Part shown: piece by piece, positions 1-64,000 of the stretch
Position numbering within the stretch: the stretch's first letter is position 1
Layout of the letters: each line of letters opens with the position of its first letter
Assembly: GCF_947495665.1 (NCBI RefSeq)
Contig: NZ_CANLZV010000001.1
Coordinates: 372,001 to 436,000 of the forward strand
DNA length: 64,000 nt
Source of the DNA: an uncultured Sunxiuqinia sp.
Lineage (GTDB): Bacteria; Bacteroidota; Bacteroidia; Bacteroidales; Prolixibacteraceae
Reading direction: 5' to 3'
Translations under genes and position numbers: made by a program
The notes under the pieces: model-generated
Told to the model about the DNA's origin: nothing
The model's database searches: none
Seen by the model: only the letters and a program-made list of their open reading frames with translations

Positions 1-1062
1 TCTTATGATATTACCGAGGTGAATCTGACTGTGAAAACAACGATTGAAATCGACCAGATTGATTTTGGAGATATAACCTACAATGGAGGCAGCGTTAAGC
101 TTGAAAACCAATATGAGCGCTCGGTTCCTTCCAGTTTTTCACCCAACCATCTGCTTCCGGATGAGTGGACGGTGAAAGATTACATCCTGGGTATTCAAAA
201 CCTGCTGAATGTCATATTTGATTTTTCGCCCTATAAAAACGAAGTACGGATCCGCGACCGCGAAGCCTTGCTTGTTGCCAAGGCGAATGATTTGAATGAT
301 AAGCTGGCCGAGCAGCCCAAGCTGGAACCGGTCGATGGCCGGAAAGTAACAATCGAGTACGCCAAGGATAGCAACGACGGTTTTTGGAATGACTACTACC
401 AGGACATTTCAGCCGAGAAATGGAGCCGCTACCTGGGAGAAGTGGCCAGCAAGTCGGCGTTGGATGCCAAAACCGGCATGAAGGTGGGCGACTTTTATTA
501 TGTGTTGGGCGAAAACCAGTATCGGGAATACCGGATGGAAGAGATTGAGACTGGCCCCGACACTTTCGAGGAAGAACTGGAGTGGTATCCGCTCAGCATT
601 TACGGGCATGCCTACAGCCTGGGCAGTGGCGGCGATGAGGTGAAAATTGAATCGAAGTTTGGCGTAGTTTCTGGGTGGCCCGACAAGAAAGGCCGGTTGA
701 TGCTTACCGGTAACTCGGACCTGTTTGCTGATGAGGTCAAGCCCTTCGTTCCGCGCATCATGTTTTACCAGGGCTTAGTGAATTCTGTTCCGCGTGGCGA
801 TGCCATGGGTGGCTTGGTTGACAACCGCTGGGAAGGCGACAATGGCCTCATTGCAAAACGATGGGGAAATACCCTGAACGCGATCAAGAACGGCGTGCCT
901 GGCGTGGCTTATTTCAATTTTGACGAAGTGGATGTACAAACCTTGGATTTAAACGAAAAGCATCGCATTGATGAGGGTGAATTCATTATTGAAAAATGCA
1001 CCACCACCTTCTTCGCGAACCACGTGGGCACCACCGAGGCGGATATTGTGAAGCTGGCCTAG
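1..1062 (+). CDS. Phage tail structural protein, C-terminal part (5' end outside window)
   Basis: The reading frame is open from base 1, so the gene begins left of the window; at least 353 codons are present and the GTG at 19 is not a credible start. I do not recognise a named family. The protein is soluble, rich in Asp, Glu, Trp and Tyr, without membrane segments. Its position directly before two further large structural genes, a lysis module and an integrase suggests a tail or baseplate component of a tailed temperate phage. It is followed after 55 bp by the next structural gene, and that gap carries the TGTCCTTTC word seen in the other phage gaps. The tail assignment rests on context only. 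Confidence 0.55.
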   Translation, partial: SYDITEVNLTVKTTIEIDQIDFGDITYNGGSVKLENQYERSVPSSFSPNHLLPDEWTVKDYILGIQNLLNVIFDFSPYKNEVRIRDREALLVAKANDLNDKLAEQPKLEPVDGRKVTIEYAKDSNDGFWNDYYQDISAEKWSRYLGEVASKSALDAKTGMKVGDFYYVLGENQYREYRMEEIETGPDTFEEELEWYPLSIYGHAYSLGSGGDEVKIESKFGVVSGWPDKKGRLMLTGNSDLFADEVKPFVPRIMFYQGLVNSVPRGDAMGGLVDNRWEGDNGLIAKRWGNTLNAIKNGVPGVAYFNFDEVDVQTLDLNEKHRIDEGEFIIEKCTTTFFANHVGTTEADIVKLA

Positions 1063-1063
1063 T

Positions 1064-1072
1064 TGTCCTTTC
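1064..1072 (+). promoter_or_regulatory. Recurrent phage intergenic motif TGTCCTTTC, copy 1
   Basis: The word lies 2 bp after the stop codon of the first tail gene and 45 bp before the next ATG. The same TCCTTTC core is present in all four gaps between the phage genes. In this copy a degenerate minus-7-like element (TATTTACA at 1094) follows at about 21 bp, so promoter activity is uncertain. Confidence 0.3.
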
Positions 1073-1117
1073 ACAGGCAGAGCGCGCAGGCCATATTTAC
1101 ATCAAAATAAAACAGCA

Positions 1118-2749
1118 ATGGCAATTACAATCATCGATCAGCCCGATACCGTTAGCTTAACCGGATGCCCCATTCGGTTTGTCTTTCAATCCGACCTTAC
1201 ATACCCGCAGGTGTGGATTCGCGCCTACATTATGGTGTGGATCAATGGCGCCTATGTCAACCAGCTGGAAGATAAGATTGTGGTTGATGCCGATGGGGTG
1301 GCTGTGTTTCAGTTTCAAGCCCTGCTGAATAAGCACCTCGAGTCGAAATTCTCGTTTCCCGAACACGAAGCCAGCTTAATGATTGCGCACCCACAGATGA
1401 GTGTTAAGTACCAAATTGTTTATGGTGAAATATACAAGCCTGCCGATGGTCCGGAGCAACCCCTTGGCCTTACTTTTGGGGATACCTACTACGCCATTCG
1501 CGGAGGATTGCCCAACCATGTGATGGCGCGGATGAATGTGCAGCAGATTACCTGGTGGGAAGATGTGGTGGAGAACAAACGCTTTTTGACGAATCAGCCG
1601 CTCGAAAAAACCACCTACCCGGTCAGTGTGGAAAAGCTGTACTGGATCATGCGATCAACGGGTACCATTACCCTGAAATTTGACTGGACAGCCACCGACG
1701 ACAGCACCGGAACTTATACCACCACGCACACCGCCGATGCGTACCAGGTAGTTGAGATCTGCCTGTCGCCGGGTTTGATTGAAGCACTGACCGGTAAGGA
1801 GCTGGCCGCTTATACCGTTTCCATTTCAGGATTGAGCGAAGAGCGCACGTTTACGGTCGACCGCCAGCACAAGGAACGCTACGACCGCTTGCTGTTCGAT
1901 AACTCACTGGGCACCTTCGACACGCTAACGGCTACCGGCATGCGTACCCAAACGGGCGAAAACAGCCGCGAGTCGTACCGCAGGCAACTGCCAACTTACC
2001 CGGAATTGAACGACCGCACGATGGCCTACAACCGGGCCGAACGGGTAAACAAAAACGAATCGAGCCTGGGATTCCTGAACACGCAGGAATGGCTGGAATA
2101 CACCGAAGAGCTCGACTTGTCGTGCAACGCCTACTGGCTGGACGGTAGCGTGGCGAAACCAATTAATATCGTGACTACTGAAAGCGTGACATTGGAAGAT
2201 GAACGCGACTACTTTACCCAAAATATTGAGTGGGAACTGGCGCACAAAAGCAAGTGGTATGCCCGCCAGCGCGGAACCTTGCAGTTTGTTATTCCGCCCT
2301 ACATCAATAAGCTCAGCGCCTTCTTTAACCGGGCACGGGGCATTAAGCTGCTCGACCTCCGGTTTAACCATATGGCCATCATTTCCGGCACCAATATCAC
2401 CTTTCCCAACATCACCGGCAACGACCTGTTTGATTTTTCGGACGCTACCTATTGGGACCAAACACTGATAGCGGCAACAGGCTGGTACAATGCCGGAACG
2501 CCGCGCACCTGCCCGCTAAGCTGGTTGCAGGGTTGGGCATGGGCCGAAGCGGCTACCGATGCCACCCACGCCCGCCTGTTCCACCGCGACTACAACACCA
2601 AACTGCGCGATGTGCTGCCCGTGCTGGTGTACAGCAGCAACCTAAGCACCGCCGAACAGCAAACAGTTGTGGATTGGTTGGATTGGTATTACGCGATATT
2701 TGAGAGCACAAGTTTATTAGTTGAGAATAACGACATTATAATAGAATAA
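1118..2749 (+). CDS. Phage tail protein, function unknown
   Basis: A 543-residue soluble protein with no signal peptide or membrane segment. I recognise no catalytic motif. The composition (many Trp, Tyr and Thr, beta-strand-like alternation) and the position between two other large structural genes fit a tail-tip, baseplate or adhesin-carrier protein of a Bacteroidota siphovirus-like prophage. The ATG at 1118 follows the AT-rich leader AAAATAAAACAGCA, typical of Bacteroidota starts without a strong Shine-Dalgarno site. The gene ends 2 bp before the tail-fibre gene starts, so the two are almost certainly co-transcribed and probably assemble together. GC content is similar to the upstream gene and visibly higher than the downstream fibre gene. 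Confidence 0.6.
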   Translation: MAITIIDQPDTVSLTGCPIRFVFQSDLTYPQVWIRAYIMVWINGAYVNQLEDKIVVDADGVAVFQFQALLNKHLESKFSFPEHEASLMIAHPQMSVKYQIVYGEIYKPADGPEQPLGLTFGDTYYAIRGGLPNHVMARMNVQQITWWEDVVENKRFLTNQPLEKTTYPVSVEKLYWIMRSTGTITLKFDWTATDDSTGTYTTTHTADAYQVVEICLSPGLIEALTGKELAAYTVSISGLSEERTFTVDRQHKERYDRLLFDNSLGTFDTLTATGMRTQTGENSRESYRRQLPTYPELNDRTMAYNRAERVNKNESSLGFLNTQEWLEYTEELDLSCNAYWLDGSVAKPINIVTTESVTLEDERDYFTQNIEWELAHKSKWYARQRGTLQFVIPPYINKLSAFFNRARGIKLLDLRFNHMAIISGTNITFPNITGNDLFDFSDATYWDQTLIAATGWYNAGTPRTCPLSWLQGWAWAEAATDATHARLFHRDYNTKLRDVLPVLVYSSNLSTAEQQTVVDWLDWYYAIFESTSLLVENNDIIIE

Positions 2750-2751
2750 TC

Positions 2752-5622
2752 ATGGCAAAGAAAGAATTGGCATTGACGGATAAGATTGTCGAAATTGAAG
2801 GGTACAACAGGATTAATGCATTAAAGTATACTCAGATTATATCTGACAAATGCATCAGAAATTCAGACGGTGCAACTTTCGTAGAAGCAGGATCTGAGGT
2901 TACTGATTTTATCTATATTGAAGGTGAATCCGAATTTTACTACCGAGGGGCTTCGAATGGTTCAGTAGCTGTGTGTGTGTACGACGAAAACAAAGCGTTT
3001 ATTGCCGTAATTGAAGGAACTGTCAATTCATTTTTCACGGAATTTACACGATTTGAAATCCCAGAAGGAGCTGTCTACATGCGGGTGCCAAACCGAAAGA
3101 ATTATTACCAAATTGATTTGGGAATTCAGTTCGTTCATCGAAATGAAAAACAATCAGAGGAAATATGGGGTCTATCTACGAGTTCAAGTTACAATATCAC
3201 ACTCAACAAACCTCTTCCTTCTGGGCAGTTCTATAATTCGGAAACTGCAAAAGCGAATACTCCTCCCTATTTGAGGACCAAGGGAAAGGTAATCGAATAC
3301 CAAATTGAAACGTACCAATGGAAGCGTGAACAGTTTGTGGGTGAAGGGGATTCACAATGGACAAATCCACAATATTGGATCTTGCAAAATATCGACCCGA
3401 TAACGAAAACAGCATTAAGTGTTTTTAATGATTGGGCCGCGAGATTTGATGGAGTATCATCAGAATGTATTGTGGATGAAATAATGATTGACAGTGTTGG
3501 TGATTATATCGAATTTGAATTGAAATGCGAATCTCCTGACCCCATTAACGGCGGCTATTCATTTTGCGGACGCACACCAGGCGCAAGTACTTCAATACAG
3601 GTGAGCCTAAGTGAAATTACAGTTCGAGGGTCTGATTTGACGTGGTTAATCACCAATAATATTATTAAAAATATTCCAACAGGCAAATTCAGACTAAAAA
3701 TTGAAAAGGTATCAGGCGGCATCGCTGTGTACATCGATGACACACTAAAGCACACCGGAACTGTTGCTGGAAACATTAGCATAAAATCTTTTGGGCATTC
3801 ATACTATAATTATGGATATTGGAAGGGAGTAATTTACAGTGTCAAAACCTGCATTGATTCTGTCATCACGGAGCAGTCTTTGTTTAATTTTCCCGGCTTC
3901 CTGCCTCAGGGCATAAAAGCTGAAAGAGAGTCTAAGTTTCTCGACCAACTACAAGCGCAGTCTCTGCTAAACGGAGAAACCGCGCTGGCTGTCAGTAATG
4001 CCAACAAGAGCATATTAATTTCAGAATATGATTTCATCAGCAAATTTAATGGGGTAAGTTCCTACACAAGCCTTGATAAGACGTATAAAATTGATGATGA
4101 AGGCGATTTTGTGGAGATCGAAGTAAACATCACAGGATCACTTCATGACGGGGTTTACAAAGCACTAGGCATAATTGGAACAGAATTGGCTGGATACAAC
4201 TTGTTCGGATATCACTACTCTAATGGCTGGTGTGTACGAGACAATGCCGGGAATTTCATTTATTTCAACTACTTTGATTATGGACGTGCAAAATATAGGC
4301 TTGAGGTTGTGGGTGGACAATGGCAATTCTCCATAAACGGACAAGTTTTGAGTACCAAATCAAAAGCAAGTTACCTTCTTATTAATAATATAGCTAATGC
4401 TTATTTTACTGCAAATTATGCAGGCATTGACGTTTATAAACTATCTATTAATTCTCAATCTGATGGCAGTCTGGAAAATATCGAACCGTACACCCTTGCC
4501 GGTTCAGTTGATGTTGATTTGGATTATGCAAAGAAAACTGTACCAGCCGATTTTAATCAACTAGCGAACATTTATATCTCCTATCAAAAAGCGGGTTCTG
4601 CATCCGGGAAAAAGCTTTTTTACGTTTATTGTAAATACCCAGGCTCTGAATTCTATGTGAGGTTTAAGTTGGCTCACACCACTGACCTTTCAGAAATTTA
4701 CTACCGAGACATAATTGAAATTGAAGATGGGTTGCTTTATCAACGCTCCGGTGAATCATGGATTTCAACCGGTATTACAGTACTAGCACCCGGGGAAAGT
4801 GAGTCTGTATTTTTACCCCAAGGTGATTATGTCGATCATTGCGGAGGCGTCCACGGTGATGAACTAATGGAGTGGGTAAAATTCTACGTAAATGGGGTGG
4901 AACTAACAGCAGCTGAACTTAGTGCAGACTTTGAAATCGAATGCGACGAATTTAGCTATCTCCAAAAATCAACTCTTCACGAGACCGCCAAATTTACAGC
5001 TGTAGACACCGGGCTTGATGCCACAGGGGGGGCTGGAGTCCTGACAATATCCGGTGGAACCTATTGGATCGACGGAATTGATACGACTTTGCCTGCATGG
5101 GGACAAAATACACTCACTACTGTTGTCGACAGAACGCTTTCTGTTACCGGTGGAAATACGTGGCAAATAGACGACTACCGGCTCCCCAATCCAGCACATC
5201 CGGTTTGGGCTATTCATTACAAAAACACAACATTCGGAGAGGCAGGGTATGCGACCAAAAATAAACTGGAATGGCAGGCGGCTGTTGAAAATTACTGGTA
5301 TGTTGGCATAGTCTGCATTGCAACAGCAAATGCTGATACTGTAAGAAACGAGGAGTATGAAATAGCAGAAGTCGATAGACTAGGTGGGCATAAATTGGAC
5401 GCAACTTCATTGCGGGAGGTATATTTTTCGCACCCAACAAATGGGCTTTCCGCTTTTGTGACTTCCAAGTTTGTGGGCGACGATACGCAAGACAATAATT
5501 GCGCTGTTTTTATATGGGATACAGCTCAATATAATAAGTACTATCGGAAAACAGCAACGCAAACACCTCAAATAGGTGACAAGTGGAGAGGAGAATGTCA
5601 GGTGAAGTTTTCTAAGAAATAA
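2752..5622 (+). CDS. Tail-fibre-like phage protein with two LamG/concanavalin-like modules
   Basis: A 956-residue protein placed where receptor-binding fibre genes usually lie, after the tail genes and before the lysis genes. An N-terminal region of about 200 residues is followed by two related beta-sandwich-like units, about residues 225-370 and 425-570. Both open with F(D/N)GVSS, continue through GD(Y/F)(I/V)E(F/I)E, and contain a YRLE/FRLKIE strand followed by a VYIDDT or FSINGQ strand. This pattern is typical of LamG/concanavalin-like lectin folds. The C-terminal third (from about 690) has a separate beta-rich region. The gene is clearly more AT-rich than the two upstream genes, which suggests modular exchange. 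A G7 run sits in frame at 5026-5032. Lectin folding is inferred from pattern only; receptor binding is inferred from position. Confidence 0.6.
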   Translation: MAKKELALTDKIVEIEGYNRINALKYTQIISDKCIRNSDGATFVEAGSEVTDFIYIEGESEFYYRGASNGSVAVCVYDENKAFIAVIEGTVNSFFTEFTRFEIPEGAVYMRVPNRKNYYQIDLGIQFVHRNEKQSEEIWGLSTSSSYNITLNKPLPSGQFYNSETAKANTPPYLRTKGKVIEYQIETYQWKREQFVGEGDSQWTNPQYWILQNIDPITKTALSVFNDWAARFDGVSSECIVDEIMIDSVGDYIEFELKCESPDPINGGYSFCGRTPGASTSIQVSLSEITVRGSDLTWLITNNIIKNIPTGKFRLKIEKVSGGIAVYIDDTLKHTGTVAGNISIKSFGHSYYNYGYWKGVIYSVKTCIDSVITEQSLFNFPGFLPQGIKAERESKFLDQLQAQSLLNGETALAVSNANKSILISEYDFISKFNGVSSYTSLDKTYKIDDEGDFVEIEVNITGSLHDGVYKALGIIGTELAGYNLFGYHYSNGWCVRDNAGNFIYFNYFDYGRAKYRLEVVGGQWQFSINGQVLSTKSKASYLLINNIANAYFTANYAGIDVYKLSINSQSDGSLENIEPYTLAGSVDVDLDYAKKTVPADFNQLANIYISYQKAGSASGKKLFYVYCKYPGSEFYVRFKLAHTTDLSEIYYRDIIEIEDGLLYQRSGESWISTGITVLAPGESESVFLPQGDYVDHCGGVHGDELMEWVKFYVNGVELTAAELSADFEIECDEFSYLQKSTLHETAKFTAVDTGLDATGGAGVLTISGGTYWIDGIDTTLPAWGQNTLTTVVDRTLSVTGGNTWQIDDYRLPNPAHPVWAIHYKNTTFGEAGYATKNKLEWQAAVENYWYVGIVCIATANADTVRNEEYEIAEVDRLGGHKLDATSLREVYFSHPTNGLSAFVTSKFVGDDTQDNNCAVFIWDTAQYNKYYRKTATQTPQIGDKWRGECQVKFSKK
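5026..5032 (+). repeat. G7 homopolymer inside the tail-fibre gene
   Basis: Seven consecutive G in frame (codons for Thr-Gly-Gly-Ala). Gain or loss of one G would truncate the last 200 or so residues of the fibre protein. It is a possible slippage site, but shorter than the G9 tract in the SusC gene and in frame here. Confidence 0.4.
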
Positions 5623-5630
5623 AGGATTCA

Positions 5631-5637
5631 TCCTTTC
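5631..5637 (+). promoter_or_regulatory. Recurrent phage intergenic motif TCCTTTC, copy 2
   Basis: The core word lies 8 bp after the fibre gene stop and 49 bp before the next ATG. The flanking TG seen in the other three copies is missing here (CATCCTTTC). A TAATTATG sequence at 5651 resembles TAnnTTTG but sits only 13 bp away, so this copy is the weakest. Confidence 0.25.
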
Positions 5638-5686
5638 GACCGTTGCTCATTAATTATGAAAATTCTAACTTGCTAAACAAAAACCT

Positions 5687-6100
5687 ATGAATAGCCTACG
5701 ACTAATCATGACCTGCCTTGCCTTGTTCGTGAGTATTACTACTCACGCCCAGCTCAAACCCCTTGCCGGGGTGGAGTTGTTTGGCTCAAACGAGTTGGTT
5801 ATGCGGCCCAATGGGAGGGAGTTTAAATACCAACCGGGCGATATGGCTTTGATTTACGGGCTGGCCTACGAAATTAAGAAAGTGGAATTCCGGGCACTAG
5901 CCCAAACCCTCATGTTTATGGATTCGCCAACCAGCTATCGCCCTACGCACTCAGAGTACACCGTGTCCGCAGCTTACCAGCTCAATAAGTTCCGCCTAAA
6001 AGTGGAGCACATGTGCCTCCACCCGATTGAAAATTACCAGGCATCGCGTGTGAAAATCTTTGCCGGGCACACCAAACTGGGGGTTTACTACAACCTGTAA
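5687..6100 (+). CDS. Small secreted protein of unknown function, prophage-borne
   Basis: A 137-residue protein with a clear signal peptide (hydrophobic residues 5-20, cleavage after THA, mature start QLKPLAG). The mature part has alternating hydrophobic and polar residues and ends in GVYYNL, with a terminal aromatic-rich strand, which resembles a small outer-membrane beta-barrel or porin-like fold. I do not recognise a family. It lies between the tail fibre and the lysis cassette on the same strand. A phage-encoded exported protein could alter the host surface (lysogenic conversion, superinfection exclusion) or help lysis, but nothing in the sequence decides this. It is followed by a hairpin and an intrinsic terminator. 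Confidence 0.6.
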   Translation: MNSLRLIMTCLALFVSITTHAQLKPLAGVELFGSNELVMRPNGREFKYQPGDMALIYGLAYEIKKVEFRALAQTLMFMDSPTSYRPTHSEYTVSAAYQLNKFRLKVEHMCLHPIENYQASRVKIFAGHTKLGVYYNL

Positions 6101-6125
6101 AAAGGTTCAACAACGTACCCTGGCT

Positions 6126-6148
6126 GGTGCGGATTTGTAATCCGCACC
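6126..6148. repeat. Perfect 10-bp hairpin, REP-like
   Basis: GGTGCGGATT, a 3-nt TGT loop, then AATCCGCACC. There is no T-run behind it and a separate terminator follows at 6194, so it is not itself a standard terminator. The GC-rich stem and tiny loop resemble extragenic palindromic (REP-like) elements found in Bacteroidota intergenic regions. A single copy was seen in this window. Confidence 0.45.
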
Positions 6149-6193
6149 CACTAACCGTAGGATTTTCAATACGGAACAACCAACCCACACCCA

Positions 6194-6218
6194 AGGCAGC
6201 CTAACCGCTGCCTTTTTT
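6194..6218 (+). terminator. Intrinsic terminator
   Basis: Stem AGGCAGC / GCTGCCT with a 6-nt loop, followed by a run of six T. It ends the transcript of the small secreted phage protein and separates it from the lysis cassette. Confidence 0.75.
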
Positions 6219-6285
6219 CTTTTGTCCACCTTGCAAAAAGGGGGACGAGGTTGATGGGGTAGTCCATCAACCGGAGGGGGTTATC

Positions 6286-6321
6286 TGTCCTTTCAAACGC
6301 ATGCTCAGGGGCATAGCTTTG
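6286..6321 (+). promoter_or_regulatory. Candidate promoter of the lysis cassette with motif TGTCCTTTC, copy 3
   Basis: TGTCCTTTC (6286-6294) is followed after exactly 19 bp by TAGCTTTG (6314-6321), a perfect match to the Bacteroidota minus-7 consensus TAnnTTTG. The usual minus-33 TTTG is replaced by TTTC within the recurrent phage word. The first lysis gene starts 15 bp after the minus-7 box. Because a terminator lies just upstream, a promoter here is expected. Confidence 0.55.
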
Positions 6322-6336
6322 AAATAAAAAACGAGC

Positions 6337-6618
6337 ATGAATTCAGAAACCTATCAATTTATACTTGCTGTTGTAGGGCCAATCATGGTTATTTTGCTCG
6401 GTATAATCGGGTTTTTCTTACGTCAGCAGGTTTCAGTCACTAAAACACTTACCGATACGGTTAACGTGTTGAACACTTCGGTTGAAGTACTACGAACAAA
6501 CCACAACCACTTCTCAACTTCGGATATTGAACGGCACAAGATCATTGACCGGACACTTGAGGCGCATAGCGACAAGATTAGTGATCATGAGAAACGAATT
6601 ATAAAACTGGAAAAATGA
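6337..6618 (+). CDS. Small membrane/coiled-coil protein of the lysis module (XhlA- or holin-like)
   Basis: Ninety-three residues: one membrane segment at about residues 8-27 (LAVVGPIMVILLGIIGFFL) and a C-terminal heptad-rich, charged region (about 32-93) predicted to form a coiled coil. Size and topology resemble XhlA-type holin-associated proteins. It overlaps the endolysin gene by 4 bp (ATGA), which indicates translational coupling and supports a role in host lysis. No sequence family is recognised with certainty, and a signal-anchor accessory protein is possible. Confidence 0.6.
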   Translation: MNSETYQFILAVVGPIMVILLGIIGFFLRQQVSVTKTLTDTVNVLNTSVEVLRTNHNHFSTSDIERHKIIDRTLEAHSDKISDHEKRIIKLEK

Positions 6619-7073
6619 ATGCCAACCAACTTAATCTGTTGATCATTGACACGCTTTCAAAATTCGAAAAGCTCTACCTTACCGAAGCTGTCAATTTACT
6701 AATGGGCACAGCGGCGCAAGAATCGCACTTGGGGCAGTACATTCAGCAACTTGGATCGGGGCCGGCACTTGGGATCTTCCAGATGGAACCGGCAACATTC
6801 CGGGATATTATTGAGAATTATCTGTATTATAAGCCAGCACTGCTGAGCCAAGTGCTTAAGGTTTGCAATGTGCAGCATTTGGAACCCGAGTGCCTCAAGT
6901 ACAACCTTCGTGTTGCAATTGTTTTTTGTCGGTTGCACTACCTGCGAAATCCTGAAAAAATCCCCAACACCATTGAAGGGATGGCGAAATACTGGAAAAA
7001 GTATTACAACACTCACTTAGGGAAAGGTACCGAGCAGGAATTTATTTTGAATTATCGAAGATTGGTGGTATGA
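6615..7073 (+). CDS. Transglycosylase-like endolysin
   Basis: A 152-residue protein with a lysozyme/transglycosylase-like core: AAQESHLG (putative catalytic Glu about residue 36) followed by LGSGPALGIFQMEP, the usual pattern around the active site of SLT/lysozyme-fold enzymes. It would cleave peptidoglycan glycan strands at the end of the phage cycle. There is no signal peptide, so export should depend on a holin or on neighbouring membrane proteins. It overlaps the upstream coiled-coil gene and the downstream membrane gene by 4 bp each, forming a tight three-gene lysis block. Confidence 0.7.
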   Translation: MNANQLNLLIIDTLSKFEKLYLTEAVNLLMGTAAQESHLGQYIQQLGSGPALGIFQMEPATFRDIIENYLYYKPALLSQVLKVCNVQHLEPECLKYNLRVAIVFCRLHYLRNPEKIPNTIEGMAKYWKKYYNTHLGKGTEQEFILNYRRLVV

Positions 7074-7354
7074 AAAACCTGTGGAAATACCTGACGATCC
7101 TGTTTGCCGGAATGATTGCCGGCATCGTAGCTGCGATTCGATTGCTCGATCCGCGAACGATCAACACCAGCTCCTATGTTGAGAAGCAAAGCCAGGAAAC
7201 CAAGATTGGCAAGGTGAAGCAAAAAAACGGCACCGACAACCTGCAGAAAGTCACTCAGGATCCTGCACTCGACAATTCCGGATTAACCCGTGCTGACGTT
7301 CGCCGCCAACGCCGGGAAAAACGGAAAGCCAAACGCAAAAGAAACAGGTCCTAA
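7070..7354 (+). CDS. Small membrane-anchored basic protein, possible spanin/holin component
   Basis: Ninety-four residues with one N-terminal membrane segment (about 8-25, YLTILFAGMIAGIVAAI), a polar middle, and a strongly basic tail (RRQRREKRKAKRKR). The topology could match an inner-membrane spanin (Rz-like) or another lysis accessory protein. Overlap with the endolysin stop codon supports membership of the lysis block. The basic tail is unusual and might bind nucleic acid or envelope polymers. The family is not recognised. Confidence 0.5.
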   Translation: MKNLWKYLTILFAGMIAGIVAAIRLLDPRTINTSSYVEKQSQETKIGKVKQKNGTDNLQKVTQDPALDNSGLTRADVRRQRREKRKAKRKRNRS

Positions 7355-7356
7355 TC

Positions 7357-7392
7357 TGTCCTTTCCTACACGCCTAAAAAGCCGGAAGTTTG
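7357..7392 (+). promoter_or_regulatory. Candidate promoter with motif TGTCCTTTC, copy 4
   Basis: TGTCCTTTC (7357-7365) lies 2 bp after the preceding stop and is followed after exactly 19 bp by GAAGTTTG (7385-7392), one base away from TAnnTTTG. The spacing is identical to that of the 6286 copy. The next gene starts 39 bp further on. Confidence 0.4.
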
Positions 7393-7431
7393 AACTATAC
7401 ATTCAAATCAAAAACTTAAATTTTCAACATC

Positions 7432-7836
7432 ATGAAAAACTTGTTCTTTCTTTTATTCGGGTTTGCCTTGCTGCTGGCAGTGGCCTGCACTCCCGAACAA
7501 CCGGCAACCGATCCGCCTTCGGATCAGGTGAGCTACATACAAACAACCGACCTGCAGCAAGCAGCTGCCACCATCGAGCTCGATGCTCCGGTTATCCTTG
7601 TTCAGGATTCGGGCGAAGATCCACCCACCGTGTCGGAAAAATCCTTTGTCGACCTACTGAAGGAAAACTGGCTAGGTGTGTTGCTCGGATTATTAGGATT
7701 TATTGAAATAATCGTGAGGCTCACTCCCACTAAGAAGGATGACTCACTTTTAAATAAGCTATACAAAATATTAGACTTCCTGATACCCAACTTTCGCCAA
7801 GGTGGTGGAAGATTTACACCCCCTCAGGAAGAGTGA
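7432..7836 (+). CDS. Phage lipoprotein with internal membrane segment
   Basis: A 134-residue protein with a lipoprotein signal peptide (hydrophobic residues 4-16, lipobox AVAC before TPEQ), a Pro/Asp/Gln-rich linker, then a hydrophobic segment at about residues 80-99 (WLGVLLGLLGFIEIIVRL), and a C-terminal FRQGGGRF region. A lipoprotein that also has a membrane-spanning segment could link the two membranes, as a unimolecular spanin does, or act as a holin. It is the last plus-strand phage gene and is followed by a terminator. Function is inferred from position only. Confidence 0.5.
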   Translation: MKNLFFLLFGFALLLAVACTPEQPATDPPSDQVSYIQTTDLQQAAATIELDAPVILVQDSGEDPPTVSEKSFVDLLKENWLGVLLGLLGFIEIIVRLTPTKKDDSLLNKLYKILDFLIPNFRQGGGRFTPPQEE

Positions 7837-7886
7837 CGATAGTTCTTTTTTTTCATAGGTTTAGTTTTATTGGTTTAGTTAGTTTG

Positions 7887-7920
7887 ATCCCCCGCTAAGG
7901 TTCTCCCAGGCGGGGGATTT
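7887..7920 (+). terminator. Intrinsic terminator at the end of the phage late genes
   Basis: Stem ATCCCCCGC (7887-7895) / GCGGGGGAT (7910-7918) with a 14-nt loop and a short T-run, 50 bp after the last plus-strand phage gene. Confidence 0.65.
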
Positions 7921-7970
7921 CAAAAAAAGGCTCAAATCCCAAATCACAATACGAGCACTTAATTCACAAC

Positions 7971-8002
7971 AAATCCCGGTACAGAGGTTCCGGGATTTTT
8001 TT
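7971..8002. terminator. Terminator between converging phage genes
   Basis: Stem AAATCCCGG (7971-7979) / CCGGGATTT (7990-7998) followed by eight T on the plus strand. It also lies 18 bp beyond the integrase stop codon on the minus strand and probably works in both directions. Confidence 0.7.
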
Positions 8003-8019
8003 GTGGTTGTAGGTTGTAA

Positions 8020-9237
8020 CTACAATTCCGGGAAGTTGTCACGGATCTCTTCACTCACCCGCCCAATTTTATGCCTCATATAAATTTCAGTCGTCTGGAT
8101 GGAAGTGTGCCCGTTCTGATCCTGCAATGCTTTCATCGATATACCGGCATCGGCAGCACGGCCATTGCCGGTGTGTTTCCAGGAGTAATACTTATAACCG
8201 TCTGGCATTTTCAGTTTTTTTCGGATATTCCGGAACCGGGTACGCATATTGTTTTTCCCGAGGAACTCAGGCCCAGGCTTTCCATGCTTGCCAAACACAT
8301 AGTAATCGCGTGGATAGTCCTGCAGCTGATAAACTTCTCTGAGTTCCTTTAAAAAGACCAGTGGAATAGTAGGGAAGCGTTCCAGGTTGGTTTTTGCCCG
8401 GAGTTGCTCCACGTCAATCACGCCACGCACAAAGTCAATTTCACCGACCCTGAGCAACCGCAACTCTTTACCCGGCCTCAGAAAACAATAGTATTCAAAC
8501 GAAATGGCCAGCCACAGCTGAGGATCTTCTTTCTTAATTGCATCTTTCAGATCCTGGATGTCGAATTCGGCGATAGGGCGGGGGGATTGGTCGTTTATTC
8601 GCTTGCAAACAGGAATGTCATAAACAGGATTTATCATGATGCTCCCTGCTTTACGCGCAAACTCAAACATGTCCTGAAGCAGTTGTCGGTACTTTTTAAT
8701 TGAGTTGCCGGCCAGCTTCCGGTCGTTAATCAGGTAATCGAAAAACTGAAGCACGATGTCATTCCCAATGACTGTAATGTCGTAGTCGCCCATGCCATTC
8801 TTATCAAGCCACAAACTAAAAATCCGCAGCTTGCTGGTATAAGTGCTGATTGTTTCAGGCTCCAGGTCTGCATCCGCCTTCTTTTGCGCAATAAACTTAC
8901 TGCAGTAAAAGCTGACAGTCTTGTTGGCCATCTTCAACTTACCGTAGATCCGGGCAACGTTTTGATACTGCAGCTGGTCTTCATAGATCGCCGATTCATC
9001 GGCAAGGAATGGACTCCAGCCGTTTTTCAATTTTGCAGCATACTCGGCCTTTAGCTTTTCCGCTGCTTCCGTTCTTCCCGCAAAGTCTTTGATTTTGTGC
9101 AAACCTTGATACGCCTTGAAACGCTTCATTTTTCCGTTTCGAGGATCCCGGTAAGAGTAGTATACAAACCACTTCTTCGAAAGATCGCCGCCGCAATTAT
9201 TAACCTCCGGCAGGATTGCTATTTTATTTCTTCTCAT
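8020..9237 (-). CDS. int: Tyrosine recombinase, phage integrase
   Basis: A 405-residue protein of normal length for Bacteroidota phage integrases. About residues 105-200 form a SAM-like core-binding domain. The catalytic domain shows the box I arginine in FLRPGKELRLL. The box II region reads YYSWKHTGNGR, where Lys takes the position of the first Arg of the common RHT pattern, as often seen in Bacteroidota integrases. Then follow GHTSIQTTEIYMRH with the nucleophilic Tyr. It integrates and excises the prophage by recombining attP with the chromosomal site. It lies 118 bp from the 3' end of an intact tRNA-Pro gene on the same strand, the classic arrangement for an integrase using a tRNA 3' end as attB. 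The phage genes lie to its left. Confidence 0.92.
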   Translation of the reverse strand: MRRNKIAILPEVNNCGGDLSKKWFVYYSYRDPRNGKMKRFKAYQGLHKIKDFAGRTEAAEKLKAEYAAKLKNGWSPFLADESAIYEDQLQYQNVARIYGKLKMANKTVSFYCSKFIAQKKADADLEPETISTYTSKLRIFSLWLDKNGMGDYDITVIGNDIVLQFFDYLINDRKLAGNSIKKYRQLLQDMFEFARKAGSIMINPVYDIPVCKRINDQSPRPIAEFDIQDLKDAIKKEDPQLWLAISFEYYCFLRPGKELRLLRVGEIDFVRGVIDVEQLRAKTNLERFPTIPLVFLKELREVYQLQDYPRDYYVFGKHGKPGPEFLGKNNMRTRFRNIRKKLKMPDGYKYYSWKHTGNGRAADAGISMKALQDQNGHTSIQTTEIYMRHKIGRVSEEIRDNFPEL

Positions 9238-9355
9238 TTCGTTTGACTTTGATGATTAACTCAAAATCAAACTGTCTACCATGTGTCTACCACTTTCAGT
9301 TTTTGTCTACTTTCGCCACAAAAGTAGCTGATTATCAGCGATAGATTGTTTTTTG

Positions 9356-9395
9356 TCGGGATGACTGGATTTGAACCAGCGACCCCCACGTCCCG
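9356..9395 (-). other. Probable prophage attachment site (tRNA-Pro 3' half)
   Basis: The integrase lies directly downstream of this tRNA, so the core attachment sequence is expected in its 3' half. The matching copy at the other prophage end is outside the window, so the exact core cannot be set. Extent is approximate. Confidence 0.4.
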
Positions 9396-9429
9396 AACGT
9401 GGTACGCTACCAGACTGCGCTACATCCCG
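9356..9429 (-). tRNA. tRNA-Pro (anticodon CGG)
   Basis: On the minus strand a complete cloverleaf is visible: acceptor stem CGGGATG / CATCCCG, anticodon stem CCACG / CGTGG with loop TTCGGGA (anticodon CGG), and a T arm CTGG-TTCAAAT-CCAG. The discriminator base is A at 9356 and the CCA end is not encoded. The gene is intact although it borders the prophage, so the phage copy of the tRNA 3' end must restore it. Confidence 0.95.
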
Positions 9430-9566
9430 TTTTTGAAGTGGGACAAATGTACAATTTTCGAATAAATGATGGAATTATTTTTCGAATTTTATTGGTGTCG
9501 GTACTTGATTTTTTTTCATGGTTGATTTCGGACAATTGACTCCTTTATTTTTATTTTGTAAATTGA

Positions 9567-10064
9567 ATGGCAATAACTAAACGCTATTCTTATGCAAATC
9601 AAGAATCTAATCACCGAACTGCCTTGGCATGCCGAGCGAGTTTGGCGAAAGAGAGAGCAATGCTGCTGATGGCTTTGGGCGCCTCGGCTCAAAGCAGTAA
9701 ACTCATTCCCGGGGCAAGTTTTACCAACCAAACAGCGGATACACTATATGTCATTCCGATGCAGCAGGTCAGGTCGCTATTAACGAGCGCGGTCAGCCAC
9801 GAAATCAACACCCAGAAGCTGGAGTTGTACAAAAAACAAATCAGCTTATTTGAAGTGCGCTCGGCCATGGCTGATAGTGCGATAGCTGTTAAAAAACTAG
9901 AGGCTGAATTTTGGCACGGACAATTATTGCAGAACGATCAAGTATTGGAAAATCAGCGCATCGAAAACATCAAACTGATTGATGATAAAAACCGAATCCG
10001 ACAATCTCGGGTCTATTACTTGGTTGCCGGCCTGGTTGCCGGAGCTGTATTGGTTTCTTTGTAA
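9567..10064 (+). CDS. Small membrane protein with coiled coil, function unknown
   Basis: Up to 165 residues. The last 20 residues (YYLVAGLVAGAVLVSL) form a C-terminal membrane segment, preceded by a long helical, coiled-coil-like region from about residue 70. The N-terminus is odd: the sequence LLMALGASAQ at about residues 33-42 looks like the end of a signal peptide, but the preceding 30 residues in this frame do not. A different frame from an ATG at 9592 gives MQIKNLIT, a plausible signal-peptide start, then stops. Either translation begins near the TTG at 9642, or the 5' end carries an indel. The topology (exported start, coiled coil, C-terminal anchor) resembles small phage or host membrane proteins. 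It lies outside the predicted prophage end and stops one base before the converging dehydrogenase stop. Confidence 0.5.
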   Translation: MAITKRYSYANQESNHRTALACRASLAKERAMLLMALGASAQSSKLIPGASFTNQTADTLYVIPMQQVRSLLTSAVSHEINTQKLELYKKQISLFEVRSAMADSAIAVKKLEAEFWHGQLLQNDQVLENQRIENIKLIDDKNRIRQSRVYYLVAGLVAGAVLVSL

Positions 10065-11264
10065 TTATTCTTCCAGAAAGTTTTTGAGATAGCTGAATTT
10101 TGGGGTTAGCTTGCCATTTTTAAGAATGGTGGCTCGTTCAATAATTCCATCATCCTCGTTCCCGAATAAGGACGGAAAAACTTCGTAGTATAAATCTCGG
10201 GCAAAGGTTCGGGAAGCATCCATGGGCAATGCGGCAGGCAGGTTATCTACGGCAACCACTGTAATGTGTGATGAGGAGCTGAATGGTGCTTTTTCTTTAC
10301 CGCTTAGAGGCTCCACGTCGTAAAAAGGGGCTTCAATCTCACTTGTTCGAAGCGTTGTTGGGATAGGGCCGGGAACGTCGCATGAAATATCTGAAATCAA
10401 TGAAATGGAAAAATCAGGTGCTTTCAAATCTTCAGCACTGAAAAAGTGAGGAGATTCGTGATTCCAGTAGTGGCAGGCAATAAATGCATCAGCCACCTTG
10501 GTGTAGGGGAGAAAGGCCGACTCAAACGCTTCCGGATGATCATAGAAGTGCTGATCCTCTGGGGCTCCTTCTTTGCGTTTTACATAGTCTTCCGGGTCAA
10601 GGCGGGTGTATACCGGATGATCATAGTCGCGCTCTAAAAAGTCTTTGGGAAGCACTTCCGGAATTCCCAGGTGATTGATAATTTCCAGTGCTCCGGAAGC
10701 AACACGCCCTCCACCGGTAACCAAAATCTTTAACGCCGGAATTGGCAAAGCTTTTAGCTGGTGGTGTAAATCCTGTAAATCCCGGCAAGCCTCAGGGGCA
10801 GGAAGCTGGTAATTGCAAAAGCGCTGTCCAATGCCTACAAACGCATAGTAGGCACCCACTACGCCAGCCCAAAATCCAAAGGCTACCAGTCTGGCCCGGT
10901 GCTTGTCTACAAAATATTCATAGTCAATCAGGGTAATTTTCTTTTGTGCCATTAGTTTGAAGAAGTCGCGATTGTACGCTTGTTCCTTGGCTACATGGCT
11001 AAACATGATGTAGGTTTTTCCTTCCAGAAGAGCTTCATTGGCTACTTCTTTTACGCCAATCAGAACGTCGCAATGCGAAACGTCCTGCACAACCGGGAAT
11101 CCTAGCTGGCGGTATTCTTCGTCTGGGTGCACCCGCAAATCGCTGGACTGCACATAGAGCTCCACCTCCGGATAGTTTTGTTGAATTAAAAGGGCTGTTT
11201 CAGGCGTAATTGCAACGCGGCGGTCTTTCCAGCGGCGCGTTTCTCTCAAAATACCAATCTTCAT
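10065..11264 (-). CDS. AlaDH/PNT-family NAD(P)-dependent dehydrogenase (saccharopine dehydrogenase-like)
   Basis: A 399-residue cytoplasmic enzyme. The N-terminal domain begins KIGILRETRRWKDRRVAITP, the signature of the alanine dehydrogenase / transhydrogenase-alpha / lysine-forming saccharopine dehydrogenase superfamily. A nucleotide-binding glycine motif appears at about residues 180-192 (LVTGGGRVASGALEI). The family oxidises amino acids or saccharopine with NAD+, or reduces pyridine nucleotides; the exact substrate cannot be read from the sequence. The C-terminal part with DISCDVPGPIPTT resembles the LYS1-like group more than true alanine dehydrogenase. It is a single gene, convergent with the upstream small membrane gene and divergent from the tmRNA gene. 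Confidence 0.7.
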   Translation of the reverse strand: MKIGILRETRRWKDRRVAITPETALLIQQNYPEVELYVQSSDLRVHPDEEYRQLGFPVVQDVSHCDVLIGVKEVANEALLEGKTYIMFSHVAKEQAYNRDFFKLMAQKKITLIDYEYFVDKHRARLVAFGFWAGVVGAYYAFVGIGQRFCNYQLPAPEACRDLQDLHHQLKALPIPALKILVTGGGRVASGALEIINHLGIPEVLPKDFLERDYDHPVYTRLDPEDYVKRKEGAPEDQHFYDHPEAFESAFLPYTKVADAFIACHYWNHESPHFFSAEDLKAPDFSISLISDISCDVPGPIPTTLRTSEIEAPFYDVEPLSGKEKAPFSSSSHITVVAVDNLPAALPMDASRTFARDLYYEVFPSLFGNEDDGIIERATILKNGKLTPKFSYLKNFLEE

Positions 11265-11425
11265 GTTTGTCTTTCTTTTCTGGAATTTTTAAAGATAAGA
11301 ATTATCTTCTTAATCAGAAGTGAACCGGCCGTATTGCTTCCAGGAGCCAGTTCTTATTTGAATAGTCGAACATTTTTTAAGAAAGAGAAAGCTGAAGACA
11401 ACTATGAATATGCCAAAAATTATTG

Positions 11426-11433
11426 TAATTTTG
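11426..11433 (+). promoter_or_regulatory. Minus-7 promoter element of tmRNA
   Basis: TAATTTTG matches TAnnTTTG exactly and lies 16 bp before the predicted mature tmRNA 5' end. No good minus-33 TTTG is seen at the usual distance. Confidence 0.55.
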
Positions 11434-11449
11434 CATTTCCTCAATGACC

Positions 11450-11848
11450 GGGGCTGACTGGTTTTGACAGCGGGTAGAAGAGGTATGTAAGCATGTCGAG
11501 CTTGGGTTGTTGGCTCGTTAATCCTAATGATCAAACTTTTAATTGGCGAAAACAATTACGCTCTTGCTGCGTAACCGAATCACAGTAGGTTAACCGCTTA
11601 ATCCCGGCACTAGGTGCTGGGACAAGACATCGCTCGGATGCTATTGCTTTGAGGCTATCCGATTCGGCGGTGCAAAAAATCGAGGCTAGTGGAATGTTTG
11701 CTTCGGACATGCCGCGAAACTTTAGAAGCTAAGGTAGTGGTCGGTGGCCTTGATCCTGCTACTACTCGAAAACCAAGTCGAGGCTAAACATGTAGAAAGC
11801 ATATGGCTTCCTCGTTTGGACCCGGGTTCGATTCCCGGCAGCTCCACC
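11450..11848 (+). ncRNA. ssrA: Transfer-messenger RNA (tmRNA)
   Basis: The 5' end GGGGCTGACTGG and 3' end ending CAGCTCCACC form the tRNA-like acceptor (GGGGCTG / CAGCTCC), with a T arm around GGTTCGATTCC. The tag reading frame runs from 11545 to 11574 and encodes GENNYALAA followed by TAA, a typical Bacteroidota tag ending in ALAA. The RNA rescues stalled ribosomes and marks the unfinished proteins for proteolysis, together with SmpB (not in the window). A terminator follows directly. Confidence 0.96.
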
Positions 11849-11851
11849 TGC

Positions 11852-11887
11852 ACTCATCAATGCACAGCGCATTGGTGAGTTTTTTTT
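11852..11887 (+). terminator. Intrinsic terminator of tmRNA
   Basis: Stem ACTCATCAATGC (11852-11863) / GCATTGGTGAGT (11869-11880), nearly perfect, followed by a T-run of at least seven. Confidence 0.85.
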
Positions 11888-12059
11888 GCCTGTTTTTCTA
11901 ATGATAAGCATTGCCAAAAGCCCGAACAATCGCGGGAAACACTTGTTTATTAAATCGGATTTACAAACAAAGTAAGGGGCCCAAATAAACCGCTATTATG
12001 AAAACATTAACAATGGTAAATCCCAAGAAGTGGGTATGTTTTATAGCATAAACTTATCC

Positions 12060-12067
12060 TATTTTTG
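12060..12067 (+). promoter_or_regulatory. Candidate promoter of the pfl-foc genes
   Basis: TATTTTTG fits TAnnTTTG and lies 89 bp upstream of pflB. An inverted repeat, TAATTT-GA-AAATTA, follows at 12090-12103 within the leader and may bind a regulator. The region 11888-12155 otherwise shows no gene; a 17-codon ATG frame at 11998 lies upstream of the promoter and is not considered real. Confidence 0.5.
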
Positions 12068-12155
12068 CGGCCCGAAGCAAACGGCTTGTTAATTTGAAAA
12101 TTAGTAGGGACTCTCGTCCTCTGGTAATAATTGAGAAAAAGTAAAAAAATCAGCT

Positions 12156-14372
12156 ATGAAATTTAAAGAAGGAATATGGACCAGTTCCATAGAGGTAAAG
12201 GATTTTGTTGCACGTAATATCACCCCTTATGCAGGCAATCATGACTTTTTGGTAGGCCCAACAGAGCGCACTTCCCATTTGTGGAACATCTGTAAAGCCG
12301 CCCTGAAAGAAGAGCGCGAAAGAAAAGGACTTCGCAGCGTTGATACAGAAAACGTATCAACCATGAATGCGTTTAAAGCCGGGTATATTGACAAGGAAAG
12401 TGAAGTCATTGTAGGTTTGCAGACTGATGAGTTGCTAAAACGTGCCATGAAACCTTATGGAGGATTCAAAGTGGTGCAAAAAGCTCTTTCTGAACATGGC
12501 TTTTCGCCAAGCGAGGTTATTACCGAAAGCTTCAGCAAATACACCAAAACGCATAACGATGGCGTATTTGATGCCTACACCGATGAAATCCGCAAGTTTC
12601 GTTCGCTGGGTTTCCTGACTGGTCTGCCTGACAACTATGCGCGTGGCCGGATTATTGGTGACTACCGACGCTTAGCACTATACGGGATCAACCGGCTGAT
12701 TGAAGCCAAAAAAGCTGATTTGGATGCGATTCATGGGCCAATGACCGATGCTACCATTCGTTTGCGCGAAGAGGTGTCGGAGCAAATCAAAGCATTGTAC
12801 GCTATGATTGAGATGGGGAAAATCTACGATCTTGATCTTAGCCGTCCGGCTGAAAATGCCCGAGAAGCTGTTCAGTGGACTTACATGGGCTACTTGGCTG
12901 CTGTGAAAGAGCAAGATGGTGCTGCCATGTCACTGGGAAGTGTATCCTCATTCCTGGATGTTTTTATTGAGAAAGACTTAACAGACGGTGTAATCACCGA
13001 AGAAGAAGCGCAAGAATACATTGACCAGTTTGTGATGAAACTGCGCATGGTGCGTCACCTGCGTATGGAAGCCTACGAACAGATTTTTGCCGGCGACCCC
13101 ACTTGGGTAACAGAATCAATTGGCGGACTTTTAATTGACGGACGCAGCAAGGTTACTAAAACCTCTTTCCGCTTCCTGAATACGCTATACAACCTGGGAC
13201 CATCACCAGAACCCAATATCACTATTTTGTGGTCTAAAAACCTGCCTCAGGGGTTCAAGGACTACTGTGCGAAAGTATCGATTGAAACGTCATCCATTCA
13301 GTATGAAAATGACGACTTGATGCGTACTAGCGCCAATTGTGACGATTACGGGATTGCTTGCTGCGTATCGATGCAGGAGCTTGGAAAGCACATCCAGTTT
13401 TTTGGGGCAAGAACCAACTTGGCCAAAACCCTGTTGCTGGCCATTAACCGTGGACAGTGTGAAAACACCGGAACTCAAATTGTGGATGGCATTCCAGCGC
13501 TGGAAAACGAATACCTGGATTACGACGAAGTGGTTGCCAACTTTAAAGTGGCGATGAAAGAAGTGGCCCGCGTGTACAACGAATCCATGAACATCATTCA
13601 CTACATGCACGATAAGTACTACTACGAAAAGGCGCAGATGGCCCTGATCGATACTAATCCGAAAATTAACATCGCATATGGTATTGCAGGTCTTTCAATT
13701 GTTGCCGATTCATTGTCAGCCATTAAACATGCCAAGGTAAAACCCATTCGCGATGAAAACGGATTGACTGTTGATTTCGAGATTGAAGGCGATTTTCCAA
13801 AATACGGAAACGATGACGACCGGGTGGACCATATTGCCCGCGACGTGGTGAGTCACTTCAACAAAGAATTGTCGCAACACAAAGTGTACAAAGATGCCAA
13901 TCCAACTTTGTCAGTTCTGACCATTACTTCAAACGTTGTTTATGGTTTGAAAACCGGAGCTACACCTGATGGACGTGGTAAAGGAGTGGCTTTTGCACCA
14001 GGTGCAAACCCAATGCACGGACGCGACACACACGGGGTAATTGCTTCGTTGAACTCGGTAGCCAAAATTGACTACAAAGATTCAAAAGATGGTATTTCGA
14101 ATACCTTGTCAGTCGTGCCTAAATCACTGGGATCAACTCCGGAAGACCGGATTGCCAACTTGGTACGCACGCTGGATGGTTACTTCGGATCGAATGCACA
14201 GCACCTGAACGTGAACGTTCTTGACCGTGAAACGTTGATCCACGCCATGGAGCACCCTGAGGAGCATCCTCAGCTGACCATCCGTGTGTCGGGATACGCC
14301 GTTAACTTTGTTCGCCTTACCCGCGAGCAGCAGCAAGAGGTGTTGACTCGTTCATTCCATGAGTCGCTATAG
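12156..14372 (+). CDS. pflB: Pyruvate formate-lyase (formate acetyltransferase)
   Basis: A 738-residue glycyl-radical enzyme, close to the 760 residues of the classic enzyme. It converts pyruvate and CoA to acetyl-CoA and formate in anaerobic energy metabolism, in the cytoplasm. The catalytic Cys pair is at residues 402-403 (GIACCVSMQ), and the glycyl-radical motif is RVSGYAVNF with Gly713 near the C-terminus. The activating enzyme gene and a formate channel gene follow on the same strand, completing the module. The radical form is oxygen-sensitive, so the organism should be anaerobic or facultative. Confidence 0.97.
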
Positions 14373-14400
14373 AAACGATTATTTGCATATAATTTACATT

Positions 14401-14446
14401 GAAGACATTCTGCCCCTGAAAAACGGGGGAGGGTGTCTTCTATTTT
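14401..14446 (+). terminator. Hairpin between pflB and pflA
   Basis: GAAGACA (14401-14407) pairs with TGTCTTC (14434-14440), with an inner pairing of CCCC / GGGG, followed by TATTTT. As pflA starts only 10 bp later, it is likely a partial terminator that lowers pflA/focA expression relative to pflB. Confidence 0.6.
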
Positions 14447-14455
14447 AATAGGACT

Positions 14456-15205
14456 ATGACCCAAGCTGAAAAAACACTCACTGTTCACTCCATCGAATCG
14501 TTTGGGACGCATGACGGCCCGGGCATCCGGCTCGTTGTTTTTTTACAGGGCTGCAACCTGCAGTGTTTGTATTGTCAAAATCCCGATACCATGGCCATGA
14601 AGGGCGGCACAACCACCGAGATTGAAGCCTTGGTGAAGCGGGCCCGCAACATGAAAACCTATTTTGGAGATGATGGTGGAGTCACTGTTTCGGGCGGCGA
14701 GCCCATGCTGCAGAGCAAAGCGCTCATTCCTTTTTTCGAGGCATTGAAAGCAGAAGGAATTCACACCAATATTGATACGAATGGTGTTGTTCGCACGCCG
14801 GAAGCGCTTCAGCTGATCTCCGGTCTTTCTGATCTGGTGATGTTCGATGTAAAATCGACCACCGACAAAGGGTTTAAAACACTTACAGGCGTTTCGCGCT
14901 TACAAGCCATGCTCAGTAACGTTAAGCTGCGTGAAGCGAGTCAGCTCCCGTTTTGGTTGCGCTATGTGCTGGTTCCGGGTTTTACCGATAAGGAACGAGA
15001 TTTGGAATGGCTGATTGAGCAATTTTCCGGCATGAACTTCCTGGAGCGGTTCGAAATTTTACCCTATCACAAGCTGGGGCAATACAAATGGGAAGCCTTG
15101 GGCATGGATTACCAGTTAATGGATGTGGCTGAAAATACGCCCGAACAATTGGAGATTGTAGAACAAAAACTCACCCCTTATTTCAAAAAAGTAATTATAA
15201 AATAA
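14456..15205 (+). CDS. pflA: Pyruvate formate-lyase-activating enzyme (radical SAM)
   Basis: A 249-residue radical-SAM protein. The cluster motif CNLQCLYC (Cys33, Cys37, Cys40; CX3CX2C) binds the 4Fe-4S cluster, and VSGGEP is the usual SAM-binding glycine motif. The start region SIESFGTHDGPGIR is typical of glycyl-radical activases. It cleaves S-adenosylmethionine and abstracts a hydrogen from Gly713 of the upstream PflB. The gene is 83 bp after pflB with a hairpin between, and 6 bp before the formate channel gene. Confidence 0.95.
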   Translation: MTQAEKTLTVHSIESFGTHDGPGIRLVVFLQGCNLQCLYCQNPDTMAMKGGTTTEIEALVKRARNMKTYFGDDGGVTVSGGEPMLQSKALIPFFEALKAEGIHTNIDTNGVVRTPEALQLISGLSDLVMFDVKSTTDKGFKTLTGVSRLQAMLSNVKLREASQLPFWLRYVLVPGFTDKERDLEWLIEQFSGMNFLERFEILPYHKLGQYKWEALGMDYQLMDVAENTPEQLEIVEQKLTPYFKKVIIK

Positions 15206-15211
15206 AAACCG

Positions 15212-15994
15212 ATGAGTTTATATTCACCCAAAGAAATCATCAAGGTTGCCGGGAAACTGGCTATAGATAAAGACGCTTATTCTGCAAAAAAAATACTGGT
15301 GCTTGCCTTTATGGCCGGTGCTTACATTTCCTTTGGCGGGCTGCTGGCTATTCTGATTGGCGGCGGTGTGCCCGGATTGGCTGCCGAAAACCCGGGAATT
15401 TCCAAATTTCTGATGGGGGCAGCTTTCCCCGTTGGGCTGATGATGGTGGTTATGGCCGGCGCCGAACTGTTTACCGGTAACAATGCTTACTTTATGCCCA
15501 ATGTGCTCAGTAAAAAACAACAATGGACGGCTCCTTTGCGCAATTGGGCTTTGGTTTATCTGGGCAACCTGATCGGATCGCTGTTTGTTGCTTACTTTCT
15601 GGTTCACTTGACCGATTTAGTGAGTGCTGCTCCTTGGAGCGAGGCCGTGCAAAACATTGCTATGGGAAAGACGGGTAACCCTTTTTACAAAACCTTTCTG
15701 AAAGGTATTGGCGCCAACTGGCTGGTGTGTTTGTCCTTGTGGATGGGCATGTCGGCTCAGCACACTTCCGGAAAGATTCTGGGGATTTGGTGGCCGGTGA
15801 TGGCTTTTGTAACTATGGGGTTTGAGCACTCCATTGCCAACATGTTTTTTATTCCGCTGGCCATTTTTGAAGGTGCCGACATCAGCTGGACGGCTTTTGT
15901 GGTTGAAAACCTGATTCCTGCAACCTTAGGGAATATTGTTGGGGGAGCCTTTTTCGTCGGAACCCTTTATTGGTACACCTACGCCCGCGACTGA
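15212..15994 (+). CDS. focA: Formate/nitrite transporter family channel
   Basis: A 260-residue inner-membrane protein with six hydrophobic segments, starting SLYSPKEIIKVAGKLAIDK. The motif AGAELFTGNN at about residue 87 is the family hallmark in the first half. The family forms pentameric channels for small anions such as formate, nitrite or hydrosulfide. Being 6 bp behind pflA and in one transcript with pflB strongly favours formate export or re-uptake. In enterobacteria focA precedes pflB, so the order here is different. A strong terminator follows. Confidence 0.88.
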   Translation: MSLYSPKEIIKVAGKLAIDKDAYSAKKILVLAFMAGAYISFGGLLAILIGGGVPGLAAENPGISKFLMGAAFPVGLMMVVMAGAELFTGNNAYFMPNVLSKKQQWTAPLRNWALVYLGNLIGSLFVAYFLVHLTDLVSAAPWSEAVQNIAMGKTGNPFYKTFLKGIGANWLVCLSLWMGMSAQHTSGKILGIWWPVMAFVTMGFEHSIANMFFIPLAIFEGADISWTAFVVENLIPATLGNIVGGAFFVGTLYWYTYARD

Positions 15995-16020
15995 GCGAAA
16001 AATGGATGGTGATGAACTGA

Positions 16021-16066
16021 AAAACGGTCGAAAACAAATGACACATCTGTTTTCGACCGTTTTTCT
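16021..16066. terminator. Strong terminator after the formate channel gene
   Basis: A 16-bp perfect stem, AAAACGGTCGAAAACA (16021-16036) / TGTTTTCGACCGTTTT (16048-16063), with an 11-nt loop and flanking A- and T-runs. It can act in both directions between the converging focA and mazG-like genes. Confidence 0.85.
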
Positions 16067-16166
16067 TTGCGTTCTACTTTGCAGCATGGGGGGGCTGAAC
16101 GATTTTGTGTTGATTTTTCCTTGCCCTTGTTGGATGTGCTCTGCCACGTTGGGAATCGCGGATCGC

Positions 16167-16505
16167 CTACAGCTCGGTGTATTTCTTGGAAGTTCCCCGG
16201 GCTTTTTCTACCGGGTATTTGGCTGCATTTTTCCGGATTTTGTCTAATACGATTTCAAAGACATCCAGCTCATGTTTTTCGGCTAATAAAAAGGCATAAG
16301 CCAAAACATCGGCAAGCTCTTCCTTCAGCTTTTCCTGGTTTACATCGGTGAGCTCATGCTCTTTCTTCCACAGAAATAATTCATTCAACTCTGCAGCTTC
16401 AATGGATAGGGCCAAAGCTAAATTCTTTGAATCGTGAAACTGTTGCCAGTTTCGTTCATCCCTGAATTCAATCAGTTTTTCGATCACTTTTTGATAATCA
16501 CTCAT
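16167..16505 (-). CDS. MazG-like nucleotide pyrophosphohydrolase
   Basis: A 112-residue all-alpha protein. The metal-binding motifs EAAEL and EELADVLAY match the MazG / RS21-C6 (dCTPase) superfamily. Such enzymes hydrolyse non-canonical or surplus (d)NTPs to monophosphates and pyrophosphate, cleaning the nucleotide pool. I chose the ATG at 16505 (MSDYQKVIEKL), where similarity to the family begins; an upstream ATG at 16538 would add 11 unlikely residues. It is a single-gene unit, convergent with focA. Its upstream region is the unusual repeat array. Confidence 0.85.
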   Translation of the reverse strand: MSDYQKVIEKLIEFRDERNWQQFHDSKNLALALSIEAAELNELFLWKKEHELTDVNQEKLKEELADVLAYAFLLAEKHELDVFEIVLDKIRKNAAKYPVEKARGTSKKYTEL

Positions 16506-16577
16506 AATTTCAGTCAAAATTCTCTCGAAAATAAACATATCGGCTGAATTTTGGTTGATTTTTTTCTTTTTCCAATG

Positions 16578-16820
16578 CTTCCTGCTACTTTTTCATCCAT
16601 CCTGCGCGATTGGCAGTCGTCCTGTATGCTTGCAACTCGTCCTGTTACCCCTGAGGCCTTCCAGTTAAAGAATTTTAACTTCCTGTTCAACAGGAAGCCT
16701 GTAAGACCATGCTGGGAGTTAATATTCCGTTACTGGGCGCCTTAAAAGCTTACAGGGGCCACAAAAAAGCAACTGGGACGCTAGATTCTTAACAGGGAGC
16801 CATCGAAAAGTGACAGGGCC
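16578..16820. repeat. Two-sided array of degenerate 20-21 bp repeats around a palindrome
   Basis: The intergenic region 16506-16850 has no gene. On its left side a C(T/A/G)TCC(T/A)G core recurs at 16578, 16598, 16618, 16638, 16658 and 16679, a period of 20 bp. On the right side the inverse core C(A/T)GG recurs at 16691, 16712, 16733, 16753, 16773, 16793 and 16814, a period of 20-21 bp. The two halves meet in the perfect palindrome CTTCCTGTT-C-AACAGGAAG (16679-16697). Sequence between cores is variable but often contains AAAAG on the right side. The cores would lie on one face of the helix, two turns apart. Function is unknown. Confidence 0.7.
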
Positions 16821-16850
16821 AGTAAAAAGGGCCTGTGTCCAACTAATAAT

Positions 16851-18332
16851 CTAAATGGCTTTTGGAGTGGGGGCTACTTTTAAACACTCATAAACCAGGT
16901 TCATCGATTCGCGGTCGTCGGCCAGTACAACCAGCCGGTCTCCGGACTCAATAATGGTTGATCCGTTAGGCGTGAGGTATTCCTTTCCGCGGTTAATCAT
17001 GGCGATCAGTGCAGTGCGGGGAAAGTGCAGATCAACAATTTTTTCTCCAGCAACTGAGCCGTCTTCGGGAATAATAATTTCGGTGCGTACCTTTTTGATC
17101 TCTTCAGAAAGGAAAGTTTCCTGGGCCATTTGTGGAATGGCCAGCTCAGGAGCCGATACGCGCAGCCAGCGGGCAATGGTATTTAGTGTGGTACCTTGCA
17201 CCAGCACCGAGGTGAGTGAAATAAAGAACACAATGTTGAAAATCATATTGGCCTTTTCAATGCCTGCCAGCAGCGGGTAGGTGGCAAACACGATGGGGAC
17301 AGCGCCTCGCAGCCCAACCCACGAAATGTACAGGCGCTGCTTCATTTTCATTTTGAAAGGTGTGAGGGCTACCATCACGCTTAAAGGTCGGGCGATAAAG
17401 ATTAAGAAAAGCGAGATGAGCAGTCCGATTCCAATGACGGGCAAAATGTGCGACGGAAAAACAAGCAAGCCCAGCGTGAGGAACAACACGATTTGCATGA
17501 GCCAGGCCAAGCTGTCGAACATTTTAACAATGGTTGCTTTGTGAATAAAGTCCTGGTTGGCCAGAAACACGGCACAAATATAGATGGCAAGGAACCCGTT
17601 TCCGCCAATAAAATCGGTGGCCGAGAAGGTGATAAACATCAGGGCAATGACCAGAACCGGGTAGAGGCCTTCGTAAGTCAGCTGAATTTTGTTGACGATG
17701 TATTTGGTGAGCTTGCCAAACAGCAGGCCGGCCAGTGCGCCAAGCAGCATTTGCTGCAGAAACAGCGGGATGATGGATAAAAGGCTTTGTTCGGGGGTAA
17801 CGACCAGACTTAAAAAAGCAATGGTTAGCACATAAGCCATCGGGTCGTTACTTCCGCTCTCCAGCTCAAGAGTGGGTTTTAGCTGGCTTTTAAGGCCAAT
17901 GTTTTTGGCCCTCAAAATGGAAAACACAGCCGCCGCATCGGTTGATGAAACAATGGCGCCCAATAGCAAGCCTTCGTAAAGGCTGAAATCCGTGAGCCAC
18001 CACACAAAAAGGCCCAGGCTAACTGCCGTAAGCAAAACGCCCAGGGTTGAGAGCGATATTCCTTGCCAAAGCACAGGTTTAATCGACCGCCAGTTGGTGT
18101 CGAGTCCACCGGAAAACAAAATGAAGTTGAGGGAAACTACTCCTATAAACTGCGCGAGCTGCGGATTGTCGAAATGAATGCGGCCAATGCCTTCGGATCC
18201 GGCAAGCATTCCCACAAAAAGGAATAAAACCAAGGTCGGAATTCCAAAGCGGTGCGAGGTTTTACCAATAAGGATACTAATAAATAGCAGTAGTGAACCA
18301 ACAAGTAAAATGTTTTCAATGGTTAGACTCAT
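16851..18332 (-). CDS. CPA1-family cation/proton antiporter with C-terminal RCK_C domain (NhaP2/CvrA-like)
   Basis: A 493-residue inner-membrane protein. About twelve hydrophobic segments in residues 5-385 form the Na+/H+ exchanger domain, including the motif SSTDAAAVFSIL (about 130) and the LESGSNDPMAYVLT segment with the paired acidic residues needed for transport. The last 80 residues (IIPEDGSVAGEKIVDL to VVLADD) are a TrkA-C/RCK_C ligand-binding domain. Proteins of this layout export K+ or Na+ in exchange for protons and help with osmotic or pH adaptation, consistent with a marine habitat. It is a single-gene unit, separated by 267 bp from the regulator upstream on the same strand. Confidence 0.88.
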   Translation of the reverse strand: MSLTIENILLVGSLLLFISILIGKTSHRFGIPTLVLFLFVGMLAGSEGIGRIHFDNPQLAQFIGVVSLNFILFSGGLDTNWRSIKPVLWQGISLSTLGVLLTAVSLGLFVWWLTDFSLYEGLLLGAIVSSTDAAAVFSILRAKNIGLKSQLKPTLELESGSNDPMAYVLTIAFLSLVVTPEQSLLSIIPLFLQQMLLGALAGLLFGKLTKYIVNKIQLTYEGLYPVLVIALMFITFSATDFIGGNGFLAIYICAVFLANQDFIHKATIVKMFDSLAWLMQIVLFLTLGLLVFPSHILPVIGIGLLISLFLIFIARPLSVMVALTPFKMKMKQRLYISWVGLRGAVPIVFATYPLLAGIEKANMIFNIVFFISLTSVLVQGTTLNTIARWLRVSAPELAIPQMAQETFLSEEIKKVRTEIIIPEDGSVAGEKIVDLHFPRTALIAMINRGKEYLTPNGSTIIESGDRLVVLADDRESMNLVYECLKVAPTPKAI

Positions 18333-18583
18333 AAATTATAGGAAATGAAGTGTTTGATTTTTAAACACGAAAATGCTGTTTTGGTTGGACAAAATAGGAT
18401 AAATGCGGGAATTAGCAAGTGCTTTGCCGCTTTTCACTGACAGAAGGGAGGTGTACTTGAGAAATTCGTGATGGAAGGCCAGGCCGGATGGAACTCAATT
18501 TTTTAATGGCTTACCGAATTTTCAGTTGTGGCAGATTGAGTATCTGCCGATAGAAGTTTAGACCAAAGTGGTGGGAAAAGGGT

Positions 18584-18613
18584 AAAAAATAGTCGGAAAT
18601 CAGATTTCCGACT
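18584..18613 (-). terminator. Terminator overlapping the regulator gene's 3' end
   Basis: AGTCGGAAATC / GATTTCCGACT is a perfect 11-bp inverted repeat (18591-18613), followed on the minus strand by TATTTTTT. It includes the last codons and the stop codon of the LacI-type gene. The remaining stretch to the antiporter start (18333-18583) shows no gene. Confidence 0.75.
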
Positions 18614-19697
18614 CAATATAATAATGCAGGTTTTCTTTGGTAATGATGTCCAGCGGCAGGTATTTGATCGGATTGATCTTTTTCTTGAAAACAAGATGCT
18701 CGATGAGCAGCTGAATGCCATAGTAGCCTTGGCCTTTCGGATTTTGATTGATCAGGAAGTTGATGGTTCCCTTGTTGAGGTGCGTTAGGTTTTTATCCAG
18801 CAAATCATAACCAATCAGTCGAAGCTTGTGTTGCGGGTTATTTTCCAGGTAGTCGGCCACGGCATAGGCGCGCGAAGTACTTACAAAAATTCCGCGTGCA
18901 TCGGGGTTTTTAGCCAGCAGTTCATCCAGCTGTTGGGCAAAAATACGCTGATCCGAGCTTTTGTGCAGCTCCGTGCGAACGACTTTAACAAATGGGGTAT
19001 CGGCAGTATCAAAATAATCCATGAAACCCTGTTCTTTTTTGATCAGGTGCGAGGAGTTGGCCACATCTTCGTCAATGTGCGCAATGATGAAGCTAATTGG
19101 CTCGCTTGACAGGTAGCCATAGTGAAGCAATTTGGCAGCCACTACGCCGCTCTGGTAAGAATCCTGACCAATGTACGACAGCGGTTCGTAATCCGGAATG
19201 TGCGTATTGAACAGGTTGAAGGGGATTTGGTCTCTTTTCCAGCGATTTAAAAATGTAAGTGATTCGCGGTAAAAAACAGGTGCCAGCAGGATACCATCGT
19301 AATTCAGTCCGGAGAGTTTTTCGGCTTCCTCTTTAAACGAGTTGACATCAAACTGGTTGAATATATGGTAGTAAACCACCAGCCCGTATTGACGCAATTC
19401 CGCCTCTGCTTTGCGAATTCCCTTGGCTGGTTCTGCCCAGTAGTCATCCAGCGACGCATCCGGAATTAAGGCTGCAATCCGGAATTCGCGTTTGGAAACC
19501 AAGGCGCGGGCCAGCATATTGGGCTCGTAGTTGAGTTCCCGGGCAATAGACAGTACGCGCTGCTTCACCTCTTCAGAAACCCGGCCGCGATTGTGGAGCA
19601 CGCGGTCAACAGTTCCTGTGGAAACATTGGCCAGCTCGGCAATGTCTTTTATTCTAACTACATTTTTTGTGGGTTCTTTATTCTCCATAACTTCCAA
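18600..19697 (-). CDS. LacI-family transcriptional regulator
   Basis: A 365-residue DNA-binding protein. Residues about 14-60 form the LacI helix-turn-helix and hinge (IKDIAELANVSTGTVDRVLH, then GRVSEEVKQ). The rest is a periplasmic-binding-protein-like sensor domain with LIGYDLLDKN near the C-terminus. Such regulators bind palindromic operators and release or change binding when a sugar or sugar phosphate is present. It lies directly beside the HexNAc catabolic operon and points the same way, so it probably controls that operon and the divergent GH20/GH2 genes. The palindrome at 23711 is a candidate operator. Confidence 0.88.
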   Translation of the reverse strand: MEVMENKEPTKNVVRIKDIAELANVSTGTVDRVLHNRGRVSEEVKQRVLSIARELNYEPNMLARALVSKREFRIAALIPDASLDDYWAEPAKGIRKAEAELRQYGLVVYYHIFNQFDVNSFKEEAEKLSGLNYDGILLAPVFYRESLTFLNRWKRDQIPFNLFNTHIPDYEPLSYIGQDSYQSGVVAAKLLHYGYLSSEPISFIIAHIDEDVANSSHLIKKEQGFMDYFDTADTPFVKVVRTELHKSSDQRIFAQQLDELLAKNPDARGIFVSTSRAYAVADYLENNPQHKLRLIGYDLLDKNLTHLNKGTINFLINQNPKGQGYYGIQLLIEHLVFKKKINPIKYLPLDIITKENLHYYIESEI

Positions 19698-19713
19698 ATC
19701 AACGCCTCGGGCG

Positions 19714-19721
19714 CAAAGATA
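19714..19721 (-). promoter_or_regulatory. Minus-7 element of the LacI-type regulator
   Basis: On the minus strand TATCTTTG matches TAnnTTTG, 17 bp upstream of the start codon. No clear minus-33 box is seen. The rest of 19722-19880 shows no gene. Confidence 0.45.
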
Positions 19722-19880
19722 CTGATAAAATTTTTTTAATTAGCTTATTGAGAACAGGCTGTAGGCTTGCCCGTCTCGGGGGATGTTGCTGTCCACTTTA
19801 CTTTGCGAAAACACCTTGGTGTTGGACAGGGCTTAGGCACTGGCAGAACGGTTGTTCTTCTCAAGGCCTGATTTTAAAAG

Positions 19881-19919
19881 CAAGATAAAAGAGGAATCCT
19901 TCGATCCTCTTTTATCTTG
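19881..19919 (-). terminator. Terminator of the HexNAc operon
   Basis: A 15-bp perfect stem (19881-19895 with 19905-19919, outer sequence CAAGATAAAAG) with a 9-nt loop, 20 bp after the CBM9-like gene stop on the minus strand. It separates the operon from the regulator gene. Confidence 0.8.
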
Positions 19920-19938
19920 GTCACCGACTTGTGCCGGC

Positions 19939-20574
19939 TTATAGGAATTCAATTTCTCCAAAGTATGGAGGTTGATGAAAATCAGGATTGCTGGTTCCAA
20001 TATTGTTCCAACTGATGTAATGAGGTGTTGTAAGATCATCGCCACATTTGTAAAAGTTGGCCCGTGCTTTCAGTCCGGACAAGCTGCTGATTTTAGAGTT
20101 TGTCAAAACGGAAATGGGAAGTTGAATAACCAACTGCCAGTCGAAACGATGTGACTGACCTTGCACCCTGTTCAGGCTCGTTTGAGTCTGGATCAGCCCC
20201 AGTGTTTCCGGAGCAATGGATTGCCGTTGGTGGCGATCTGGTCCGTAAGCGGCCAGGCAGGTACCCAGGCTGTTAAACTCGAAGTTGTAGTAATTCTTGT
20301 CGCCTTCAAACGACACGAAAAACTCAACACAGCTGTCGGTATAAACCGGACTGTTGTGTTTGCTGAAACGAGCCAGCACTTCGTCTTCCTGTACCCGGTA
20401 GCTCAGAAAAATTGACTCATTGTTGTGAGCAACTTTAAAGTTAACTGCCGGTTTGTTGGCTGGTGTCTCCCAGGGGAAACAAGCCAGGGCATTTTCGTTC
20501 AGCCCGTCAAAGGCGGCATTTAAGTCGGCCAATGAATTGACAGGCCTACTGAGTTTGGGAATTTCTAATGTCAT
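19939..20574 (-). CDS. CBM9-like domain protein, apparently cytoplasmic
   Basis: A 211-residue protein that fits the carbohydrate-binding family-9-like beta-sandwich pattern: YTDSCVEFFVSF and NYYNFEFNSLGT near the middle and WQLVIQLPISVL later. There is no signal peptide, which is odd for a carbohydrate-binding protein but common for the short stand-alone CBM9-like proteins of Bacteroidota. It overlaps the kinase gene by 4 bp, so it is co-translated with the HexNAc enzymes. It might bind a sugar intermediate or be a small enzyme of unknown reaction. Function is not assigned. Confidence 0.7.
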   Translation of the reverse strand: MTLEIPKLSRPVNSLADLNAAFDGLNENALACFPWETPANKPAVNFKVAHNNESIFLSYRVQEDEVLARFSKHNSPVYTDSCVEFFVSFEGDKNYYNFEFNSLGTCLAAYGPDRHQRQSIAPETLGLIQTQTSLNRVQGQSHRFDWQLVIQLPISVLTNSKISSLSGLKARANFYKCGDDLTTPHYISWNNIGTSNPDFHQPPYFGEIEFL

Positions 20575-21686
20575 TTGCTTTTAGCTTTTGCGCTTGTTTG
20601 CTCAATGATATTTTTGATTTCCTCAAAGTTCTCCTCCAGTTTCCGCACAAGCTGAAACTGAGCACGCGCCCGTTGCAGGTTGTGGTGTGGAGAATGAATG
20701 CGGTAGTAGTTATCGCCGTCAATGTAGTCGGTCAGGAAGCGCACACCCATAATGAAAGGCAGCATCAAACAACCTTCTGAAAGTGATTTTACTTCATTGT
20801 CAGTCAATGTTGCACCTGTTTCTCCGATAAAACCTTCAGAAAAAGCCTTGAAGACATTCATGTTAAGCTGGATTTTTTCCAGGTCTTTTTCATCTTCATC
20901 AGCAGTGTTGATGGTTGTGCGAACGGCATCGCCAAAGTCATAGGCAATGTAGCCCGGCATGATGGTGTCCAGGTCAATTACGCAATGCGCTTCATCGTTT
21001 TCATTCAACAAAACATTGTTGAATTTAGTATCGTTGTGCGTAATGCGCAAAGGCAGTTCACCAGCATCGCCCATTCGTTTGATGGTAGTCATGCGCTCGG
21101 CTCTTTCTTTCACGAAGTTCACCTCTTCGGCTACTGTTTTTAACCGGTCTACCGGGTCTTTGGTAATCGCTGTATCCAGTTGGTTTAAGCGGTGCTGCAT
21201 GTTGTGGAAATCAGGCAACACTTCAAAAATCTTGTTTGGATCAAGGTCAGCCAGCGCCGAGATGAAACGGCCATAGCCTTTACCACCTTCGCGGGCCTGC
21301 TTGTCGTTTTCAATCAGGTCGTAGCTGCGGGTGCCTTCCAGGAATACGTACACACGCCAGAAGCTGCCATCGGTGTGCTGATAGTATGCTTTTCCATCCA
21401 AGGCCGGAACCAGTTGTAAAACTTCACCTTTAACCGATCCGGTCGTGTCGTTTTGCTTTTGTTCCTGCAGGTGATTGATCACCGTTTGGATGTTGTTCAT
21501 CAACTCCTCTACATTGGTAAAGATGCTGTTGTTGATTTTCTGAAGGATGTAGTCAGGTTTTTGCGCATCGGCATTTTTTAGCCGGTACGTCTCATGAATG
21601 TGACCTGAACCATAGGCTTTCAACTCGCCTACGGTTCCTTCAATTGCAAATTGCTCTGCAATTTTTTTGATTTCATTTTCAGTCAT
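20571..21686 (-). CDS. APH-fold sugar kinase, N-acetylhexosamine 1-kinase-like
   Basis: A 371-residue cytoplasmic protein of the aminoglycoside-phosphotransferase/choline-kinase fold. The catalytic loop is THNDTKFNNVLL (HNDxxxxN) and the metal-binding aspartate follows in CVIDLDTI and YDFGDAVRT. The N-terminal phosphate-loop equivalent is GSGHIHETY. Related proteins such as NahK phosphorylate GlcNAc or GalNAc at the anomeric carbon. The gene lies 12 bp after the deaminase gene and overlaps the CBM9-like gene, so it likely supplies phosphorylated HexNAc released by the GH20 enzymes. Whether the product is the 1- or 6-phosphate cannot be read from the sequence. Confidence 0.78.
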   Translation of the reverse strand: MTENEIKKIAEQFAIEGTVGELKAYGSGHIHETYRLKNADAQKPDYILQKINNSIFTNVEELMNNIQTVINHLQEQKQNDTTGSVKGEVLQLVPALDGKAYYQHTDGSFWRVYVFLEGTRSYDLIENDKQAREGGKGYGRFISALADLDPNKIFEVLPDFHNMQHRLNQLDTAITKDPVDRLKTVAEEVNFVKERAERMTTIKRMGDAGELPLRITHNDTKFNNVLLNENDEAHCVIDLDTIMPGYIAYDFGDAVRTTINTADEDEKDLEKIQLNMNVFKAFSEGFIGETGATLTDNEVKSLSEGCLMLPFIMGVRFLTDYIDGDNYYRIHSPHHNLQRARAQFQLVRKLEENFEEIKNIIEQTSAKAKSK

Positions 21687-21698
21687 AAGATGATTTGT

Positions 21699-23609
21699 TT
21701 AGAATTTATAACGTTTGAAAGCCTCGATGGCTTCGTATTCCGTTAGTCCAAGTTTATCGTATATTTTAGCAGTACCTCTGTTTCGGTCTTCGGCACGTTG
21801 CCAGAATTCGCGTTTGTCTTTTCCAGGGAATACCGGAGAGTCTTTTTGAGACTGGTGTTTGAAGATGGCTTTCCGTTTTTTCATCAACTCTTCGGGGCTG
21901 ATTGGAATGGCCATTTCGATGTCTTCAATTGCCCACTCGTGCCAAGCCCCGCGGTATAACCAAACATAGCAGTTCTGCATCCATGGCTGGTCTTTTAAGC
22001 GATCAATGGCTCTGAAAATAGCGTTCAGACATACAGCGTGTGTTCCGTGTGGATCGTGTAGGTCGCCTGCTGCAAAAATTTGCTCGGGTTTTACTTTTTC
22101 CAACAGTTCAACAATAATGTCAACGTCGGCTTCCGACAAGTCGTTTTTGGTAACGCTACCTGTTTCGTAGAATGGCAATTCCAGGAAGTGCGCATTTTCG
22201 GCTTTTACACCGCAGAAACGACATGCTGATGTGGCTTCTCCTTGTCTGATCAGGCCTTTGATTTTCAGTACGTCCGGATTGTTGTTCGGATCTTGGTTTG
22301 GATCGTAAATGGCATCCAGCAGTTGTTTGTGCACGGCTGCAATCTGATCTTCAGCAACATTGAATTTTTTGGCAAAACCTAAGGCGAAATCAGCGAAGCG
22401 GTGTGCATCATCGTTGAAAACAGCAATGTTTCCTGAAGTCTGATAAGCCACATGTACGTCATGTCCTTGTTCAACCAAGCGAAGCAAAGTTCCTCCCATT
22501 GAGATTACATCATCATCCGGGTGCGGGCTGAAAACAATTGATTTTTTAGGGAACGGGTTCGAACGCTCCGGACGGTTCGTGTCATCGGTGTCGGGTTTAC
22601 CACCTGGCCATCCGGTAATGGTTTGTTGCAGTTGGTTGTGGATTTCAAGGTTTACAGCGTAAGCAGAGCCGGCTGTTTTTAACAACTCAGCTAATCCCCA
22701 TTGTTTGTAGTCGTTGTCAGTTAATTTAAGAATGGGCTTGTCGGTTTGTTGTGACAACCAAACGACGGCTTTTTTCTTTAGGTGGCTGTCCCAGGTGCAG
22801 AAACCAGTTAACCAAGGCGTACGGAATTTGCTCAATCCGGAAGCTGCAGGCTGGTCGGCAATACAAAGTGTATTGGCGTGCTTTTGCAGGAAGGAAGCGG
22901 GCACTTCAGGAGTAACAGGTCCTTCGATGGCTTTGGCCAGGATGTCGGCTTTGCCTTCGCCCCAAGCGGCCATGAAAATTTTCTTCGCATTCAGAATCGG
23001 ACGGATTCCCATGCTGATGGCACGAAGAGGCACGTGCTCTTCACCACCGAAAGCTTCAGCAGCATCTTCAATGGTTACTTTGTGCAACTTCACCAAGCGT
23101 GTACCGGTTGTGTCTGTTGATCCGGGCTCGTTAAATCCGATGTGTCCGGTGCGTCCTATACCTAACAACTGGACATCAAGGTTACCCAATTCCGCAATTT
23201 TGCGATCGTATTCAGCGCAAAAATCATCAATTTCAGAAGGGGCTAACATACCATTGGGAATGTGTACGTTTTCGGGTTTGATGTCAATATGATTGAAAAA
23301 GTTTTCGTACATGAAGTAGTGATAGCTCTCTTTATTGTCTGGTTCCAGCTGGTAGTACTCATCCAGGTTGAATGTGATAACATTGCTGAAACTCAATCCT
23401 TCTTCCTGGTGAAGACGAATCAATTCGCGGTAAATACGCAGCGGACTGCTTCCGGTTGCTAAACCCAGAACGGTTGGTTCTCCAAGTTCATCTTTGGCTT
23501 TAATTACGTTGGCAATTTCTCGTGCAATAAATGCAGAACCTTCTTCTTTGTCATTGAAAATCCGCAGAGGAACTTTTTCTGTGGTTGTAGGTAAGTCTTT
23601 CGTACTCAT
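21699..23609 (-). CDS. nagB: Glucosamine-6-phosphate deaminase fused to a PIG-L-type deacetylase
   Basis: A 636-residue two-domain cytoplasmic protein. Residues about 10-260 are a NagB domain with GLATGSSPLRIY, FNLDEYY and GIGRTGHIGFNEPGS, which converts glucosamine-6-phosphate to fructose-6-phosphate and ammonia. After a linker, residues about 365-630 are a PIG-L/LmbE-like domain with intact zinc ligands (SPHPDDDVISMGG and DPHGTHAVC), the family that removes N-acetyl groups from GlcNAc derivatives. The fusion occurs in other Bacteroidota. I chose the ATG at 23609 (MSTKDLPTT); the frame extends to 23774 but that part lacks similarity and overlaps the divergent operator region. It is the first gene of the operon. 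Confidence 0.9.
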   Translation of the reverse strand: MSTKDLPTTTEKVPLRIFNDKEEGSAFIAREIANVIKAKDELGEPTVLGLATGSSPLRIYRELIRLHQEEGLSFSNVITFNLDEYYQLEPDNKESYHYFMYENFFNHIDIKPENVHIPNGMLAPSEIDDFCAEYDRKIAELGNLDVQLLGIGRTGHIGFNEPGSTDTTGTRLVKLHKVTIEDAAEAFGGEEHVPLRAISMGIRPILNAKKIFMAAWGEGKADILAKAIEGPVTPEVPASFLQKHANTLCIADQPAASGLSKFRTPWLTGFCTWDSHLKKKAVVWLSQQTDKPILKLTDNDYKQWGLAELLKTAGSAYAVNLEIHNQLQQTITGWPGGKPDTDDTNRPERSNPFPKKSIVFSPHPDDDVISMGGTLLRLVEQGHDVHVAYQTSGNIAVFNDDAHRFADFALGFAKKFNVAEDQIAAVHKQLLDAIYDPNQDPNNNPDVLKIKGLIRQGEATSACRFCGVKAENAHFLELPFYETGSVTKNDLSEADVDIIVELLEKVKPEQIFAAGDLHDPHGTHAVCLNAIFRAIDRLKDQPWMQNCYVWLYRGAWHEWAIEDIEMAIPISPEELMKKRKAIFKHQSQKDSPVFPGKDKREFWQRAEDRNRGTAKIYDKLGLTEYEAIEAFKRYKF

Positions 23610-23710
23610 TTGATTATTTATTTTGTAGATGTTTTTTGGATTGACAGAGATGTCTAATTTTCGGGCTAAAATAGCATCTATTTTTTGATGGGAAAAGTTT
23701 TTTGCCATAA

Positions 23711-23730
23711 ATGTGTGTACGTGCACACAT
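23711..23730. promoter_or_regulatory. Palindromic operator candidate between nagB and GH20
   Basis: ATGTGTGTACGTGCACACAT is symmetric at 18 of 20 positions. A further TGTGCACGT half-like copy lies at 23744-23752, directly behind the minus-7 box of the GH20 gene. Placement over and after the promoter suggests repression of the divergent genes, most simply by the LacI-type regulator encoded nearby. Confidence 0.6.
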
Positions 23731-23737
23731 CTTTTAA

Positions 23738-23745
23738 TATATTTG
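23738..23745 (+). promoter_or_regulatory. Minus-7 promoter element of the GH20/GH2 genes
   Basis: TATATTTG fits TAnnTTTG exactly. The expected minus-33 position falls inside the palindrome at 23711-23730. Confidence 0.55.
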
Positions 23746-23796
23746 TGCACGTTACCATTGTTTATGGAGATCAATTATCAATTAAATCATACTAAA

Positions 23797-26085
23797 ATGA
23801 GAATTTTTCGAACATTCATTTTTTGTACATTAATCACTGCGTTTTTTAGCGCCTGTACCAATCAGGCTGGTAAAGAGCGGGAAATAGCGTTAGTGCCACA
23901 GCCCAATGGCTTGGTAAAAGGAGAGGGGAGTTTTACGGTTAATGCTAAAACGGCCTTTGTTGTGCCTGACAATGATAAGCTGCAATCGGCTGCTGGCCTG
24001 ATCAACCAACGATTTAAGCAGGCGGCTGGTTTTGAGTTGGCCGTTGTGAACGAGTTGCCGGCTAAAAACTTTATTCATGTTGAATTGACGGGAGAGGCTG
24101 GTTCAAGCGACGAGTCTTACCAGTTGAGCGTAACTGCTGTGGGAGCTACGATCAAGGCAGCATCAGAGCGTGGAGCTTTCTATGGTTTGATGAGTATGTT
24201 GCAGTTGTTGCCGGCTGAGATTGAAAGCACGCAGGCGGTGGCTGACGTTAGCTGGACCATGCCTTGTGTAGAGATTGACGATGCACCTCGCTTTGTGTGG
24301 CGCGGAATGCACCTGGACGTTTGTCGTCACTTTGTTTCGGTTGATTTCATCAAGAAGCAATTGGACGTGATGGCCTTGTTTAAAATGAACACGTTTCACT
24401 GGCACCTGACAGAAGACCAAGGCTGGCGGATTGAAATTAAAAAGTACCCAAAGCTGACAGAGCTGGGGTCTAAACGTACTGAAGGTGACGGAAGCGTTTA
24501 TGGCGGTTACTACACACAGGAAGAAATTAAAGAAGTGGTGGCTTATGCTGCTGAGCGTTTCATCAATGTGGTTCCTGAAATTGAATTGCCGGGACACTCA
24601 CTGGCTGCTTTGGTTGGATATCCTGAACTTTCATGTACAGGTGGACCATTTGAGGTTCGTACGGTATGGGGTGTTGAACCCGATGTATATTGTGCGGGTA
24701 AAGAGGAAACCTTCCACTTTTTGGAAGACATCATTGACGAAGTGGTGCCATTGTTCCCTTACGAGTACTTTCACATTGGAGGTGATGAGTCGCCGAAAGA
24801 TCGTTGGGAAGTTTGCCCCGATTGTCAACGTCGTATCCGCAAAGAGGGTCTGAAAGACGAGCACGAACTGCAAAGTTATTTTGTGCAACGTATTGAAAAA
24901 GTATTGTTGGCCCACGACCGGAAAATGATCGGATGGGATGAAATCCTGGAAGGTGGATTGGCTCCTTCAGCAACAGTAATGTCGTGGAGAGGTGAAGCCG
25001 GAGGTATTGAAGCGGCTAACCAGGGACACGATGTGGTGATGACTCCTGGAAACTGGGTTTACCTGGATCACTACCAGGGAGACAGTAAAGTGGAGCCGGT
25101 TGCTATTGGTGGTTACACAACCATGGAAGAATCGTATAGCTACGATCCGGTGCCTGCCGAGTTGAAAGGTGAGAAAGCAAAACATGTTTTGGGAACACAA
25201 GGAAATGTGTGGTCAGAGTATATGTACACTCCGGAACTGTTTGAGTACCGTATCTATCCTCGTATTATTGCCTTGGCAGAAGTGGGCTGGACACAAAAGG
25301 AAAATAAGGATTACGCGGATTTCGTTAAACGCATGGATCCTCAGTTTGTAAGACTTGATCTGCACAACATCAATTACCATATTCCTCTGCCCGAAGGACC
25401 AGTTAACCATGTTGCTTTTACCGATACAGCTTCGCTTGAGTTTACAACGACTCGCCCGATCAAAATGGTATACACATTGGATGGAAGCGAGCCTGATCAA
25501 AATGCTGCAGTTTATGAATCACCGTTGACCTTTACCGAGAACGCAACTGTGAAAATTCGTTCGGTACTCAATAGCGGTACCATGAGTAAGGTGCGGACCA
25601 TTACGGTTGAAAAACAAGACCTGTTGCCAGCCGTTTCTGTAGAAACAAGCAAGACAGGATTGACCGTACAATATGCTGAAGGAATCTTCATTGAAGTGAA
25701 AGACCTGGAATCAGCAAAAAGCTGGAAGTCGATTGATGTTAATGCAAAGACTTTGCCGACGATCAACAACTACAAAAAACCAACAGGAGCAAAGCTTCAG
25801 GGGTATATTGAAGTTCCGGAAGATGGTATTTACGAATTCCAAACAAATTTTGACCAGTTCTTTATTGGAGACAAACTTTTGGTAAACAACGATGGCGAAG
25901 TGAAACGCTTTTCGCGTAGCAATGCGCAAATTGCGTTGGCAAAAGGAAAACATCCGGTTCAAATTATTTATTTGAATAATAATATCGGTGGATTCCCTCA
26001 ATCATGGAATCACTTTATTGTTGACTATAAGAAAGTTGGTGATGAGAAGTTCTCTCAGCTGAAATTGGATAATTTTAGCTATTAA
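23797..26085 (+). CDS. Beta-N-acetylhexosaminidase, GH20, with C-terminal PA14-like domain
   Basis: A 762-residue lipoprotein (lipobox FSAC before TNQAG). An N-terminal GH20b domain leads to the catalytic barrel with FVWRGMHLDVCRHF, HWHLTEDQGWRIEIKKYPKL and the catalytic pair HIGGDE (Asp330, Glu331). The C-terminal part contains a chitobiase-like (TLDGSEPDQ) module and a PA14-like module from about 650. It releases terminal beta-GlcNAc or GalNAc by substrate-assisted catalysis, probably at the cell surface or in the periplasm. I chose the ATG at 23797, where the signal peptide begins. It is divergent from the HexNAc operon and followed by a terminator and a GH2 gene. Confidence 0.93.
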   Translation: MRIFRTFIFCTLITAFFSACTNQAGKEREIALVPQPNGLVKGEGSFTVNAKTAFVVPDNDKLQSAAGLINQRFKQAAGFELAVVNELPAKNFIHVELTGEAGSSDESYQLSVTAVGATIKAASERGAFYGLMSMLQLLPAEIESTQAVADVSWTMPCVEIDDAPRFVWRGMHLDVCRHFVSVDFIKKQLDVMALFKMNTFHWHLTEDQGWRIEIKKYPKLTELGSKRTEGDGSVYGGYYTQEEIKEVVAYAAERFINVVPEIELPGHSLAALVGYPELSCTGGPFEVRTVWGVEPDVYCAGKEETFHFLEDIIDEVVPLFPYEYFHIGGDESPKDRWEVCPDCQRRIRKEGLKDEHELQSYFVQRIEKVLLAHDRKMIGWDEILEGGLAPSATVMSWRGEAGGIEAANQGHDVVMTPGNWVYLDHYQGDSKVEPVAIGGYTTMEESYSYDPVPAELKGEKAKHVLGTQGNVWSEYMYTPELFEYRIYPRIIALAEVGWTQKENKDYADFVKRMDPQFVRLDLHNINYHIPLPEGPVNHVAFTDTASLEFTTTRPIKMVYTLDGSEPDQNAAVYESPLTFTENATVKIRSVLNSGTMSKVRTITVEKQDLLPAVSVETSKTGLTVQYAEGIFIEVKDLESAKSWKSIDVNAKTLPTINNYKKPTGAKLQGYIEVPEDGIYEFQTNFDQFFIGDKLLVNNDGEVKRFSRSNAQIALAKGKHPVQIIYLNNNIGGFPQSWNHFIVDYKKVGDEKFSQLKLDNFSY

Positions 26086-26093
26086 CAAAATAT

Positions 26094-26152
26094 AACTGCC
26101 TTCAGAGTAAAACACAAGATTTGTGTGTTATTTTTGAAGGCAGTTTTTTTTT
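26094..26152 (+). terminator. Terminator after GH20
   Basis: AACTGCCTTCA (26094-26104) pairs with TGAAGGCAGTT (26135-26145), with an inner AACACAA / TTGTGTGTT hairpin, followed by T8. Confidence 0.85.
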
Positions 26153-26197
26153 ACTGCTAGTACTATAAAATTACTCAAAAAGAAAAGTTCTAAATTC

Positions 26198-29100
26198 ATG
26201 AGAAAATCTTTGCTACTACTCACAGCTTTTGCCCTGTCCGGATGGACGGCCCGGGGACAAGCAGCAGATTCTGGACTTAATGTCTGGAATTATGTGGAAA
26301 ACATTGAAGTGATTCAGGAAAACAAAGAGCCGGCCCATGCCTCTTTTGTTTCGGTGCCTACGGTTGAAGAAGCCTTAACTCAAAAGGCCACCGAGGTGAA
26401 TACCCGCCAATACCTGGATGGTATCTGGAAGTTTAAATGGGTTCGCAATCCTCAGGATCGTCCGGTGACCTTTATGGATCCTCAGGAAAATGTGGATGAC
26501 TGGGATAATATTAAAGTACCTTCAAACTGGGAAGTGGAAGGTTACGGGGTTCCAATTTATGTGAACCATCAATACGAATTTGCTGATCACAAAGCTCCGG
26601 TTGCCGATGATATGGAACTGGATGGCATTTATCCGAAGTATCCGGGTAAGGTGCCTCATACCTACAACCCGGTGGGATCTTACCGCCGCAGTTTTGTCGT
26701 AGCTGATGATTGGGATGGCAAGGAAATTTTTCTGCACATTGGTGCCATGAAGTCAGGTGGTTTTGTGTGGATTAATGGAAAATATGTGGGCTACTCGCAA
26801 GGAAGTAAGTTGCCTGCCGAATTCAATATTACACCGCATGTTCAGAAAGGCGAAAACACGATTGCACTGCAAATTTTCCGATGGACCGATGGTTCCTACT
26901 TGGAGTGCCAGGATTTCTGGCGTATCAGTGGGATTGAGCGAAGTGTGTATTTGTATACTCAGCCAAAACTACGTATTCGTGACTTTGAGGCCGCAGCCAC
27001 ATTGGACGCTGCTTACCAAAACGGAGAGCTGGAACTAACCGTTGAATTGAAAAACCATCAGCCGAAAGCTCAAAAATTCAAACTGGCATATCAGTTGCTG
27101 GATGATCAAGGGCAATTGGTAACCAGCGAATCTAAAAAACTGGAAGTTGGCGCAAGTGCCGAGCTGACGGAAGCGATGGCTGCTACTGTTGAAAATGTGA
27201 AGCCATGGAGCGATGAACATCCTAATTTGTATACCTTATTGCTGGAAGTTCAGGATAAAAAAGGAAAAACACTGGAGGCTACTGCAATTAAAGTTGGTTT
27301 CCGTACGGTTGAAATCAAGCAAGGATTGTTGCTGGTTAACGGACAGCGCATTACCCTGAAAGGAGTGAATGCCCAGGAAACTGATCCGGAAACAGGTCAT
27401 GTGATGAGTGAAGAGATGATCATGACTGACATCCGCCTTTGGAAAGAAAATAACATCAATGCTGTGCGCTTGAGTCACTATCCACGCGGAGCCCGTTTTT
27501 ACGAGCTGTGCGATGAGCACGGAATTTACGTGGTTGACGAAGCCAATATCGAGTCGCATGGAATGTATTACGGCGATCATTCGCTGGCTAAAAAAGAAAT
27601 TTGGGAAAACCAGCATGTCGACCGCATGGTCCGCCTGGTTGAACGCGATAAAAATCATCCTTCGGTTATTATCTGGAGTATGGGTAATGAGGCAGGAAAT
27701 GGAATCAACTTTTATGCAGGTTACAAAGCCATGAAAGCCGCCGATTCGCAAAAACGTCCGGTGCAGTACGAGCGTTCGTATAAAGATTACGACGGCAATA
27801 TTTTGGATATGGAATGGAACACCGACATTGTGGTGCCACAGTATCCATCGCCTGGTTTCTTCGAGTACGTCGGAAAGCACAAAACCAACCGTCCGTTTAT
27901 TCCGAGTGAATACGCGCACGCAATGGGTAACAGTACGGGTAACTTCCAGGATTATTGGGATATTATTGAATTGTACGATAACCTGCAAGGTGGTTTTATC
28001 TGGGATTGGGTTGATCAATCGATCTGGAGAACCAATGAAAAAGGAGAGCGTTTTTATGCCTACGGTGGTGACTACGGTAAGGACATGCCTACCGACAATA
28101 CTTTCCTGAACAACGGAATTGTATTCCCGGACCGCTCACCTCAGCCGGGCTTGTTTGAAGTGAAGAAAGCGCACGAATTTATCAATTTCAAAAATGCGGG
28201 ACTTAATCGTCACAATGAGTTGCGTGTGTTTATTGAGAACCTGTATGATTTCACTAATTTAAATGTCTTTAACTTTACAGCTCAGGTGAAAGCTGACGGT
28301 AATGTGTTAAAGACGCTTAACTTTAACGATCTTGATGTGGAAACACATACCGGGCAGATGATTCGGGTGTCGTTGGATGGTGTTGAGCCGAAAAGCAATA
28401 CACGCTACTTTGTGCATCTTTCTGCTACCTTGAAAGAGGCCTGGGGATTACTTCCCGCCGGATTTGAAGTGGCTCATGAGCAAATCGAATTGGCTAAATT
28501 TTCTAAAACAGAGCCGGTGGCTGTTGCCGATGGTGCTGACTTGACTGTTCAGGAAGATGCCAAGCAAGTGACGGTGTCAAATGCCAACTTTAAATTTGTT
28601 TTCAGTCAGGAAGAAGGACGTCCTGTTTCGTTTGAATACAAAGGCAAGGAATTGCTGAAAGATGGAAAAGGACCAAAGCCAAACTTCTGGCGTGCACCTA
28701 CCGATAACGACTTTGGAAACCGCATGCAGTTTAACAATGGTGAGTGGAAAAAAGCCTCTTTGTTTTCTGAAGTTACGGCTATGAAAACTGAAAAGCTGGC
28801 TGATAACCGCGTAAAACTGGAAGTAACTTACCAACTGCCAGGAGTGAACACCACTTTTGTAAGTGTGTATGAAATTGCAGGAACTGGTGTGGTCAAAGTG
28901 TCAAACACCTTGGCTGAAACAGACTATCGTGCAGATATCCCACGTGTGGGTATGCGTATGCAGTTGCCCGCTAATTATGAGCAGTTGACTTATTTTGGTC
29001 GTGGTCCTTGGGAGAACTATGTTGACCGCAAAGCGTCTACTTTTGTTGACTTGTACCAAACCAACGTAAGCGAAATGTATGTGCCTTATGTGCGTCCGCA

Positions 29101-29542
29101 GGAAAATGGCTACCGTACGGATGTGAACTGGTTCGCGCTTCAGGATAAAGCAGGCAATGGTTTGTTGGTTGTGGCCAATACTCCGAAGGCTGGCTTGGGT
29201 ATGAGCGCATTGCACATGCTGAATGAAGACTTTGATACTACAGAAGGTATTGACTACGAAGGAAACAGCGAGGTAGAGCCTGCTTTCCGCATCGATGGTA
29301 TTCCGGAAGTGAATGGAAGCAAGCACATCAACGACATTAAAGAGCGTGATTTGGTGCAGTTGAACATTGATCTGGGACAACGTGGCGTAGCTGGTGATAA
29401 CAGCTGGGGAGCCCGTCCACAGAAAGAATACATGATGAGTGGACAGCAAGTTCACCGGTATAGTTTCTTCCTGGTGCCTGTTAAAAATGGTTCCACTGAA
29501 AAATACCTGGAAATGAGTAAATCGCTTGCCAATAAAAAATAG
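26198..29542 (+). CDS. Beta-galactosidase, GH2, large LacZ-type
   Basis: A 1114-residue exported enzyme (signal peptide with cleavage near ARGQA). It follows the LacZ layout: N-terminal sugar-binding jelly roll, immunoglobulin-like domains, the catalytic barrel, and the C-terminal beta-sandwich domain 5. The acid/base is Glu498 (WSMGNEAGNG) and the nucleophile Glu571 (PSEYAHAMGNS). It hydrolyses terminal beta-galactose. Next to GH20 it fits stepwise removal of Gal-GlcNAc units. It is followed by an 11-bp stem terminator before the sigma-factor gene. Confidence 0.93.
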   Translation: MRKSLLLLTAFALSGWTARGQAADSGLNVWNYVENIEVIQENKEPAHASFVSVPTVEEALTQKATEVNTRQYLDGIWKFKWVRNPQDRPVTFMDPQENVDDWDNIKVPSNWEVEGYGVPIYVNHQYEFADHKAPVADDMELDGIYPKYPGKVPHTYNPVGSYRRSFVVADDWDGKEIFLHIGAMKSGGFVWINGKYVGYSQGSKLPAEFNITPHVQKGENTIALQIFRWTDGSYLECQDFWRISGIERSVYLYTQPKLRIRDFEAAATLDAAYQNGELELTVELKNHQPKAQKFKLAYQLLDDQGQLVTSESKKLEVGASAELTEAMAATVENVKPWSDEHPNLYTLLLEVQDKKGKTLEATAIKVGFRTVEIKQGLLLVNGQRITLKGVNAQETDPETGHVMSEEMIMTDIRLWKENNINAVRLSHYPRGARFYELCDEHGIYVVDEANIESHGMYYGDHSLAKKEIWENQHVDRMVRLVERDKNHPSVIIWSMGNEAGNGINFYAGYKAMKAADSQKRPVQYERSYKDYDGNILDMEWNTDIVVPQYPSPGFFEYVGKHKTNRPFIPSEYAHAMGNSTGNFQDYWDIIELYDNLQGGFIWDWVDQSIWRTNEKGERFYAYGGDYGKDMPTDNTFLNNGIVFPDRSPQPGLFEVKKAHEFINFKNAGLNRHNELRVFIENLYDFTNLNVFNFTAQVKADGNVLKTLNFNDLDVETHTGQMIRVSLDGVEPKSNTRYFVHLSATLKEAWGLLPAGFEVAHEQIELAKFSKTEPVAVADGADLTVQEDAKQVTVSNANFKFVFSQEEGRPVSFEYKGKELLKDGKGPKPNFWRAPTDNDFGNRMQFNNGEWKKASLFSEVTAMKTEKLADNRVKLEVTYQLPGVNTTFVSVYEIAGTGVVKVSNTLAETDYRADIPRVGMRMQLPANYEQLTYFGRGPWENYVDRKASTFVDLYQTNVSEMYVPYVRPQENGYRTDVNWFALQDKAGNGLLVVANTPKAGLGMSALHMLNEDFDTTEGIDYEGNSEVEPAFRIDGIPEVNGSKHINDIKERDLVQLNIDLGQRGVAGDNSWGARPQKEYMMSGQQVHRYSFFLVPVKNGSTEKYLEMSKSLANKK

Positions 29543-29578
29543 CGGTTAACAGCGTTTCTTATTTAGAATAATTATTTG

Positions 29579-29620
29579 ATCCGGTTTGGTTTTCATCTGT
29601 TGAGAGCCAAACCGGATTTC
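29579..29620. terminator. Terminator between GH2 and the ECF sigma gene
   Basis: ATCCGGTTTGG (29579-29589) / CCAAACCGGAT (29607-29617), a perfect 11-bp stem with a 17-nt loop and a short T-run. Confidence 0.75.
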
Positions 29621-29646
29621 TTGGCTTATGTATGACCTAATTTTTA

Positions 29647-29654
29647 TATATTTG
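29647..29654 (+). promoter_or_regulatory. Minus-7 promoter element of the ECF sigma gene
   Basis: TATATTTG matches TAnnTTTG exactly, 19 bp upstream of the ATG at 29674. A TTGG at 29621 is the nearest candidate upstream box but sits slightly too far away. Confidence 0.5.
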
Positions 29655-29673
29655 CCTGCGAACTGCTTAAGGG

Positions 29674-30297
29674 ATGACTACGCAAAATAAGAATTGGGAT
29701 AATTCATTGTGGAATAAATTTCAGCAAGGGGACAATGATGCCCTTGGTGAATTGTTTCAGGAACGGTTTCGGGAATTGTATTTTTACGGTTTGAAGCTGG
29801 TTCCGGTGGCTGAATTGGTGAAAGACACCATTCAGGACTTATTTACTGATCTTTGGTCGCGTAAAGAAAAAGTCAAGGAAATAGCCAATATCAATGCCTA
29901 TTTAATGGTCTCTCTGCGGCGAGAGCTACTTCGACGGGCTTCTAAAATTCGTACTCAGACAGATTTAGACGAAGCCTCCTCTCAATATTTTACCTTTTCA
30001 AGCGAAGATTTTATTATTGGAAGCGAAACCGAGTTGGAAACCAGAAATAAGCTGGTTGCCGGACTCCGTCATTTAACTTCCAGGCAGCGAGAGGTAATCG
30101 TATTAAGATTCAAGCACGAAATGGAATTTAAGGAAATTGCACAGGTTATGGATTTGAATGTGCAGTCCGTCCGCAACTTATTATTTCGGGCTCTTGAAAA
30201 ATTAAGAGAAGAAATGAATGTTGGTGATTCTGTTGATAAACAGGATGTTGGTCTGGTGTTGTTTGCTTTTTTTAAAGAAAAGATAAAGTTTTCTTAA
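29674..30297 (+). CDS. ECF-type RNA polymerase sigma factor (FecI-like)
   Basis: A 207-residue protein with sigma region 2 (FQQGDNDALGELFQ to TIQDLFTDLW) and region 4 (LTSRQREVIVLRF to SVRNLLFRALEKL). It directs RNA polymerase to PUL genes when released by its anti-sigma partner. The anti-sigma (FecR) gene follows after 52 bp, then a SusC with an STN domain: the standard three-part surface-signalling arrangement of Bacteroidota. The C-terminal extension after region 4 is short and hydrophobic. Confidence 0.9.
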   Translation: MTTQNKNWDNSLWNKFQQGDNDALGELFQERFRELYFYGLKLVPVAELVKDTIQDLFTDLWSRKEKVKEIANINAYLMVSLRRELLRRASKIRTQTDLDEASSQYFTFSSEDFIIGSETELETRNKLVAGLRHLTSRQREVIVLRFKHEMEFKEIAQVMDLNVQSVRNLLFRALEKLREEMNVGDSVDKQDVGLVLFAFFKEKIKFS

Positions 30298-30349
30298 AAT
30301 TAGTGAGTATAAAATCCAGGTTTCGACTCTTTATAGGCAAAGGCACACA

Positions 30350-31414
30350 ATGAGACAGTTTAGTGAAAATACATTCGAAAGCCTGGTTGCCGACACACAG
30401 TTTATACGATGGGCAAAAGGTGAACAGGTCGCAGATTCTCAGAAATGGGAGGAATGGAAAAAGAACCATTCCGATAAAACCCGGGAATTTGATGAAGCCT
30501 GTAAGGCCGTTCGTATGTTTTCCTTTGCTACTCCTGCCATTAGTGATTTGGAAGTCGATTATCTGAAACAGAAAGCTTTTGATCGTTCCAAAAAACAAAG
30601 AAATACTTTAGGAACGGTTGTGTGGATGCGTCGCTTGACGCGTGTTGCGGCCGTATTGTTTATTCCCTTGTTACTTTTTACAACCTGGACATTGCTGGAT
30701 AAAAAGCAACTGGAAACAACGTATTCCAGCTTGGTTGAAAATAGAATGGATGAGGAGATTTCTGTGGTGGCTCCCATTGGTACCCGCACAATTGTTGATT
30801 TGCCTGACGGCTCAAAAGTGTGGTTAAATGCCGGTTCGCAACTGACTTATCCTCCAATTTTTGCCAATAACGGGAGGACTGTCCACCTGGAAGGAGAAGC
30901 TTTTTTTGAGGTTAGCAAAGATGAAACTCCTTTTAATGTAGAAAACTTTGGGCCAACCATCAAAGTGTACGGTACAGAATTTAACGTAAATGCCTACGAA
31001 GAAGAAGAAGTGGTAACAGTCGCCTTGGTAGAAGGCAGTGTTTCTCTGGCTAAAAGTGGTGGCGAATTGTTTTTGGAGCCCGGCGAGGTTTCTTTTTTCG
31101 ACAAGTCAAGCGAAACCATTCATGTAGAACGAAAGAATCTGGAGCACTTTCTCTGCTGGCGTGAGGGTAAGTTCATCTTCAGGGATGCCTCTTTAAATTC
31201 TATTCTTCGGGTTTTACAACGTCAGTACAATGTTGAATTTGAGCTATCCAATCCCCAATTGGGCAGCTATCCTTATAATGCCACTTTTCAAAATGAAAGT
31301 TTAGAACAAATCTTTCAACTTCTGGAACTGTCGGCACCCATTCAATTTGATTACACCAAAGGGTATTTGAATAAAGACGGAGCGTATGTGAAAGGAAAGG
31401 TGCGAATTAAATAA
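30350..31414 (+). CDS. FecR-type anti-sigma factor
   Basis: A 354-residue inner-membrane protein. The cytoplasmic N-terminal part (1-95) would hold the ECF sigma factor; one membrane segment lies at about 97-117 (VAAVLFIPLLLFTTW). The periplasmic FecR domain follows (VVAPIGTRTIVDLPDGSKVW to VEGSVSL), with the C-terminal DUF4974-like domain from about 265 (GKFIFRDASLNSILRVLQRQ). The C-terminal domain is expected to contact the STN domain of the SusC encoded next, passing on the signal that the glycan is bound. Confidence 0.9.
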   Translation: MRQFSENTFESLVADTQFIRWAKGEQVADSQKWEEWKKNHSDKTREFDEACKAVRMFSFATPAISDLEVDYLKQKAFDRSKKQRNTLGTVVWMRRLTRVAAVLFIPLLLFTTWTLLDKKQLETTYSSLVENRMDEEISVVAPIGTRTIVDLPDGSKVWLNAGSQLTYPPIFANNGRTVHLEGEAFFEVSKDETPFNVENFGPTIKVYGTEFNVNAYEEEEVVTVALVEGSVSLAKSGGELFLEPGEVSFFDKSSETIHVERKNLEHFLCWREGKFIFRDASLNSILRVLQRQYNVEFELSNPQLGSYPYNATFQNESLEQIFQLLELSAPIQFDYTKGYLNKDGAYVKGKVRIK

Positions 31415-31425
31415 AAAACGAAAAT

Positions 31426-31517
31426 TAAGTTTGCTTATGGAATAAAAAAGAAATGCAGATAATGCCCCAACATTATCCGCATCCCAATCTATAATTCAAT
31501 TAATTGTAAGAATTAAT
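31426..31517 (+). promoter_or_regulatory. Leader of the SusC gene: minus-7-like box and two hairpins
   Basis: TAAGTTTG (31426-31433) matches TAnnTTTG but lacks an upstream TTTG, as expected if the ECF sigma factor helps recognise it. An ATGCAGATAATG / CATTATCCGCAT hairpin with one mismatch (31453-31482) and an ATTAATT / AATTAAT repeat (31499-31517) follow in the leader and may control transcription or translation of SusC. Confidence 0.45.
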
Positions 31518-31529
31518 CACTACAAAATT

Positions 31530-34500
31530 ATGAAAAAAATTGATTGTTATGGCTTACCCGATAGGGTAGGTCTGAAGAAAGTATTGCGAATTATGAAATT
31601 AACAACTTTTTTAATGTTGTTCTGCCTGATGCAATCCTATGCGCTTTCAGGGTACTCCCAGCAAACTCAATTGACTCTTGATGTGAAAAACAGGTCGATT
31701 GAAGATGCTTTGTACGAAATTGAACAACAAAGTGAATACGTTTTTCTCTACAATAGAGGTATTGTTGATGTTGAACGTAAAACCAACATGCAAATCAAAA
31801 ATGCATCGATCGACAAAGTGCTGGAGTTAATGTTTGAAAACAGCAATGTGGGCTATCAAGTTATTGATCGTCAGATTGTGCTTTCTGTTAAAAGCCAGAC
31901 TGCACAACAGGAGCGTACCATTGCCGGAACCGTTTCAGACCAGGGTGGCGAGCCTCTTCCTGGGGTAACTGTAATGGTGAAAGGAACTTCGGATGGAACG
32001 ATTACTGACTTTGATGGAAAATACACCTTGAAAAATGTTGCTCCGGGCGCTACCTTGGTTTACTCGTTTGTTGGGATGCGAAGCCAGGAAGTCGTTGTGG
32101 GTAATCAGTCCAGCTTTGATGTTGTATTGGAAGAAGAAACAATCGGTATCGAAGAAGTTGTGGCCATTGGTTATGGTTCACAGAAAAAAGTAAACCTGAC
32201 AGGTTCTGTATCGAATGTGACTTCAGAAGTTCTGGAATCTCGTCCGGTGCAAAACGTAGGGCAGGCACTTCAGGGAATTATTCCCGGCTTAAACTTTCAA
32301 ACTTCCGGATTGGGGGGGGGAGTTGAACCAAGGTTTAAGTTTTAACATTCGTGGTGCCGGAACCATCGGTTCGGGCTCTAACGCTTCTCCATTGGTATTG
32401 ATTGATGGTATGGAAGGAGACATGAATGCCATTAACCCTCAGGATATCGAAAATATTTCGGTATTGAAAGATGCTGCTGCCGCTTCCATCTATGGATCGC
32501 GTGCTGCATTTGGTGTTATCCTTATTACAACAAAAACTGGGAAAGAAGGAAAAACAACCATTAACTACAACAACAACTTCCGTTTGACGGCTCCTCTGGG
32601 ATTGCCTGAAATGTTGGATTCGTACACTTTTGCTTTGTACTGGAACGAAGCTGCTGCCAATGATGGTCAAGGAGCTAAATTCTCGGACGAAGTGATTGAG
32701 CGTATTTTACAATACCAGGCTGGAGAAATTGATTACGGTACTGTGCCTAATAATAATGGTGACCGCTGGCAATTTTATACTGGTTCAAATGCTAACACTG
32801 ACTGGTTTAAAGAACATTACCGTAGTGCAGCTTTTGCGCAGGATCATGCGATCAGCATCAATGGAGGAAATGAAGATGTTCGTTACTATGTGTCAGGTAA
32901 CTTCCTCGATCAGGAAGGTTTAGCGCGTCACTCTAATGACCAGTTTAGCCGCTATACCATTACGGCAAAAATTAACGCCAAGTTGTCGAAACATGTATCG
33001 TTCAACTACAACTCCAAGTTGGTTCGCGAAGATTACGAAAGAGCCACTCAGCAATCAGGCCTGTTCTTCCACAACATTGCTCGCCGCTGGCCCACTATAC
33101 CCGTAAAAGATCCAAACGGACACTATACGGATTCAAGTGGCGAAATTGTTCAGCTTCGCGATGGTGGACGTACGAGTGATCGTTCAGACTGGGTGTATCA
33201 GCAAGCTCAGTTGGTAATTAATCCATTGGAAGGTTGGAACATTTATGTAGATGGTAACTACCGCGTAAAATATTCCACTTACCACCAGGATGTGCTTCCT
33301 GCTTATGCCTATGATGTAAATGAAAACCCATACCCTGTTGCTGTGCTTTGGAATGCAGCAGGTCACAGCTCTGTGTATGAATATGACCGGGCTGACAACT
33401 TCTTTACTTCGAACATTTATTCGGACTACGAGTTCAGAATCAACGAGGATCACTATTTCAAAGTGATGGGAGGTTTTAACTCAGAGCTGATGAAATACCG
33501 CACTCTGGCTGCATCACGCACAGGTTTGATTTCACCGTCATTGCCAACGATTAATACAGCCACTGACAACAGTAAAGCTGAGCAAGGTCAATACCAACAC
33601 TGGGCTACAGCCGGTTTCTTTGGTCGTTTGAACTACAACTACAAAGAGCGTTACTTGGTAGAAGTGAATGCCCGTTACGATGGTACTTCACGTTATTTGG
33701 ATGACAAGCGCTGGAACGTTTTCCCTTCTGTTTCACTGGGATGGAATATGGCAAAAGAAAACTTCTGGGGATTGGATCATATTTTCCAAACATTCAAGGT
33801 TAGAGGTTCTTATGGTGAGTTGGGTAACCAAAACACCTCAAACTGGTACCCGTTCTACTCGCAAATGCCTGTTAGCATCAACAATGGTGGCTGGTTACTG
33901 GGTGGTGAAAGACCAAATACTGCAAGTGCTCCTGGCTTGATCAGTTCGTTATTGACTTGGGAGCGTGTGACTAGCTACAACGTTGGTTTGGACTTGTCCA
34001 TGTTTAACAACCGTTTGTTTGTAAACGCTGACTACTTCAACCGGAAAACTTTTGATATGGTTGGACCGGCTCCTGAACTTCCTGTTATTTTGGGAACCAG
34101 CGTTCCTCAGATTAACAACGCCGATATGAAATCGTATGGTTTCGAATTGGAAATGAGCTGGAAAGATAAAATCCGTGACTTTAACTACGGTGTAAGAGCT
34201 GTTGTGTCTGATGACCAGCAGGAAATTACCAACTACCCGAACCCAACCAACAATACCAATACTTGGTTCAATGGTCGAAAAATGGGTGAAATTTGGGGAT
34301 ATACTACAATCGGAATTGCTAAAACGCAAGAGGAAATGGATGCGCACTTAGCAAATGTTAGCCAAAGCAGCCTGTCAAGCAAATGGGGAGCTGGTGACAT
34401 TATGTACGCCGATTTGAACAACGACGGTAAAATTGATGGTGGTTCAGGACTACTGGGAGATACTGGTGACCGTACGGTAATTGGTAACTCAACACCTCGT

Positions 34501-35022
34501 TACCGCTTCAGTCTTGACCTGACTGGTTCTTGGAAAGGATTTGATTTCAGAGCCTTATTCCAGGGAGTTGGTAAAAGAGATTGGATGCCAGGCGGACCTT
34601 ATTTCTGGGGTGCCAGCGGTGGTATGTGGCAATCTGCCGGATTTACGACACACATGGACTATTTCCGTGATGAAAACTCGGTGATGGTACAAGCCGGTCA
34701 TGCTGATGTGAATCTGGATTCATACTTTCCAAAACCTTATTTCAGCACAGGTAAAAACCAACAAACACAAACTCGTTATTTACAAAGTGGCGCTTACCTG
34801 CGTTTGAAAAACCTTCAGGTGGGGTATACACTACCTAAAGTGCTAACAAGCCGCGTAGGAATTAACAAAGCCCGTTTTTATATCTCAGGAGACAATCTGT
34901 TAACAATTACGAATATGATTGACACATTTGATCCGGAAACAGTTGGATTGAGTGGCTGGAGCGATGGAAAAACTTATCCATTGTCAAAAGTATTCTCTTG
35001 TGGTTTAAGTGTTAACTTTTAA
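31530..35022 (+). CDS. susC: SusC-type TonB-dependent receptor with STN domain, frameshifted at a G9 tract
   Basis: An outer-membrane glycan importer. The N-terminal part has a signal peptide, an STN domain (about residues 50-125, [20 protein letters not shown]), a carboxypeptidase-regulatory-like repeat ([18 protein letters not shown]), the TonB-box region and the start of the plug. The frame then shifts in a run of nine G (32312-32320) and ends at 32345 after 271 residues. The remaining plug and barrel (from [12 protein letters not shown]) continue in another frame to 35022. With eight G the two halves would join as [17 protein letters not shown], the normal SusC plug sequence, to give about 1163 residues. 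So as sequenced the gene is OFF. This may be phase variation, RNA-polymerase slippage or a sequencing error. It pairs with the SusD after 12 bp. Confidence 0.9.
32312..32320 (+). repeat. G9 homopolymer causing the SusC frameshift
   Basis: Nine consecutive G inside the plug-coding region. The downstream frame is intact for about 899 codons and restores exactly with one G less. It is the longest homopolymer noticed in the PUL genes. Confidence 0.9.
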
Positions 35023-35034
35023 TGGATTGAAAAA

Positions 35035-37023
35035 ATGAATAGAAAAATAACATATACAATTTATTCGGTCATTTTACTACTTGCAGTATCACTAACTTCC
35101 TGCAATGAATTTCTGGACCGGGAGCCATTGTCAAATGTGACTCCAAACGAATACTTGTGGAACGAAGCTGATTTAGCGGCTTATTCGATTGGGCAATACA
35201 ATTTCCCAACTCACGGTGGATGGGGCGTTGGAACCTTTGCTAACGACAACCACACCGATAACCAGGTAACTTCGGGTTATTCCAACCGTTGGGTTCCGGG
35301 CGAATACCGCGTGCCACAATCAGGTGGTGCCTGGAACTTTGGTAGCATTCGTCAGTGCAACTATTTCTTCGAAACAGTTTTACCTCGCTGGGAAGCTGGA
35401 GAAATCAGTGGTAACGCGACCAATGTGGATCATTACATCGGTGAAATGTACTTCTTGAGAGCTTATGAGTATTTCAACAAAGTACAGGCCTTTGGTGATT
35501 TCCCAATCGTGAAGAAAACACTGAATGACCAAATGGAAGAATTGGTGCTGGCTTCAGAACGTCGTCCACGTAACGAAGTGGCTCACTTCATCATTTCTGA
35601 TCTGGATTCAGCCATCATGCTGCTGAGCGAGAGTGCTCCTTATGGTAAAAACCGGATTTCGAAAGACGTGGCTAAATTATTCAAGTCGCGGGTAGCTTTA
35701 CACGAAGCTACTTGGTTAAAGTATCATAAAGGGACTGCTCAGGTTCCTGGAGGACAAGGATGGCCAGGTGATCCTGCTACAGTTTCAGGATTCGATATCG
35801 ACGTTGAAATCGATTATTTCCTGACTCAGGCGATGGAAGCTGCAGAGGAAGTTGCTGACGCTGTGGCGTTGGTTCCTAATACCAAAGATGATGGTTACGA
35901 TTCTTCACAAAATCCCTATGCCCAAATGTATACCGATGTGGATATGAATGGCTACAGCGAAGTGTTGTTGTGGCGTGCTTATGATCCAAGCAAAGGAATC
36001 AACCACAACGTGAACCACTACTTGAATAAAAACGGTGGAAACACGGGTTATACAAGAGGTTTTGTTGATAATTTCCTGATGGCAAACGGATTGCCAATCT
36101 ATGATGCCGCTTCTGGATATGCTGGCGATGATTCAACGCAACTGGTAAAAGTTGACCGTGATAACCGTCTGCAATTATTCCTGAAAACTCCTGGCGACTT
36201 ACGTTTAATCGATAAAACAAATGTTGATGGAACACCTATCGTAGAAGCTTATCCTGACATTATCGGAATTAATGAAGTACGCTATGTTACGGGTTATGCC
36301 CTTAAAAAGGGAATGTCTTATATTGATGCACAAACAGAAGGAAGTAACGGATCAACCGGAAGTATTGTATTCCGTGCAACCGAGGCTTACCTGAACTACA
36401 TCGAAGCATCTTACCTGAAAGAAGGATCGGTTAATGCGAAAGCGGACCAATACTGGCGTGCCATCCGTGAGCGTGCAGGTGTTAATCCTGATTACACGGT
36501 TACGGTAAATGCTACTGTGATGAGCGAAGAAGCGAAGAATGACTTTGCAGCTTACTCTGCCGGACAATTGTTGGCCGATAAAACCTTGTACAACATTCGT
36601 CGCGAGCGTCGCTGTGAGTTGATGTCTGAAGGTATGCGTTATTTTGACCTTAAGCGTTGGAGAGCATTGGATCAGTTGAAAACTAATCCATACATTGTGG
36701 AAGGTTTCAAACTGTGGGGACCGATGCAAAACTGGTTCGTTGATGAGGATGGTGAATCACGTTTGATTGAAGCCGGAACTCCTGATCAAACGCCAAACGT
36801 TTCAAGCTCATCAGAAAGTGAGTACTTGCGTCCGTACCGCATCAACCTGAGTAATACCAACCTGGTACGCGACGGTTACCGCTGGACGTCAGCACACTAC
36901 CTGGATCCGATCGCTATTCAGCACTTTATCATTACTGCTGAAAATACGTCTGACCTGACCACTTCTGTGATTTATCAGAATCCGGGATGGCCACTGGAAG
37001 CAAATAGCGGTGCTATTGACTAA
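35035..37023 (+). CDS. susD: SusD-type surface glycan-binding lipoprotein
   Basis: A 662-residue lipoprotein (lipobox LTSC before NEFLD). It shows the SusD pattern: EFLDREPLS at the mature start, TPR-like helices (EMYFLRAYEYFNKVQAFGDFPIV), and the C-terminal RRERRCELMSEGMRYFDLKRW. It caps the SusC barrel and delivers bound oligosaccharide. Together with the upstream SusC it is the defining pair of the PUL. The length is above the usual 500-600 residues. A terminator follows, so the downstream enzymes are probably expressed less strongly. Confidence 0.93.
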   Translation: MNRKITYTIYSVILLLAVSLTSCNEFLDREPLSNVTPNEYLWNEADLAAYSIGQYNFPTHGGWGVGTFANDNHTDNQVTSGYSNRWVPGEYRVPQSGGAWNFGSIRQCNYFFETVLPRWEAGEISGNATNVDHYIGEMYFLRAYEYFNKVQAFGDFPIVKKTLNDQMEELVLASERRPRNEVAHFIISDLDSAIMLLSESAPYGKNRISKDVAKLFKSRVALHEATWLKYHKGTAQVPGGQGWPGDPATVSGFDIDVEIDYFLTQAMEAAEEVADAVALVPNTKDDGYDSSQNPYAQMYTDVDMNGYSEVLLWRAYDPSKGINHNVNHYLNKNGGNTGYTRGFVDNFLMANGLPIYDAASGYAGDDSTQLVKVDRDNRLQLFLKTPGDLRLIDKTNVDGTPIVEAYPDIIGINEVRYVTGYALKKGMSYIDAQTEGSNGSTGSIVFRATEAYLNYIEASYLKEGSVNAKADQYWRAIRERAGVNPDYTVTVNATVMSEEAKNDFAAYSAGQLLADKTLYNIRRERRCELMSEGMRYFDLKRWRALDQLKTNPYIVEGFKLWGPMQNWFVDEDGESRLIEAGTPDQTPNVSSSSESEYLRPYRINLSNTNLVRDGYRWTSAHYLDPIAIQHFIITAENTSDLTTSVIYQNPGWPLEANSGAID

Positions 37024-37062
37024 ATTGGAAATTCCATACATAAAATAATTTAGTGCAACATT

Positions 37063-37108
37063 GAGGCCACATAAAGAATGATTCATCATGCTTTTGTGGC
37101 CTCTTTTT
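37063..37108 (+). terminator. Terminator/attenuator after SusD
   Basis: GAGGCCACA (37063-37071) / TGTGGCCTC (37095-37103) with five T behind it. Confidence 0.8.
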
Positions 37109-37187
37109 ACGATGGTAGAAGAGCAGAAGGAGTGGGGGAATACTAACTCCTCTCGATGCATGTAGAACCAAACAACTATAAAAAAAG

Positions 37188-37970
37188 ATGAATAAAATCG
37201 TGTTGTTATTTTGTGTCACTTTGCTGGTTACTGCTTGTTCGCAAAGCGATACAAAGGATTGGAAATTGATCTGGAGCGATGACTTTTCGGTGGATGGAGT
37301 TCCGGATGAAACAAAATGGAGTTTTAGCGGACGCCGGTCACCCAACTGGGCATGCTATTGTACAGATCAGCCGCAAAATGCCGAAGTGATTGATGGTGTT
37401 CTGCATTTGCGAGGTATCCGGACTGAGAATGATGCGGACACGGTTGAATACCAAACCGGCTGCATTCAAACCAAAGGAAAATTCTCTTTTCAGTACGGTA
37501 AGCTTGAGGTGCGTGCCAAGTTGGATCAAGGGCAGGGCTCATGGCCGGCTATTTGGCTAATGCCCGAGAAAAGCGTTTATGGTGGATGGCCTAAAAGTGG
37601 CGAAATTGATGTGATGGAGCAGCTCAACTTTGACACTATCTTTTATCAGACCATTCACACCGATTATGTGGACATTCAACAACAAAAAAATAATCCCAAA
37701 CATCATGCAACTGCTTCGTTAAAAAAAGGAGAGTTTAATATCTTTGGGCTGGAATGGTATCCTGATCGGCTGGACTTCCTGATAAATGGGGTAAAGACGT
37801 TTACTTATCCCAAAGTGGAAGGGCTCGGATCAAGTCAATGGCCGTTTGATCAGGAATTCTATCTTATCCTAAACCAAGCTCTGGGCGGAAGCTGGCCCGG
37901 CCCCGTCAATCCGGAAGATTTGCCTGTGGAAATGCAGGTAGACTGGGTGAAAGTCTATCAACTCAACTAA
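37188..37970 (+). CDS. GH16 endo-glycosidase lipoprotein
   Basis: A 260-residue lipoprotein (lipobox VTAC before SQSD). The GH16 signature is GEIDVMEQ with the nucleophile Glu139 and acid/base Glu144, in a compact beta-jelly-roll. GH16 enzymes cleave beta-1,3 or beta-1,4 linkages inside galactans, glucans or poly-LacNAc. In a PUL with sulfatases, a fucosidase, GH2 and GH20, the best fit is an endo-beta-galactosidase acting on mucin-type or keratan-type chains (GH16_3-like activity); agarase, carrageenase or porphyranase is less likely but not excluded. It lies right after SusCD, where surface endo-enzymes usually sit. Confidence 0.85.
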   Translation: MNKIVLLFCVTLLVTACSQSDTKDWKLIWSDDFSVDGVPDETKWSFSGRRSPNWACYCTDQPQNAEVIDGVLHLRGIRTENDADTVEYQTGCIQTKGKFSFQYGKLEVRAKLDQGQGSWPAIWLMPEKSVYGGWPKSGEIDVMEQLNFDTIFYQTIHTDYVDIQQQKNNPKHHATASLKKGEFNIFGLEWYPDRLDFLINGVKTFTYPKVEGLGSSQWPFDQEFYLILNQALGGSWPGPVNPEDLPVEMQVDWVKVYQLN

Positions 37971-38050
37971 CCAACTGCTGAAAAAAAAAACGTGAATCTA
38001 CACCATAGATTGCTGGTATTGAGTTTGAATATAGAAACACCATAATTTAA

Positions 38051-38062
38051 GAGAGAGAGAGA
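38051..38062 (+). repeat. (GA)6 dinucleotide repeat in the 5' leader of GH20
   Basis: Six GA units end 6 bp before the start codon, where they form the ribosome-binding region. Slippage could change the spacing and translation strength. Short and possibly without function. Confidence 0.4.
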
Positions 38063-38068
38063 ACAATC

Positions 38069-40366
38069 ATGAAGAAACAATTATTGATTTTATTGATTTT
38101 GCTTTGCCCCTTTTTGCTAGTGGCCCGGCAAAATGTATCCATTATTCCGCAGCCCGTATCTTTGGAAGTGCATAGCGGAAGTTTTATCATCGATGAAAAT
38201 ACCTCTATTCAGTTCAATGCCACACAAGATGAATTGAAAGAAGCTGCCGATTTTTTTGCCGCAGCCGTAAGAACAATCTCAGCCTACGATCTGCCTTACC
38301 AGCTTAAAAAAGCCAAAACGATTGAGTTGAAATTGGAGGAGATTGAATCCATCGGTAAAGAAGGTTATTTGCTGGATGTGACTCCCCAAAACATTCGCTT
38401 GCGTGCCAATGATAAAGCTGGTATTATCTACGGAATGCAGTCGCTGCTGCAGTTGCTGCCCGCTATCCGCACCAATGCGGTACTCGAAATCCCATGCCTT
38501 TCGGTTACCGACTATCCGCGCTTCCAATGGCGCGGTATGCACCTCGATGTTAGCCGTCACTTTTTCGGCCCCGAGGTGGTGAAAGAATACATCGACCTGA
38601 TGGCTTCTTACAAATTGAATACTTTTCACTGGCACTTGGTTGATGATCAGGGATGGCGCATTGAAATTAAAAAGTACCCCAAGCTAACTGATGTTGGTGC
38701 CTGGCGCGTGGATCAAAATCACCTGGAGTGGAGCGACCGCCCACAAGCTAAGCCCGGCGAAGAACCGACTTATGGTGGTTATTACACCCAGGAGCAAATC
38801 AAAGAAATTATTGACTATGCCGCCGAAAGGAATATCACCATTGTTCCGGAAATTGAAATGCCCGGCCACGTGGCGTCAGCTATTGCATCTTACCCCGAAT
38901 TGAGCTGTACGCAAAAAACGCAGCTACCACTAACCGGAGGAGATTACTCGAACATGTCTTCCAACTACTGTGCAGGAAACGAAGAGGTTTACCATTTTCT
39001 GGAAGATGTTTTATCTGAAGTGATTGATTTATTCCCTTCTACCTACATTCATATCGGAGGTGATGAAGTGAATAAAGGGCCCTGGAAAGAATGCGAGCGC
39101 TGTCAGGCGCGCATGAAAGAAGAAAAGCTGAAGGATGAAAATGAGCTGCAAAGCTATTTCATCACCCGCATGGAGAAATTCATCATCAGCAAAGGCCGAA
39201 AAATGATTGGTTGGGATGAAATCCTGGAAGGTGGATTGGCACCAGAGGCCACAGTGATGAGTTGGCGTGGGGAAGCCGGTGGAATTGAAGCTGCAAAAAT
39301 GAAGCATGATGTGGTGATGACTCCGGGTAATCCTTGCTATTTCGACCACTATCAGGCAGGCCCCGAAGGCGAGCCTGTAGCCATTGGCGGCTTCAATACC
39401 TTGAAGAAAGTTTATGCCTACGAACCGATTCCCGAAGAATTAACGGCCGAAGAAGCCCACTTCGTGTTGGGAGCACAGGCCAACGTTTGGACAGAATACA
39501 TTACCACTGCCGAACACCTGGAGTACATGGTATTGCCGCGTATGGTGGCTTTGGCTGAAGTGGTTTGGACCCCGAAAGAAAATAAAGACTGGGATAGCTT
39601 CAATGTACGTTTGCAATCCCAGTTCCGGGCCTATGAGCAAAAAGGCTTGCACTACTGCCCCGGAAACTACACGGTGAACATTAAGCCCAAGTCAGAAAAT
39701 GGAAAACTGAAGGTTGAACTTTCTACTGAAATATTGAATGGCGAAGTGTATTACACCTTGGATGGCAGCGAGCCAACGCTTCAAAGTGAAAAATATAACT
39801 CCCCAATCGAGATCAATTCCAGCGTTGTGTTAAAAGCATCAACGGTGCTATACGGAAAGGTGAAAGGCTATAAACCTGCCGAGCAAAATTTCGTGATGCA
39901 TCAAGCCATCGGACGGGCTGTTGAATATACCAATCCGGTGAGTCCGTATTACCAGGCCGATGGCCCCAATACCCTGACTGACGGGGTACGTGGAACCGAG
40001 GCAGTGGGCAAGTTCTGGCATGGATTCAGCGATAAAAGTTTGATTGCAACCATTGATTTGGGCGAAACCAAAACCATTCAGTCAATTGCTTTGGGATGTT
40101 TGCAAAAATACCGCGACTGGATTTTCCTTCCCGAATCGGTCACTTTTGAAGTGTCGACAGATGGAAAGTCATTTACTGAAATTGAAAGCTTGAAAAATCC
40201 GGTTGACATTAATGCACCAGTGGCACTGCACGACTTCAAAGCCGAATTTGCAGCTCAAAAAGTACGCTATATCAGGGTAACAGCAAAAAACAACGTGTGT
40301 CCTCCGGGACATAATGGTGCTGGCAAAACAGCCTGGATCTTTGCCGATGAAATTGTTGTTAACTAA
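38069..40366 (+). CDS. Beta-N-acetylhexosaminidase, GH20, with F5/8-type C-terminal domain
   Basis: A 765-residue exported enzyme (signal peptide MKKQLLILLILLCPFLLVA). It has an N-terminal GH20b domain, a catalytic barrel with HWHLVDDQGWRIEIKKYPKL and HIGGDE (Asp332, Glu333), a chitobiase C-terminal-like module (YYTLDGSEPT), and a discoidin (F5/8 type C, CBM32-like) module from about 620. It removes terminal beta-HexNAc. Overall layout matches the GH20 at 46829 but differs from that at 23797, so these are not recent copies. A purine-rich (GA)6 tract lies before the start. Confidence 0.93.
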   Translation: MKKQLLILLILLCPFLLVARQNVSIIPQPVSLEVHSGSFIIDENTSIQFNATQDELKEAADFFAAAVRTISAYDLPYQLKKAKTIELKLEEIESIGKEGYLLDVTPQNIRLRANDKAGIIYGMQSLLQLLPAIRTNAVLEIPCLSVTDYPRFQWRGMHLDVSRHFFGPEVVKEYIDLMASYKLNTFHWHLVDDQGWRIEIKKYPKLTDVGAWRVDQNHLEWSDRPQAKPGEEPTYGGYYTQEQIKEIIDYAAERNITIVPEIEMPGHVASAIASYPELSCTQKTQLPLTGGDYSNMSSNYCAGNEEVYHFLEDVLSEVIDLFPSTYIHIGGDEVNKGPWKECERCQARMKEEKLKDENELQSYFITRMEKFIISKGRKMIGWDEILEGGLAPEATVMSWRGEAGGIEAAKMKHDVVMTPGNPCYFDHYQAGPEGEPVAIGGFNTLKKVYAYEPIPEELTAEEAHFVLGAQANVWTEYITTAEHLEYMVLPRMVALAEVVWTPKENKDWDSFNVRLQSQFRAYEQKGLHYCPGNYTVNIKPKSENGKLKVELSTEILNGEVYYTLDGSEPTLQSEKYNSPIEINSSVVLKASTVLYGKVKGYKPAEQNFVMHQAIGRAVEYTNPVSPYYQADGPNTLTDGVRGTEAVGKFWHGFSDKSLIATIDLGETKTIQSIALGCLQKYRDWIFLPESVTFEVSTDGKSFTEIESLKNPVDINAPVALHDFKAEFAAQKVRYIRVTAKNNVCPPGHNGAGKTAWIFADEIVVN

Positions 40367-40417
40367 ATCGAAAAGAAGACAGGTTCTGCTGGCAGAATAC
40401 TGAAAACCATAACAGGA

Positions 40418-40463
40418 GTTGGCAATAATCAGCCTTGAAAAGCAAGCCGGGATTATTGCCAAC
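40418..40463 (+). terminator. Hairpin between GH20 and GH16
   Basis: GTTGGCAATAATC (40418-40430) / GATTATTGCCAAC (40451-40463), a perfect 13-bp stem with a 20-nt loop, but only TTT behind it. It may be a weak terminator, an attenuator or an mRNA stabiliser. It lies 18 bp before the next start codon. Confidence 0.6.
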
Positions 40464-40481
40464 TTTACGAAATCAAAATTC

Positions 40482-41348
40482 ATGAAAAAAAATGTAAGAT
40501 TATTTCTGGGACTGGCTTTATTGCTATTCGTCTCACTAGGGTGTAGCAAAGACAGCGAGTCTGCAGTAGTTCCGGAAGAAGAGAATAAGGATGCGGAATT
40601 GGAGTGGGAGTTAGTCTTTGAGGATAACTTTGAAGGTACGGCCTACAATGCTCAAAACTGGGCCAGTTACCAAACCCAGCCTTGGGCATCAGCCTGGAAT
40701 AAATACGTTGTTCCCAATGATGCTTCGCTGGCTGAAGTAAAAGATGGTGCTTTGCACATGCGGGCCCGATGGAATGAGGAGACTGATCTTCCCGAAACCG
40801 GTGCCATCCAGTCGAAAGGAAAGTACAGCATGAAAAACGGAAAGCTTGAAGTAAGGGCTAAATTCACGCGCTCGGGCAAAGGAGCCTGGCCGGCTATTTG
40901 GCTGATGCCTGAAAATCCTGTCTACAATGGTTGGCCCGATTGTGGCGAGATTGATGTGATGGAGCATTTGAATACCGATGCTTTCGTTTACCAGGTTATT
41001 CATCAATCAGAAACTGAAGGAAAAGAGTTGAAACCAGCTCCAAGTGTCACCGCAAAAATCGACTTAAACGACTACAATACTTATGGAATCATTAAGTCGG
41101 AGAACTTAATTGAATTTCAGGTGAATGGCGAAACGACCCTGACTTATAAAAAAGATAACCGAAATGGAAATCGTTGGCCGTTTGAAACCGATTTTTATAT
41201 CATCCTGAATTATGCTTGTGCCGATAAAGGAACTTCCGGCGTGTATTTCTGGCCCGGAAATGTTACCGATACCAGTGGTTTCCCTTACGAAATGGCCATT
41301 GACTATGTGAAAGTTTGGGAGGTAAAAGATGATGCCGGCGAAAACTAA
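40482..41348 (+). CDS. GH16 endo-glycosidase lipoprotein, second copy
   Basis: A 288-residue lipoprotein (lipobox SLGC before SKDSE). The catalytic signature GEIDVMEH has Glu156 and Glu161. The sequence WPAIWLMPENPVYNGWPDCGE corresponds to the same segment of the 37188 enzyme, but the loops and C-terminal part differ, so the two probably have different subsite preferences. I chose the ATG at 40482; the open frame extends to 40419, inside the hairpin. A role as a second endo-acting enzyme on the same glycan is inferred from co-location. Confidence 0.85.
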   Translation: MKKNVRLFLGLALLLFVSLGCSKDSESAVVPEEENKDAELEWELVFEDNFEGTAYNAQNWASYQTQPWASAWNKYVVPNDASLAEVKDGALHMRARWNEETDLPETGAIQSKGKYSMKNGKLEVRAKFTRSGKGAWPAIWLMPENPVYNGWPDCGEIDVMEHLNTDAFVYQVIHQSETEGKELKPAPSVTAKIDLNDYNTYGIIKSENLIEFQVNGETTLTYKKDNRNGNRWPFETDFYIILNYACADKGTSGVYFWPGNVTDTSGFPYEMAIDYVKVWEVKDDAGEN

Positions 41349-41508
41349 TTCAATCGGATGAAATCATTTAACAGAGCCATTGGAGCTTATGCCTGATATT
41401 TATTAGGTTTGTTGACCAAGGATGACAGTTGCAAATTATAAGAACTGAAAGAACCAATGGCCCTGGCCCGGTGAGAAAATTCAATAACAAAAACTAATAT
41501 AAAATCCT

Positions 41509-43062
41509 ATGAATCGTAATTTACTACTAGCATGTGGCTTAGCTTCTTTGGCTGCCGGATGTACTTCTTCGGCTCCTAAGGAGGAAAAGCCTGAAAAGCC
41601 GAATATTATCTTTATCATGACCGATGATCATTCGTTTCAAACGTTGAGCGCCTATGATAATCGTTTCATTCAAACACCTGGTCTGGATCGGATTGCCAAC
41701 GAAGGGGTGACTTTCACCAACAGTTTCGTTGCCAACTCCATTTGTGCCCCCAGCCGGGCGGTCATGTTAACCGGAAAACATAGCCATGCCAATGGTCAGC
41801 GTGATAACTCGGACACTTTCGACGGGAATCAGCAAACATTTCCTAAGCTATTGCAGCAGGCCGGTTATGAAACGGCTTTGATTGGGAAATGGCACCTGAG
41901 AAGTCAGCCTACCGGCTTTGATCACTGGAATATTTTACCCGGACAGGGAAGCTATTACAATCCGGATTTCATTGATGAAAATGGCACTACCCGTTATGAT
42001 GGTTATGTGACGGACGTGATTACCGACTTTAGCACCGACTGGTTGGATCAACGGGATAAAGACAAACCATTTTGTTTGCTGGTTCATCATAAAGCGGTGC
42101 ACCGGGTGTGGATGCCACCAACAAAATACCTGAATGAATTCAAAGATCAGAAATTCCCGCTGCCTGCCAATTTTTACGATGATTACGAAGGAAGAACAGC
42201 AGCTGCCGGACAAGAAATGAGCATCATCAACGACATGGATGTGGTGTATGATTTAAAAATGCTGGATGAGGAAGGCGATATTAAATCACCCTACCGTTCC
42301 TACTACGAAAAAGGGGCTTATTCGCGCATGACCGATGAGCAGCGTGCAGCCTGGGATGCTGTGTACGATCCGATTATTGAAGATTTCAAAGCCCGTAACT
42401 TAAGCGGGAAAGAGCTGGCAGAGTGGAAATACAACCGCTACATGCAGGATTACCTGGCTTGTGTGAAGTCTCTGGATGATAATGTAGGTCGTTTGTTGAA
42501 ATATTTGGATGATAACGGATTGGCAGAAAATACCTTGGTGGTTTATACCTCCGATCAAGGTTTCTACATGGGAGAGCATGGCTGGTTTGACAAGCGTTTC
42601 ATGTACGAAGAATCCTTCCGTACACCTTTGCTAATGCGTTTCCCAAAAGGGTATGAAGCCAAGATTAAAGTTGATGAGCTGGTACAAAATATCGATTATG
42701 CGCCTACCTTCCTTGATCTGGCAGGGGTTGCCATTCCTGAAGATATCCAAGGCGAATCTTTGGTGTCTTTGGTTGACGGCGGGCAAACAGCCGAGTGGCG
42801 CGATGGCTTGTACTACCATTACTACGAATATCCGGGAGAGCATGCGGTAAAACGTCACTATGGTATCCGCACAGATCGGTATAAATTGATTCATTTTTAC
42901 AACGACATTGATGAGTGGGAGTTGTACGATTTGGAAAATGACCCAAGCGAAATGAATAACCTCTACGGAAAAGCAGAATACCAGGAATTGGCTGATAAAC
43001 TGAAAGTGGAACTTCAGAAATTGCAGGAGCAATACGAGGATCCCATTCTAACTCAGCAATAA
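41509..43062 (+). CDS. S1-family sulfatase lipoprotein, possible GlcNAc-6-O-sulfatase
   Basis: A 517-residue lipoprotein (lipobox AAGC before TSSAP). The motif SICAPSRAVMLTGKHSH holds Cys79, the residue converted to formylglycine; IFIMTDDHS supplies metal-binding aspartates. The overall sequence resembles the S1_11 group, known for N-acetylglucosamine-6-O-sulfatases, but subfamily cannot be fixed without a search. It would remove sulfate from terminal sugars before GH20 or GH2 act. It lies 19 bp before the fucosidase gene. No formylglycine-generating maturase is in the window. Confidence 0.88.
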   Translation: MNRNLLLACGLASLAAGCTSSAPKEEKPEKPNIIFIMTDDHSFQTLSAYDNRFIQTPGLDRIANEGVTFTNSFVANSICAPSRAVMLTGKHSHANGQRDNSDTFDGNQQTFPKLLQQAGYETALIGKWHLRSQPTGFDHWNILPGQGSYYNPDFIDENGTTRYDGYVTDVITDFSTDWLDQRDKDKPFCLLVHHKAVHRVWMPPTKYLNEFKDQKFPLPANFYDDYEGRTAAAGQEMSIINDMDVVYDLKMLDEEGDIKSPYRSYYEKGAYSRMTDEQRAAWDAVYDPIIEDFKARNLSGKELAEWKYNRYMQDYLACVKSLDDNVGRLLKYLDDNGLAENTLVVYTSDQGFYMGEHGWFDKRFMYEESFRTPLLMRFPKGYEAKIKVDELVQNIDYAPTFLDLAGVAIPEDIQGESLVSLVDGGQTAEWRDGLYYHYYEYPGEHAVKRHYGIRTDRYKLIHFYNDIDEWELYDLENDPSEMNNLYGKAEYQELADKLKVELQKLQEQYEDPILTQQ

Positions 43063-43081
43063 TATTGATACTCGACTACTC

Positions 43082-45121
43082 ATGAAACTAAGATTAATAC
43101 TACTAATGGCCCTGCTTGTTAACTGGCAGGCAGGTGCCATTGCTCAAAATAAATTGCCAAAGCCTACTGAACAACAGATGGAATGGCAAAAGTTTGAAAC
43201 CATTGCTTTCATTCACTTTAGCATAAATACCTTCACCGATATGGAGTGGGGGTATGGTAACGAATCTCCGGAACTGTTTAATCCCAGCGATCTGGATTGC
43301 CGCCAGTGGGTGAAAATCTGTAAAGATGCCGGAATGGAAGGAGTCATTTTAACGGCCAAACACCATGATGGTTTTTGTTTGTGGCCTTCGGCATACACCG
43401 AGTACAGCGTGAAAAATTCGCCTTGGAAAAACGGGCAAGGTGATGTGGTCCGCGAATTTGCCGATGCTTGTCAGGAGTATGGATTGAAAATGGGGCTCTA
43501 CCTTTCGCCCTGGGATTGTAACCATCCCGATTATGGAAAGCCCGGATACAACGAATACTTCAAAAATCAGCTGACAGAACTGCTGACCAACTACGGTGAT
43601 ATCTTTGAAATTTGGTTTGATGGGGCCAATGGTGGACGTGGCTATTACGGAACCGACTCACTGCATAACCGGAGCATCAGCAAAGATTATTACGACTGGC
43701 AAGGATTTATTGGCTTGGTGCGCGAATTGCAACCCAATTGCATTGTGCATGGTGGTGGTTTGCCCGACATCCGCTGGGTAGGCAATGAAGAGGGACACGC
43801 TGCAAAAACACACTGGAGCACCTTGCGTCCGAACGATCAGTTTAGTAAAGACAAGAGCTTTCCGGCTCAGTTGAATGAGGGACACGAAGACGGCTTACGT
43901 TGGCTGCCTTCAGAAACCGATGTCTCGGTGCGTCCGGGCTGGTACTACCATGCTGCGGAAGATCATCAGGTGAAGTCGCTGCCTAGTTTGATGGATATTT
44001 ACTACGAAAGTGTTGGCCGCAATAGCCTGTTGTTACTCAATTTAAGCCCCGATAAGCGTGGATTGATCCATCCGATTGACTCCTTGCGTTTGTTGCAATG
44101 GAAGCGTCAACTGGATCTGGATTTTAAAGAAGATCTGGTTAACTCCAAATGTCAGTTTTCTTCAAACAACAAGAAGAAACTGAAAAAGGCGTTTGACAAC
44201 AATTACGATTCTTACTGGCAGGCTGCCGGAGAGGAGAGTTATTTGGAAATTGATTTCAGAAAATCCCTAACTCTGAATCGCTTGTTGCTGCAGGAGTACA
44301 TTCCTGAAGGACAGCGGGTGAAAGCTTTCCGTGTTGACTATTTGGAGGATGGAAGCTGGAAAGAACTGGCGCGCGAAACAACTATTGGCTACAAACGGAT
44401 TTTGCGCTTCCTGCCCATTACCACGCAAAAGCTACGGATAACCTTTGAAGAATCGCTGGCTCCGGCAATGATTACCAAAGTATCGGCGTACAATGCACCC
44501 ATACTCTTGGCCGAACCTACGATTCGTCGCGATCAGCAGGGGATGGTGAGTATTCACTCTCCCGAGAAATTTGGTGAAGTTTTTTATACCACAGACGGCT
44601 CCACACCTTCCCGTCAATCAGAGCCCTATACTGAACCGTTTTTGAATGACGGAAAAGTAACCGTAAAAGCCATTGTTTACAGTGGCGACAATCATGGTGA
44701 GGTGGGCGAACAAATGTTTGGCTTATCGAAAAAGCAATGGACTGTTGTTGGTACCGATGCGGCTAAACTGCCTTTGTTTGATGGTAAACCCTATACCAGC
44801 TGGGTTAGCGCGAACAATGTGAAGGAAGTGGTGGTTGATTTTGGCGAAGCAATTGCTTTTTCCGGCTTGACTTACTTGCCGGATCAGGCACGTTGGTCAC
44901 GCGGAATCGCTCTAAACTACCAAATTTCGATCAGCGAGGATGGCGAGAACTGGACCGAATTAGCAAGCGGTGATTTTTCTAATATCCGGAATAATCCGAT
45001 TACTCAAACTATTGATTTGGGCAAAAAGGTTACCAGCCGATTCTTGAAGTTTGCAACCACAGCTGCTGCCGATGGGCAACGTGTGCTGGGTATTGCCGAG
45101 CTGGATGTGATTTCCAAATAA
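43082..45121 (+). CDS. Alpha-L-fucosidase, GH29
   Basis: A 679-residue exported enzyme (signal peptide with cleavage near AIAQ). The catalytic barrel contains FIHFSINTFTDMEWG and the nucleophile Asp180 in IWFDGANGG. After it follow a discoidin-like module (about 360-470), a chitobiase-like strand set (FYTTDGSTPSRQSE) and a second discoidin-like module. The start of the catalytic domain and the modular tail resemble the alpha-1,3/1,4-specific branch of GH29, which acts on Lewis-type epitopes. That fits a LacNAc-degrading locus. It is sandwiched by two sulfatase genes with gaps of about 20 bp. Confidence 0.92.
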   Translation: MKLRLILLMALLVNWQAGAIAQNKLPKPTEQQMEWQKFETIAFIHFSINTFTDMEWGYGNESPELFNPSDLDCRQWVKICKDAGMEGVILTAKHHDGFCLWPSAYTEYSVKNSPWKNGQGDVVREFADACQEYGLKMGLYLSPWDCNHPDYGKPGYNEYFKNQLTELLTNYGDIFEIWFDGANGGRGYYGTDSLHNRSISKDYYDWQGFIGLVRELQPNCIVHGGGLPDIRWVGNEEGHAAKTHWSTLRPNDQFSKDKSFPAQLNEGHEDGLRWLPSETDVSVRPGWYYHAAEDHQVKSLPSLMDIYYESVGRNSLLLLNLSPDKRGLIHPIDSLRLLQWKRQLDLDFKEDLVNSKCQFSSNNKKKLKKAFDNNYDSYWQAAGEESYLEIDFRKSLTLNRLLLQEYIPEGQRVKAFRVDYLEDGSWKELARETTIGYKRILRFLPITTQKLRITFEESLAPAMITKVSAYNAPILLAEPTIRRDQQGMVSIHSPEKFGEVFYTTDGSTPSRQSEPYTEPFLNDGKVTVKAIVYSGDNHGEVGEQMFGLSKKQWTVVGTDAAKLPLFDGKPYTSWVSANNVKEVVVDFGEAIAFSGLTYLPDQARWSRGIALNYQISISEDGENWTELASGDFSNIRNNPITQTIDLGKKVTSRFLKFATTAAADGQRVLGIAELDVISK

Positions 45122-45140
45122 CAAAAATACAACATAAGCA

Positions 45141-46784
45141 ATGCTGAAAAAGATTAGCATTTTCTCAGTTGGGGTGATGGCGTTAAGCTGCACCCCAACG
45201 CCGGAGAAAAGCACCCCCGAACGCCCCAATGTTTTGCTCATTATGGCAGATGACATGGGTTATTCTGATCTTGGTTTTATGGGCTCAGGTATCCAAACGC
45301 CCAACATTGATAAGCTGGCTAGTGATGGTGTCGTGTTTGCTCAGGCCTATAATACAGGTCGTTGCTGTCCAACGCGGGCTTCACTGATGACTGGTTTGTA
45401 TGCGCACCAAACAGGCATGGGCTGGATGACTGCCTCAAACCTGGGAAGTCCGGGATATACCGGTGACTTAAATAAGCAATGCGTGACAATGGCTCAGGTG
45501 CTTAAGCAAGCGGATTACGCTTGTTACATGACTGGGAAATGGCACCTGACCTACGATCCTTTTATGGAAGCAGACGGGCCGAAGCATAACTGGCCGCTTC
45601 AGCGCGGATTTGACCGTTTTTACGGACATTTGACTGGCGGTGGAAGCTATTTCACCACCGAAACCATGACTTATGGAAATGATCGGGTAGCACTACCGGA
45701 TGATTTCTACCTGACTCAGGCAGTGACCGACTCAACGGTGTCTTTTCTAAAACATCATTTCAATACCCAAAAGGAGAAACCCTTTTTCACCTATGTGGCA
45801 TACTATGCGCCGCATCGCCCCTTGCACGCCTTGCAGGAGGATATTGCCAAATACCGGGGGCAGTTTATAAATGGTTGGGATAAAAACCGGGAGCAACGTT
45901 TTGAACGTTTGAAAGCTCTGGGAATTGTGGATGAAAACTGGACACTCACGGAGCGCGATGCGCATGTGCGGGAATGGGAAAGCTTGACAGAAGAGGAAAA
46001 GCAGATTTGGGACGCCCGCATGGCAGTATATGCTGCTCAGATAGATCGGATGGACCAGGGAATCGGACAGATCATTCAGACCTTGAAAGAGAATGGCGAA
46101 CTGGACAATACGCTGATTATATTTTTGAGTGACAACGGTGGTTGTGCCGAATACCAGGGCGGCAAACTGACACTGGATGATCTGCCTCAGCTGGGGAATG
46201 AAGAACCGGCGCAGAGTTACCGGACTAACTGGGCTAATGTAAGCAATACGCCTTTCCGCGAATATAAAAGTTTTGTGCATCAGGGTGGCATTTCAACCCC
46301 TTTGGTGATGCACTGGCCCGAACAAATCAAAGCCAAAGGTACAGTTACCAAGCAAGTGGCTCATGTGATTGATTTGATGCCAACCCTGGCAGAATTGGCA
46401 GGAGCCGATTATCCAAAATCGTTTGAAGGAACAGCTATCCACCCGCTTCCGGGCAAAAGTTTAGTGCCAGCTATGAACGGCGATGTCTTTTCGCGCGAGC
46501 CACTTTTCTTTGAGCACGAAGCAAATTGCGCGGTCATTGAGGACAACTGGAAGCTGGTGCGCAAAAGAAACCCACAGCCTCCCTATGAGGGAAACTGGGA
46601 ATTGTATGATTTGACCGTTGATCCGACAGAGATGCATGACCTGATTGAAGAACAAGCTGAAAAAGCCAATGAGTTGCAACAATTATGGGAGCAATGGGCC
46701 AGAGAAAATCAGGTTTATCCGTTGGATGGACGGGGCTGGGGAGTCCGGGTGAAAAGTGACCTGGGACCGCCGGCTATTAATTAA
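45141..46784 (+). CDS. S1-family sulfatase lipoprotein, arylsulfatase-A-like
   Basis: A 547-residue lipoprotein (lipobox ALSC before TPTPE). The motif TGRCCPTRASLMTG contains the formylglycine Cys75 followed by a second Cys; LIMADDMGYSDLG carries the metal aspartates. The sequence looks like the S1_4-type arylsulfatases, a group that includes galactose-3-sulfatases of mucin-degrading Bacteroides, but this is by recollection, not a search. Its target is likely a different sulfate position from that of the upstream sulfatase. The adjacent fucosidase and GH20 genes are spaced by 19 and 44 bp. Confidence 0.88.
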   Translation: MLKKISIFSVGVMALSCTPTPEKSTPERPNVLLIMADDMGYSDLGFMGSGIQTPNIDKLASDGVVFAQAYNTGRCCPTRASLMTGLYAHQTGMGWMTASNLGSPGYTGDLNKQCVTMAQVLKQADYACYMTGKWHLTYDPFMEADGPKHNWPLQRGFDRFYGHLTGGGSYFTTETMTYGNDRVALPDDFYLTQAVTDSTVSFLKHHFNTQKEKPFFTYVAYYAPHRPLHALQEDIAKYRGQFINGWDKNREQRFERLKALGIVDENWTLTERDAHVREWESLTEEEKQIWDARMAVYAAQIDRMDQGIGQIIQTLKENGELDNTLIIFLSDNGGCAEYQGGKLTLDDLPQLGNEEPAQSYRTNWANVSNTPFREYKSFVHQGGISTPLVMHWPEQIKAKGTVTKQVAHVIDLMPTLAELAGADYPKSFEGTAIHPLPGKSLVPAMNGDVFSREPLFFEHEANCAVIEDNWKLVRKRNPQPPYEGNWELYDLTVDPTEMHDLIEEQAEKANELQQLWEQWARENQVYPLDGRGWGVRVKSDLGPPAIN

Positions 46785-46828
46785 GTAGAACAAGCAAAAT
46801 AGTTTTTGTTTAAACTAAGAGAAAAGAT

Positions 46829-49156
46829 ATGAGATTAATTCACTTGAACCGGATGGCAAAGCTGTGTGGTTTCGCTATTGTTTTGCAGTTTTTTGCCTGC
46901 AGTAGTGATAAACCGGCAACGGAAGAAACGGCAATTATACCCGCTCCGGTTTCACTGGAAAAGCAAGAAGGACATTTTCAGTTTTCAGCTAAAACCAGCT
47001 GCAGTGTTGAAAATGAAGACCAACAAAAGGTGGCCGGACAATTTTTTGATTTGGTGGAAGCAGCCGCCGGGTTCAAACCGGAAATTGAGCAAAATAATCC
47101 GGAAGCCGCTATTGTGTTTGCAACGGATTCAAGCCTGGAAGGCGAAGCTTATCGGTTGGAGGTAAATCCCCGGCAAATTCGGCTTGAAGCCAGCAGCAAG
47201 GAAGGCTTCTTTTATGGCACACAAACGCTTCGTTTGTTGCTGCCTGCCACTATTGAGGGCGCAAGTAGCAGCCAGTCGGGATGGACCATTCCGGCGGTCA
47301 CCATTACCGATACGCCGCGTTTTGGCTATCGCGGGTTGATGCTGGATGTTTCCCGCTATTTCATTCCCAAGGAAACCGTTTTGAAGATGATTGATGGCAT
47401 GGCCATGTTGAAGATGAATAAGCTGCATTTTCATTTGGTTGATGATAATGGGTGGCGGATTGAAATTAAAAAATACCCCAAGCTGACTGACGTTGGAGCT
47501 TGGCGGGTAGCCCGCAACGAGCCTTTTCCAGCGCGTCCCAATGCTAAGCCGGGAGAAGAAGCAACGGTGGGTGGTTTTTATACCCAGGATGATATCCGGG
47601 AAATTATTGCTTATGCGCAGGATCGTCAGGTGGAAGTGATTCCGGAAATTGAAATGCCGGCTCATACTAATTCCTCACTGGCAGCTTATCCCGAGTTGGC
47701 TTGTTCTGTAGTTGACCAAAATATTCATGTACTGCCGGGTGGAGGTGGAAAGAACACGCAAATTATTTATTGTGCCGGAAAAGAATCGGTTTTTCACTTT
47801 CTGGAAGACGTCATTGATGAGGTTGCTGAGTTGTTTCCTTCGCAATACATTCACCTTGGAGGAGATGAAGCAGTCAAAACATATTGGGAAAAGTGCCCCG
47901 ATTGTCAGGCTCGCATGAAGGCTGAAAAAATTCCGAATGAAGAAGAACTGCAAAGTTACTTCATGAAACGGATGAGCCGTTACGTGCAAAGTAAAGGCAA
48001 AGAAGTAATGGGCTGGGATGAGTTGACGAATAGTGAAATTCCGGAAGATGCCATTATTTTTGGCTGGCGTGGGTATGGCTATGCCGCTTTGAAAGCTGCC
48101 CGGAAAGGACATCGTTTTGTGATGACCCCTGCCCGGAAACTTTACCTGATTCGTTATCAGGGACCGCAGTGGTTTGAACCATTAACCTATTTTGGTAACA
48201 ACACCCTGAAAGATGTTTATGACTACGAACCGGTTCAGCCCGATTGGGAGGAAGGTATTGATAGCTTGCTAATGGGCGTTCAGGGTTCGCTGTGGACCGA
48301 GTTCTGCAGTACCCCCGAAGATGTTGAATATTTAGTTTTTCCACGTTTGGCTGCGCTGGCTGAAGTGGCTTGGTCGGCGAAAGGAACAAAAGACTGGGCA
48401 GGATTTTTGCCCGGCCTGGACAACTACCTGACTCACATGGATCAGAAAGGAATAACTTATGCCAGATCCATGTACAACCTCGATCATTTGGTACAGCCGG
48501 TTGACGGAAACTTGCAGGTTGCTTTAAGCTGCATTCGTCCTGATGTGGAGATTCGTTATACCACTGACGGTTCAGTACCAAATGCTACATCCATGCTGTA
48601 TGCCGACACCATTCAGGTGGAAACGGCTACGATGATTCAGTCGGCTACCTTTTGTGCCGGCGAGCAAATGGGAAAAACCTTGACCTTGGATCTGCTGAAG
48701 AATAAAGCAACCGCTTGTCCGGTAATTACTGAAAATGCACGTGCTTATGTGCTGACTAACGGAGTTCGTGGCAGCGATCGGCACAGCGATTTTGAATGGG
48801 CTGGCTGGTACAATCAGGATGCCAGCTTTGTGGTTGACCTGCAAGAAAAACAAGCGATTTCAGCTGTTCAGCTGGGTACGGTATCCAACTTTGGAATGGG
48901 AGTGCACCGTCCGGCAGTTGTACGCTTGTCGGTTTCGGATGATCAGACAAATTTCCGGCAGGTAGCAGAAATTACCGAGTCGGAAACAAGCATTTTTGAG
49001 CGCGGAACCCAAATTAAAGACCTTGACTTTGGAGCGCTGAATGTGAGTGGTCGTTACCTGAAAGTGGAGGCTGAAAACCCGGGTCGCTGTCCTGTTGGGC
49101 ATACACGGGAAGGGCAAGCGACCTGGATGTATTTTGATGAGTTGATCGTGAACTAA
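46829..49156 (+). CDS. Beta-N-acetylhexosaminidase, GH20, lipoprotein
   Basis: A 775-residue lipoprotein (lipobox FFAC before SSDKP); translation could also begin at the ATG at 46853. The catalytic barrel has HFHLVDDNGWRIEIKKYPKL and HLGGDE (Asp346, Glu347). Unlike the other two complete GH20 proteins here, the loop after FGWRGYGYAALK lacks the MSWRGEAGGIEAA motif, so the active-site surroundings and probably the substrate differ. C-terminal chitobiase-like and discoidin-like modules follow. It removes beta-HexNAc, possibly sulfated, given its position after a sulfatase gene. Confidence 0.92.
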   Translation: MRLIHLNRMAKLCGFAIVLQFFACSSDKPATEETAIIPAPVSLEKQEGHFQFSAKTSCSVENEDQQKVAGQFFDLVEAAAGFKPEIEQNNPEAAIVFATDSSLEGEAYRLEVNPRQIRLEASSKEGFFYGTQTLRLLLPATIEGASSSQSGWTIPAVTITDTPRFGYRGLMLDVSRYFIPKETVLKMIDGMAMLKMNKLHFHLVDDNGWRIEIKKYPKLTDVGAWRVARNEPFPARPNAKPGEEATVGGFYTQDDIREIIAYAQDRQVEVIPEIEMPAHTNSSLAAYPELACSVVDQNIHVLPGGGGKNTQIIYCAGKESVFHFLEDVIDEVAELFPSQYIHLGGDEAVKTYWEKCPDCQARMKAEKIPNEEELQSYFMKRMSRYVQSKGKEVMGWDELTNSEIPEDAIIFGWRGYGYAALKAARKGHRFVMTPARKLYLIRYQGPQWFEPLTYFGNNTLKDVYDYEPVQPDWEEGIDSLLMGVQGSLWTEFCSTPEDVEYLVFPRLAALAEVAWSAKGTKDWAGFLPGLDNYLTHMDQKGITYARSMYNLDHLVQPVDGNLQVALSCIRPDVEIRYTTDGSVPNATSMLYADTIQVETATMIQSATFCAGEQMGKTLTLDLLKNKATACPVITENARAYVLTNGVRGSDRHSDFEWAGWYNQDASFVVDLQEKQAISAVQLGTVSNFGMGVHRPAVVRLSVSDDQTNFRQVAEITESETSIFERGTQIKDLDFGALNVSGRYLKVEAENPGRCPVGHTREGQATWMYFDELIVN

Positions 49157-49204
49157 GCGGCTTCATCAAAACCATTGAATTTGTAATTATTAACCAGAGA
49201 ATAA

Positions 49205-52264
<3,060 letters not shown>

Positions 52265-52283
52265 ATGTAAATAACTAAAGATA

Positions 52284-52319
52284 GAAACAGGAGCTCATTT
52301 TTTGAATAGCTCCTGTTTC
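52284..52319 (+). terminator. Hairpin between the two GH2 genes
   Basis: GAAACAGGAGCT (52284-52295) / AGCTCCTGTTTC (52308-52319), a perfect 12-bp stem, then CGTTTTATATT. A similar CAGGAG / CTCCTGTTTC hairpin lies at 61878, before the sialidase gene. Confidence 0.65.
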
Positions 52320-52352
52320 CGTTTTATATTAGCTGATTCAAAAAAAAGAAAT

Positions 52353-54788
52353 ATGAAACTGATAAATCATTTGATCCTTGGACTCGCCTGCTGGCTTGTG
52401 TTTTGTGCGGCTGACGATCCCGTCCGGCAAGTTAATTTGCTGGAGGATGACTGGCAATTTATTCGGGAAGATGTTTCCGGAGCTGAACGTCCGGGCTTGT
52501 CAACCGAGGGATGGCAAACCGTATCGGTTCCGCATGACTGGGCGATTTACGGCCCGTTTGATCCGGAGGTGGATAAGCAAACTGTTTTGATTACCCAAAA
52601 CAATGAAAAGGTGGCTACCGAAAAGACCGGAAGAACTGGTGCGTTGCCACATATTGGTGTGGGCTGGTACCGAAAAACATTTACTGTGCCTGATTTAACT
52701 TCGGATAAAAAGGCTTTGTTGGTTTTTGATGGTGCCATGAGCGAAGCTCAGGTGTATGTCAATGGTCAGAAAGTAGGTGAGCGCCCATACGGGTACAGCT
52801 ACTTCTATTTTGATATCACGAAATATTTGAAGAAGGAAGGAGAGAACCTGGTAGCTGTTCGGTTGGAAAACCGTCCGTTTGCTTCGCGCTGGTATCCCGG
52901 AGCCGGCTTATATCGGAAGGTCCAGTTGATTGTTAAGGATCAGGTGAGCTTTAAGCACTGGGGAACTTTTATTACTACTCCGTTTATTTCTGACGATCAG
53001 GCTAAGGTACGGATTCAATCGCGGGTGAATGGAAAGGACGTTCGGGTTGAAGCGCAGATTAAAGATGCAGCAGGTAAGGTAATTGCCTCCAATTCATCTT
53101 CGCAGCAGTTTGGCGATGAAATTGAATTGAACCTGGGGATTTCGTCTCCGCAATTATGGGGGCCGGAGCACCCGAATTTGTACCATGCCGAACTCAAGCT
53201 TTATAAAGGTGATGAACTAAAAGATGTAGAAACGATTCGCTTCGGCGTGCGTGAAATCAGCTATACGGCTGAACATGGCTTTTTGCTGAATGGAGAGTCA
53301 ACCAAGTTTAAAGGCGTGTGTCTGCATCACGATCTGGGGCCATTGGGAGCTGCCGTGAATACGGCTGCCTTGCGTCGCCAGTTAACGATTTTGAAAGATA
53401 TGGGCTGCAATGCCATCCGTTCTTCGCACAACATGCCATCAATGGAACAACTGGAGCTTTGTGATGAGATGGGCTTTTTGTTTTTGGCCGAGAGCTTTGA
53501 CGAATGGGCTAAGCCCAAGGTACAGAATGGCTACAACCGCTTTTTTGACGAGTGGGCTGAAAAGGATGTGATCAATCTGGTACATGCGACCCGCAATCAC
53601 CCAAGTATTGTGATGTGGAGTTCGGGTAACGAAGTGCCGGATCAACATGGCAGCGTGGGCGTGAAAAGAGCCCGGTGGTTGCAGGATATTTTTCACCGCG
53701 AAGACCCGACCCGACCGGTTACTGTGGGTATGGATCAGGTAAATGCCACGATGAAAAGTGGCTTTGGAGCGGTGATGGATATTCCGGGACTGAACTACCG
53801 GGTACACCTGTATGAAGAAGCTTATGAGCGTTTTCCGCAAGGATTAATTCTTGGATCGGAAACGGCATCAACCGTTAGCTCGCGGGGCATTTACAAATTT
53901 CCGGTAGTACAAGCCAAAAATAAAACCTACGATGATCTTCAGTGTTCTTCGTATGATTTGGAAGCCTGTAGCTGGTCCAATGTTCCGGATGATGATTTTG
54001 TACTGCAGGACGACAAGCCTTGGGTGATTGGCGAGTTTGTCTGGACCGGATTTGATTACCTGGGCGAGCCAACTCCTTATGACGAAATGTGGCCTTCACG
54101 CAGTTCCTATTTTGGAATTTGTGATTTGGCCGGACTTCCTAAAGATCGCTATTATTTATACCGTAGTCGGTGGAACACAAAGGATGAAACCCTGCATATT
54201 CTTCCTCATTGGAACTGGGAAGGCCGCGAAGGCGAAGTAACACCTGTGTTTGTTTACACCAACTACGACAGTGCAGAACTGTTTGTCAACGGGGTGAGCC
54301 AGGGCATTCAGCACAAAAGCCGGGAAAGTAACCAGCACCGTTACCGGCTGATGTGGATGGATGTTCGTTATGAACCCGGAACCGTGAAGGTAGTTGCTTT
54401 TGACAAGGCTGGTAATCCGGTTGCTGAAAAGGAGATTCATACGGCTGGAAAACCGCATCACCTGGAGCTGGAAGCTGACCGGACGGTGATTGACGCCGAT
54501 GGAAAAGACCTGAGCTATGTGACGGTAACCGTTGTTGACCGAAACGGCAATCCTTGTCCGAATGCCACGAATCAGCTGAACTTTAGTGTGAGTGGAGCAG
54601 GGGAGTTCCGGGCAGTTTGCAACGGCGATGCCACTTCGCTGGAGCTATTTAATCTGCCAACCATGAAAACTTTTAGCGGAAAGCTGGTGGTAACGCTGCA
54701 GTCGTTGAAAGATCAAACCGGCGAAATTTCACTGAAAGTGAAAGGTAAAGGATTGAAACCTGCAACCTTCATGATCAAGGCTGAATAA
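52353..54788 (+). CDS. GH2 beta-glycosidase, short form, lipoprotein
   Basis: An 811-residue protein (lipobox VFC before AADDP). Acid/base Glu427 (WSSGNEVPDQ) and nucleophile Glu561 (VIGEFVWTGFDYLGEP) identify GH2. The shorter form without LacZ domain 5, but with DUF4982-like and invasin-like C-terminal Ig domains, is typical of a branch that includes beta-galactosidases and other exo-enzymes. The activity is most likely beta-galactosidase; another sugar is possible. The chosen start at 52353 gives a proper lipoprotein signal; the open frame extends to 52302 within the hairpin. Confidence 0.88.
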   Translation: MKLINHLILGLACWLVFCAADDPVRQVNLLEDDWQFIREDVSGAERPGLSTEGWQTVSVPHDWAIYGPFDPEVDKQTVLITQNNEKVATEKTGRTGALPHIGVGWYRKTFTVPDLTSDKKALLVFDGAMSEAQVYVNGQKVGERPYGYSYFYFDITKYLKKEGENLVAVRLENRPFASRWYPGAGLYRKVQLIVKDQVSFKHWGTFITTPFISDDQAKVRIQSRVNGKDVRVEAQIKDAAGKVIASNSSSQQFGDEIELNLGISSPQLWGPEHPNLYHAELKLYKGDELKDVETIRFGVREISYTAEHGFLLNGESTKFKGVCLHHDLGPLGAAVNTAALRRQLTILKDMGCNAIRSSHNMPSMEQLELCDEMGFLFLAESFDEWAKPKVQNGYNRFFDEWAEKDVINLVHATRNHPSIVMWSSGNEVPDQHGSVGVKRARWLQDIFHREDPTRPVTVGMDQVNATMKSGFGAVMDIPGLNYRVHLYEEAYERFPQGLILGSETASTVSSRGIYKFPVVQAKNKTYDDLQCSSYDLEACSWSNVPDDDFVLQDDKPWVIGEFVWTGFDYLGEPTPYDEMWPSRSSYFGICDLAGLPKDRYYLYRSRWNTKDETLHILPHWNWEGREGEVTPVFVYTNYDSAELFVNGVSQGIQHKSRESNQHRYRLMWMDVRYEPGTVKVVAFDKAGNPVAEKEIHTAGKPHHLELEADRTVIDADGKDLSYVTVTVVDRNGNPCPNATNQLNFSVSGAGEFRAVCNGDATSLELFNLPTMKTFSGKLVVTLQSLKDQTGEISLKVKGKGLKPATFMIKAE

Positions 54789-54915
54789 AAACTTAATTCT
54801 TGCTGAACGGGAAAAGTAATGAGCCTGTTAAACTTGTTCGTTATTTTTTCCGTAGGAAGAATCTGATCGAATAAATTAAACGAGGGAGCAATTGATTGAT
54901 AATAAGGAGGGATTA

Positions 54916-56067
54916 ATGAGGTTGAGTTTGAGTAAGGGAGTTTGGATGCTGTTCGCACTTTTGTTTTTGAGTACGGGAGTGTTGAAGGCACAGTCCAATA
55001 AATTCAGAACCATAGAAATTAGAGGGCATAGTGGATCGCATTTGTATGGTGGTGAAACCTTGGATCAGTTCCTTGAAAACGGTTACGGTTCCGGCGAACT
55101 GCGTTTGGGATGGCAGTCGGAAAATGACACAATTTGGTCAGCTAAATATGGGCAGCCAAGTTATGGTGTTGGGTTTTACAGCGGAAATATTGGGAATGCA
55201 GATATTTTTGGAAACCCAAATGCCGTGTTTGGTTGGATGACCTTTCAAACCGGTAAACCGCATCGGCGTAATGTATTCGAAATAAGCCCTTCACTTGGAT
55301 TAACCTATAACCTGAATCCTTACAACGAAGCAACCAACCCGCTCAACGACGCCATTGGATCGCGCATTGCGGTGTATTTCAATTTGCATGCTGGTTTTTC
55401 TTATCAACTTACCCGCGAACTTGATTTAACCTATGGGCTCGACCTCAGTCACTTTTCCAATGGAAGAACCTTTGTTCCGAATTGGGGGCTGAACATGCTG
55501 GGTCTGAATCTTGGGCTGCGTTATCATTACAATCGGTTGCAAAAGCAAGTTGATCCCGGGCTTTATCCGACAACGGTGGTTGATGCGCGCCGGAAAAGAA
55601 CCAGCAAACAACCCAATGAGCGGATTGATGCGAATAACCTTTCATTTTATGCAGCCATGGGGACGGTACAAAACTATGCCGAAGATGGTATTGTGGGGGT
55701 TAATCGCTACCCGGCTTATTCTTTGGTGTTGGATTATGAATATCGGTACAACACCATGATTTCATTTTTAGCTGGGCTGGATTATTTTAGAGATGAAAGC
55801 CTGAAACCGAAATACCCGGAGTCAAAAGATCAGAATTTATGGGGAATTCATGCTGGTGCTGCTTTTCACTTCTGGCGGTTGGCTATTTTGCTGGAAGCAG
55901 GAACGTACCTTTCGGATGATAAAGGAAAAGATCCTTTGTTTTTGCGGCCTGCTTTGCGTTTTGACTGGACAAAGCATGTGAAACTTCAGTTGGGACTAAA
56001 AACCCGGCGGGGTGCCAGTGCCGACTGGATTGAAACCGGTGTTGTATTTACACCATTTAGTTGGTAA
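54916..56067 (+). CDS. PagL-like outer-membrane lipid A deacylase
   Basis: A 383-residue protein with a signal peptide (to VLKAQS) and an outer-membrane beta-barrel pattern. The motif DLSHFSNGR (His179, Ser181) followed by WGLNMLGLNLGLRY corresponds to the catalytic His-Ser region of PagL/acyloxyacyl hydrolases. The family removes the 3-O-linked acyl chain of lipid A. The length is more than twice that of PagL, with a further barrel-like repeat in the C-terminal half. The start at 54916 is preceded by AAGGAGG, a strong Shine-Dalgarno site for this genome. It is the last plus-strand gene of the first PUL and ends at a bidirectional terminator. Confidence 0.75.
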   Translation: MRLSLSKGVWMLFALLFLSTGVLKAQSNKFRTIEIRGHSGSHLYGGETLDQFLENGYGSGELRLGWQSENDTIWSAKYGQPSYGVGFYSGNIGNADIFGNPNAVFGWMTFQTGKPHRRNVFEISPSLGLTYNLNPYNEATNPLNDAIGSRIAVYFNLHAGFSYQLTRELDLTYGLDLSHFSNGRTFVPNWGLNMLGLNLGLRYHYNRLQKQVDPGLYPTTVVDARRKRTSKQPNERIDANNLSFYAAMGTVQNYAEDGIVGVNRYPAYSLVLDYEYRYNTMISFLAGLDYFRDESLKPKYPESKDQNLWGIHAGAAFHFWRLAILLEAGTYLSDDKGKDPLFLRPALRFDWTKHVKLQLGLKTRRGASADWIETGVVFTPFSW

Positions 56068-56130
56068 ACGGAAGTATTTTTAGCGAAGTTGAGAATCGGA
56101 AGAAGTTGATTACGAATCCTTAAGCAATAA

Positions 56131-56168
56131 AAAAGTCCCGAAGGCAATAAGTCTTCGGGACTTTTTTT
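56131..56168. terminator. Bidirectional terminator between the two PULs
   Basis: AAAAGTCCCGAAG (56131-56143) pairs with CTTCGGGACTTTT, with flanking A- and T-runs. It serves the converging PagL-like and GntR genes. Confidence 0.88.
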
Positions 56169-56202
56169 GTTAATTCTTAAAATACCTTGTTTGAAGTAGT
56201 AA

Positions 56203-56949
56203 TTACTCCTTTTCAGCTCTGTGTTGTTCTTCCAGTTCCTGCTCGACTTTGAGAATGCGTTGAAAGTGGTTTTCCAGGTGTTCGCGCATGGCACTGCGAA
56301 ATTCATCTGCAGTACCCTCTTTAAGAACTTTCACCAAGCCTTTGTGAGAAACATACTGAACATTATCAGTTGGTTTATCAATCAAGCCACTGTCATAGAC
56401 ATACCGAAAGACCGGATAAAGAATGGATTGAAAGGTGATTAGTGATTCGTTCCGGGTCATTTCATAAAGTTTACCATGAAAACGGATCTCATGGTCGACA
56501 TCGAACATAATATCTCTACTTTGTTCGGGTTCCTGGTCTACAATCTCTTCTAACTCCTTAATATCATTCTCTGTTTTGCGTTGAAACACAAAGTCGGCAA
56601 TGCCAACCTCCATAATCAAACGCATTTCAAAGGCGTTTTTAAGCGTACTGATATCCAGAATGTGTGGAATCATTGATTTTTGCAGAATCGTTGTAATGCT
56701 GGGGCTTTTAATAATCGTTCCTTTATGCTTTTTGGATTCGATCATGCCCATGGTCTTCAGTCGGTTAAGCGACTCCCGGATTACAGTTCGGCTGACTCCC
56801 ATCGTTGAGGCCAACTCCATTTCTTTAGGGATGATATCGCCCGGTTGCAACTTCTTCTTGATGAAGAATTCAATCAAATTCATCTCCACTTTATCCACCA
56901 GACTTCGTGTATCTACAGTGCCTAGTAAGGTTTTATCATCAGTGCTCAT
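56203..56949 (-). CDS. GntR-family regulator with FCD domain (NanR-like by context)
   Basis: A 248-residue DNA-binding protein. The N-terminal winged helix (about 15-85) has MGVSRTVIRESLNRLKTMGM; the C-terminal part is an all-helical FCD effector domain (FEMRLIMEVGIADF, then HGKLYEMTRNE with metal-binding histidines). FadR-subfamily members with FCD domains include NanR, which senses sialic acid. Its divergence from a SusCD-sialidase set makes sialic acid, or a product of it, the likely signal. I chose the ATG at 56949; the frame extends to 57039 but would cover the promoter. The operator is probably the perfect palindrome at 57032. Confidence 0.88.
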   Translation of the reverse strand: MSTDDKTLLGTVDTRSLVDKVEMNLIEFFIKKKLQPGDIIPKEMELASTMGVSRTVIRESLNRLKTMGMIESKKHKGTIIKSPSITTILQKSMIPHILDISTLKNAFEMRLIMEVGIADFVFQRKTENDIKELEEIVDQEPEQSRDIMFDVDHEIRFHGKLYEMTRNESLITFQSILYPVFRYVYDSGLIDKPTDNVQYVSHKGLVKVLKEGTADEFRSAMREHLENHFQRILKVEQELEEQHRAEKE

Positions 56950-56989
56950 AGCTAGCGTTTTAGTCAATGTATAACATAAGTCAACAAAT

Positions 56990-57007
56990 TTCCAAAAATA
57001 TTTGGAA
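56990..57007. promoter_or_regulatory. Inverted repeat over the minus-33 box of susC-2
   Basis: TTCCAAA-AATA-TTTGGAA, a perfect 7-bp inverted repeat that includes the minus-33 TTTG. It may be a second regulator site or a site for autoregulation of the divergent GntR gene. Confidence 0.4.
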
Positions 57008-57031
57008 TAAAAAAAGTAATCTTTATATTTG
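57001..57031 (+). promoter_or_regulatory. Canonical promoter of susC-2
   Basis: TTTG (57001-57004), exactly 19 bp, then TATATTTG (57024-57031). Both boxes match the Bacteroidota primary-sigma consensus fully. It is the best promoter in the window. Confidence 0.8.
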
Positions 57032-57060
57032 TTTCGCATTATGTCCTACATAATGCGAAA
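57032..57060. promoter_or_regulatory. Perfect 13-bp inverted-repeat operator
   Basis: TTTCGCATTATGT, CCT, ACATAATGCGAAA. It starts directly after the minus-7 box and therefore covers the expected transcription start, an ideal repressor position. The divergent GntR/FCD protein is the obvious ligand. Confidence 0.75.
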
Positions 57061-57085
57061 TATTCAAAACGAAAAACTAAAACTA

Positions 57086-60000
57086 ATGGGAAAGATGAAA
57101 GAAAAAATGCTCTCAATTTGCTTGTTGATGGCATTGGTGCTGGCAAGTAGCTTTACTTTTGCCCAGCGTAGCATTTCCGGTACGATTACGGAGGAAGCCA
57201 CAGGTGAACCATTACCTGGCGCAACTATCCTGGTTCCGGGAACGACAATTGGTACAGTGAGTGATTTTGATGGAAATTACTTGTTGGAAGTACCAGAGGA
57301 ATCTGACAAACTTCAGTTTTCAATGATTGGTTTCGAAAGACAGATCATTAGCATTACTGGGTTAGACGTAATTAATGTGGTGATGGCAACAGAAACCACC
57401 GCCTTGAACGAAGTTGTTGTGACAGGGTATTCTACTCAGTCTCGTGCGGAAATGACAACTTCAATTGCAAAACTTGATACGAAAGTACTGGAAAGTGCAC
57501 CTCGCTCAAATGCGGCAACAGCCCTGCAAGGTACCATTGCCGGTTTGAAGGTAACACAAACGACCGGTCAGCCGGGATCAACACCAAGCTTGGTGGTTCG
57601 TGGTGGAACCAGCTTTTCGGGATCTGGGACTCCCTTAGTGCTTGTCGATGGTGTACCGGGATCTTTTTATGCACTGAACTCGGATGATATTGAATCCATG
57701 GAGGTGTTGAAAGATGCGGCTTCTACTGCTATTTATGGGGCTCGTGCAGCCAATGGAGTAATTTTAATTACCACCAAAAAAGGAAAAGCCGGTAAATCAA
57801 GTATTAATTTCCGGGCAAAATTCACCAGCAACGAGCGTCGTGAAGATCCGATGAAATATTTGGGTGCTGCCGACTATGTGAAATTTAACCGTTTGGCTGT
57901 TCGTGCAGCTCAAGATGTAATGGGGTATAATTGGTTGGATGTATTCTTAACCGGCGCACATGCTGCCGCAACTGGAAACAACACCACCAATTCGATTTAT
58001 ACCACCATGGTATTGTCGGATGACAATCGTTATTTGCTGGATTATGAAGGATGGCAAACTATTGAAGATCCTGTGAATCCGGGAACGACTTTGATTTTCC
58101 AGGAAAACAAAATGAATGAGCTGTTTTACCAAAACAGCCATGCGCAGGATTACAGTTTGTCGTTTGACGGAGGTAATGATAAAGGAACTTATTACCTGGG
58201 ACTTGGTTTCATGGATGACAAAGGATTGGTATTCGGATCAGCCTTTAAGCGTTATTCAGGTACCTTCAATGCGTCTTACAAGTTGAGCGAGGCCCTTAAA
58301 GTTTCTTCGAACTTTATTTATGCACACTCCAACCAGAACCTGCCGTTTGACAGCGAGTATAACCTCTTTCAACGGACAGCTGGTTTAGCGCCTACTTCAC
58401 GTATTTACAACAACAATCCGGATGGAAGCTTGTCGGATGATTACCAGCCCGGAACGTATTTAGGTTTTGGTAACCCACTTTATTATCAGGACAAATTTAT
58501 TCGTTACAACCTGGAGCAGCGTTTGACCGGTTCTGTTCAGTTGGATTACAAGTTTTTGAATGACTTTACTTTGACGGCACGCGGTAGCCACTTTGCCATC
58601 AACAATTCCAATGAGTCATTCAATAAGGCTTATTTAAGCTCAGGTAGTTTGAATACTGAGCGCGCGGCCTCTGCTTCTCATCGTAGAACATTGCGGAATC
58701 AGTTAACAGCTTTGCTAAATTATAAGAAAACCATTCAGGATAACCATAACATTAGTGCGTTGGTTGGAGCGGAATATTTCGAAGAGAAATATTTTGAGTT
58801 TAGTGCAGGAACTCGCCTTTCTCCTACTGATTTAATTTACACGATGAACGTAGGAGCTGAAGCCAATGGTATTCCCTCCTCGCGTCATACAGGGTATAAA
58901 ATCGCTTCTTTGTTTGGACAGGTAAATTACGATTTTGATTACAAATACCTGTTCGGGTTCACCTTCCGTTACGATGGAACCTCTCGTTTGGGAAATAACA
59001 AATATGGTTTCTTCCCGGGGGTTTCTGTCGGATGGAACATTCATAATGAAGATTTCTTCAGTCGTTCTGAAGTAAAGCGTTTTGTCTCAAAAGTAAAGCC
59101 TCGCTTAAGTTATGGTGTAAACGGAAACATTGAAATCCTCAGTAACTTTGGCGTATTTGGAATTTATGATTTATCCTCGGTTTATGATACGCAAGCGGGT
59201 TATCGGAATACCCAGTTGCCATTACTTGATCTAAAATGGGAACGTTCAACAACCTTTAACATTGGTTTGGATTTAGGCTTGTTTGAAAATCGCGTAACCA
59301 TCATTGGAGACTACTTTATTCGCGACGTGGAAGACAAATTGGCCAACCTGACTTTACCCTTGTGGACTGGTTTCTCGGGTATTACTACTAATAATGGAAC
59401 ACTTCGAAATAAAGGGCTTGAATTGCAGGTAAATGCAGATGTTGTTAAAACCAATGATTTCAACTGGAACCTAGGATTAACATACTATCGAGTACGTAAT
59501 TTTGCACATCAGTTACCTGAAAACGGGGTGGATAAAAACCGTCAGGACGGAACTGAGATTTATGACCCGAAAACAGGGGAGTCAAAATACGTTGGTGGTT
59601 TGCAGGAAGGCGAACGTGTGGGCTATGATTTGATTACAGCTTTTGTTTTTGATGGTGTATACCAAACACAGGCAGATATTGACGAGCATGCCGGTCGAGT
59701 TGTTGAGTTTGCAACTCAAAAAGATACGCGTTTTCTGGGGGATACCCGTTGGAAAGACTTGAATGGTGACAACGTAATCAACAACCTGGACCGTGTTGTT
59801 ATCGGTCGGAGAACGCCGAAGTTTACAGGTGGTTTAACCTCTGATTTTAGTTATAAAAACTTCAGCTTGTTTGTGAAAACTGACTTTGCTGTTGGACACT
59901 ACATCATCAACGGACGTCGGGTAAAAGGGATTGCTCAAACACAGGGTAACCAAAACGGGCCACTGGAAATCCGTGATTCATGGACGACAGAAAATCCAAC

Positions 60001-60328
60001 TTCCAACATTCCAATCTTTACTTTGGTTGACCGTCAGCGGAACCACTTGGCTGCTGGTGGAGACCAAGGATCAATGAGCAGCAGTAGCTCCAGAATGTGG
60101 GAAAAGGGAGATTACCTGGCTTTACGCGAAGTTACTCTAAGTTACGATTTCAACCAGGAGTTGCTGAGAAACGTTTTTCAAAACCTTCGCCTTTATGTAA
60201 CCGGGTCTAACCTGGCTTATTTCAATGGATTCTCAGGAAGTTCTCCGGAAGAATCAGGAGATGGAATTGACTATGGTCGTTTCCCTTTACCACGGACAAT
60301 AACTTTTGGATTAAACGCAACCTTTTAA
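57086..60328 (+). CDS. susC: SusC-type TonB-dependent receptor of the sialidase PUL
   Basis: A 1080-residue outer-membrane importer. A signal peptide (to FTFAQ) is followed by a carboxypeptidase-regulatory-like domain (ISGTITEEATGEPLPGATI), the TonB-box region VVVTGYSTQ, the plug (RGGTSFSGSGTPLVLVDG) and a large barrel ending in ITFGLNATF. It lacks the STN domain found in the first SusC, which agrees with control by a cytoplasmic regulator rather than an ECF/FecR pair. I chose the ATG at 57086; upstream frame codons lie in the operator. A second possible start is 57095. The SusD gene follows after 12 bp. Confidence 0.93.
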   Translation: MGKMKEKMLSICLLMALVLASSFTFAQRSISGTITEEATGEPLPGATILVPGTTIGTVSDFDGNYLLEVPEESDKLQFSMIGFERQIISITGLDVINVVMATETTALNEVVVTGYSTQSRAEMTTSIAKLDTKVLESAPRSNAATALQGTIAGLKVTQTTGQPGSTPSLVVRGGTSFSGSGTPLVLVDGVPGSFYALNSDDIESMEVLKDAASTAIYGARAANGVILITTKKGKAGKSSINFRAKFTSNERREDPMKYLGAADYVKFNRLAVRAAQDVMGYNWLDVFLTGAHAAATGNNTTNSIYTTMVLSDDNRYLLDYEGWQTIEDPVNPGTTLIFQENKMNELFYQNSHAQDYSLSFDGGNDKGTYYLGLGFMDDKGLVFGSAFKRYSGTFNASYKLSEALKVSSNFIYAHSNQNLPFDSEYNLFQRTAGLAPTSRIYNNNPDGSLSDDYQPGTYLGFGNPLYYQDKFIRYNLEQRLTGSVQLDYKFLNDFTLTARGSHFAINNSNESFNKAYLSSGSLNTERAASASHRRTLRNQLTALLNYKKTIQDNHNISALVGAEYFEEKYFEFSAGTRLSPTDLIYTMNVGAEANGIPSSRHTGYKIASLFGQVNYDFDYKYLFGFTFRYDGTSRLGNNKYGFFPGVSVGWNIHNEDFFSRSEVKRFVSKVKPRLSYGVNGNIEILSNFGVFGIYDLSSVYDTQAGYRNTQLPLLDLKWERSTTFNIGLDLGLFENRVTIIGDYFIRDVEDKLANLTLPLWTGFSGITTNNGTLRNKGLELQVNADVVKTNDFNWNLGLTYYRVRNFAHQLPENGVDKNRQDGTEIYDPKTGESKYVGGLQEGERVGYDLITAFVFDGVYQTQADIDEHAGRVVEFATQKDTRFLGDTRWKDLNGDNVINNLDRVVIGRRTPKFTGGLTSDFSYKNFSLFVKTDFAVGHYIINGRRVKGIAQTQGNQNGPLEIRDSWTTENPTSNIPIFTLVDRQRNHLAAGGDQGSMSSSSSRMWEKGDYLALREVTLSYDFNQELLRNVFQNLRLYVTGSNLAYFNGFSGSSPEESGDGIDYGRFPLPRTITFGLNATF

Positions 60329-60340
60329 CCCGATTCTACA

Positions 60341-61831
60341 ATGAAAATAAAATTATATACCATACTATTTCTAGTCACAGCGCTGTTTAGCGCCTGTGAT
60401 CTGGAACTGAAGCCTGAGAGTGAATTAACCTACAATGGCTTCTGGGAGTCAGAAGAAGCCGTAAGGGCTGCACACACTGGTATTTATGCCAGTTACCGAA
60501 ACTATACGTTTACACAATGGCAAATGGGCGAAGTTCGTTCTGATGTTTGGGGCGGAAATACCTTTGCCAACTCTCCGAATGATATTGACTTAATTGCCAA
60601 TAATATCAGCTCTACGCTTGTGTTTTTCTCGAACTGGTCCAATTTTTATGGATTGTTGCACTATGTCAATGATTTTATTAAAAATGCACCCAGTGTTGAA
60701 TTTGATGATGAAGCGGAGAAAAATCACATGTTGGGGCAGGTTTACGGTATTCGTGCGCAGATTTATTACACGATGCTGAAAGCCTGGGGTGATGTGCCAA
60801 TCAACACTGAGCCGCTGTTGGAAGTGAACTTGGAAGAGCTTAAAAAGCCGCGTTCACCCAAAGAAGAAGTGATGCAACAAGTTAAAGCAGACATTGCCAA
60901 ATCGTTGGAATATTTTGGCAACGACAACAGTCTTTGGAACGAACGCAGCGTCTACTGGTCAAAAGCAGCGACCTTGGCACTGAAAGGTGACGCTTACTTG
61001 TGGTCAGGAAATGTTTTAGGAGGCGGAACTGCTGACTTTACCGAAGCCAAGGAAGCGCTTTCTCAAATCGCTGGTTTCAATCTTGTAAAATATAGTGAGT
61101 TGTGGGGGCAAAATAATGAAGAGAATAATGAGTTTATTTTCAGTATTGATTATCAACAGGATCAGGCAGGTAACTTCTATGGAAACCTGTTTACTACTAG
61201 ACAGAATGATGTAGCTGGTTTGTATGATGATAAGGCAAACCCAATGAGCGAATTTGTCGTGAACGGGTTGAGTCGTTATGGTGCGTCAGATAAAACTCTT
61301 CTCTTACTGGATGATACCTTGGATCAGCGACGCAATACGTTTATTCGATTCTACAGCGATAGTGCGCTGCACATTCCTTATCAGGCTAATGACCCCAATT
61401 ACCAGGGAGCTGTATTGAACAAATTTCTGGGAATTATTGGTGAAGACGGATCTCGCTTGAGTTTCAACAATGTGCCTTTGTATCGCTATGCCGATGTGTT
61501 GCTTCTGCTTGCTGAAGCTAAAAACAACCTGAACGAGGATCCTTCTGCAGAAATTAATGCCGTGCGCGCAAGAGCTTACGGTGAAAATTTTGCTGGAAAC
61601 GAGTTTACAAATGGTTCCAAAGAGCAAAATACAAAAGCCATTTTGGATGAGCGTTATAAAGAGTTTGTTGGTGAAGGTAAACGTTGGTGGGATTTGGTTC
61701 GCGCTGGTGGTAGCTATGTCTTTGATGAGGTAGAATCACTAGATGCATCAGAGGCCTATAAAATTTACTATTCGATTTCAGAAAGTATGTTAGCCAACGA
61801 TTCTGAATTAACTCAAACGGAGGGCTATTAA
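60341..61831 (+). CDS. susD: SusD-type lipoprotein of the sialidase PUL
   Basis: A 496-residue lipoprotein (lipobox FSAC before DLELKP). It shows the SusD features LGQVYGIRAQIYYTMLKAWGD, the segment VPLYRYADVLLLLAEAKN, and ERYKEFVGEGKRWWDLVRAG. It binds the glycan at the cell surface and works with the SusC encoded 12 bp upstream. It is much shorter than the first SusD (662), so the two pairs probably handle different oligosaccharides. A hairpin follows before the sialidase gene. Confidence 0.93.
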   Translation: MKIKLYTILFLVTALFSACDLELKPESELTYNGFWESEEAVRAAHTGIYASYRNYTFTQWQMGEVRSDVWGGNTFANSPNDIDLIANNISSTLVFFSNWSNFYGLLHYVNDFIKNAPSVEFDDEAEKNHMLGQVYGIRAQIYYTMLKAWGDVPINTEPLLEVNLEELKKPRSPKEEVMQQVKADIAKSLEYFGNDNSLWNERSVYWSKAATLALKGDAYLWSGNVLGGGTADFTEAKEALSQIAGFNLVKYSELWGQNNEENNEFIFSIDYQQDQAGNFYGNLFTTRQNDVAGLYDDKANPMSEFVVNGLSRYGASDKTLLLLDDTLDQRRNTFIRFYSDSALHIPYQANDPNYQGAVLNKFLGIIGEDGSRLSFNNVPLYRYADVLLLLAEAKNNLNEDPSAEINAVRARAYGENFAGNEFTNGSKEQNTKAILDERYKEFVGEGKRWWDLVRAGGSYVFDEVESLDASEAYKIYYSISESMLANDSELTQTEGY

Positions 61832-61877
61832 TCGAAACTTTTCATAGATGGTTTATTAGAGTTTTATAGTTTTACAA

Positions 61878-61917
61878 GTAGACAGGAGGGGGCAGTTTTG
61901 TCTTCTCCTGTTTCTAC
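61878..61917 (+). terminator. Hairpin between SusD and sialidase
   Basis: GTAGACAGGAG pairs with CTCCTGTTTCTAC (with a small bulge). It may partly terminate the susCD transcript. It resembles the hairpin at 52284. Confidence 0.55.
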
Positions 61918-61951
61918 TCTTAATCCATCAGGAATACTTAAAATTTACGAA

Positions 61952-63586
61952 ATGAAACAATTGATTTTTTTACTGGTTGCAGGCCTTTTTTTTACTTATT
62001 GTAAAACTTCAGCTTACGAAGTATCTGCTGAGGAATCCAATTCAATATCGGTTGAATTGATTCAAAAATCGGTTCCTCTGTTTGTCGGTCAGGATAATGC
62101 TCAGGCAGTTCAAGTGGTTGTCAAAAACAAACAGCAAGAGGCCTCGCTGGAGTTGACAGGACTTACGGTTTACTTTGATTCAAAAAAACAAGTTAAATCC
62201 TTGGCCGCTGTTGCTGTTGCGACTAAAACCGGCGAAGATAATCGTGTATTTGCCCGTACTGAAAAACCAGGCAAAAAGACGGAGTTAAAAGGATCAATTG
62301 TACTTAACCAGGAAGAACAAACATTCAACCTCAATTTAGAAGTGAAAGAAGAGGCTGATTTATTGGCCGAAATAGAAATTCAACGGGTTGAACTTCAGTT
62401 TGGCAATGGCCAAACAGTGGAAGTACAACCAACTGCATCACACACCTATCGTCTGGCAAAAGAACTGCGTGCAGCAGGACAAGACCAGGCAGATACTTAC
62501 CGAATTCCGGGATTGGTGACCACCAACGAAGGAACATTAATTGCTGTTTATGACATCCGTTACAACAACAGCAAAGACTTACAGGAAAATATTGATGTTG
62601 GCATGAGCCGCAGCACGGATGGTGGCCAAAGCTGGGAACCCATGCGTGTAATCATGGACATGGGTGAGTGGGGCGGACGTTCAGAACGACTCAACGGAAT
62701 TGGTGACCCCAGTGTTTTATATGATCATACTACCGGAACGCTTTGGGTTGCCGGACTATGGATGAGCGGAGCAACAGAGAAAGATATGCTTTGGTGGGCT
62801 TCAAAACCGGGCATGAGTCCGGAAGTGACCGGCCAGTTTGTTTTGACCAAAAGTACGGATGATGGTCTGACCTGGTCAGAGCCGATCAATGTTACCGAAC
62901 AAATTAAAGACCCGGCTTGGCAATTGTTGTTGCAAGGACCCGGAAGAGGAATCACGCTGGAAGATGGTACGCTGGTATTCCCGGCTCAATTCAAGGCCGA
63001 CATTGGCGAAAAAGCCCTTGATGGCGGTCAGTATTCCTGCCACTCGACCATTGTATACAGCCAGGATGGCGGCCAAAGCTGGCATATTGGAACCGGTGCC
63101 AAATCAAACACCACCGAGGCGCAGGTAGTGCAGCTAACGGATGGAAGCCTGATGCTGAACATGCGTGATGACCGTAACCGAAAAGACAAAAGCGATACCA
63201 ACGGACGCGCAGTTGCGACAACGTCGGACTTGGGAAAAACATGGACAGCTCATGCCACTTCTAATTCTGCCTTGCCGGAATCGAATTGTATGGCCAGCAT
63301 CATTTCAGCTGATCTGAACGTGAATGGGAAGAAACAACGGGTATTGTTCTTTTCAAACCCCAATAACAAGAATCAACGGACCAATATGACCATCAAAACC
63401 AGTTTGGATGAGGGCATGACCTGGCCTGAAAAATACCAGTTGGAACTGAACGAAGCGGGCGGTTATGGCTATTCGTGCATGACCATGATTGATGACAAAA
63501 CCATTGGCATTTTATACGAAGGCGTAAAAAACCTTTATTTCCAGAAAATTCCGGTAGCTGAGTTACTGGGAGACCTGACCAAATAA
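61952..63586 (+). CDS. Sialidase (exo-alpha-neuraminidase), GH33
   Basis: A 544-residue lipoprotein (lipobox TYC before KTSAY). An N-terminal beta-sandwich domain of about 160 residues is followed by the six-bladed propeller. The family RIP motif appears as TYRIPGLV, and Asp-boxes are seen in STDGGQSW, STDDGLTW, SQDGGQSW and TSDLGKTW. It releases terminal sialic acid from glycans, a step that must precede removal of galactose and GlcNAc by the other enzymes. I chose the ATG at 61952 because it begins the signal peptide; the frame extends to 61898 in the hairpin. No sialic acid lyase or epimerase is in the window; they may lie to the right. Confidence 0.94.
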   Translation: MKQLIFLLVAGLFFTYCKTSAYEVSAEESNSISVELIQKSVPLFVGQDNAQAVQVVVKNKQQEASLELTGLTVYFDSKKQVKSLAAVAVATKTGEDNRVFARTEKPGKKTELKGSIVLNQEEQTFNLNLEVKEEADLLAEIEIQRVELQFGNGQTVEVQPTASHTYRLAKELRAAGQDQADTYRIPGLVTTNEGTLIAVYDIRYNNSKDLQENIDVGMSRSTDGGQSWEPMRVIMDMGEWGGRSERLNGIGDPSVLYDHTTGTLWVAGLWMSGATEKDMLWWASKPGMSPEVTGQFVLTKSTDDGLTWSEPINVTEQIKDPAWQLLLQGPGRGITLEDGTLVFPAQFKADIGEKALDGGQYSCHSTIVYSQDGGQSWHIGTGAKSNTTEAQVVQLTDGSLMLNMRDDRNRKDKSDTNGRAVATTSDLGKTWTAHATSNSALPESNCMASIISADLNVNGKKQRVLFFSNPNNKNQRTNMTIKTSLDEGMTWPEKYQLELNEAGGYGYSCMTMIDDKTIGILYEGVKNLYFQKIPVAELLGDLTK

Positions 63587-63596
63587 TAGCACGACA

Positions 63597-64000
63597 ATGG
63601 CTTATCGAAATTGTCTGTTGAAAAGAATTAGAATGATTGGCCTGCTACTGTTGGTAGCAGGCCTGTGGAATTGCACCCGGCAGGGAGCAGATTCTGCTCG
63701 CCCTGCCTTAATTCCACAACCACAGGAGCTGAGTTGGAACGACGAGGTTTTCCAGGTAGAAAATGACGAGCCGCTGATTCAGCGCTTGGTGAATGAGTTG
63801 CCGGGCGTACCTCGAAATATCGAAGAAGCTTACCGTTTAAAAATTACAGCTGACTCAGCTGTTTTGGAAGCTGTAACCGAACAAGGACTTTACCGGGGGC
63901 TTCAAACAGTGCGTCAACTGACTTACTCCAACAAGGGCAAACAGCTTATTGCAGGTTGCAATATTGTTGATTGGCCGGCTTTTCGTATTCGTGGCTTCAT
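63597..64000 (+). CDS. Beta-N-acetylhexosaminidase, GH20, N-terminal part (cut by window edge)
   Basis: At least 134 codons are open to the window end. A lipoprotein signal peptide (IGLLLLVAGLWNC before TRQGA) is followed by ALIPQPQELSWND, the usual start of the GH20b domain, then LYRGLQTVRQL and DWPAFRIRGF, which lead into the catalytic barrel. The catalytic Asp-Glu pair is outside the window. It starts 10 bp after the sialidase stop, so the two are co-transcribed. It is the fourth GH20 of the region. Confidence 0.85.
   Translation, partial: MAYRNCLLKRIRMIGLLLLVAGLWNCTRQGADSARPALIPQPQELSWNDEVFQVENDEPLIQRLVNELPGVPRNIEEAYRLKITADSAVLEAVTEQGLYRGLQTVRQLTYSNKGKQLIAGCNIVDWPAFRIRGF

Follow-up and report, generated by a model that had tools for sequence, protein, structure and literature searches.

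The DNA analysed here, referred to as the window, is a stretch of 64,000 nucleotides from an uncultured Sunxiuqinia sp. Between a MazG-like gene and a potassium/proton antiporter gene, this window carries thirteen short CCWG cores, arranged as two back-to-back arms that meet at a palindrome. The region is laid out as follows, each core being given by its first base:

16167..16538, minus strand: MazG-like gene (PF12643), a neighbour outside the element, whose orthologue in genome G006 also has an array upstream.
16581..16681, plus strand: left arm, five CCWG units (16581, 16601, 16621, 16641, 16661) pointing to the centre in 20-21 bp steps; profile R2 (see below) matches at C1:388615-388687, which is window 16615-16687.
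16679..16697, no strand: central palindrome CTTCCTGTTCAACAGGAAG, holding the two innermost cores, 16682 (plus) and 16694 (minus), with 5 nt separating CCTG from CAGG.
16698..16817, minus strand: right arm, six more units (16715, 16736, 16756, 16776, 16796, 16817) in 20-21 bp steps; R2 matches on the minus strand at C1:388688-388779 and 388762-388829.
16851..18332, minus strand: potassium/proton antiporter gene, a neighbour only.

This layout confirmed the observation behind the original prediction, which had described thirteen cores at 20-21 bp from each other, six in one orientation and seven in the opposite one: every step between neighbouring CCWG cores is indeed 20 or 21 bp. Some details needed correction. 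Specifically, the cores had been called CCTG/CAGG-type, which holds for nine of the thirteen, the other four reading CCAG/CTGG; the 19-bp palindrome, described as perfect, is so except for its middle base; and the array, placed at 16578-16820, has cores that themselves span 16581 to 16817. A chain finder run on both strands yielded core chains of 6 and 7, with a longest chain of 4 (found once) in 10,000 dinucleotide shuffles of 16539-16850, and a both-strand chain sum of 13 versus a best of 6 (found twice) in 10,000 such shuffles. The 20-bp periodicity, for which a comparison with shuffled sequence had been proposed, was far above chance as well, with 119 of 292 positions identical at lag 20, a value not attained in 3,000 shuffles when all lags between 6 and 60 were considered. 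As had also been claimed, the array encodes no convincing protein, the single ORF of at least 60 aa that overlaps it being a 64-aa frame.

Neither the profile search nor a core-free detector found a second array in the 64-kb window, and Rfam at gathering scores reported tmRNA and tRNA only. The tmRNA gene occupies window 11450-11848 (tag GENNYALAA), and a formate cluster lies at window 12156-15994, comprising a formate/nitrite transporter recognised by Pfam and genes that we take to encode pyruvate formate-lyase and its activator.

Among the six further genomes of the genus, a single one, G006, matches the MazG-like gene at E 1e-10, and it carries an array in the same position upstream of this orthologue. 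Because G006 keeps its array beside another gene at the antiporter's place (presumably an AraC-like one), the antiporter is not needed for the array. The MazG-like gene was in turn rejected as a partner: among the best 80 of 286 MazG-like loci in named genomes, 78 had no chain of three cores, and the other two had a chain of four cores inside an ORF (L071) and one of three cores that lacks the layout (L082). An adjacent replication initiator gene, as expected of an iteron origin, was not seen either, since the linked protein family described below and the four window neighbours scanned gave no Rep-like Pfam match. With no replication protein found linked, the earlier suggestion of a replication-related or iteron-like site gained no support.

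The window array is a member of a family of many arrays in related bacteria. A sequence-only profile built from three half arrays (R1) located further back-to-back arrays within the genus; at E ≤0.01 it had matches in 29 genomes, the own one included, out of 100 from the taxonomic family. A second profile (R2), assembled from 24 half arrays, was run on 20 chosen genomes, 16 of which gave a match at E 0.05. With stricter filters and at E 1e-4, R2 matched just two of 296 genomes in a sample of the phylum, these being the own genome and G138; the G138 match is an ordinary tandem repeat of 21 bp that does not show the layout. The search for other arrays and a linked gene that had been advised thus returned both, and the possibility that the stretch might be single-copy and non-conserved was refuted by its preservation in a sister species and its relatives elsewhere.

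The geometry of these arrays was examined at 50 loci. Among 486 distances to the next core (up to 70 bp), 250 were 20 bp and 167 were 21 bp, together 417, although these counts lean towards 20/21 because the loci had been found with profiles of that spacing; the others comprised 35 steps of two or three units, three of 19 bp, one of 22 bp and 30 of other lengths. Plus and minus cores stood 9 bp apart, corresponding to the 5-nt centre gap, in 42 core pairs over the 50 loci, and the exact 5-nt centre was present in 21 of 24 loci with both arms called (40 loci looked at) as well as in five arrays of the CGAG type. Read towards the centre, the unit consensus was approximately NCGYCCTGYWR-NN-TTTTT-NGNC (219 units from 28 loci), in line with spacers that are T-rich in the CCTG arrays. 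Based on ORFs of at least 90 aa, called independently of annotation, 25 of the 50 loci lay between tandem, 20 between convergent and five between divergent ORFs, and the context was convergent in 14 of the 41 loci without the linked gene. In some arrays (L222, L220, L254, L229, L267, L122 and L183) two kinds of spacer alternate; every second unit is therefore more similar than the adjacent one, and a higher period of 41 bp arises. Two one-sided CCTG arrays (L142 and L154) apparently end, by eye, in a terminator-like hairpin with no second arm.

Several arrays occupy the same place in different species, and one does so across genera; two of these kept sites lie upstream of genes that we take to be valS and ileS. 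Seven kept sites, represented by two to five genomes each, were compared base by base. Core bases were identical in 93.8% of 2,726 comparisons, a figure that the motif-based choice of cores favours, versus 68.8% of 10,612 for spacer bases and 65.8% of 21,776 for flank bases. The site of the window array itself was less well kept (cores 79%, spacers 55% and flanks 55% identical), and at the L121/L124 site the order was reversed (cores 41%, spacers 47%, flanks 57%), because the core type had changed there. The closest pairs among 50 arrays, up to 92% identical, were the same site in two species, and no within-genome pair exceeded 79% identity over at least 100 bp. Ten genomes were followed at the ileS site: entire units have disappeared from G051 and G105, another four fail to align, and none showed a clean empty site. 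These comparisons indicate that array sites are inherited in place and not freshly scattered. At one array, L161 (G098:C1 4104250-4106000), an insertion sequence with a presumably IS4-like transposase sits within the central palindrome, flanked by an apparent 9-bp duplication; this single case may be a coincidence or reflect a preference for palindromes.

Nine of the 50 loci adjoin one homologous gene of approximately 250 codons, the stop codon of which lies 0-93 bp from the array. A protein search at E 0.001 found this gene in 30 of the same 100 genomes, so that 29 genomes had arrays, 30 had the gene and 22 had both (Fisher p 6e-10, kinship ignored). Arrays without a gene match were left in seven of the 29 genomes, and the gene without an array in eight of the 30 at the first threshold; among these eight, G001, G003, G059 and G102 do match R2 at E 0.05, and G004 and G051 do not. 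We also started from the gene, taking 90 distinct copies (13 of them in G474 and G576) and scoring the 400 bp past the stop codon as positive if no shuffle of 100 equalled the array. A 3′ array with 20-21 bp spacing was present in 55 of 89 testable genes, versus two of 88 on the 5′ side, and 34 of the 89 had no significant 3′ array. At least three of the 55 positives (L207, L246 and L261) depend on cores composed of A and T alone. Of the 21 genes from beyond the taxonomic family, five had a 3′ array and 16 had no significant one; the five are spread over four other families of the order. When 49 of the 3′ arrays were examined further, two opposed arms were detected in 21, and in six of those 21 the first core began 6 bp after the stop codon. 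Taken together, a module of gene plus array is well supported.

Some genomes hold many copies of the gene, with 10 matches in G087, and both linked and solo CCTG arrays occur in G072, G098, G114 and G006. The family is strongly multiplied in G474 and G576, with nine and five matches, respectively; none of the 13 family genes tested in these two genomes had a significant 3′ array. Across the phylum, a protein profile matched two of 198 genomes, namely the own genome and G283, the latter with a fragment containing stops. One family member was searched against plasmids without a match, and neither this family nor the sister family NF052641 (see below), each represented by one member, had a relative in viral contigs.

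Because arrays lie behind a terminator-like hairpin that separates gene from array in the L250 module, and between convergent genes at 20 of the 50 loci, they are not simply part of one mRNA. This bears on the possibility that the array acts as RNA, giving a transcript whose repeats the linked protein binds or processes, much as in TIGR-Tas guide arrays or an RNA sponge. The order of gene and array, with repeats constant within a locus and variable between loci, resembles that of TIGR arrays as described in PMC12045711, and the alternating spacers with a 41-bp period in L222, L220 and L254 would suit this reading as well. Against it stand the opposite direction of the two arms, the convergent and post-terminator positions just mentioned, the T-rich spacers of CCTG arrays, which drift about like the flanks and so behave unlike guides, a unit of 20/21 and not 36, and the absence of a Nop domain by sequence. 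Moreover, folding z-scores were –1.9 and –2.2 for the two strands of the window array and –0.9 for its G006 counterpart, and the spacers of the two arms of L123 do not pair by eye. We therefore consider an RNA role unlikely.

The linked protein has approximately 245 aa and is mostly acidic (median pI 4.9), with a median net charge of +5 over its last 40 residues; from its sequence it looks helical. Pfam searches of 28 members gave no convincing match, only two chance-level matches to single members, with no DNA-binding domain recognised and no Y1/HUH transposase, Nop or ribbon-helix-helix domain among the matches. A profile search of the PDB returned one match at E 0.055 and likewise no Nop domain. 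Because of this lack of a recognised DNA-binding domain, binding of the protein to the array is something that we infer.

The protein does have a relative in NCBIfam. At E ≤0.01, 20 of 28 members matched NF052641 (PQLLE family; best 3.5e-8), and a profile-profile comparison gave a probability of 95.5%; the curated cut-off of 80 bits was not reached by the members for which scores are shown (18.4 bits for member 1 and 27.8 bits for the own-genome gene on G000:C15). The NF052641 model, which carries no function statement, matched in 10 of 119 genomes of the order, in eight of them above its cut-off, and G474 alone has 23 matches. From 30 NF052641 loci taken, of which 26 had a usable ORF, eight of the 26 showed a significant array of approximately 21 bp upstream (three with A/T-only cores), and two of 23 showed one downstream, one of these two being a member of the first family. 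The own genome provides an example on G000:C13, where eight AGGA cores precede the gene at 21 bp apart on average. NF052641 thus appears as a distant homologue in which arrays of similar spacing lie upstream of the gene, whereas those of the family studied here lie behind the stop codon; in nine regions that we read, the upstream arrays looked one-directional.

Array cores are 4-7 bp long and differ among members of the family (CCTGT, CCTGC, CTCG/CGAG, GGAA, GGGAG, GCGGA, TAGGA, GTGAT, CCAC and others). When core labels, assigned by a simple rule, were placed on a tree of 55 proteins, they clustered, requiring 29 changes versus a shuffled mean of 36.9 (none of 200 shuffles was as low), and they also switched between close relatives. 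Such switching could be followed in seven close modules with alignable flanking DNA, in which the arrays are in register and display five core types, including TAGGA, GGGAG, GCGGA and GTGAT, while the proteins are 72-90% identical (81-90% for six of them). Because these modules come from six genomes, with two of them 26 kb apart in G111, they represent one clade and not one locus. By eye, their cores differ while the inner spacers are partly shared, suggesting that cores within an array switch jointly, the units themselves not being replaced, and pointing to recognition of the core in trans and not to copying of whole units. The outermost unit of the 3′ array reads GCGGA, again by eye, in six of the seven (L219, L220, L248, L250, L257 and L259); the inner units carry another core in five of those six, as if the core change spreads from the centre. 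The proteins of L250 and L257 differ in 33 columns, and the TAGGA and GGGAG pairs are told apart by five columns, of which four fall in the tail, with no clear lead to specificity residues.

The fifth base of CCTG arrays, which is nearly uniform within each array, can be T in one array and C in another of the same genome, as in L181 (17/17 T) and L185 (12/12 C). From this comparison we conclude that the core characterises the array, and we reject the idea that it characterises the genome. A single protein in each genome would not account for the pattern, unless paralogues were lost.

Core agreement in both arms without spacer agreement, together with the private character of each array, might alternatively arise if the arms paired with each other as a hairpin or cruciform, with mismatch repair keeping the cores alike and no partner protein being needed for the pattern. 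Yet uniform cores were also seen by eye in one-armed arrays (L209 and L235, and L300 and L302 of NF052641), hairpin loops need no strict 20/21 spacing and the linkage to the gene would be left unexplained, making such self-pairing rather improbable.

The own genome contains three family members with open frames, at C1:133 kb, C1:566 kb and C15:92 kb. The C15 member has a 4+4 array of GCAG-type cores starting at its stop codon, and no 3′ array of the two C1 members passed a shuffle test. The own-genome member closest to the CCTG-type query (58% versus 36-42%) survives as a remnant close to the C16 contig end; it is interrupted by a central gap and by stop codons, and the remaining ~200 bp hold no array. 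Because this gene, the nearest to the CCTG type, is broken, the window array and a second array on C7 look like orphans, unless they are served by something else. The module has two parts, and the window array probably represents a copy of its DNA part, left as an orphan.

The dead state of this gene, the losses of whole units at the ileS site and the less well kept cores (79%) at the window's own site would all suit a function-less relic of expanded repeats that is now decaying, which is the role-less version of an origin raised in the original prediction. This version is disfavoured by the conservation of cores, evident at the majority of the seven kept sites; the fixed centre gap and the 3′ linkage to one gene family, also beyond the taxonomic family, argue against it as well, and we regard it as very improbable.

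Orphan-looking arrays after gene decay are also what a selfish repeat would leave behind, if it were dispersed by the linked protein in the manner of REP/RAYT, with gene plus array as the autonomous and solo arrays as the non-autonomous form. Solo arrays between genes, gene-linked copies, a private repeat per paralogue and the many paralogues in some genomes (10 in G087, and the NF052641 matches of G474) agree with such an element. It is difficult to reconcile with the lack of a transposase domain by Pfam, the position of the array on one side of the gene, the missing recent copies among the 50 arrays, where the closest pairs are the same site across species, and the lack of a clean empty ileS site in ten genomes. 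On balance, this reading appears somewhat unlikely.

The explanation that we favour, with a probability of roughly 45%, is that the linked protein, or an assembly made from it, recognises the cores and builds a filament or wrap outward from the palindrome, the arrays being its sites. Two observations suggest that the core is read by this protein: its gene adjoins the array, and core types cluster on the protein tree. The arrays moreover meet the needs of a phased binding site, as they have a palindromic start, a two-turn spacing, conserved cores and freer spacers, and in our view these features together with the link between protein and core point to growth outward from the palindrome. The module consists of a gene for a mostly acidic protein with a basic tail and, in many cases behind its stop codon, that gene's own array, with gene-less copies of the array elsewhere in the chromosome being inherited in place. 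A pair of subunits of the core-recognising protein or assembly would begin on the central palindrome, presumably bound as double-stranded DNA, after which further subunits would add outward in both directions, one per two helical turns and on one face of the DNA, yielding a bidirectional nucleoprotein filament or wrap. This scheme keeps one part of the original prediction, a DNA-binding protein that forms multimers along one face of the helix; the 20/21 spacing, the fixed centre and the existence of a partner gene family fit it, with binding itself as the inferred part. Regulation, chromosome organisation and self-maintenance of the module are candidates for the benefit to the cell.

An unannotated and often multi-copy protein family is hereby tied to its own non-coding DNA partner, which offers a direct handle on its function. 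In addition, the change of core across whole arrays between close modules amounts to a natural experiment on the way in which a putative binder and its dozen or so sites could switch jointly. If the protein does assemble on the array, this would be a new kind of site-specific bacterial nucleoprotein filament. For this protein family and layout the partner link is new, and no paper on either was found in the open-access literature among the matches listed; TAACTGA direct repeats in Beggiatoaceae are reportedly the subject of one paper.

The organisation of the module is like that of REP/RAYT, TIGR-Tas or ParR-parC, yet at least one defining feature of each is missing. RAYT genes have REPs on either side and code for a transposase of the IS200/IS605 type (PMC2817692). 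The likeness lies in intergenic repeats that are cognate to a gene and diverge together with it, and in further solo repeats elsewhere in the genome. Solo cognate copies do occur here (G072, G098, G114 and G006), but the Y1/HUH transposase domain is absent from the 28 members searched with Pfam, and the repeats lie downstream of the gene (55/89) and hardly ever upstream (2/88). In contrast to REPs, the arrays lie on the 3′ side, are phased at 20-21 bp with a palindromic centre, and few copies were found per genome. TIGR-Tas (PMC12045711) combines a Nop-domain protein with 36-nt units that are made into guide RNAs, and it shares with our modules a single protein gene next to an array, the repeats of which stay the same in one locus and vary from locus to locus. 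The arrays here differ by their 20-21-bp units, with the 41-bp alternation in some arrays only, by their two opposed arms and, at the level of sequence comparison with Pfam and PDB profiles, by a protein that does not match Nop. Plasmid centromeres of the ParR-parC type, such as that of pSK41, have 20-bp repeats beside the gene of their binder, with family-specific sequences and cooperative binding, and ParR, typically a ribbon-helix-helix protein, works with a ParM filament on plasmids (PMC9426499). Short direct repeats beside a gene fit this layout, with binding by the gene product remaining putative in our case; the linked protein has no ribbon-helix-helix match in Pfam, and the arrays are located in genomes, the one member searched having no match among plasmids. 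Set against these systems, we tentatively propose, somewhat short of an even chance, that the family described here and NF052641 form a superfamily with private, phased 20-21-bp arrays, and thereby an undescribed chromosomal two-part system, in which a palindrome-started bidirectional filament would form, cores would switch in concert as the protein diverges and satellite arrays would be read by the same protein.
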